Positions 1 to 24,476 of a stretch of DNA of 24,476 nt are shown piece by piece. The position numbers and the translations under genes were made by a program. The stretch lies in IMG/VR virus record IMGVR_UViG_3300013120_000339, positions 1-24,476 of that record. One strand, 5' to 3'. This DNA comes from a virus. The notes under the pieces are model-generated. The model made no database searches, had not been told where the DNA came from, and was given only the letters and a program-made list of their open reading frames with translations. Positions within the stretch are counted from its first letter, which is position 1; every line of letters starts with the position of its first letter.

Positions 1-1
1 C

Positions 2-541
2 GCGCTCTTTGTTGAAAGCGATGGGGTGTATCAGGGGCTAGACGATGTCGACCCGTGGGACATCAGCCGTGATGCCCGGTCGTACCTCGGCCCGCACCCT
101 GTCGTCGCCCACCCGCCGTGCAAGCGGTGGGGCAACTTCTGGATGGGAAGGCCGGGGGTCGACAAGGGCCGGTTCCATCTGGGCGATGATGGTGGGTGCT
201 TCGCTGCGGCTCTGGCATCCGTTCGCGCCTTTGGCGGCGTCCTTGAGCACCCGAAGGGGTCGAGAGCGTGGGGGATGCATGGCCTGACAGCGCCATCCGG
301 CGGCGGGTGGTGCGCCTCTGACTTCAAGGGTGGCTGGTCGTGCCTAGTAGACCAAGGCCACTTTGGCCACCCGTGCCCGAAATCAACGTGGCTCTACGCC
401 GTTCGGGTCGACCTGCCTTCGCTCGACTGGTCGCCGTCGGTGGCGACCGGCAGGGTGGAGAGGCAGTCCCGCCGGGACCGCCTGCGCACGCCACCGGCAT
501 TCCGAGATCTGCTCCTCAGCATGGCGAGGTCTGTCCGATGA
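2..541 (+). CDS. Methyltransferase-like phage protein, 5' end cut by window edge
   Basis: The frame is open back to base 2, and the residues ahead of the first usable start (GTG at 26) continue the same kind of sequence (ALFVESDGV leading into YQGLDDVDPWD). The gene therefore almost certainly begins outside the window. The visible part is 179 residues. Marks are VVAHPPCKRWG, then GGVLEHPKGS, then WSCLVDQGHFGHP followed by CPKSTWLYAV. The HPPC motif recalls motif IV of DNA methyltransferases, where a PPC/PPW-type loop sits at the active site, and small phage proteins of this pattern are known to me only as hypothetical or methylase-like. I see no complete SAM-binding motif, so catalytic activity is doubtful. 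It lies just upstream of a helicase and a real C5-methyltransferase, and its stop overlaps the helicase start as ATGA. Confidence 0.75.
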   Translation, partial: ALFVESDGVYQGLDDVDPWDISRDARSYLGPHPVVAHPPCKRWGNFWMGRPGVDKGRFHLGDDGGCFAAALASVRAFGGVLEHPKGSRAWGMHGLTAPSGGGWCASDFKGGWSCLVDQGHFGHPCPKSTWLYAVRVDLPSLDWSPSVATGRVERQSRRDRLRTPPAFRDLLLSMARSVR

Positions 542-1941
542 TGCACCGCGAGACCGTCATCCAGACCGAACGGGCGATGCTGGCTGACCTGCTCCTCGTC
601 CACCCGTCGGACGTCCCAGCCGTGGCCGAGATGCTCCGCTCCGACCAACTGACCGACCAGCGTCACCGGGCCATCTTCGAAGCCGCCGTAGGCCTCGCGG
701 CCGTCGGCCGGGACGTGGATATCCTCGCGGTCCAGTACGCCCTCGAGGCATCCGGTCAGCTCGGCGCGGTGGGTCACGACTACGTCCTGAACCTCTCCGC
801 CTCCGGCGCGATGTCGGCGAAGCGCGCGGCCCGCACCCTGGCGGCGGCCGCCCGCATCCGAGCGTTGCAGGGCGAGCTCTACACTCTCACCGCTGACCTC
901 GATGCGGTGGACCCTCAGCAGGCCGACGAAGCGATCGGGCGCGTCGTAAGCCGGGTCATGGACTACGCGGCCAACGCCGAGGACGGCGGGCGCGTCGGGA
1001 TGGGCCAGGCGGTGCGGCTCTTCCTCGCCGACGCGACGGACAACTGGCATCGGCGGGCCGAGAATCGGCCCGTTCGCTCCGGTCACTCCTGCACCTTCCG
1101 CGCGGTCAATGACCCGATGGTGGGGGGATTTCGGCCGGGGGAGGCCTACGCCATCGGCGCTCGCCCCAAGACGGGAAAGACGGCCTTCGCGCTGAGTATC
1201 GCGTGCGGTATGGCGACGCGGGCCCGTGGCCACGTCCTCTATCTCAGCTGGGAGGATCAACCGCTATGGCTCGGCGGGCGCTTCGCGTCGGCGATGCTCA
1301 AGTCGCACGGCATGAGCCTGCATTCGGGGGATTTCGACGCGGACACGCTCGCCGAAGCGTTGGAACTCCGCGACCAGGCCGCACGCAAGGGCGGAGGGCT
1401 GGACGACCTGCTCACCATCGTCCACCGACCCGGCGCAGGCGTCGAACTGGTGGATTCCGAGGTTGTGCGCTACCAGCGCAGCCGCGCCGCCCGTGACTTC
1501 CCGTTGGTCGGCGTCGTCGTCGACCACATCGGCAGGCTTATCCACGACGCGGCGCGGCACGGCGGAGATGCGGAGCTTCGGCGGGTGGTGAAGGCGTGCG
1601 AGACCGTGGCGAAGCGGCGACACGTCCCGATCATCATGACTTCCCAGCTGCGCCGACTGCAGGGGGGCACAGGGAAGGCGCGCGCACCGACCGTCGAGGA
1701 CTTCCGCGGGTCGGACGCCCTGCTCGAGTGCTGTTCCGCCCTGATGCTCCTACACCGGCCCCGTGCGGTTGACCCGGACTACCAACGGGGCGAGGAGGCC
1801 CACATGGTAGTCCCAGCCAACAGGCTCGGGAAGGTGGGGCGCTGGCCGCTGCACTTCAATGAGCGCACCGGCGTCTACACCGACGCCGAGGAGCCGTGGG
1901 GCGACCTGCCCGGCACGGGCTCGCCATGGGGGAGACGGTGA
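538..1941 (+). CDS. DnaB-like replicative helicase
   Basis: A 467-residue RecA-fold helicase that would unwind the phage replication fork. The N-terminal DnaB domain covers about residues 10 to 75 (ERAMLADLLL, then LTDQRHRAIFEA). The ATPase core has Walker A ARPKTGKT at 208-215, an acidic residue in SWED at about 239, Walker B GVVVDH with Asp329, and the motif-3 sensor IIMTSQLRR with Gln370. Next comes EDFRGSDALLE, which matches the DnaB LRESG..IEQ region, and the protein ends in NRLGKVG, like the family's KNRNG motif. Length is typical of DnaB. I chose ATG 538 because it overlaps the previous stop (ATGA) and directly precedes the DnaB domain. The open frame reaches back to 340, but that stretch only shadows the gene upstream. 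No primase or loader gene is visible nearby. Confidence 0.93.
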   Translation: MMHRETVIQTERAMLADLLLVHPSDVPAVAEMLRSDQLTDQRHRAIFEAAVGLAAVGRDVDILAVQYALEASGQLGAVGHDYVLNLSASGAMSAKRAARTLAAAARIRALQGELYTLTADLDAVDPQQADEAIGRVVSRVMDYAANAEDGGRVGMGQAVRLFLADATDNWHRRAENRPVRSGHSCTFRAVNDPMVGGFRPGEAYAIGARPKTGKTAFALSIACGMATRARGHVLYLSWEDQPLWLGGRFASAMLKSHGMSLHSGDFDADTLAEALELRDQAARKGGGLDDLLTIVHRPGAGVELVDSEVVRYQRSRAARDFPLVGVVVDHIGRLIHDAARHGGDAELRRVVKACETVAKRRHVPIIMTSQLRRLQGGTGKARAPTVEDFRGSDALLECCSALMLLHRPRAVDPDYQRGEEAHMVVPANRLGKVGRWPLHFNERTGVYTDAEEPWGDLPGTGSPWGRR

Positions 1942-3152
1942 GATACCTCAGCGTGTGCAGCGGCATCGAGGCCGCCTCCGTGGCGTGGTACCCTCTCGGG
2001 TGGTTCCCGGCTGCGTTCGCGGAGGTCGACGCCTTCTCATCTGCAGTGCTCGCGCACCGCTTCCCAAGCATTCCGAATCTCGGCGACATGACAGCAATCC
2101 CGGAGCGTGCCAATGAACTCGGACCAGTTGACCTTCTTGTCGGCGGCACCCCCTGTCAAAGTTTCAGCGTGGCAGGACCCCGGGGCGGGCTCGAAGACCC
2201 GCGCGGACGCCTTGCTTTCGCTTTCGCGGATGTTGCGCGCGCGCTTCGCCCACGGTGGGTCGTGTGGGAGAACGTGCCCGGAGTGCTATCCAGCGGGGGA
2301 GGCCGAGACTTTGGCGCGTTCCTCTACAGCTTGGTCGACGTCGGGTATCGCTGCGCGTGGCGAGTGCTGGACGCTCAAGGCTTCGGAGTGCCCCAGCGAC
2401 GACGACGGGTGTTCGTTGTCGGACATCTTGGAGGCGGGCGCCGTGCCGCCGAGGTTCTATCTCTCGGCGAAAGCGGCCCGAGGGATTTTGAGGCGCGCCG
2501 AGGCGCGAAACAAAGCCCTCCCGCCGGCCCTCTTGACGGCGTTGGAGGAGGCTGCGTCGGACCCCTCCTCGCGCCCACAAGAAACAGCGGGTGGCGAATA
2601 GACGTCGCCGCCGTGGGAGGGCGAGTCGCACACACCCTCCGAGGTGAAGGGTTCGACGCCAGCGAGGACGGGACCGGCCGAGGTACTCCGATTGTGACAT
2701 TCGGGGGAGGTCGGACCTCGGGGCACGCTGTTGCATGGAACAACCGGGGCAGGGACGGCGGCGCTCAGTTGGAAGGGCCGAGCCCCGTGGCCAGCCTGCG
2801 AGCAGCCTCCGGCGGTTCGTCGCGGAGCCTTGTCCAGGCATGGGCTGAGAACTCGCGCGGGGAACTCAGACTAGAGGGCGGCGAGGGCCGGCGAACCGGA
2901 GCTATCAGCGGGCCGGGTGGCAAGGCTGGGCAGAGCACACCGACGGTGTGCTCTGCGGGCGCTGTCCGACGGCTCACGCCGCGTGAATGCGAGCGCCTGC
3001 AGGGCTTCCCCGACGACTGGACCCGCATCCCGTACCGCGGCAAGGGCGCGGCCGGCTGCCCGGACGGGCCGCGGTACAAGGCCATCGGGAACTCGATGGC
3101 CGTTCCTGTGATGCGATGGCTCGGGTCGCAGATTGCAGAGGCGGACAGATGA
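1938..3152 (+). CDS. C5-cytosine DNA methyltransferase
   Basis: Transfers a methyl group from SAM to carbon 5 of cytosine, most likely to protect phage DNA from host restriction. It has 404 residues. Motif I is YLSVCSGIEAAS at 3-14. Motif IV is GGTPCQSFSVAG with catalytic Cys73. Motif VI is WENVPG with ENV at 111-113. Motif VIII is QRRRRVFVVG from 153. Motif IX is LTPRECERLQGFP and motif X AIGNSMAVPV near the end. The stretch between motifs VIII and IX is Gly-rich and poorly conserved-looking, and would hold the target recognition region. I chose GTG 1938 because GTGA overlaps the helicase stop, GGGGGAG lies just upstream, and family members often start MRYLSVCSGIEA. ATG 1926 is the alternative. 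A second frame is nested at 2113-2601. The target site cannot be read from sequence. Confidence 0.93.
   Translation: MRYLSVCSGIEAASVAWYPLGWFPAAFAEVDAFSSAVLAHRFPSIPNLGDMTAIPERANELGPVDLLVGGTPCQSFSVAGPRGGLEDPRGRLAFAFADVARALRPRWVVWENVPGVLSSGGGRDFGAFLYSLVDVGYRCAWRVLDAQGFGVPQRRRRVFVVGHLGGGRRAAEVLSLGESGPRDFEARRGAKQSPPAGPLDGVGGGCVGPLLAPTRNSGWRIDVAAVGGRVAHTLRGEGFDASEDGTGRGTPIVTFGGGRTSGHAVAWNNRGRDGGAQLEGPSPVASLRAASGGSSRSLVQAWAENSRGELRLEGGEGRRTGAISGPGGKAGQSTPTVCSAGAVRRLTPRECERLQGFPDDWTRIPYRGKGAAGCPDGPRYKAIGNSMAVPVMRWLGSQIAEADR
2113..2601 (+). CDS. Possible overlapping gene nested inside the methyltransferase gene
   Basis: A 162-residue frame lying wholly inside the methyltransferase gene, shifted +1 relative to it. 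It starts at ATG 2113 with GGAG (2102-2105) seven bases upstream. The protein has distinctive composition: RGECWTLKASECP, then CSLSDILEAG, then PPRFYLSAKAARGILRRAE, ending in an Ala/Glu-rich helix. From memory, similar proteins (ECWTL.ISE.P, SLSDILE, YLS.KA.GILRRA) are annotated in many proteobacterial phages next to or overlapping C5-methyltransferase genes. I could not check this. The region it covers includes the weakly constrained linker after motif VIII. Long shadow frames are common in such GC-rich DNA, and a conserved methyltransferase would make its shadow look conserved too, so the call is tentative. Confidence 0.38.
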   Translation: MNSDQLTFLSAAPPVKVSAWQDPGAGSKTRADALLSLSRMLRARFAHGGSCGRTCPECYPAGEAETLARSSTAWSTSGIAARGECWTLKASECPSDDDGCSLSDILEAGAVPPRFYLSAKAARGILRRAEARNKALPPALLTALEEAASDPSSRPQETAGGE

Positions 3153-3364
3153 ACCTCAACGCACTCGGCGCGCGCACCGTCCGCAAAGGCCTCGAGCACC
3201 GCTTCGACGAGGCCAGGATGGCGCTGGCCTTCGTCGCCCGCGTCCGGGCCGAGTCCGACCCGTCCGAAGCGCTGATGTTCGCACTTGGCCTGGTCCGGTT
3301 CGGCCCGGACGGAAGACTGGAACTGTCGGCCGATGGTCGGCGCATCGTAGAAGGGGCACCATGA
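3149..3364 (+). CDS. Small protein of unknown function (71 aa)
   Basis: ATG 3149 overlaps the methyltransferase stop (ATGA), with a purine-rich stretch (GCAGAGGCGG) upstream. The 71 residues are charged and mainly helical (FDEARMALAFVARVRAESD), ending with ADGRRIVEGAP. There is no membrane segment, cysteine or recognisable motif. Its stop overlaps the endolysin start, again ATGA, so it is translationally coupled on both sides. The tight packing supports it as a real gene. Function is not recognised. Confidence 0.7.
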   Translation: MNLNALGARTVRKGLEHRFDEARMALAFVARVRAESDPSEALMFALGLVRFGPDGRLELSADGRRIVEGAP

Positions 3365-4131
3365 GAATCGCAGACCTCAGAATCCTCGACCGAACGTTGC
3401 CGTCGGTCACCGCGCCGAGGCCGCTGTCCAGGTGCGAGTCCGTCGTGATCCATACCACCGGCCGAGGCCTCACCCGCGTGGTGCTGGACGCGCTGGGGGC
3501 GGAGAGCGCCACCGACGCGCAGGACTTCGGCGCGTCGGCCAACGCCGCCGCGGACTGGTACGAGCGGAGCGGCCACGCCTACTTCGGCCACTTCCTCGTC
3601 GGCTGGTCCGGCGCGGTGGTCGAGCTGCGCTCGGAGACGCTGCAGTGTCTCCACGCCGCGTCCCTGCCCAGCTACTACAAGCGCCGTGGCTGGGCGAAGC
3701 TGGCGAAGCCGATGGGGCAGGCGCACTGGAGGGCGCACGGCCGAGACCCGTCCGTCGTCTTCGACTGGTGGATCGCCCGGTGGGGGATGGGGATGCGCGC
3801 ATACGGCTCGCCCGTGGACCTCCCCCCCGGTGCTCACCCGAACCGGACCACCGTCGGGATCGACATGCTCCCTACCGAGCGCGGCGTCTACACCGACGCA
3901 CAGCTGGCCGCACTCCCCGCACTCGTCGCATACGTCGCGCTCCGGTGGCAGATGCCCATCGAGCGGGCGCGCGTCCTGGGGCACGCGGACATCGACCCCT
4001 GCCGGCGCGGCGTGGTGCGGCTGGCCGGCCCGAGGGGGAAGGTGGTGGGGAAGGACTGGGACCCGGGGTCAGGCGTGGACCTGGGCAAGGTGGCCGAACA
4101 GGCCGCGGCGATTGTGGCGGCCGAGTCGTGA
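3361..4131 (+). CDS. Zinc N-acetylmuramoyl-L-alanine amidase (phage endolysin)
   Basis: A 256-residue protein of the Amidase_2/peptidoglycan-recognition fold that would cut the bond between N-acetylmuramic acid and L-alanine in the cell wall at lysis. Likely zinc ligands are His31 in VVIHTTG, His208 in VLGHADIDP, and Asp234 in KDWDPG. These match the family pattern H...H...C/D (T7 lysozyme uses H, H, C). CLHAA at about 96-100 fits the conserved substrate-binding His. A segment of about 60 residues between 100 and 160 (SYYKRRGWAKL to PPGAHP) is longer than in minimal amidases. There is no signal peptide, so release would need a holin; holin-like candidates lie at 4337-5088 and at 6736-7014. 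ATG 3361 overlaps the previous stop (ATGA). Confidence 0.88.
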   Translation: MRIADLRILDRTLPSVTAPRPLSRCESVVIHTTGRGLTRVVLDALGAESATDAQDFGASANAAADWYERSGHAYFGHFLVGWSGAVVELRSETLQCLHAASLPSYYKRRGWAKLAKPMGQAHWRAHGRDPSVVFDWWIARWGMGMRAYGSPVDLPPGAHPNRTTVGIDMLPTERGVYTDAQLAALPALVAYVALRWQMPIERARVLGHADIDPCRRGVVRLAGPRGKVVGKDWDPGSGVDLGKVAEQAAAIVAAES

Positions 4132-4340
4132 GCATGGACACTCGTTACTGCCCAGGGTGCGCGCGGTCGATGGACAGGGTGCGCCGCTGCCGGCGATGTG
4201 GCTACGAGACCGAGGGCGGCGCGCCCACGGTGCGGGAGCTGCTCGACGGGAAGCGCGCCGCGGGCTTGTTGTGGGACGACGTCGACCTGCACGCCTACGT
4301 CGCGGCGGTGCTGGGCGAAATTGAGGAGCGCCGACGATGA
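4128..4340 (+). CDS. Small zinc-ribbon protein
   Basis: 70 residues from GTG 4128, which overlaps the endolysin stop as GTGA. ATG 4134, two codons in, is the alternative. The N-terminus carries CPGC, ten residues, then CRRCG, a compact treble-clef or zinc-ribbon knuckle. The remainder is helical and acidic (LLWDDVDLHAYVAAVLGEIEERRR). The partner is unknown; such ribbons in phages bind nucleic acid or protein. Its stop overlaps the next gene's ATG. Confidence 0.72.
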   Translation: MSMDTRYCPGCARSMDRVRRCRRCGYETEGGAPTVRELLDGKRAAGLLWDDVDLHAYVAAVLGEIEERRR

Positions 4341-4648
4341 CCTGGCGAGGTTGGGTCATCGTCGCCATCGGCATCGCCGCACTGCTCCTCGCCGGCCGGC
4401 TGATAATGGCCTTGGCCGCTGCGGGCCTTTCGGGTGCCGCTGTGGCGCGCGAGGTCGCACGAAGGCGAGGGATTGCGCGACGGGCAAAACGGGCCGCCGC
4501 GGGCACAGAAACCGCACTGCTGTCCATTCGGAAGGCGCGGACCGCCGCGACGGAGCGAGGCTCAGCGCGCGAGGGTCCGAATCGGCGCGCGGAACGGATG
4601 GCAGAGACGCGAGGGGCTGTCCATGCACTGCCCCCAGTGGAGGACTGA
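4337..4648 (+). CDS. Small membrane protein with basic C-terminal tail, lysis-cassette candidate
   Basis: 103 residues from ATG 4337 (ATGA overlap). One hydrophobic segment at about 5-30 (WVIVAIGIAALLLAGRL and on) is followed by an Arg/Ala-rich, probably helical tail of about 70 residues (VAREVARRRGIARRAKR...). The topology of one N-terminal membrane anchor with a charged helical domain resembles inner-membrane spanins (Rz-like) or some holins, and the position two genes after the endolysin supports a lysis role. No outer-membrane partner with a lipobox is visible. Function is inferred from topology and context only. Confidence 0.6.
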   Translation: MTWRGWVIVAIGIAALLLAGRLIMALAAAGLSGAAVAREVARRRGIARRAKRAAAGTETALLSIRKARTAATERGSAREGPNRRAERMAETRGAVHALPPVED

Positions 4649-4650
4649 GC

Positions 4651-5088
4651 ATGAGCGTCGCCCTTCTCTGTGTCGGCGCGCTCACTGCGGCTGGGTGGGT
4701 CCCCATCCGCGAGCGTTGCCGCGCGCCGTTCGACGGCGTCCTATGGACGCTCCATGCAGACGCCGAGCGCGAACTGCAGTTGGACGACGCCCTCCACGAT
4801 GGCGAAGCCTGCGATGCTGCGCTGGACCCGTGCGTTGAGGCGCTCGCCCTCGCCGAGCCGGCGCTGCTCTCCTGCCGCTTCGCCCTCGAGGAGGCGCGCG
4901 CCGAGCTCGCCGCCCATCCCGTCGTCGTCGATGCCGGCGGCCCTGCGTGGCTGTGGACCGCTGCCAGCCTCGCCGCGCCGTGGCTGGGCTGGGGTGCCTG
5001 CACTCTGGGTGGCGTGGACGGCGCAACATGGTGCGGCGTCGGGGCCGGAGCCGCTACCCTGGGCGTGTCCCTGCTGGTGGATTGGTGA
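4651..5088 (+). CDS. Cysteine-containing membrane protein, lysis-cassette candidate
   Basis: 145 residues from ATG 4651, two bases after the previous stop. It has a short hydrophobic N-terminus (VALLCVGALTAAG), signal-like or a membrane anchor. A helical middle of about 70 residues carries paired cysteines (GEACDAALDPC, then LLSCRF). Two hydrophobic stretches follow near the C-terminus (AWLWTAASLAAPWLGWG and GVGAGAATLGVSLLV). This would place the middle domain in the periplasm with a C-terminal hairpin in the membrane. Context suggests a role in holin or spanin function. I do not recognise the family. Confidence 0.6.
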   Translation: MSVALLCVGALTAAGWVPIRERCRAPFDGVLWTLHADAERELQLDDALHDGEACDAALDPCVEALALAEPALLSCRFALEEARAELAAHPVVVDAGGPAWLWTAASLAAPWLGWGACTLGGVDGATWCGVGAGAATLGVSLLVDW

Positions 5089-5588
5089 TGGCGCTCGACC
5101 CCTGCCGCTTGAAGCTGCCCTGGCTTGCCGATGGCCTCACCGTTGAGCAGCGGTGGGGGGTGGTGTGCGGTGCGGCGGCGGAGATGGGCTACACGTTGCA
5201 GCGCGGGCCCCTCACGCACCGCTCGATGTTCCTCCCATGGGGCAAGCTCATCGTGGCGGACACGCTGTGGGACACGCTCAAGGTGCGGGTGGCGGTGGGT
5301 GCTCACGAGCTAGTCCACGCCATCGATGCCGAGTCCTATGGCGGTGGGCGCTATCTCTGGGCGGCGCGCTACCTGGCTTGTCCCAGCGCCCGACGCGCCG
5401 CCGAGGTGCTGGGCGAGGCGGTGGAGGCCGCGACATGGGCGGCGGTGACCGGACTGAGCGTGGTCGACTCGGTGTCAGCGCCGAACGTCGGCGGCTGGGG
5501 TCCGCCATACTTCATGGGAGGCGTCCCCGACGTCCTCCGAGATCGCATCGCCCAGCTGGGCGAGATGCTGCTGGAGAGCAACCGATGA
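5088..5588 (+). CDS. HExxH zinc metallopeptidase-like protein
   Basis: 166 residues from ATG 5088, which overlaps the previous stop as TGATG. The zincin signature is HELVH at residues 73-77 (context VAVGAHELVHAID), followed by RYLWAARYL at about 88-96 and a Glu-rich helix EVLGEAVEAATW. A Glu in that helix (around 106-113) could be the third zinc ligand, as in gluzincins. The short size and the HELVHA...RYL...E layout recall small uncharacterised bacterial zincin-like proteins. There is no signal peptide or membrane segment. It sits directly after the candidate lysis membrane proteins and before two small unknowns. Substrate is unknown. Confidence 0.65.
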   Translation: MALDPCRLKLPWLADGLTVEQRWGVVCGAAAEMGYTLQRGPLTHRSMFLPWGKLIVADTLWDTLKVRVAVGAHELVHAIDAESYGGGRYLWAARYLACPSARRAAEVLGEAVEAATWAAVTGLSVVDSVSAPNVGGWGPPYFMGGVPDVLRDRIAQLGEMLLESNR

Positions 5589-5863
5589 AGCCGAAGCTAC
5601 ACGCGGAGCAGTGGGCCGATGACCTCTGCCACGACTGGCGCACCGAGTATGCCGACGAGGACCTGGCCTGGGCCGCCTACAAGCTGGACGCGAAGGCCAA
5701 CGGCGTGAAGCGTGGCCTTTCCAGGAAGCGGTGGGCGGCTCTCTTCGACGTCTCCGGCCAGCCCTCGGCAGCCCCGGCGGAGCTCCTCCCGCCGCCGCAG
5801 CCGCGGCCAGGCGTCCGTCGTCGCGTCCGTCGCCGCAACCGGCTGGTGTGGGTGGAGGAATGA
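5585..5863 (+). CDS. Small basic protein of unknown function (92 aa)
   Basis: ATG 5585 overlaps the metallopeptidase stop (ATGA). The first half is mixed charged helix with Trp residues (EQWADDLCHDW, AWAAYKL). The second half is Pro-rich and then Arg-rich (LLPPPQPRPGVRRR), which looks like a nucleic-acid-contacting tail but has no known domain. The frame is coupled on both sides to its neighbours. Function is not recognised. Confidence 0.6.
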   Translation: MKPKLHAEQWADDLCHDWRTEYADEDLAWAAYKLDAKANGVKRGLSRKRWAALFDVSGQPSAAPAELLPPPQPRPGVRRRVRRRNRLVWVEE

Positions 5864-6030
5864 AGCGGGCGCGCCTACTCGGCGAGGTCGCCGCCTATTG
5901 CGCAATCAAGCCAGAGGTCATTGCCGCGACCCGGGCGTGGCTGGCCCGTCAGGAGGCCCGCGCACCCCGCTGCCAGAACCACCCGCCCGACGACTCCGCG
6001 CGCCCACCGTCGTCCTTGCGGCCGGACTGA
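5860..6030 (+). CDS. Last small gene of the plus-strand operon (56 aa)
   Basis: ATG 5860 overlaps the previous stop as ATGA, with GGTGGAGG just upstream. The product is short: a helical N-terminus (LLGEVAAYCAIKPEVIAATRAWL) and a disordered Pro/Ser tail. Its final 82 bases overlap the 3' end of the receiver-domain gene on the other strand. It might be spurious past about residue 30, but the coupling pattern favours real translation. Confidence 0.5.
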   Translation: MKRARLLGEVAAYCAIKPEVIAATRAWLARQEARAPRCQNHPPDDSARPPSSLRPD

Positions 6031-6371
6031 CCCGCCTCGTCCAGCCACCCGGGCAGCAGCTGCGCCACCTCGGACTTGGACGCGAATAGCCGCTGTGTGG
6101 AGCGCCTCGCGCTCACGCTCCCTACCGACGTCACGCACCGCGCCAACAGGCGGAGCTTCTTGGCGGCGCGCAGGACGTCTCGCCCCGTGCCTGGTGCCAT
6201 GTACAGGTCAGTGATGGTGAGGTCTGGGCGGTGAAGGCGCATCTTGCGCATGGCCTCGCGCCCGGACTGGGCGGTGATGATGACCGCGTTCGGCGCGGCC
6301 GCTTGTGCCGCGTCCACGAGCTCGGCGAGCTGCTGCGGGTTGTCGTCGGCCACCAGAATTGTCTCAACCAT
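5949..6371 (-). CDS. Stand-alone response-regulator receiver (REC) domain protein
   Basis: 140 residues. The CheY-like pattern is clear: TILVADD with the acidic pair Asp9-Asp10, then NAVIITA, SGREAMRKM, PDLTITDL with the phospho-acceptor position Asp55, the loop YMAPGTG, CVTSVGS with Thr81/Ser82, and Lys99 in FASKSE. No DNA-binding or enzyme output domain follows; the last 25 residues are low-complexity (Gly/Arg/Ser). The region between strand 4 and Lys99 is short and may be degenerate. ATG 6371 has GGAG upstream and overlaps the preceding gene by eight bases. Known family role: accepts phosphate from a histidine kinase. There is no kinase in the window, so it would have to listen to a host kinase or act as a decoy. 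It is the last gene of the late operon, next to holin-like genes. Confidence 0.75.
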   Translation of the reverse strand: MVETILVADDNPQQLAELVDAAQAAAPNAVIITAQSGREAMRKMRLHRPDLTITDLYMAPGTGRDVLRAAKKLRLLARCVTSVGSVSARRSTQRLFASKSEVAQLLPGWLDEAGQSGRKDDGGRAESSGGWFWQRGARAS

Positions 6372-6678
6372 TGGAGCTCCTGTCCTGAATCGGCGCGCCC
6401 CCGACGCCGTCCATTCTTCCATGGAGCCGGGCCACATCACGCCGCGCGTCGTCCAGTTCCTTTTCAAGCCCACCGCGGGCTGCCTCCGCCTCCGCGAGTC
6501 TCGCGTCCATCGTAGCGGCGTCGGCGAAGTCGCCCACCTCCAGCTTTTCGATCCGGGCCTTGAGCTTCGTGTGCTCCTCGGGTAGCGAAGCGATGGCGCG
6601 GAGCCGGGTGAACACCCACCCGCCGAACGCCGAAGCGACCGAGCCCGCAACCAAGAGTGCTATCGCGTTCGCGTCCAC
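6364..6678 (-). CDS. Membrane-anchored coiled-coil protein (spanin- or holin-like)
   Basis: 104 residues from GTG 6678, chosen because GGAGG lies about six bases upstream. A TTG at 6723 would add 15 residues without a better site. One hydrophobic segment at about 5-22 (AIALLVAGSVASAFGGWVF) is followed by a long heptad-like region (LPEEHTKLKARIEKLE, then ARLAEAEAARGGLEKELDDA). A single anchor plus coiled coil is the layout of the inner-membrane spanin (Rz) and of several small phage lysis proteins. It lies between a holin-like gene and the receiver gene. Lysis function is inferred. Confidence 0.65.
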   Translation of the reverse strand: MDANAIALLVAGSVASAFGGWVFTRLRAIASLPEEHTKLKARIEKLEVGDFADAATMDARLAEAEAARGGLEKELDDARRDVARLHGRMDGVGGAPIQDRSSNG

Positions 6679-6735
6679 GGTGTTGCCTCCGGTCGTGGCC
6701 TGCCAAATATGATCCCAGCGCAATCACGCCGAGGC

Positions 6736-7014
6736 TCACCCCGCGGACTCGGCCGGCGGCGCGTCCTTTTTGCCTGTCTTGCGGTGCCGGTGCTCGGCGG
6801 CGTTGCCCCCGACCATGGCGGCATAGAGGCCGGCGATGGTGCCGAGCCCGAACTGAACGATGGACGCGGCCGGCCCGTGCGCGACATGGGGGAGCGCCAA
6901 CAAGAGCGCCTCGCCTCCGAGGGTGACCAGGACCGCCGCGCCGAGAGCGCGCGTCAGGCCGGTCAGCTTCCGCTGCCCCTTCGATGCGTCACCGCCGTTG
7001 AACCAACCGATCAC
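6736..7014 (-). CDS. Two-helix membrane protein, candidate holin
   Basis: 92 residues from GTG 7014, which overlaps the stop of the large tail gene as GTGA. There are two transmembrane segments, about 23-45 (ALGAAVLVTLGGEALLLALP) and 52-71 (IVQFGLGTIAGLYAAMVGG), and then a basic hydrophilic tail (HRHRKTGKKD). Two helices, small size, a charged C-terminus and a position after the tail genes fit a holin, which makes the membrane pores that release the endolysin. The endolysin itself is far away on the other strand. A small tail-linked membrane protein is the alternative. Confidence 0.62.
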   Translation of the reverse strand: MIGWFNGGDASKGQRKLTGLTRALGAAVLVTLGGEALLLALPHVAHGPAASIVQFGLGTIAGLYAAMVGGNAAEHRHRKTGKKDAPPAESAG

Positions 7015-10000
7015 GTCATGTCCTTCGCTGCGTCCGCGCTTGCGCCCAGCGTAGCGGCCGCGTCGGCCATGTGCGCATAGAGCCGGTTGACCACCTGGTC
7101 GTAGCTGCCCGGGATGATGATGTCGCCCGCGACTAGGCCATGCGCACCCGTGAACGTGATATGGCTCACGCCGTCGGTGGACATGACGGTCAGCGCGACG
7201 GCCGCGTCTCGGTCCGCCGGGTTGAATCCGCGCACCTGCTGGGTGGCGAAAAACCCGTGGATGTCTCGGAACGGCTCGCCCGTCACCGGGTGGGTCGCCG
7301 GCGTGAAGTCGCTGAAGTCGATTCTGACGGTGGTCGGGTCGACGACCGCGGTGACCTCGGCCGACGCTGCCCACCCTGCCCCGTTGACGCCGTAGTGGTA
7401 CATGAGCACCTCAGCGCCCTCGCCCCAGTAGTCGATGGTCCACTCCATCACGCGGCCGGCGTTGAAACTGACGGCGGTCCCGTCCTCGCCGATGGCGCTC
7501 AGGCCTACGGCGCCGTAGGCCCGCAGGAACCTCGAGGCCACCAGGTAGACCGAGCCGAGGTGGCCGAAGATGGCGTCGCCCGTGGCGATTCGCCCGCGCC
7601 ATGTGCGGCGCTCGTCGCCAAACTGCACCATCAGGCGGGACAGGATGTCTTGGACCGCCGCCTCCGCGCCGCCCGGGGCTGCCGGGTCCGCGACGATGCC
7701 GAGGAGGTTGAGTTCCACTTCCTCGCCGTCGCCGTGGGCGGTGATGGAGGCCTGGTCGTACTGGATCACCGGCAGCGGCTCGTCGTTGTCCTCGGCCGGG
7801 TGGCTGAGGTTGAAGACCCACTTATTGACGATCTCGTCGTCGGTGCCGTTCTCGGGCACCGGATCCACCAGCCAGTCGCCGTCGGCGATGGACCGGCTGA
7901 TATCGGCGGTTGGGTCGGCGGTGCTGATGGTGGACAGCGTCTCCATGGGGTTCTCGGGCCCGACGGACACGAGAGTGAGCATGGAGTCCCCCGTGTCGGG
8001 GTCGATGCGCGAGACGATGGCCGCGCCCATGGCCATCAGCATGTCCTCGAGGACCTCCCGCACGGTCTCGCCGTCGGGATAGGTGAGGGTCCATCGGTCC
8101 ATCCCAGGGGTGTCGGGGAACCGCTCGAAGCTGGCCACATCCACGTCGGGGCTGGTGGATGCGTCGCCCACCAGGTTCGCGCCGATGGGGAGTACGTCAT
8201 AGACGCTGTCGTTGATGAGCCCGCCGCCGCCGCTGAGGAGCAGCTGGAGCAGGACCACCGCGGGGCGCTCTGCGTCGAAGCGGATCGCCGACCGGATCGC
8301 TGCCGGCTCCTGGCCCGGCCAGTTGCCGAAGCTGGGAGTTCGGTAGGGGTCCTGGATGGTGAGCCGCCAGCCGATGCTAACGCCGCCGTCGAAGACCTCC
8401 GTTGCGGCAGTGACGGAGACGTCGTGCGTCCGTTCCTCCTCGCCGTCCCAGTAGGTGACGGTCATTTTGTGGACGCCGCCGGGGGGCACTACGACCTGGT
8501 CCGACACAAGGATGGAAGGCTCGCCTGTCTGGTAGAACGCCGACGCGATACCGCGGATCGGGATGCGCTGCTCGGCGGGGCCCGCCGGGACACGGCCGGT
8601 GTCGGCCTCGGTGAACAGCGCCACCTCTCGCACCCACTCGGCGCGCCTGGGGCCGCGCCACGGCCCGCGCGCGCCGATGACCCCGTGGTGCCGGAAGGGC
8701 CGCGCCTCGTCTCCGGGGTCGGCGAAGTCCAGCCCATACCAGAGGTGGCGGAACAGGTCCGGCGGGTCGTCAGGGCCGGAAGCCGCAGCAGGACTGGACG
8801 GTGTGCGCCACGCCTTGAAGTTGGCATGCGGGAATCCGTAGGCCTCCGGCACTGCCTGCCAGTCGGACCAGAGCAGGATCCGAAGCGCACGCCGGTAGTT
8901 GTCCACGTTGTAGGCGCTCAACAGGGCCGGCCCGTCGTCGCCCTCCGCGTCGATGGTCATGTTTGCCCACATGCCACCCGCGCCGGCAAAGGACCGCGGC
9001 ACCCACGACGCCTGGGCCGCATCGACGGCCGCGTCCGGCCAGCGGGCGAGCGTTTGAGTCCCCACTGGGCCGGGCGCGACATCGACGGGGATGACCTCCA
9101 CCGCCGGCGCTGAGTTGATCAGGTCGCCGGCCGCGCCCAGCCGCGTCGGCCCCGGTGCGGCGATGATGAACTGATCGTCGCCCGCCGGGCCCGTCCCGAT
9201 GCCGTATCCGGTGACCACCTCGAAAGCGCCGCCGTGATCGTTCCACAGCTGGCCGCGACGTGGATGCTGGCCAGGGAGTCCCGTGTCCATCGTGCCCTGG
9301 TGCGGGGCGAGTTGGCCCGGTGCCACGTTGTAGACACCCGCTGCGCCTGCGTTGGCCGAGTGCGCCACCGATGTCGCGTCGCCCTGCCATGCCCACCGCT
9401 GGGCGTGGACCATCGTGCAGGCGTGCGGATAGGTCCATTCGTGCCAGTTGTCGCGGAGACCCGTGCTCACGTTGTTGTTGACCATGGCGGTGTCCGTCAA
9501 CGTGAGCAGATCGATGACCTCCACCTCTAGCCGTTTCGGGGACCCTGTCTCACGGGGCGAGCGCTCGATGAAGCCTCGCTTGATCTCCACCCATTCGCTC
9601 AGGGTGCCGTCGCTTCGGATCTGCGCCATGTGCACCGATGCGCGGCGGGTCCGCCAGAACACCACCTCATCGATGATGACCAGCGGGACCTTGCCGCCCG
9701 CCCCGTCGACGCGGTGGACCTGCGGCTGCGTGCCTGCGACGGCGCGCGTGACTGTGAATCGGTAGGGGTCGGCCGGCGCGCCGGTGCCAAGCTTCGCGGT
9801 TGCCCACATCGTCTCGAGGCCGACGTGGATCAGGGTCGGGACGGTGACAGAAGCGTGGGAGCGGTCGATCTCGACGGTGCCCGCCCCAGTGGCCTGGTCG
9901 AGCTTCGTCAGCAGCTGCGCCCAGAACGCCGCCGCCTTCTGTGTGATGCGGCTGAGTACCCGTCCCGCTTCGTTCACGCTGCGCGGGTCGTCGGTAGTGG

Positions 10001-10238
10001 CCAGAGAGACGGTCATCGGCCCCTGCTCTGCCACGCCGCCCTTGGGGTCGAGTCTCCCGGTGACCGAGCTCACCGCCACCAGCCCCGGATTGTCGTCGTA
10101 GGAGAGCGCGCCGCCCGTGCCGGGCACGCTCTCCAGCGTCGGCGCGACGGTGCCGGAGTAGTAGCGCACCTTGAGGCCCGCCACAGTGAGCCGGAAGACG
10201 CTGCGCCGGTTGATGTCTGCGTTCTCGCCGAGGCTCAC
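7011..10238 (-). CDS. Large tail-tip/host-contact structural protein (1075 aa)
   Basis: The largest gene, starting at GTG 10238 in a GTGA overlap. It lies at the distal end of the tail cluster where siphophages encode the tail hub, tip or central fibre. No known domain is readable. The sequence is beta-rich with many Asp/Gly/Pro turns. The N-terminal 130 residues include a helical stretch (VLSRITQKAAAFWAQLL), the middle holds many Trp-rich segments (DNWHEWTYPHACTMVHAQ), and the C-terminal third has PTADISRSIADGDWL and short beta repeats. The length and position fit a tail-tip or receptor-contact protein. There is no obvious peptidase or lysozyme motif. Structural role is confident, exact role is not. 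Confidence 0.7.
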   Translation of the reverse strand: MSLGENADINRRSVFRLTVAGLKVRYYSGTVAPTLESVPGTGGALSYDDNPGLVAVSSVTGRLDPKGGVAEQGPMTVSLATTDDPRSVNEAGRVLSRITQKAAAFWAQLLTKLDQATGAGTVEIDRSHASVTVPTLIHVGLETMWATAKLGTGAPADPYRFTVTRAVAGTQPQVHRVDGAGGKVPLVIIDEVVFWRTRRASVHMAQIRSDGTLSEWVEIKRGFIERSPRETGSPKRLEVEVIDLLTLTDTAMVNNNVSTGLRDNWHEWTYPHACTMVHAQRWAWQGDATSVAHSANAGAAGVYNVAPGQLAPHQGTMDTGLPGQHPRRGQLWNDHGGAFEVVTGYGIGTGPAGDDQFIIAAPGPTRLGAAGDLINSAPAVEVIPVDVAPGPVGTQTLARWPDAAVDAAQASWVPRSFAGAGGMWANMTIDAEGDDGPALLSAYNVDNYRRALRILLWSDWQAVPEAYGFPHANFKAWRTPSSPAAASGPDDPPDLFRHLWYGLDFADPGDEARPFRHHGVIGARGPWRGPRRAEWVREVALFTEADTGRVPAGPAEQRIPIRGIASAFYQTGEPSILVSDQVVVPPGGVHKMTVTYWDGEEERTHDVSVTAATEVFDGGVSIGWRLTIQDPYRTPSFGNWPGQEPAAIRSAIRFDAERPAVVLLQLLLSGGGGLINDSVYDVLPIGANLVGDASTSPDVDVASFERFPDTPGMDRWTLTYPDGETVREVLEDMLMAMGAAIVSRIDPDTGDSMLTLVSVGPENPMETLSTISTADPTADISRSIADGDWLVDPVPENGTDDEIVNKWVFNLSHPAEDNDEPLPVIQYDQASITAHGDGEEVELNLLGIVADPAAPGGAEAAVQDILSRLMVQFGDERRTWRGRIATGDAIFGHLGSVYLVASRFLRAYGAVGLSAIGEDGTAVSFNAGRVMEWTIDYWGEGAEVLMYHYGVNGAGWAASAEVTAVVDPTTVRIDFSDFTPATHPVTGEPFRDIHGFFATQQVRGFNPADRDAAVALTVMSTDGVSHITFTGAHGLVAGDIIIPGSYDQVVNRLYAHMADAAATLGASADAAKDMT

Positions 10239-10873
10239 TGGTCAATCTCCGGCTCGAAGAACTCCCACACGGTCACCTGGTGCAGCCGCACGTTTTGGGT
10301 GGTCAGCCTGACCTCCACATCGACGCCCTGCGCCGTCCCGACGTTGAGCAGTCGCGGCACGGTCGGGAAGGCTGCCGGGGCGTCGTCGATGGCGGCCCCG
10401 GTATTCGCCAGCAGGATCCGATAGGCGTCGCCCTGCGTGCCGCCGGACTCCACGATGTATGAATCAGCGGCGAGGTCGCCCCGGTCCTGGTCCCACCTGC
10501 AGCCCGCATCCTGCACCGCGCCACCGAAGGCGAGCCGCAAGTCCGCGTCTGCGTAGGTCACGGCGGCCGCTGTCCCGCGCGCCGCCTGGTAGCTGAATTC
10601 CACGAAGACGTACGACGCCTTCGGGTGCGTCCGCCATGTGACCTTCGCCGCGCGCGTGATGCCGGTGGGGTCGAGCTGCTCCGGGTCGTTATTCGACCCG
10701 CTCACGTCCCACTCAATCTCGGTGTGCGGTGCGCGCCGGAAGCGCCAGCCCACCAGGTAGTTCACCGCCTGAGCGAAGGACTGCATGGTGGGCCCGTCGA
10801 CCGGGCGCTGAAAGTGCGTCGCCTTGACGTCGGGCACCGTGGGCCAGCTGGACTGTGGGCGGACTGTCGCCAT
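10235..10873 (-). CDS. Tail-region structural protein (212 aa)
   Basis: 212 residues from ATG 10873, three bases after the previous gene's stop. The sequence looks like an all-beta domain with alternating polar and hydrophobic strands (ASYVFVEFSYQAAR, VDVEVRLTTQNVRLHQVTVWEFF). It carries one Cys and no motif. It is coupled by GTGA to the large tail protein, with which it may assemble. It could be a small fibre or baseplate-like wedge. Not recognised. Confidence 0.65.
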   Translation of the reverse strand: MATVRPQSSWPTVPDVKATHFQRPVDGPTMQSFAQAVNYLVGWRFRRAPHTEIEWDVSGSNNDPEQLDPTGITRAAKVTWRTHPKASYVFVEFSYQAARGTAAAVTYADADLRLAFGGAVQDAGCRWDQDRGDLAADSYIVESGGTQGDAYRILLANTGAAIDDAPAAFPTVPRLLNVGTAQGVDVEVRLTTQNVRLHQVTVWEFFEPEIDQ

Positions 10874-10876
10874 CTG

Positions 10877-11905
10877 CTACACCCCGAAGAACGCGAATCC
10901 ATGGACCTGAGACGGAACAGCAGCGTCGTTTTCGTCAACTACCCATGGCCGCATCCTGAGAAGCAGGTGGGGCACCGACCGCACGCCGTTGACCTCGGGC
11001 GGGGTGAAGCTCACCGAGTACCAGGCGGCCGCCGCGCCACCGGCCGGGACGATGGTCTGAGCACCGCCCCACCAGACCCAGGTACCGCCCATCAGAAACC
11101 CAGGCCGGATATAGGTCGGCTGGGCGGCGTTCTGCGCCACCTTCGCCCACAGTGTCATTTGGACGCCGCGGTCGGCCGCGCCTCTGCTGTAGGGGGTCGT
11201 CACGATGCGCGACGAGTCGGTCAGCGTGGCCGACGTCGCACCGCCCAGGCCATTCAGCCCGCTCCACGCCGAGTAACTACGCCGCCGGGCGAGCAAGTCC
11301 GCCTGCCCATCCACCAGGGTATTCCCGACGTAGCTGGGCAGCGGCTCGTCGGCGGCGTAGTAGGCAGCGCCGTATGGGGTGAAGCCGCCCACCTTAGTCG
11401 CCGCCAACGGAGAGCCGATTCGTGTGTAGCGGATGATCACCCGGTCGATTTGGAGCGTCGCACCCGCGCCGCCGCCGAGCAGATCCATGGTGATGAACTC
11501 TTCGGTCGCCGGGCCGCCCGTGACGGCCAGGCTCCCGACGAGGACCCAGGCGGAAGCGCCGACCGGGACAACGGCGTTGATGGTCGCCGCCGCAACGCTC
11601 GAGTTGAATCGGACGGTGCCCGCCGCGAGGGTGCTGAATCCCTCCACCCTGATCTCGGCCACCGTGTGCGCACCGCTGAGCACCGGGATGGGCCACTCGC
11701 AAACGCCGTTGACCGTGCCCGCTCCGGCGAGGTTGCAGAGGTTGTCGCCCCATTCCTGTTCAACCACCGGGGCGGCGTGGCCCTCGGCGTGGCACCAGTT
11801 CATGGTGGTGAGCAGCTCGCCCATGGACCCGGCGATCAGGTCGCGCCCGCTGCCGAACTCGTTCGGGTCGGGGAGGACGATGGGCGTCGGGAAGGTGTTG
11901 GGCAC
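10877..11905 (-). CDS. Tail-region structural protein, fibre-like (342 aa)
   Basis: GTG 11905 directly follows the stop of the previous gene. The 342 residues are beta-rich, with Gly/Ala/Thr-heavy strands and the run GGAGATLQIDRVIIRY, reminiscent of carbohydrate-binding jelly-roll or fibre domains that appear in phage tails. There is no catalytic motif. The position among tail genes supports a minor tail or fibre protein. The assignment is contextual. Confidence 0.62.
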   Translation of the reverse strand: MPNTFPTPIVLPDPNEFGSGRDLIAGSMGELLTTMNWCHAEGHAAPVVEQEWGDNLCNLAGAGTVNGVCEWPIPVLSGAHTVAEIRVEGFSTLAAGTVRFNSSVAAATINAVVPVGASAWVLVGSLAVTGGPATEEFITMDLLGGGAGATLQIDRVIIRYTRIGSPLAATKVGGFTPYGAAYYAADEPLPSYVGNTLVDGQADLLARRRSYSAWSGLNGLGGATSATLTDSSRIVTTPYSRGAADRGVQMTLWAKVAQNAAQPTYIRPGFLMGGTWVWWGGAQTIVPAGGAAAAWYSVSFTPPEVNGVRSVPHLLLRMRPWVVDENDAAVPSQVHGFAFFGV

Positions 11906-13138
11906 CTACTGCCCTCGCTCGTCGTCGGTGAAGATCAGGCTCGTGGGGCGTCGTCGACGCAGCTCGCCCGGCCACCGGGCGTCGTAGCGGTCACCCGTCC
12001 GCGGGTGGATACGGAGTCGAAGGCGTCCGCGATAGCCTCCGCCCTCCACGGTGTACAACAGCCCGTAGTCGCCCAGGTTGGGCAGCGGAGCCGCGCGCCT
12101 GCTGTCCCCCCAGTCTTGGTACAGCGTGACGCGCCGCCCGTGCGTGACCTGGTGGAGGAACTCGTCCATGTAGTGACGATGCTGGTCGCGCGGACCGGCG
12201 GGCCCGTCGAGGTGAAAGTCCAGCTGCCACCCGCCATAGCTGCCGACCACGTTGGACGACCACGCCCCGCTGGTCAGCCGGTCCGCCGCGCCCTCTTCCT
12301 CGGTCACGCGGAACTGTCGCACCATCGGGCGCGATGGGAAAAGCCCCGTGGGCGGCCGGTTGTTGGCGGTCAGGCTGTCCTGGCCGTTGAGCGTCACGAC
12401 CGTCTCGCTCCCGTCGAAGCCGAGGGCGTCGCGGAATGTGGTGGACAGCCACGTCGGAAGGGCCAGCGCGATCGCGTTGGGCCAGGTCGACCAGACGAAG
12501 CCGGCGTCACTGATGCCCCACTGGATCGACCGGCCCGCCGGGTCGTTGATGTCGTTGTCCAGCTTCTGGATGTTGTCGAGCGGGTGCGCGTCGTCTGCGT
12601 CGGCGATGACACCGCGGTCGCGGAAGAGGACCGGGACGTCTTGGTAGCGGAAGGCGTCAGGGAGGAGCAGGAACGGGATCCCGACGCCCGGGAAGACGCT
12701 CAGGCCCAGGTTGTCAAAGTTGCCGCGGGTCCATTCGTTGGGCGTCGTGTAACCCGGCGCACCCGCCGCGATGACGCCGGTGCCGGTGGCAGGGATGCCG
12801 AGGAACTCCGCGCCCGCGTTGCCGCCGATGTCGAAGGTCTCGACCGTGGACTGGAAGTTGATGCGGTCGTCGCTGGTGAAGGTCGCCGTGAACGTGCCCG
12901 CGCCGGTCCACTGCGAGGCGCACAGCGCCGGGAGCGTGCGGGTCGACGTCGAGCCCCGCCCGTTGAGCAGGTCCAGCAGGTCGTCGTAGATGCCCTCTGT
13001 GGTGTAGGGCGTGGACGTCGGCAGCGCCGTTGCTACGCCGCCCCGGTTGAAGAGGTCGGTGGGCGAGGACCCGCGCCACGGCCGACCGTCGAACTCGCCG
13101 AGCAGCGCGAATAGCGGGTGGGGGTTCATTCGCGGCAT
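11906..13138 (-). CDS. Minor tail protein after the tape measure (410 aa)
   Basis: ATG 13138 overlaps the tape-measure stop (ATGA) and has AGGAG nine bases upstream. A second ATG is three codons in. The slot immediately downstream of the tape measure usually holds the distal tail or tail-hub protein. The protein is mixed beta, with Asn/Asp-rich loops (IQKLDNDINDPAGRS) and a basic C-terminus (GELRRRRPTSLIF). No motif was recognised, so distal tail protein is only a positional guess. Confidence 0.65.
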   Translation of the reverse strand: MPRMNPHPLFALLGEFDGRPWRGSSPTDLFNRGGVATALPTSTPYTTEGIYDDLLDLLNGRGSTSTRTLPALCASQWTGAGTFTATFTSDDRINFQSTVETFDIGGNAGAEFLGIPATGTGVIAAGAPGYTTPNEWTRGNFDNLGLSVFPGVGIPFLLLPDAFRYQDVPVLFRDRGVIADADDAHPLDNIQKLDNDINDPAGRSIQWGISDAGFVWSTWPNAIALALPTWLSTTFRDALGFDGSETVVTLNGQDSLTANNRPPTGLFPSRPMVRQFRVTEEEGAADRLTSGAWSSNVVGSYGGWQLDFHLDGPAGPRDQHRHYMDEFLHQVTHGRRVTLYQDWGDSRRAAPLPNLGDYGLLYTVEGGGYRGRLRLRIHPRTGDRYDARWPGELRRRRPTSLIFTDDERGQ

Positions 13139-14745
13139 CAGTTGCGTCTCCTGAAGCTCCGCGCGTCGAAGCGGGCGCGGCCGCGCCGCCGGCTGCCCTC
13201 GTCCAGCAGTCGGGCGATCCCGTCCTGGATGTCCGTGCGGGTGTGGATGGGCTGGCCGTTAAAATTCGCGTTGATGATGATCGCGCCCGCCTCGGTGTCG
13301 CGGTCGCGGTCGGGGGGGAGATCGTCCGATGCCGGAGACCGCGGCGATCCACCGCCCCCTCCACCGCCGCTGCCGCCGCCCCCCCCTGTCGCAGCGGCGA
13401 CGCCGGCGGCAGCTAGCGCCACGCCTTGGAAGGCAGCGGCGGCGGCGAGGTGCTGCGACGCCAGCAGCGGCTCGGCGATCGCCTTGGCCAGACTGAACAG
13501 CGCCTCGAGCTGGGCGCGTTGGAAGATCGACGACGCCGCCGCGTTGAGGACCTGCGCTGCCGACTCCCCCGCGATGATGCCGGCCAGCGCTTGCGCCGCT
13601 GTCGCCTTGCCCTGGGCCACTGCGAAGTCCTCGAGGCCTTGCACCATGGCTGCGTTGGCGTCGTCCAGTCGCTGAGCCTCCCGTACAGCTGAGTCGATGC
13701 CCTGGGCGAATTCGCTGAACGCCGGTGACATCTGCTCGCCCAGATTCTGAAATCCGAGTGCCAGATCGTCGACCGCCTGGCTGATGCCGGGGAGGAACTC
13801 GTCGCCCTCGAAGATGAACGACAGCGACTCCGCGACCGTCTTGGCCCGGTCCAGTTCTTGGACGAACGCGAGGAGGGACTGCGTGCTCTTCCTGATGCTT
13901 CCGTCAACGTCCTCGGTCGACTCAAACAACGCAGCGAGTGACGCCGCAAACTGCAGTGCCTCGCCCTCGGCGATCTTCAGTTGGCCAGTCCAAAGCGCCT
14001 GGCTGATCCGGGCGTTGCGGATTGTCGAGTCGAGCTCGCCAGACTCCGCCCGTAGTGCGGCCATCTCCTTTCCGAGAGCCTGAAGCGTGGGCAGGTTGGC
14101 CCCGAGTGCCGCGGTGGCGTTGTTGGCGTTCTGGTTGGCCTTGGCGAGGCCATCCGCCGTCGCCTGCAGTCGGCGCTCAATCGCCTCTATCTCGCCTCGG
14201 ATATCCACCTGTCTGGTCAAGGCGGCGTTGCGCGCATCCTGGGCGGCGGCGATGTTGGCCTGAGCCTCAGCGAACCGCCGCGCGTTCTCCGGGTCGATGA
14301 GGAACGACGCCAGCCCCGCTTTGGTGGCTAGAGCCTGGAAGGCGCTCCCTGTCTCATGCACTCGCGCCGCAAGTTCCGCCTGGGCCTCCGCCTGGGCCTT
14401 GGCTGCCTCCTCTGCAGCCTTGGCGTCGGTGATCCAGTCGCGCATTGCGGTGGCCGCGCTGACGAAGCCCTGCACCATGTTGAAGAGCGCGACGCCGGAG
14501 AGCAGACCGATTGCGGTGTTGATCTGACCGAGCCGGCCTTGGAGGGCGTCGAAGCCCTTCAAGTTGTCGTCGATCGGCCGGAGGCTGTCCTGCATTGCGC
14601 CGGAGAGGTTGCCGAACGCTGACCCTGCGTTGTTGCCCGCCCTAGCTGCGCCCTCTGCCGCCTTGTCGGCTTTGCCCAAGGCATCGGACACCTTGTCTGC
14701 GCCCGTCTCGGTGAACCTGTAGTTCACCTCTCGCTCAAGCGCCAT
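13138..14745 (-). CDS. Tail tape measure protein
   Basis: 535 residues from ATG 14745, preceded by GGGAGGG at good spacing. The open frame continues 19 codons further but without a better start. The sequence is long Ala/Gln/Glu-rich helix (AEAQANIAAAQDARNAALT, EIEAIERRLQATADGLAKA) with hydrophobic segments near 85-110 (TAIGLLSGVALFNMVQGFVS). Near the C-terminus lies a Gly-rich run (from about residue 455), then an Asn/Asp-rich tail. The family sets tail length, and at roughly 1.5 angstrom per helical residue this predicts a tail of about 80 nm, short for a siphovirus. It follows the frameshifted chaperone gene, the standard arrangement. Confidence 0.85.
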   Translation of the reverse strand: MALEREVNYRFTETGADKVSDALGKADKAAEGAARAGNNAGSAFGNLSGAMQDSLRPIDDNLKGFDALQGRLGQINTAIGLLSGVALFNMVQGFVSAATAMRDWITDAKAAEEAAKAQAEAQAELAARVHETGSAFQALATKAGLASFLIDPENARRFAEAQANIAAAQDARNAALTRQVDIRGEIEAIERRLQATADGLAKANQNANNATAALGANLPTLQALGKEMAALRAESGELDSTIRNARISQALWTGQLKIAEGEALQFAASLAALFESTEDVDGSIRKSTQSLLAFVQELDRAKTVAESLSFIFEGDEFLPGISQAVDDLALGFQNLGEQMSPAFSEFAQGIDSAVREAQRLDDANAAMVQGLEDFAVAQGKATAAQALAGIIAGESAAQVLNAAASSIFQRAQLEALFSLAKAIAEPLLASQHLAAAAAFQGVALAAAGVAAATGGGGGSGGGGGGGSPRSPASDDLPPDRDRDTEAGAIIINANFNGQPIHTRTDIQDGIARLLDEGSRRRGRARFDARSFRRRN

Positions 14746-15166
14746 GGGGACCCTCCCGTCGCCGGGCCTCGGCGAGATGCTGGTGGAGCGCCTGCGACTC
14801 ACGGATAGCGGTCTCGACTAGATCCACCAGGACAACCCCAGGCCGGTCCACCAGGTCGAACACGCGCGAGATCTCACCGCCCGTGTGGCGCGCCAATCGT
14901 AGCACGCGCGCGAGCCACGGTTGGAATAGCTCGGCCAGTGGGCATGTGTAGAAGCGCTCTGCGGCCGCACTGGCGTGATACGAGACCACCGTGCCGCCGT
15001 CGATGTAGGCGCGCCCGTCGTCGTCCTCGTCGGCGAGGGAGTGGGCATGGAGCGGCCCCCCGCAGTTGCCCCGGCGCGCCCGCTCGGCTGGGTGCTTGTC
15101 GCAGTCCTCACACGACCACTTCCGCGCCCGCTTGTTGGTGGACCAGACCGCGACCGAGATCAGGCT
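14735..15166 (-). CDS. Tail assembly chaperone, -1 frameshift extension (GT-like)
   Basis: This frame is reached from the upstream chaperone by a -1 slip at 15166-15172. It reads on from SLISVAVWSTNK for 143 residues to the TGA at 14735. Between the junction and residue 59 of the extension there is no ATG, GTG or TTG. The only start-like codon at the boundary is CTG 15163, overlapping the stop. The full frameshift product would be 315 residues. The extension carries CEDC, then a third Cys in RRGNCGG (Cys191, 194 and 207 of the fusion), and Cys247, a possible zinc site. The lambda model has G and GT bind each other and the tape measure. The end overlaps the tape-measure start by 11 bases. Confidence 0.8.
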   Translation of the reverse strand, partial: SLISVAVWSTNKRARKWSCEDCDKHPAERARRGNCGGPLHAHSLADEDDDGRAYIDGGTVVSYHASAAAERFYTCPLAELFQPWLARVLRLARHTGGEISRVFDLVDRPGVVLVDLVETAIRESQALHQHLAEARRREGPHGA

Positions 15167-15681
15167 TTTCCCTGGGGCGGGGTCTCCCCGACGCGCCGGG
15201 CATGCTGGCCGAGCTCCGCCATGAATGCGGTACGTGCCGACACGGGCCGGATAGTGTCAAAGGCCTGCTCGAGGGCGGGCCCCTCGATCACCTGCCCTCT
15301 GGCGTCCTTCCACGGCGGGTCCATCCGCACGACGCTGGCCAGCGCGAGCGCGGTGGCGTAGCGCGACGTCCAGGCCTCATAAGCGGCCACCGCGGCCCGG
15401 CCGGCGGCGTCGAGTTCCAAATCAGCAGATTGGTGCAACTTGTGCCCCAGCACAGGGATCCGGCCGGCCCGCTCCCGGGCTGCCTCCGTCTCGGCGTACG
15501 TCAGGGCACGAAGCACCACATGGTCAGCGCCGGCGGGCACCTCAAGGCGCGACTGGTCCCCGGTGAGCAGGTAGTGGCGGATACTGTCCACGTCGTTGGT
15601 GCTCTGGACAAGCGGGTCAGACGCGAGAAGCACGCGGTGTTCTTCGTCGGCTGAGAGGCTGGGCGAGTAGGCGAATGGCAT
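15160..15681 (-). CDS. Tail assembly chaperone, unshifted form (G-like)
   Basis: 173 residues from ATG 15681. The protein is acidic and helical, with MPFAYSPSLSADEEH at the start and ETPPQGKA at the end. It lies between the tail tube and tape measure genes, where siphophages keep their G/GT pair. The position, the size and the slippery sequence just before the stop identify it better than the residues do. It would coat the tape measure during tail assembly and be absent from the virion. A strong hairpin lies upstream, in the gap after the tube gene. Confidence 0.85.
   Translation of the reverse strand: MPFAYSPSLSADEEHRVLLASDPLVQSTNDVDSIRHYLLTGDQSRLEVPAGADHVVLRALTYAETEAARERAGRIPVLGHKLHQSADLELDAAGRAAVAAYEAWTSRYATALALASVVRMDPPWKDARGQVIEGPALEQAFDTIRPVSARTAFMAELGQHARRVGETPPQGKA
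15166..15172 (-). promoter_or_regulatory. -1 programmed frameshift slippery site G GGA AAA
   Basis: In the chaperone frame the bases read CAG GGA AAA GCC TGA, so G GGA AAA has exactly the X XXY YYZ phase, and the stop follows one codon later. Lambda uses GGGAAAG at the same place. Slipping one base back reads AGC CTG ATC and joins the extension frame. No decisive downstream pseudoknot was identified by eye. Confidence 0.85.
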
Positions 15682-15706
15682 GGGCCCTCCGGTCGTGTCG
15701 GAAGAT

Positions 15707-15756
15707 GAGGCCGGCCGGGCACGACGGAGACGGGCAAGACTCCCCCGGCCGGCCTC
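15707..15756 (-). terminator. Strong hairpin after the tail tube gene
   Basis: Perfect 13-base arms, GAGGCCGGCCGGG at 15707-15719 and its complement at 15744-15756, enclose a 24-base loop. It begins three bases after the tube gene's stop. No T-run follows on the minus strand, so it is more likely a partial terminator or an RNA-stabilising 3' structure than a full stop; the downstream chaperone must still be expressed. This could help keep tube protein in excess over chaperone. Confidence 0.55.
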
Positions 15757-15759
15757 AAA

Positions 15760-17106
15760 TCAGTGGGTCAGGCCGATCTGCAGCGGGGTGTTGCTGGCCA
15801 CGTAGCCGCCCGGGAAGACGTCGCCGGCCCATCGGCCCGCGCCGTAGGTGAGCACCTGGCGCACCAGATCCGTGCTCAGGTCGCGCACGTCGGGGTCGGA
15901 CTTGAGCACGCCGCCGGGCAGCGACAGCACAACGCCCTGGCCCGCGCCGGGTGAGCCGAAGCCCACCATGACCATGCGCCGCACCTGGTTGACGAAGTCG
16001 TCGGTGAAGGCGGTGTTCGGCACGCTCAGGATGAGCGTGAGTTCGGTCACCTGGTTGGCCACCTCCCAGTCGCTCATGCCGAGGATGGACTGCGAAGAGC
16101 CCTTCGGGACTAGCGTGTTGGTGATGGTGCACGCGAATTCGTCCACGTCCACCTCGGCAGCCTGGGCGAGCAGGTAGGGCGCGGTCGGCGCGGGCGAGTC
16201 GTTGGCCTCGGGCACCGCCGCGGACATCACCTGGGCCGCCGCGAGCATGTGCGCGGGCTTCCCGCGGAGCCGGACCGGGTCGCCAATCGACGCGGAGGCG
16301 TTGTCGTACTGAACCAGCGCCGACTTGAAGGTCCACTCCAGAATGAGCCGGCGGCCGGGGGTGGTCGTCCAGCTGATGGACGACCACCGGCAGCCGTAGC
16401 AGTTGGCCCGCCACCCGTCGCCGTCGAGTTGGAACGCCACGGAATTGCCCACCGTGGCGTTGCTCTGGCTGAACGTCCGCACCGTCCTGACCACGTCCGC
16501 CGAGACGTTGGTCAGAGCCCGCGAGAACGCCGGCGAAAAGAAGACCGTGTCGCTGGCTGCGACCGTGATGTCGGTGATCTTGGCGTACTCGCGCTTCCCG
16601 TCGATGTCGACCGCGATCAGGTCGCCGATGGCGAATATCCCTGTCCCCGTGCCGACGAAGCTGTTGGCGGTGTCGGGTGGCGGGCCGGGCGCGCTCACCG
16701 GGTCGGCGTAGTCCGCGGCCAAAAGCGGGCTGGAGCCGTCCTGCATTCCGCTGGCGAGGAGCATGGCGAGCACGCTCCCGTCATATCCGCCGCCCAGGCT
16801 GGCGAAGTCGCCGCCGGTCCTGACCTGGTAGCTGAACGTCACCTGGGCCTCCGACCGCTTCACGGGGCTCCCGCTGGAGTCACAGACGGTGTTGGGCTCC
16901 GGGGGGAGCTCGTAGTATCCGCTCCGGGCCTCGTCGCGGACGTCCATCACGGGCTCGCCCGGGTCGGTGAGCGTGGGCTGCTCAGCGGCGAAGAGGACCG
17001 CCGCGCCGAAGGCCGTTGCCGCCGGGAGGTTGGTGGTCGGATCCAGCGACCCGAAGCTGCCGAACTCGTCGGCAACCTTGATGCTGATTGCGTGCTTGGT
17101 CGCCAT
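15760..17106 (-). CDS. Major tail tube protein
   Basis: 448 residues from ATG 17106. The protein is beta-rich. A core segment, WRANCYGCRWSSISWTTTPG, followed by strands, resembles the conserved region of phage tail tube proteins (GCR.TSL.....PG). The gene sits immediately before the chaperone pair, and no separate sheath gene exists, so the tail is probably non-contractile. It is longer than the usual 150-300 residues, and an extra N-terminal or middle domain (about 60-150, Pro/Asp/Gly-rich) may project from the tube. A Myoviridae sheath protein was considered, but no small tube gene follows. Confidence 0.75.
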   Translation of the reverse strand: MATKHAISIKVADEFGSFGSLDPTTNLPAATAFGAAVLFAAEQPTLTDPGEPVMDVRDEARSGYYELPPEPNTVCDSSGSPVKRSEAQVTFSYQVRTGGDFASLGGGYDGSVLAMLLASGMQDGSSPLLAADYADPVSAPGPPPDTANSFVGTGTGIFAIGDLIAVDIDGKREYAKITDITVAASDTVFFSPAFSRALTNVSADVVRTVRTFSQSNATVGNSVAFQLDGDGWRANCYGCRWSSISWTTTPGRRLILEWTFKSALVQYDNASASIGDPVRLRGKPAHMLAAAQVMSAAVPEANDSPAPTAPYLLAQAAEVDVDEFACTITNTLVPKGSSQSILGMSDWEVANQVTELTLILSVPNTAFTDDFVNQVRRMVMVGFGSPGAGQGVVLSLPGGVLKSDPDVRDLSTDLVRQVLTYGAGRWAGDVFPGGYVASNTPLQIGLTH

Positions 17107-17115
17107 GGTGGGCTC

Positions 17116-17589
17116 CTACGGTCCGCTCGAAAGGTACACGAGATCGAAGGGGATGGTCAGAATGAAGCCGAGCAGCTGGGGATCAGGATTGTCACCCATC
17201 CGCTGCTCAACGGTGGGCGCGCTGGGTGGCACCACCGACACGACCGACGAATCCCAGGCGGCGATGTCCTGCAGCGCCTGCACCAGAATGGCGGTGTCCT
17301 CGGCCATGATGCGCTCCAACTGGGCGCGGTCGCGCTGGGCGTCGTACAAGACCCGCAGCCCCATGTTCGCCCGGAAACGCGCGGTGGTGAATCCGGCTTC
17401 GAGGTCGTCCACCGGGAACGTCAGGACGCGGAAGTCGCAGACCCGGTGCCGGTAGCCCGCGAGCTGCTCGATCGGGATGACGTGGCCCTTCGCGTCCTCG
17501 TCGAAGTCGAAGCGGGTCAAGACGTCGGTCGTCGGCACGACCTGGCGCACCCTGTCCACGAAGGTCTCCATAGCGGCGGTGAAGCTCAC
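17116..17589 (-). CDS. Tail terminator/completion protein
   Basis: 157 residues from GTG 17589 in a GTGA overlap. The slot between the morphogenesis protein and the tail tube is where tail terminator proteins (lambda gpU-like) are encoded. Features are helix then strand patterns (ETFVDRVRQVVP, HRVCDFRVLTFPVD, GFILTIPFDLVYL). No strict motif is visible, so the call rests on size and position. Confidence 0.6.
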   Translation of the reverse strand: MSFTAAMETFVDRVRQVVPTTDVLTRFDFDEDAKGHVIPIEQLAGYRHRVCDFRVLTFPVDDLEAGFTTARFRANMGLRVLYDAQRDRAQLERIMAEDTAILVQALQDIAAWDSSVVSVVPPSAPTVEQRMGDNPDPQLLGFILTIPFDLVYLSSGP

Positions 17590-18014
17590 AGCGCACTTCC
17601 CCCTTGCACCGCGCGGATCCCGATGCGCTCTTCTTCGCGGTTGAGCTCAGCCGCGACAGCCGCGTCGAGCTCTTCAAGGTCCGCGTCGTCGAGCGCCAGC
17701 CACGGGCGGTCGGCGTCCACGAAGCCCGCGTAGGGCGCGGCGCTCTTGACGACCACGCCCCGCGCCGTCGGCGTTCCGGTGAGCGTGTCGAGCATCCGGC
17801 CGGTGTCGCGGAGCGTCACGCGCGTCGTGTCTTTGTCCTCGACGGTGTCCGGGTCGTAGGGCTTGAAGGGTGCGCCTGTGGCGTCCACGCCTTCGGCGGT
17901 GCGACGCCGGATGAGCCGCACGATGAGCCGCCCGACCCGACGGCTGTTGGCCTGGGTCCAAAGGTCGGCGCGCCGGGCACCAACCCGAGCGGTGGCGTTG
18001 AGCGCGACGGGCAT
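17586..18014 (-). CDS. Phage virion morphogenesis protein (Mu gpG-like)
   Basis: 142 residues from ATG 18014. The pattern is basic N-terminal helix (RRVGRLIVRLIRRRT), GAPFKPYDPDTV, LRDTGRMLDTLTG, then YAGFVDADRPWLALDDADLEEL. This DTG.ML.SL...YA...RP.LGL..ED.. layout is that of the phage virion morphogenesis/gp10-like head-tail joining family. The open frame extends far upstream but only as a shadow of the neighbour; the real N-terminus begins at MPVALNA, and the stop of a 12-residue frame overlaps this start as TGATG. Confidence 0.8.
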   Translation of the reverse strand: MPVALNATARVGARRADLWTQANSRRVGRLIVRLIRRRTAEGVDATGAPFKPYDPDTVEDKDTTRVTLRDTGRMLDTLTGTPTARGVVVKSAAPYAGFVDADRPWLALDDADLEELDAAVAAELNREEERIGIRAVQGGSAL

Positions 18015-18052
18015 CAGTTGGCCGGGATGTAGGCGGGCGTCTGCGCCATCAT
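18014..18052 (-). CDS. 12-residue mini-frame coupling two structural genes
   Basis: MMAQTPAYIPAN, starting at ATG 18052 after GGGGG at about eight bases, and ending in TGATG on the next gene's start. It fills the only gap between two structural genes and keeps the stop-start coupling that runs through the operon. It may be just a ribosome-handover leader or a tiny peptide. I cannot tell which. Confidence 0.3.
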   Translation of the reverse strand: MMAQTPAYIPAN

Positions 18053-18066
18053 GGGGTTGTCCCCCC

Positions 18067-19062
18067 TTAGTGGTTCTGGCCGATCGTGAAGGCCGGCGGT
18101 TCTGAACTGCTGAACGACCCGCCTGAATAGGCCACGCGGGTCCCTGTGATCTGCTGGGCGTCCTCGCCCTCGTCCACCACACCGTCGCTGTCCAGGTCGA
18201 TCCAGACCGACTTGAGCGCGGTCTCAGCGAGCGCATCGGCGCGGGTGCGGAACGCCGCCGCGCGCTCGGAGTCGGAGGTGTCGAGGACCATCGCGGCTGC
18301 ATAGTAGGCGTGCGACTCGAGGAGCGGGCGCCCGTCGATGTCGTCCTCCCACAAGCTGCGCTCCCGGAGTTCCGCCCGCAGGCGGTTGACCAGTTCATTC
18401 CGGGCCGCCGCAATCTGCGGGCCCCAGTCCTGTTGACGGTGGTGAACCATCTGAGCGAGTTGCGGGAACATGCCCTTGAGGTAGGTGCTGGACAGCCCCG
18501 TCTCAAAGGGACGCCGGACGACGTGTATCCGGCCCTCTTCGATGCCGCTGGAGTCGGGGCCCGCGAATGCCTCGCCGGGCACAAGCGGGTTGAAGGTCAC
18601 CCGCCACAGGACGTTGCGCTGCGCCGTCGCCGTGACATCGGCCGCGCCGATGGCGGCATACCAGTCCGCCCAGCTGAAGAACGCCGCGCGGGCTGTGATC
18701 TCCCGGGGGAGTTCGTCGGCGATGACCACCTGCGTCCCACCGGGTGCCGCCTCGGCGACCACCACAGGAAACCACCCGTTGTCCTCAGTGACGAGCCACG
18801 CCCGGCCGTTCTCGGGCCCGACCACGCTGTCGGCGGTGGCGGAGATCGCAGCGGTGGCGAATACCTTGCGGTCGGTGCTGCTGACGGAGACCACCGTCAG
18901 CAGCTGCGGGCCCAGTGGGAGCATGCGCCGCCCGGACAGCAGGGGAGCCCCACTCGCCGGCGCGATGAAGTCCACCACAGGCGCGACGGTCGCCCGCAAC
19001 GGCTGGGGGGCCGGCCATCGGAAGATGTGAGAGGTGAGGGCCTGGACTTTGCGGTCTGCCAC
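18067..19062 (-). CDS. Head-tail connector candidate with an EF-hand-type loop
   Basis: 331 residues from GTG 19062 with AAGGGGG upstream. It follows the major capsid gene, where connector or head-completion proteins are encoded. The N-terminal half is beta-rich (TVVSVSSTDRKVFATAAIS) and the C-terminal half helical (ARNELVNRLRAELRERSLW, ALAETALKSVW). At 289-300 it carries DLDSDGVVDEGE, a canonical calcium-binding EF-hand loop (D at 1, 3 and 5, G at 6, aliphatic at 8, E at 12). Similar D.D.DG loops occur in some phage head proteins and in dockerins. Not otherwise recognised. Confidence 0.65.
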   Translation of the reverse strand: MADRKVQALTSHIFRWPAPQPLRATVAPVVDFIAPASGAPLLSGRRMLPLGPQLLTVVSVSSTDRKVFATAAISATADSVVGPENGRAWLVTEDNGWFPVVVAEAAPGGTQVVIADELPREITARAAFFSWADWYAAIGAADVTATAQRNVLWRVTFNPLVPGEAFAGPDSSGIEEGRIHVVRRPFETGLSSTYLKGMFPQLAQMVHHRQQDWGPQIAAARNELVNRLRAELRERSLWEDDIDGRPLLESHAYYAAAMVLDTSDSERAAAFRTRADALAETALKSVWIDLDSDGVVDEGEDAQQITGTRVAYSGGSFSSSEPPAFTIGQNH

Positions 19063-19116
19063 TTGGGCCCCCTTGGATGGTGGGGCGGTGCCCGCGGGCG
19101 GGCGGGCGGCCGCCTA

Positions 19117-20109
19117 TCAGGTCTCGGTGTTCTGGATCAGCGCGCCGAGGCCCAGGGTCACGGTGCGGATGTGCTCGGACACGCCCGTGATGGTCACCCA
19201 GCGCTGCTTTTGCCAGTCCCATTCCACGGCCGCGTTGTCGGCGAAGTCCGACTGGCGCGCGTTGGCCATGGCGGTCGGGGACATCAGGAGGTTAGGCGAG
19301 CCGTCCGCGCTGGGCCCCATCGAGCCGCCAATCCGACCGATCCAAAAGTAGTCCTCGTGGATGTCGGTGAGCAGGGTCCGATCGTCGGCGTCGTCGGGGT
19401 TGTTGGTGGTGAGCCGCTGGGCCCGGCCGATGTGGATGTCGCCCGGCAGGACGCCGAAGTGAGCCGCGAAGGCCTCAGCGAAACGAGACTCGCTCATCAG
19501 CAGGTTGTCGGTGTTGGTGCTCAGCGCGGCCAGGACGGTCGCGTTGCGGCTCAACACCTTCCACGTCGCCCGCCCCATCAAGATCTTGTTGGGGCGGCCG
19601 CCGACGATCCTGTCGACGGCGTTGGAGACGTCAGCGATGGGGTCGGACGTGGACTGGTCCCACACATCGACACCCGCCAACGTGTCGTCGTAGGCCCACG
19701 TCCCGGCCGCGCCGACGATGGCGTCCCGCAGACGCCGCTCGCGCCCCACACGGACGAAGTCGACCGCCGCCTGGGTGTACTGGGTGAGCAGCGGGATGGG
19801 GATCTGGCTGGACTGCTGCAGCTCCTTGGGAAGCGGCTCGCCCCGGTAGTAGGGCTGGCACTCGTAGTCCACCTTCCCGTACCCGATGCCGGGTCCGATG
19901 GAGACGTCGCCGCCCGGCTGACGCTGGCCGTCCTCGCCGTTGAGGCCGAAGTATCCACCGGCCGCCAGGATGGGAATGGACCCCTCGATGAAGTCGGTGG
20001 GCGAGCCCGGCAGGAACGCCTCGGCGATGTAGTCGCTCTCGGCGTTGGCCAGGCCGGACAGGATGCCGGCGAGGACCTCGGGCTGAATCTGCGGGTTCTG
20101 GAGCGCCAT
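19117..20109 (-). CDS. Major capsid protein
   Basis: 330 residues from ATG 20109, with AAAGGTGG upstream. Size and place (after protease/scaffold and decoration protein) fit a major capsid protein. Features include ILAAGGYFGLNGEDG, the conserved-looking helix RRLRDAIVGAAG, GGRPNKILMGRATWKVLSRN and the end region SFWIG-like IHEDYFWIGRIGG, all seen in phage capsid proteins that bind DUF2190-type decoration proteins. Maturation by the S49 protease just upstream is expected. The gap downstream is GC-rich and repetitive (19063-19116) with no clear terminator. Confidence 0.83.
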   Translation of the reverse strand: MALQNPQIQPEVLAGILSGLANAESDYIAEAFLPGSPTDFIEGSIPILAAGGYFGLNGEDGQRQPGGDVSIGPGIGYGKVDYECQPYYRGEPLPKELQQSSQIPIPLLTQYTQAAVDFVRVGRERRLRDAIVGAAGTWAYDDTLAGVDVWDQSTSDPIADVSNAVDRIVGGRPNKILMGRATWKVLSRNATVLAALSTNTDNLLMSESRFAEAFAAHFGVLPGDIHIGRAQRLTTNNPDDADDRTLLTDIHEDYFWIGRIGGSMGPSADGSPNLLMSPTAMANARQSDFADNAAVEWDWQKQRWVTITGVSEHIRTVTLGLGALIQNTET

Positions 20110-20153
20110 GCCAGCGCCACCTTTCAGCCCAAACGGGCGTCACTTGGGTCGGA

Positions 20154-20576
20154 CTAGATCTGCGGAGGTGCGGGCGGAGGGGGCGGCCCGGCTCCCAGGT
20201 CCTCGTGGATGTCCACGAGGAACTCGACCAGGTCGTCGGCGGCGAAGTTCTGGCTGGCGCGCATCATCCGGCCGATCTGGTAGTTGCCAGCCCCGGCGAA
20301 GAAGTCGGTCGCCTGGCCGTTGAGGTCGGACATCAGCCGGTCCGACGTGGCCGCGGTCAGCCCGGCCGCGCCAACGCTGATGCGACAGACGCCGTCCACC
20401 TGGACCTCCACCTTGAGGCCGCCTGGGGCCACCGAGACGATGACGCCCAGCGGGTCGTCCATCGCGCCGGTGACCAGCGAGACCGCATCGACACCGCTGC
20501 GGGTGACGATGTAGCCCTCTTTGCCGGTCGCGTCCGGCGTGATGCTCATCTGGAGCGTGTTGCCACTGCGGGTCAT
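20154..20576 (-). CDS. Capsid decoration/stabilisation protein
   Basis: 140 residues from ATG 20576 with AGAGGACAG upstream. The protein is beta-rich (VQVDGVCRISVGAAGL, ADDLVEFLVDIHEDL) and ends in a Pro-rich tail (GPPPPPAPPQI). Small proteins of the head decoration or DUF2190 kind are encoded between the protease and the capsid gene. The Pro-rich tail could be flexible. Assignment by position and composition. Confidence 0.65.
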   Translation of the reverse strand: MTRSGNTLQMSITPDATGKEGYIVTRSGVDAVSLVTGAMDDPLGVIVSVAPGGLKVEVQVDGVCRISVGAAGLTAATSDRLMSDLNGQATDFFAGAGNYQIGRMMRASQNFAADDLVEFLVDIHEDLGAGPPPPPAPPQI

Positions 20577-20608
20577 TCGCTCTGTCCTCTCACGCCCACA
20601 GGCGAGAA

Positions 20609-21928
20609 TCAGCGGGGGAAGACCGCCTTGTCCTGGTTGTAGATCATCACGGCCGCCACCTGGTAGGGCACCTGGTGCGCGGCCATGTAGGCGCGGATCG
20701 CCCCATCCTGTTTCTGGCCGGGGGTCTCGGGCTGGGGTACATCGCCGTGGCCGTCGGCCTCGGTCTTGACGACCGCCGAACCCTTGACGGTCACGACCAG
20801 CGCGTCAAAGGGCTTGAAGGCCGCGTCGGGGGCCTTCGTCTGGGCGTCGTAGGCGGCCTCGAAGTGGGCGCGCTGGTCGAGGCGGATGTCGCCGGCCTCC
20901 AGCAACGCCTCGATGGCGGCGGTCTTCTTGGCCGCGCCGGCCTGGGCCTTGAGCCCCGCATTCTCGGCCTTGAGCCGAGTGTGCTCGGCACTGAGCGCCT
21001 GGAACGCGGCCTCAGCGGCACCCTCGCCGCTGTCGCCGTCGGCACCCTCGTCTGCCCCTGCCTCGCGGAGCTCCTCGTTTTCGGCGGTCAGCTGGGCCAC
21101 CTTCGCGCGGAGCTCGGCGAGCTCCTCCTGCATGGCCTGGATCTCTTCCTCGGACACGGTGACCTCCTGAGCCTCTGCGTCAATGTTGTGGCGGTTTTCC
21201 GCGCGCTGGTCAAGCGCGCGGGTGAAGTCAAGGGTGGGGCGGCGGCTGACGCGGTCGGCGAGACCGGCTGCGACAGCCTCCTCGCCGATGAGCAGACCGC
21301 CCCCGTCGGTGGCGGTCAGCAAGTCGGCGACGGGGACGCCTCGCCGGGCGCTGATGTCCTCGAGGAAGGTGGCCGCCATCCGGTCAGCGAAGCCCTGAGC
21401 GTTCTCGCCGTTCAGCAGCTTGTTCGGGGTCTGCGACGAGACCACCGTCTGGACACCGGCGGCGTCCTCGACCACCTCCACCACGACGCCGAGCGACCCC
21501 ATGACGGACGTTGGGGTCAGCGTGACTGAGTCGGCCGAGCTCGCCAGCCACACTCCGGCGGAACAGCACATGCCGGCGACGAACACCTCCACCGGCTTTG
21601 TCGCCTCATCGATGGCGGCGGCGACGAGGTCAAGCCCCGCGATAGCCCCCCCCGGCGTGTCCACCGACAGCCGGATGGACTCCACGCATGGGTCAGCGTC
21701 CGCGCTGGCGATGCTCGCGGCCAGCGTCTCATAGTTCGCGCCGCCGAAGAGCGCCGAGAAGAGGGACGGGCGGGCGAATAGCGGACCGACGACGTGGACG
21801 ACGCCCACCGCGCCGTCCCGTTCGAAGCCAACAGCGGGGAGGATCGCGGCGGATTCCTCGCCGGCCTCGGCCTTCGCCAAGATCTGACGGAGCGCCGCCG
21901 GGTGGATTGCCCAGTGGGAGTCAATCAT
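20609..21928 (-). CDS. S49-family prohead protease fused to a scaffold domain
   Basis: 439 residues from ATG 21928, overlapping the portal stop by eight bases with GGAG upstream. The N-terminal ClpP/SppA-like domain has LSVDTPGGAIAG at 88-99, the nucleophile Ser123 in CCSAG and a probable catalytic Lys170 in TPNKLLNG, the Ser-Lys dyad spacing (47) near that of lambda gpC. The C-terminal half is Glu/Ala-rich coiled coil (EEEIQAMQEELAELRAK, LTAENEELREAG), a scaffold domain. The fused layout resembles lambda C/Nu3 and Mu I/Z. It would build the prohead with the portal and then cleave. Confidence 0.87.
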   Translation of the reverse strand: MIDSHWAIHPAALRQILAKAEAGEESAAILPAVGFERDGAVGVVHVVGPLFARPSLFSALFGGANYETLAASIASADADPCVESIRLSVDTPGGAIAGLDLVAAAIDEATKPVEVFVAGMCCSAGVWLASSADSVTLTPTSVMGSLGVVVEVVEDAAGVQTVVSSQTPNKLLNGENAQGFADRMAATFLEDISARRGVPVADLLTATDGGGLLIGEEAVAAGLADRVSRRPTLDFTRALDQRAENRHNIDAEAQEVTVSEEEIQAMQEELAELRAKVAQLTAENEELREAGADEGADGDSGEGAAEAAFQALSAEHTRLKAENAGLKAQAGAAKKTAAIEALLEAGDIRLDQRAHFEAAYDAQTKAPDAAFKPFDALVVTVKGSAVVKTEADGHGDVPQPETPGQKQDGAIRAYMAAHQVPYQVAAVMIYNQDKAVFPR

Positions 21929-23258
21929 CGGGCACCTGCTCCGCTGGGAAGTTGGCCGCGTCACGCAGCGCGGCTCGCGCCGCTGGATCCGTCGTCGGAC
22001 TGAACCACCCAGCCGCAGTCAGCGGGGCGAGGCTCGGGATGAGCTGCTTGAGGTAGTCGACGGACAGCCCTGTGTGAGTGAGCCGCGGCAGGACTGACGG
22101 GTCATGGGGCCCGTAGTTCGCCTCGACCCACCGGCCGATGACGCCGCCACCGCGCCGATGGGGCCCGCTCATCGCCGCCGCGATGCGGTCAAGGGCGTTG
22201 ACGGTGTTGCGCCGGAAGAAATTCTCATGCACCTCGCCGGCGTTCTTCGCCCCGGCGTCGCTGATGCCGACCGCGAGGAACTGCACCAGGGATGCCCGTA
22301 GGATCTCGATGTCGTAGTACCTGGCCACATCGAGCACCGGCCCGGCGTCCAGTCCGCCGCCATACTGCTCGAACTTCACGAACTCAGACTCGACCAGCCA
22401 ACTCCCGGCCCGCGCAAGGTAGTTGCCCAGCACTGTCTCGGCGGCGTCGACCTGCGCTTGCAGCGTCCCGTCCACCACGCCCGCGGCCCGTGCCTCCTCG
22501 TGTAGGACTGTGATCTTCGGCGTGGCGAATGCCCAGCGGTCGACCGCGACGGATATGGCGTCGAGGGTGGCCTGCTTTGCGTGCCACGGGAAATACGCCG
22601 CCCTGCCCAGACCTCGGCCCTCAAAGTTGTTCCCGGTGCCCTCGCGGACCAGCAGTAGCAAGCCCTCGGCGGGGATCTCTCGGATGCGGGAGACGCCGCG
22701 CGCTCGGTCCTCTTGGGCCGGGTCCTGCGTCACGCCCACCAGCCGGCCGCGGTTCATGACCCAGGCGCGGTGGACGCGCGGGTCCCGGTCTTCGATGTCG
22801 ACCAGGTCGAAGCCGTGGCCGCGCCGAAACCGGAAGATGGGCTCGGCGTATCGGAACCCGATCCACTCGTGCAGCACCATCTGGCCGAGCATCTCTTCCC
22901 AGCTGCGCCGCATCCGGCCAGCGCCGCGCCCGCCCATCCCCATCATCTCGTTGGCGGCCTTCGCCAGGAACTCAGCGAAAGGGTCGTCGGACGTCCCAGA
23001 CTCCCACCTCCAGTCAGGGGAGAGCAGGGTGGATGAGACGGCCTCCCACGACGCCGCGCACGCGGTGTCGGTGCGAAGCATCTCCATGGCCTTCTCGGCC
23101 CAGTCCTTGCCCTGCAGGTTCGGGTTCGGGTCCTCGCCCCGGATGCGCCCGCCCTGAATCTTGGTGCCGGACCAGCCGAACGGCGCGCGGCCAGGCTCAG
23201 GAAGCGCGGCAGGGGAGCGGCGGAACAGAGACGCGAGGCGGTTGAGGAACACGGCCAT
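21921..23258 (-). CDS. Portal protein, DUF935/Mu gp29-like
   Basis: 445 residues from ATG 23258. Marks: AEKAMEMLRTDTACAASWEAV, SPDWRWE, MVLHEWIGFRYAEPIF, RDPRVHRAWV, then the helical wing with FLAVGISDAGAKNAGEVHE and NTVNALDRIAAAM. This matches the DUF935 portal family, whose members form the dodecameric ring at the head vertex through which DNA is packaged. The usual preceding terminase gene is absent; small genes and a hairpin lie upstream instead. No strong ribosome site precedes the start. Confidence 0.88.
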   Translation of the reverse strand: MAVFLNRLASLFRRSPAALPEPGRAPFGWSGTKIQGGRIRGEDPNPNLQGKDWAEKAMEMLRTDTACAASWEAVSSTLLSPDWRWESGTSDDPFAEFLAKAANEMMGMGGRGAGRMRRSWEEMLGQMVLHEWIGFRYAEPIFRFRRGHGFDLVDIEDRDPRVHRAWVMNRGRLVGVTQDPAQEDRARGVSRIREIPAEGLLLLVREGTGNNFEGRGLGRAAYFPWHAKQATLDAISVAVDRWAFATPKITVLHEEARAAGVVDGTLQAQVDAAETVLGNYLARAGSWLVESEFVKFEQYGGGLDAGPVLDVARYYDIEILRASLVQFLAVGISDAGAKNAGEVHENFFRRNTVNALDRIAAAMSGPHRRGGGVIGRWVEANYGPHDPSVLPRLTHTGLSVDYLKQLIPSLAPLTAAGWFSPTTDPAARAALRDAANFPAEQVPDD

Positions 23259-23299
23259 GGGCCGAAGTTAGCCGCGCGAGAGAGGGAGAGCAAGGCGAG

Positions 23300-23336
23300 C
23301 CCGCGCGGCCAGGGGTGTGCGGCCCGGCCGCGCGGG
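23300..23336. repeat. Inverted repeat between helix-turn-helix and portal genes
   Basis: Perfect 11-base arms, CCCGCGCGGCC at 23300-23310 and its complement at 23326-23336, surround a 15-base loop. No T-run follows on either strand. On the minus strand it would sit in the leader of the portal gene, so a processing or attenuating role, or a binding site for a dimeric repressor, is possible. Confidence 0.5.
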
Positions 23337-23358
23337 AGTCCGTGAGGACGCTTTGACG

Positions 23359-23607
23359 CTAACCGGAGGCGGGGCCCTGGTCAATGAGCGCCGCCCTCTC
23401 CACCTCGAGCGCATCGGCCAGCGCGGCCAGCGTGACCCCACCAGTCCGCAGCCGCTTCGCCCCGCGCAGGACCGGGGCTAGGGTGCCGTAAGGGACGCCC
23501 ATCGCGCGCGCCAATCCCCGCAGGCTGGTTGGGGCCTCCGTTCGCGCGGCCAGGATGGCGCGCACCCGACGCCCAACCGTTGCCGAGTCCAGCTGGCGCT
23601 CACCCAC
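23359..23607 (-). CDS. Cro/CI-like helix-turn-helix regulator
   Basis: 82 residues from GTG 23607. The domain runs from about 27 to 72: SLRGLARAMG (helix 2), VPYGTLAPVLRGAKR (recognition helix), then LAALADALEVERAALI. This is the XRE fold, so it probably binds operators as a dimer. It lies at the upstream end of the late operon, directly before the portal. The position suggests control of late or structural transcription, or a moved immunity-type gene. No repressor/anti-repressor pair is seen. Confidence 0.75.
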   Translation of the reverse strand: MGERQLDSATVGRRVRAILAARTEAPTSLRGLARAMGVPYGTLAPVLRGAKRLRTGGVTLAALADALEVERAALIDQGPASG

Positions 23608-23638
23608 CGGACAGCCCCACCCAGACCTCGCCAGTCAC
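23600..23638 (-). CDS. 12-residue frame joining two small genes
   Basis: GTG 23638 overlaps the stop of the 57-residue gene as GTGA and reads VTGEVWVGLSGG to a TGA that overlaps the helix-turn-helix gene start by eight bases. It may only hand ribosomes from one gene to the next. Weak evidence. Confidence 0.2.
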   Translation of the reverse strand: MTGEVWVGLSGG

Positions 23639-23808
23639 GACTCGGGCCTGAACGGTGCGCGCCACGGCGTGTAGTTGACGCGGGGTCCGCCCCCGAGACG
23701 CTCCGCTGGCCGCGGCTTGGTCGAGACGCTATGGGGGATCGTCGGCTTGATGAAGCCACGCCCCGCGTTGGCGAGCTGCGGCGGGGCGTTGTGTGGTCGG
23801 TCGGTCAT
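23635..23808 (-). CDS. Small Pro-rich protein at the start of the late operon (57 aa)
   Basis: 57 residues from ATG 23808 with a strong GAGGAGG site four bases upstream, the best ribosome site in this part of the window. The sequence is MTDRPHNAPPQLANAG, then FIKPTIPHSVS, then GGGPRVNYTPWRAPFRPES, mostly disordered with a Trp/Pro-rich end. No motif. The strong site and coupling to the downstream frames support it as a real gene. Function is not recognised. Confidence 0.6.
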   Translation of the reverse strand: MTDRPHNAPPQLANAGRGFIKPTIPHSVSTKPRPAERLGGGPRVNYTPWRAPFRPES

Positions 23809-23840
23809 GTCGCCTCCTCGGCGGTCGTGGCGCCGGAACT

Positions 23841-23890
23841 AAAAACCCGCCCCCGGTGTCGCGTGCGTGCCCAAAGGCCCCGGGGGCGGG
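23841..23890 (-). terminator. Rho-independent terminator on the minus strand
   Basis: Arms CCCGCCCCCGG (23846-23856) and its complement (23880-23890), 11 perfect GC-rich pairs with a 23-base loop, are followed on the minus strand by TTTTT (23845-23841). This is a textbook intrinsic terminator ending the cysteine-rich gene at 23941 and separating it from the phage late operon. The late-operon promoter was not located; 23809-23840 holds mainly the ribosome site. Confidence 0.85.
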
Positions 23891-23940
23891 GCGCTACAGA
23901 GAAGCCTGCAGCTGAATCTTGAATGAGCCGCCGCGCGCCG

Positions 23941-24476
23941 TCACCGTCCAGCCATCCACCCGCACTCCGCCTCGAGCTCAGGGCCCATGCGCGCTCCGTT
24001 CTCGGTCACGGTCTGCGCCGAACACGCGCCGATGATGGAGGGCCCGCCGAGTGTCGGGTGCGCCGCGTCTTCGGGGATTTCGAAGTTGACCTCCCATGCC
24101 ACTCCCCCGTTGGCCGCCCAGCGAGGGATCCAGACGATGAGGCGGTTGCCGCCTTCCTCATGCCGCAAGTAGGCCCCGTGCTGCCACGCCGCCGAGTCGA
24201 AGCACATCCAGTTGCGCTTCACGACGTTACCGCCGAAGTCGAGGATGGGCTGATAGATGCACGCGAAGTCCCAAAGGGTGTTGTCCGATGTGACCACCGT
24301 GAACTCCGCGTCGTCCACCTTGCCGTCGACCGCGACGTTGGACCAGATGTTGGCGTTGATGAGCCATCCGCAGTCGACGGCCCCCTTGGTGTCGGTGGCG
24401 TCGCAGGCGGGGCCGTCGGCGTGCCGGATGATGTTCTTCGCGTGGACGTGGAGGCCGGCGTCGGCTGGGGTGTCCA
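23941..24476 (-). CDS. Cysteine-rich protein of unknown function, 5' end off the window
   Basis: The frame is open from the right edge (base 24476) to the TGA at 23941, about 177 residues. GTG 24318 is internal, since the residues upstream (DTPADAG, IRHADGPACDAT, VDCGWLINANIWSN) continue the same composition. Six cysteines (in ACDA, DCGW, ACIY, MCFD, ACSA, ECGW) in a non-repetitive, Trp/Asn-rich beta-looking sequence suggest a disulfide-bonded secreted or surface protein. No domain was recognised. It has its own terminator and different composition from the structural genes, so it may be a host gene beside a prophage or a moron cargo gene. Confidence 0.7.
   Translation of the reverse strand, partial: DTPADAGLHVHAKNIIRHADGPACDATDTKGAVDCGWLINANIWSNVAVDGKVDDAEFTVVTSDNTLWDFACIYQPILDFGGNVVKRNWMCFDSAAWQHGAYLRHEEGGNRLIVWIPRWAANGGVAWEVNFEIPEDAAHPTLGGPSIIGACSAQTVTENGARMGPELEAECGWMAGR

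Follow-up and report, generated by a model that had tools for sequence, protein, structure and literature searches.

What is a two-component receiver doing at the end of a phage late operon? The question is raised by a virus record of 24,476 bases, analysed at its full length and called the window here. The final gene of its late operon (5949..6371, minus strand) encodes a stand-alone receiver (REC) protein of 140 aa. Most accounts of phage lysis have its timing set by an intrinsic holin clock, and few inputs from outside are known, T4 lysis inhibition and quorum-sensing switches being examples. If the reading developed below is true, a receiver in a lysis cassette would link bacterial two-component signalling directly, at the molecular level, to the time at which the cell lyses.

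Genes around the receiver

The minus-strand late genes of the window start with portal (phrog_113), protease (phrog_53) and major capsid (phrog_1005) genes. After the capsid gene come presumed tail genes, a holin-like gene with two transmembrane (TM) segments, a gene for a protein with a TM segment and a coiled coil (TM-CC), and the receiver gene as the last. The distal end of the tail block encodes a large protein without a family match (7011..10238, minus), for which a tail role is suggested by position. The stop of this gene overlaps the start of the holin-like gene (6736..7014, minus; GTG at 7014). The product of the latter, a protein of 92 aa with two predicted TM segments and a basic C-terminus, had no significant family match in profile searches and is called holin-like on its topology. 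The TM-CC gene (6364..6678, minus) encodes 104 aa, with an N-terminal TM segment followed by a charged coiled coil. Its start was revised to the GTG at 6678, which has a GGAGG at 6690-6686 and was preferred over the TTG at 6723 of the open reading frame list. The protein weakly matches the Rz-like spanin family phrog_2466 (E=1.8e-4), and the last 8 nt of its gene overlap the start of the receiver gene. The first-pass annotation had placed the receiver directly after holin-like and coiled-coil membrane genes, and this order is borne out.

A converging operon on the plus strand encodes an endolysin, an N-acetylmuramoyl-L-alanine amidase (3361..4131; Amidase_2, E=1.2e-10). The last member of this operon, a short ORF (5860..6030), converges on the receiver gene and overlaps the part that encodes its C-terminal tail by 82 nt. 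The window receiver is encoded among lysis genes, with the holin-like and TM-CC genes upstream and Amidase_2 in the converging operon, and the same association is clearer in the other phages described below. Downstream of the endolysin gene, positions 5088-5588 (plus) encode an orphan without a family match, whose motif HELVHA resembles that of metallopeptidases.

The receiver ORF has its ATG at 6371 and a ribosome-binding site, AGGAG, that can be read from the sequence within the 3' end of the preceding gene (6377..6381, minus). The N-terminus of the 140-aa product is MVETILVADDNPQQ. Its third-position GC content (GC3 = 0.87) matches that of the neighbouring genes. When the remaining late genes were used to train a codon-usage score, the receiver frame came out top in all segments tested but one (6191-6102), where the score was near zero in two frames and the receiver frame was still the best on its own strand. 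A frameshift inside the gene is disfavoured by this score. As both codon-position GC and codon usage favour the receiver frame, the C-terminal half of the protein, which lies outside the profile coverage, is unlikely to be a frameshift product. The ORF is a genuine gene for a stand-alone receiver.

The receiver domain

PF00072 covers residues 5-73 of the protein with E=4.5e-8; its score of 33.7 bits exceeds the curated threshold of 30.2. This region is also matched by several receiver sequences from PHROG, NCBIfam and PDB, some of which extend to residues 81-104. The active-site columns of the receiver alignment are filled by D9, D10, D55, T81 and K99, and S82 is also present. The acidic pair after beta-1, the Asp ending beta-3, the Thr/Ser at beta-4 and the Lys at beta-5 are thus all in place, and the profile match and the alignment agree with the original description of a stand-alone CheY-like receiver with these residues. 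The absence of an output domain, also claimed at first, is upheld by the length of 140 aa and by PF00072 being the only family above its cut-off.

An AlphaFold model was computed from an alignment of five sequences, the window receiver and four receivers from other viral contigs. It has a pLDDT of 79.7 and a pTM of 0.74, with an average above 90 for residues 1-80, and residues 121-140 are disordered. The predicted order of elements, b1-a1-b2-a2-b3-a3-b4-(no a4)-b5-a5, comprises five strands and helices 1, 2, 3 and 5, so that a receiver fold is predicted in which helix 4 is absent or of low confidence. A structure search with the model matched 409 PDB chains at E<=0.001. The best was the NarL receiver 3eul (E=4.2e-7), and every one of the listed matches was a receiver or a receiver-containing protein. 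The best viral match of the window receiver was the receiver of Alteromonas phage V22 (E=4.6e-6). The alignment supplied to AlphaFold itself held receivers and hence favoured the fold, which makes the structural support not fully independent; folding from the single sequence gave a pLDDT of 42 and no usable model. Taken by its sequence, the protein is probably a single-domain receiver, with phosphorylation by a histidine kinase or acetyl phosphate as a prediction.

Like CheY, DivK, Spo0F and Osp, the window protein appears to have the receiver fold without an output domain, and it shares the acidic pair, the phosphoacceptor Asp, the Thr/Ser and the Lys with single-domain response regulators. 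It differs from them in being encoded by a phage, at the end of a late operon, together with a TM-CC partner and with no kinase encoded nearby, and also in its short alpha-4 and in a KS that replaces the usual KP. The cREC domain of jumbo phages is likewise a divergent phage receiver (PMC7824862). The cREC domain goes with NAD/ADP-ribose enzymes, never with two-component systems (PMC7824862), whereas no family match to NAD/ADPr-processing genes, the hallmark of cREC, was found among the window neighbours searched.

Relatives of the window phage

The searches of phages, viral contigs and genome contigs brought up no homologue of the window receiver. Queries with the tail protein, the capsid, the portal and one plus-strand gene likewise found no relatives among the viral contigs. 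A DNA pattern for LVADDNP found a single viral-contig sequence, a capsid-like gene, by chance. A phrog_12600 protein encoded at 26-541 (plus) has 22 viral-contig relatives with 38-69% identity. The 22 contigs were rejected as late-region relatives of the window phage, since they share no late genes with it: they carry neither a receiver nor a matching portal, and with 26-541 removed they share no window gene beyond one methyltransferase match. The 26-541 protein looks like a freely exchanged gene, as its 22 relatives share almost nothing else with the window phage.

TM-CC and receiver genes are paired in other phages

For the wider search, receiver sequences alone were used as queries, so that gene context could not bias the matches. 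A scan of viral contigs for receivers gave six loci, and the receiver type found at one of them, in the uncultivated phage L027, was then searched together with its relatives in annotated phages. In seven other phage lineages, a TM-CC gene is directly followed by a stand-alone receiver gene, and most of these pairs are located within or next to lysis genes. These lineages comprise T7-like, N4-like, siphovirus and myovirus Alteromonas phages and one uncultivated phage. The link to lysis genes drawn in the first-pass annotation therefore extends beyond the window, as does the proximity to holin genes. The accompanying statement that receivers are rare in phage late operons is right in that they are uncommon overall, but they recur in Alteromonas phages.

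The arrangements vary around a constant pair. In the T7-like Alteromonas phages H4/4 and R8W, a tail fibre gene is followed by genes for a class II holin, the TM-CC protein and the receiver; the two-TM gene of H4/4 carries the class II holin annotation. The order of tail gene, two-TM holin-like gene, TM-CC and REC is common to these two phages and the window. The siphoviruses R9Y1, R9Y2 and R9Y3 have TM-CC, receiver and GH108 lysozyme genes before the operon end, and siphovirus PB15 has TM-CC, receiver, an annotated carboxypeptidase and a GTA_holin_3TM protein before the operon end. In myovirus V22 and schitovirus PT15-A5, TM-CC and receiver are followed by an Rz-like spanin; the TM segments predicted in their TM-CC proteins are short, and the one of V22 scores 1.31. 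In L027, a gene for a protein with coiled coil and TM segment is followed by those for a receiver of 123 aa and a GH108 endolysin, with a terminase downstream, and L028 has the same genes. In PT11-V19 (OP751378.1, L036:4727-5450), TM-CC and receiver form a two-gene unit that stands alone between opposite-strand genes. The stop and start codons of the two genes overlap by 4 nt in H4/4, R8W, R9Y, PB15 and L027, by 8 nt in the window and by 11 nt in PT11-V19; in V22 they are separated by a 2-nt gap.

The pairing of TM-CC and REC is not a general property of stand-alone receivers. In a scan of genome contigs, only 2 of 42 had an overlapping upstream TM-CC gene, both on phage-like contigs (L042 and L043). 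The other 40 had none, and their usual neighbours, named from reading the sequences, are FliN/FliY-, STAS- or CheD-like. In the opposite direction, homologues of the H4/4 TM-CC protein were found in six phage records, all six with a receiver adjoining. The two phage-like contigs (PBFM01000045.1 and NHBR02000063.1; 43 and 49 kb) are binned in Neomarinimicrobiota and Muricauda genomes. These bins probably hold stray phage contigs, judging by the resemblance of the receivers to those of Alteromonas R9Y and H4/4.

The TM-CC loci also resemble the cassettes of XhlA-type 'hemolysins' and holins, in which a small one-TM coiled-coil protein is found beside the holin and endolysin. XhlA-type proteins act with the holin in prophage PBSX. 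The PB15 TM-CC protein falls into phrog_937 (E=1.8e-16), whose label 'hemolysin' is one used for XhlA-type proteins acting with holins. The window TM-CC protein differs in having an N-terminal TM segment and in matching a spanin family only, and that weakly. The classical XhlA-type cassette is not known to include a receiver.

Published annotations

The receivers of H4/4 (gp44), R8W (gp48), R9Y2 (gp12), PB15 (response regulator), V22 (gp30) and PT15-A5 (gp11) are stand-alone and follow a TM-CC gene, as in the window. The published accounts treat Alteromonas phage receivers as auxiliary metabolic genes or as part of a host-recognition module (PMC8228385, PMC7289586, PMC10579305). R8W gp48 is annotated as PhoB (PMC8228385), and V22 gp30 and A5 gp11 are presented as class II auxiliary metabolic genes of the CheY-like type, while their neighbours are left without a function (PMC7289586, PMC10579305). 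According to such annotations, the genes would be host-derived PhoB or CheY genes that adapt the phosphate metabolism or signalling of the host. We consider this highly improbable. The 140-aa window receiver has no C-terminal OmpR/PhoB DNA-binding domain, and the relatives, of about 130-153 aa, end shortly after the receiver, with no room for such a domain and hence for a PhoB-type action on DNA. Moreover, the genes are located among lysis genes, and the downstream neighbours of the V22 and A5 receivers look like Rz-like spanins. If the lysis reading is true, the PhoB/CheY auxiliary-metabolic-gene reading of these receivers would be corrected. In the titles and abstracts of the open-access literature, we found no receiver in a phage lysis cassette except for the R8W annotation; an earlier description in subscription papers is possible.

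Evolution of the lysis-linked receivers

A tree was built from the lysis-linked phage receivers and 23 receivers from genome contigs. In it, the receivers of the Alteromonas lysis loci group together as a single clade, with a support of 0.985, that spans podo-, sipho- and myoviruses. The module thus appears to move between unrelated phages. The L027 receiver is a weak sister of this clade (0.48). The window receiver forms a long isolated branch outside of it, and has 16-25% identity to the Alteromonas CheY-like and PhoB-like proteins in a MAFFT alignment that misplaces its C-terminal half. It may therefore be an independent acquisition: either the window phage acquired a receiver separately, with a like result, or its receiver has diverged too far to be placed. 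Six of the eight lineages infect the same host genus and have receivers of a single clade, so there may be only two or three independent origins.

The isolated position of the window receiver could also mean that it is a chance passenger, a captured receiver decaying without function at the end of the operon. The lack of a homologue in the collections searched, the degraded alpha-4 and the long branch would fit with this explanation. However, the catalytic residues are all kept, the composition of the coding frame is normal, the gene has its own ribosome-binding site, and the same arrangement is present in other phages. A decaying passenger is thus very unlikely.

A lysis-cassette module responsive to the host?

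We propose that TM-CC and REC belong together as a module of the lysis cassette, through which a receiver phosphorylated by the host adjusts the holin complex, and put the probability of this reading at roughly 40%. According to this model, the TM-CC protein and a cytoplasmic stand-alone receiver would be made from overlapping genes as a two-gene module, and we infer that the receiver binds the coiled coil of the TM-CC protein beside the holin. The charge distribution suggests that the coiled coil faces the cytoplasm in the forms with N-terminal TM segment, although the window protein shows this charge pattern only weakly. A histidine kinase, presumably one of the host, or acetyl phosphate would phosphorylate D55 and thereby change the complex of TM-CC protein, receiver and holin. 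The signalling state of the host could then advance or delay holin triggering, and with it the time of lysis. The recurrence of the pairing suggests that, in some phages, burst time responds to the signalling of the host. The cultured Alteromonas phages, with their published genomes, make this route testable. A broader version of the proposal is that the TM-CC/receiver pair, present in several morphotypes, is a hitherto undescribed class of lysis regulators that couple holin triggering to the host phosphorelay, with the physiology or population state of the host timing lysis. This generalization is tentative and rather doubtful.

Some features of the window speak against the module there. The AlphaFold model has no alpha-4, or a degraded one, although this helix usually contributes to the output face. 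In addition, the endolysin is encoded in the opposite operon. As the window receiver lies outside the Alteromonas clade, the likeness of its context to the Alteromonas cassettes may be coincidence or convergence.

The role of phosphorylation is a separate issue. The full D-D-D-T/S-K set is found in eight of the nine lysis-linked receivers aligned. The conservation of Asp55 and Lys99, a point raised by the first-pass annotation, was assessed in this set, as no true homologues of the window receiver were found, and it is supported there. The exception is the degenerate receiver of PT11-V19, which has lost the phosphoacceptor Asp (D55) and the Lys, so that phosphorylation is not needed at least in this case. 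From its sequence, PT11-V19 suggests that the module can stand alone and can dispense with phosphorylation. The receivers may then be pseudo-receiver adaptors, phosphorylation-independent partners that block a host histidine kinase, as Osp does to CckA, or that scaffold the TM-CC protein. Osp acts on CckA as a direct inhibitor and remains functional as the D51N variant (PMC9430884). The retained TM-CC pairing in PT11-V19 and the window receiver without helix 4 would also suit an adaptor. The retention of the catalytic set in the other eight receivers argues against this model, and Osp is no close parallel for them, since it has neither the acidic pair nor the lysine. Given PT11-V19 and the Osp precedent, an adaptor that acts without phosphorylation is a serious rival, if an unlikely one.

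Where phosphorylation does occur, the phosphoryl groups would presumably come from a host kinase or from acetyl phosphate. A profile search found no HATPase_c kinase domain in the window record, consistent with the earlier claim that the kinase lies outside of it, and none was found in the 11 phage records with receivers, which have one receiver per record. The lack of a kinase domain is predicted for a receiver that depends on a host kinase, but is no proof of such dependence. It would also be expected for a phosphate sink or decoy, an abundant late receiver that drains phosphoryl groups from host kinases and is encoded in the lysis cassette merely as a convenient, highly expressed place. Sink receivers have been discussed for bacteria, and the late operon position and the intact phosphoacceptor residues are as a sink would require. 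Yet a sink leaves the recurrent upstream TM-CC gene, often with overlapping codons, unexplained, and reprogramming a host shortly before its lysis would be of little obvious value. We therefore consider a sink quite unlikely and prefer the host-phosphorylated module.

Phage receivers outside lysis cassettes

Receiver matches in unannotated 'phage' records that resemble bacterial contigs (OR84xxxx-OR85xxxx, OQ572403) were left out of the count. Such bacterial-looking records account for most of the receiver matches in the phage collection; Pseudomonas phage Y1 (OQ572403), for example, shows bacterial genes (chemotaxis and prfB-like). The non-lysis cases counted are Stenotrophomonas phage Bhz63 and the receivers without a TM-CC partner at L029, L030 and L025. 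Bhz63 (OR797046.1, L037:4986-6532) encodes a full-length PhoP-like response regulator of 239 aa outside the lysis genes. The adjoining protein is noted as PRK11100 superfamily, though no HATPase_c domain was detected. On the viral contig L030 (4432-5357), a stand-alone receiver without the lysine directly follows a HAD_SAK_1 phosphatase-like gene. Finally, a protein of 321 aa on the viral contigs L025/L026 (4992-5957), encoded beside a DNA methyltransferase-like gene, combines a receiver with a C-terminal region that reads like HD-GYP, and may be a phage c-di-GMP phosphodiesterase.

Follow-up and report, generated by a model that had tools for sequence, protein, structure and literature searches.

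In bacteriophage lambda, as described in PMC5009743, the tail assembly chaperone gpG sits on the tape measure, a −1 ribosomal slip yields the longer gpGT, and the T part recruits the tail-tube protein. The same source describes a 3' stem-loop of about 11 bp behind the slippery heptamer of E. coli dnaX. For the chaperones of the Microbacterium phage Bush, a −1 slip within GGGAAAA has been annotated (PMC11749239). Both G/GT frameshifting and GGGAAAA as a slip site (PMC11749239) are thus known already.

Here we analyze a stretch of 24,476 nucleotides of viral DNA (IMG/VR record IMGVR_UViG_3300013120_000339), referred to throughout as the window. Its sequence and those of its relatives indicate that a locus on the minus strand very probably encodes a lambda-type G/GT tail assembly chaperone pair made by −1 frameshifting. 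The putative chaperone identity rests on arrangement, by analogy with lambda: a small gene with a −1 extension lies ahead of a probable tape measure gene and behind the gene for a probable tail protein. As with lambda gpG/gpGT, a short gene precedes the (probable) tape measure, the predicted −1 slip lies near its 3' end, and its product would be a longer fusion. The preliminary description of this DNA had set the heptamer beside lambda's GGGAAAG; the phase was right, but the detail needed correction, since the window and its family have GGGAAAA. This heptamer is the same as that of phage Bush, a likeness by description, and the account of Bush, as far as it bears on these genes, mentions no stimulator (PMC11749239). 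A further difference from lambda is a stop codon that directly follows the heptamer in 67 of the 70 family members described below, compared with an average of 26 nt in the phages used to train PRFect (PMC10885494). To judge from the literature searched and from the family libraries, two things appear to be new: the family itself and the stop codon directly after the heptamer in nearly all of its members.

The slip site and its predicted products

The features of the locus, all on the minus strand, are as follows.

15760..17106, minus strand: 448-aa protein upstream of G, probable major tail (tube) protein (conserved position)
15160..15681, minus strand: putative G-like tail assembly chaperone, zero-frame product of 173 aa (open reading frame; relatives' profile)
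15184..15189, minus strand: Shine-Dalgarno (SD)-like GGGGAG, 11 nt upstream of the heptamer, a possible, speculative 5' stimulator (sequence)
15166..15172, minus strand: slippery heptamer G GGA AAA in X XXY YYZ phase (sequence; family conservation)
14735..15166, minus strand: T-like extension read in the −1 frame: 143 residues and a stop codon (open reading frame; relatives' profile)
14735..15681, minus strand: predicted GT fusion, 315 aa (frame reading across the slip)
15062..15118, minus strand: codons of W-S-C-E-D-C...P...C, with the first three Cys of the conserved cluster
14942..14944, minus strand: codon of C75, last of the four invariant Cys, in the C-P motif
13138..14745, minus strand: 535-aa protein downstream, probable tape measure (ATG 14745; a relative's match)

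The zero frame ends CAG GGA AAA GCC TGA, in which the heptamer occupies 15172-15166 in the correct phase. Bounded by stops at 15259-15257 and 14737-14735, the −1 frame stays open from 15256 to 14738; after the slip the extension begins SLISVAVW and runs for 143 residues, and reading across the slip gives the 315-aa fusion. From the junction through residue 59 of the extension there is no ATG, GTG or TTG, the earliest being GTG 14989 at residue 60; CTG and ATC are residues 2 and 3. A start at GTG 14989 would drop C19, C22 and C35 of the cysteine region. In all of this, the reading of the frames given in the preliminary description was borne out.

In-phase GGGAAAN occurs in 2 of the 15 window genes scanned, namely the G gene, where it lies 13 nt from the end, and the DnaB gene, where it is internal. 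When codons of the window were drawn at random, 0.6% of trials placed a heptamer of the A/T type among the final 14 codons. In its −1 frame the extension has a G+C content at the three codon positions of 0.74/0.51/0.83, compared with 0.74/0.51/0.82 for the G gene.

In the scheme that we propose, most ribosomes would end at TGA and produce G (173 aa), while a minority would re-pair one base back on G GGA AAA, translate a further 143 codons and so yield GT (315 aa). By analogy with lambda, G would coat the tape measure, the Cys-rich T domain (probably a Cys4 metal site) would recruit the tail-tube protein, and both G and GT would leave before the virion is finished. That slippage occurs, and its rate, we infer, as we do the chaperone function and the binding of metal.

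Relatives found through the recoding signal

The window's own proteins led to no confirmed relatives. As single-protein queries, G, T, the major capsid protein, the tube protein, the portal and the protease gave no confirmed relative in IMG/VR; the capsid and one tail protein gave none in GTDB genomes, and tblastn of G, T and the tube protein against phage records gave no match. The capsid was too poorly conserved to serve as an alignment query. A DNA pattern run against IMG/VR, consisting of GGGAAA, then 33-63 nt, then the codons of W.C..C, Pro and Cys, yielded at least 119 stretches and at least 80 loci besides the window. Among the 81 matches listed (80 loci plus the window), 71 had the exact 111-nt spacing into the −1 frame, and 70 of these form one family. 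The other 11 were dropped as unrelated, including one (L097) that had the 111-nt spacing but a frame of 55 residues. The relatives in IMG/VR thus number at least 69; they come from 63 sample numbers and range from 36 to 63% GC. Six bases of the heptamer (GGGAAA) are conserved among them by construction of the pattern, and relatives without GGGAAA are invisible to this search.

Representatives with less than 85% identity were drawn from 64 full-length T sequences. Against a profile of 33 relatives built without the window, the window extension scored E = 4.8e-18 and 60.9 bits, compared with 20.0 bits for the best of 1000 shuffles that kept the five searched residues. The G protein, which played no part in the selection, matched a profile of 31 relatives, likewise built without the window, with E = 1.9e-11 and 44.4 bits; the best of 1000 shuffles reached 5.4 bits.

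All 70 members listed have GGGAAAA, the seventh base of which was not demanded by the search, and in all 70 the G gene, heptamer and extension keep one frame relation with the 111-nt spacing, GGGAAA having been demanded. In the 67 members mentioned above the zero-frame stop follows the heptamer directly, while the window instead has GCC TGA; the stop is TAG in 69 of 70. In the 25 members above 55% GC, lysine elsewhere in G and T is encoded by AAA 21 times and by AAG 153 times, whereas the heptamer lysine is AAA in 25 of 25; the last A of the heptamer also opens the next −1 codon, and T may share in this constraint. The cysteine cluster that the preliminary description had pointed out in the extension is conserved as well: C19, C22, C35 and C75 are invariant in 34 sequences (three of them demanded by the pattern, C75 not), and the C-P motif at the fourth Cys is found in 63 of the 64 full-length T. 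To judge from these sequences, the cluster is likely a metal site, probably of the Cys4 type, and may bind zinc.

Together, these results support the earlier proposal that a −1 frameshift makes the second tail chaperone, through the frames, the lack of start codons, the coding character of the extension and the at least 69 relatives.

Position in the probable tail module

Structural genes on both sides of G/T are conserved among the relatives. In 65 of 69 relatives the gene that directly precedes G encodes a homolog of the 448-aa protein (tblastn, E <= 1e-3; best identity about 37%); the window protein itself matches no PHROG or Pfam family. Downstream, the window's 535-aa protein also gave no family match, while in one relative (L103) the gene at the same position matched the tape-measure family phrog_9483 weakly (E = 0.0017). 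The placement of the site between tail tube and tape measure in the preliminary description is likely but shown in part only: the upstream neighbor has no family, and the downstream one has the weak match in L103. The start of the 535-aa gene, ATG 14745, overlaps the last codons of T and is preceded by the SD sequence GGGAGGG at 14757-14751; the listed start at GTG 14802 is probably wrong.

With the same tblastn threshold (E <= 1e-3), the 157-aa protein of the window was found in 58 of the 69 loci and the portal in 7 (up to 40% identity). Of the tail proteins, the one encoded at 11906-13138 had a match in 36 loci and the large one in 17; the 535-aa downstream protein had a match in a single locus. 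None of the 69 matched the protease, the 140-aa protein or the product of 10235-10873; the loci of the relatives are short, and genes distant from G/T are under-counted in these figures.

Elsewhere in the window, the gene at 20609-21964 (minus strand) encodes a head protease of the S49 type whose C-terminal part is coiled-coil and scaffold-like; the equivalent region of one relative (L113) encodes a protease of another type and size. A DnaB-like helicase gene (340-1941, plus strand) adjoins a DNA methyltransferase gene (1896-3152, plus strand), whereas the structural genes are on the other strand. Among the scanned proteins of the 24.5-kb record, none was recognized as a terminase. The protein encoded at 26-541 (plus strand) belongs to phrog_12600 (E = 6.7e-48) and has relatives in tailed phages of Pseudomonas and Caulobacter as well as in small-genome records such as Tortoise microvirus 37, Microviridae sp. 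and Rhodobacter phage Ebor, and its gene is thus common to very different phage types. The 22 loci reached through this protein were rejected as other phages, the window capsid and T being found in 0 of the 22 records.

Comparison with described chaperone families

Searches of family libraries gave no match for either part of the pair. A PHROGs scan of 31 G and 34 T sequences returned nothing below 0.01; Pfam had no match for T (window and six relatives) or G (window), and NCBIfam had none for the one relative scanned. PDB sequences, phage records and plasmid records likewise gave no match for G or T, the T of a relative having been compared with phages. The known tail assembly chaperone families, including DUF1799, Phage_TAC_18 and phrog_313, gave no sequence-profile match for G or T. 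The family is thereby set apart from lambda's proteins by the chaperone family libraries rather than by direct comparison. Nothing came of single-sequence hhalign in which G, T, the tube protein and the tape measure were each compared with four to five loci of other phages, and no homology of G or T to any known chaperone family was detected. Structure models of G and T made without relatives were poor (mean pLDDT 42.0 and 45.2).

A −1 slip site at the same place was found in phage-like plasmid loci of Rhizobium, Azospirillum and Promineifilum, which were reached through the capsid protein, and in the Mu-like siphophage RcapMu, fetched by accession; DMS3, fetched for the same comparison, has no such −1 slip site. 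In three of these four loci (all except Promineifilum) the products match the tail families DUF1799 and Phage_TAC_18 and the corresponding PHROGs; the Azospirillum extension matches Phage_TAC_18. The slip-site loci (L004 13214-13785, L005 7687-8486, L006 11908-12716 and L030 12905-13632) lie before the tape measure position, and their slip sites are a run of A after CCC in one and GGGAAAC in three. In the Azospirillum and Promineifilum loci the annotation lists each gene as a hypothetical protein of its own; the Rhizobium record is unannotated there. RcapMu gp49/gp50 and the prophage-like Rhizobium locus resemble the window in having a −1 slip site, there GGGAAAC, between a tail protein and the tape measure, the two neighbors being probable ones in the window; their T belongs to DUF1799/phrog_680, and profile comparison of T (Rhizobium) and G (RcapMu) showed no relation to the family described here.

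A hairpin after the slip site

Among 33 representatives, the folding z-score of 49-nt segments directly 3' of the heptamer averaged −2.76, with 22 of 33 below −2; at the 23 other positions, which lay between −353 and +337, the means were −0.77 to +0.54 (31-33 sequences each). Measured against synonymous recoding that kept the protein, the mean was −1.83 at the site and −0.11 to −0.50 elsewhere in T. The main stem in the relatives begins 6-7 nt after the heptamer. Over all 34 sequences, the covariation score was 0.257 against 0.166 when shuffled (reached by 0 of 500), and 65.5% of cells were paired, against 36-54% for slid structures; the structure was derived from the same relatives, so that these values lean to structure, though less than those of the register subsets. 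Two such subsets (14 and 11 of 33) had 85-86% of cells paired, and compensatory changes had altered both partners in 8 of 13 and 7 of 11 pairs; these results lean to structure because the subsets were picked by predicted fold. RNAalifold gave no consensus structure for all 34 sequences, probably because the pairing register shifts between lineages, and there was no Rfam match to the hairpin in 5 loci.

The window is without the family hairpin (z of +0.99 and +1.09). It has a possible 10-bp stem 11 nt downstream of the heptamer, which is not significant and whose role is speculative, and its SD-like GGGGAG may be paired within a local hairpin. An AT-rich clade (L052, L068, L082, L088 and L111) has the same heptamer with a weak or no folding signal (z of −1.7 to +0.9). 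Most relatives resemble dnaX in having a stem-loop 3' of the heptamer, which is absent in the window; unlike them, dnaX is another gene with the heptamer A AAA AAG, and its 5' SD stimulator compares with a speculative one in the window.

A hairpin stimulator appears unusual for G/GT-type sites. In most relatives the hairpin, together with the UAG directly after the heptamer, probably raises or tunes the slip. That the hairpin acts instead in mRNA processing or in transcription after G is unlikely, although its first bases come immediately behind the stop codon of G and its whole length falls within T. No U-run follows its 3' arm, and it is therefore not an intrinsic terminator, whereas the spacing of 6-7 nt between heptamer and stem suits a stimulator. 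The usual spacing of 3' stimulators from a slip site is 5-9 nt.

Other origins of the T frame

A second explanation, which we consider highly improbable, is that T is a separate gene started from a non-AUG codon (CTG 15163, or an ATA or ATC near the slip) or from GTG 14989. It is favored by the CTG and ATC at residues 2 and 3 of the window extension and by 19 of the 70 members, in which one ATG, GTG or TTG lies ahead of the Trp codon. The start at CTG 15163 had been named in the preliminary description as the outcome contrary to frameshifting; this CTG is not conserved, the codon at the slip being ATA in 67 of 70 members. GTG 14989 has no SD sequence, and a start there would lose C19, C22 and C35, which belong to the best conserved stretch. 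Between the upstream −1-frame stop and the Trp codon, 51 of 70 members have no ATG, GTG or TTG. The same stop is within 2-3 codons of the slip in 30 of 70, and 22 of these 30 are without ATG, GTG or TTG ahead of the Trp. A separate start is improbable because of this stop just before the slip and because most members have no start codon. Moreover, it would account for neither the AAA lysine codon nor the hairpin.

An assembly or sequencing error in GGGAAAA, the true gene being a single 315-aa open reading frame, has next to no probability. The site is homopolymer-like and the record is known from a single assembly, but at least 69 further contigs, spread over 63 IMG sample numbers, share the frame break with GGGAAAA, and TAG directly follows in 67 of 70. 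Since the relatives share the frame relation, a one-base assembly error or an unrelated downstream open reading frame is excluded. A decayed or chance open reading frame in GC-rich DNA can be dismissed with equal assurance: a 143-codon open −1 frame is by itself weak evidence, since one arises in 12% of random sequences of that composition (69% GC) and chance open reading frames are many in the window, but the match of the extension to the T profile, far above that of any shuffle, and a codon-position composition equal to that of the G gene refute it.

Implications for tail assembly in uncultured siphophages

With −1 frameshifting as the preferred source of GT, a further proposal, which we offer as tentative and rather doubtful, is that the family represents an undescribed G/GT class in an uncultured siphophage lineage. 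Its slip would be boosted by the hairpin and would compete with termination at UAG, unlike the low-level, unaided slip of lambda, and the GC-rich window and the AT-rich clade would have lost or replaced the hairpin. Mechanistically, with UAG standing in the A site, tRNA-Lys could re-pair from AAA to AAA. If this were true, GT would be made at a high ratio to G, or at one that varied with the activity of release factor 1. The relatives form a natural series for such questions, with one slip site that occurs with and without a covarying hairpin and with an adjoining stop codon.

Frameshifted G/GT chaperones control phage tail assembly, and sequence divergence leaves whole lineages of them unannotated. 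A pattern made of the signal plus a few codons led to at least 69 relatives in IMG/VR, whereas the window proteins had found no relatives in tens of thousands of phage records. Patterns that combine a recoding signal with codons are thus a practical route to annotating tail modules in viral dark matter.
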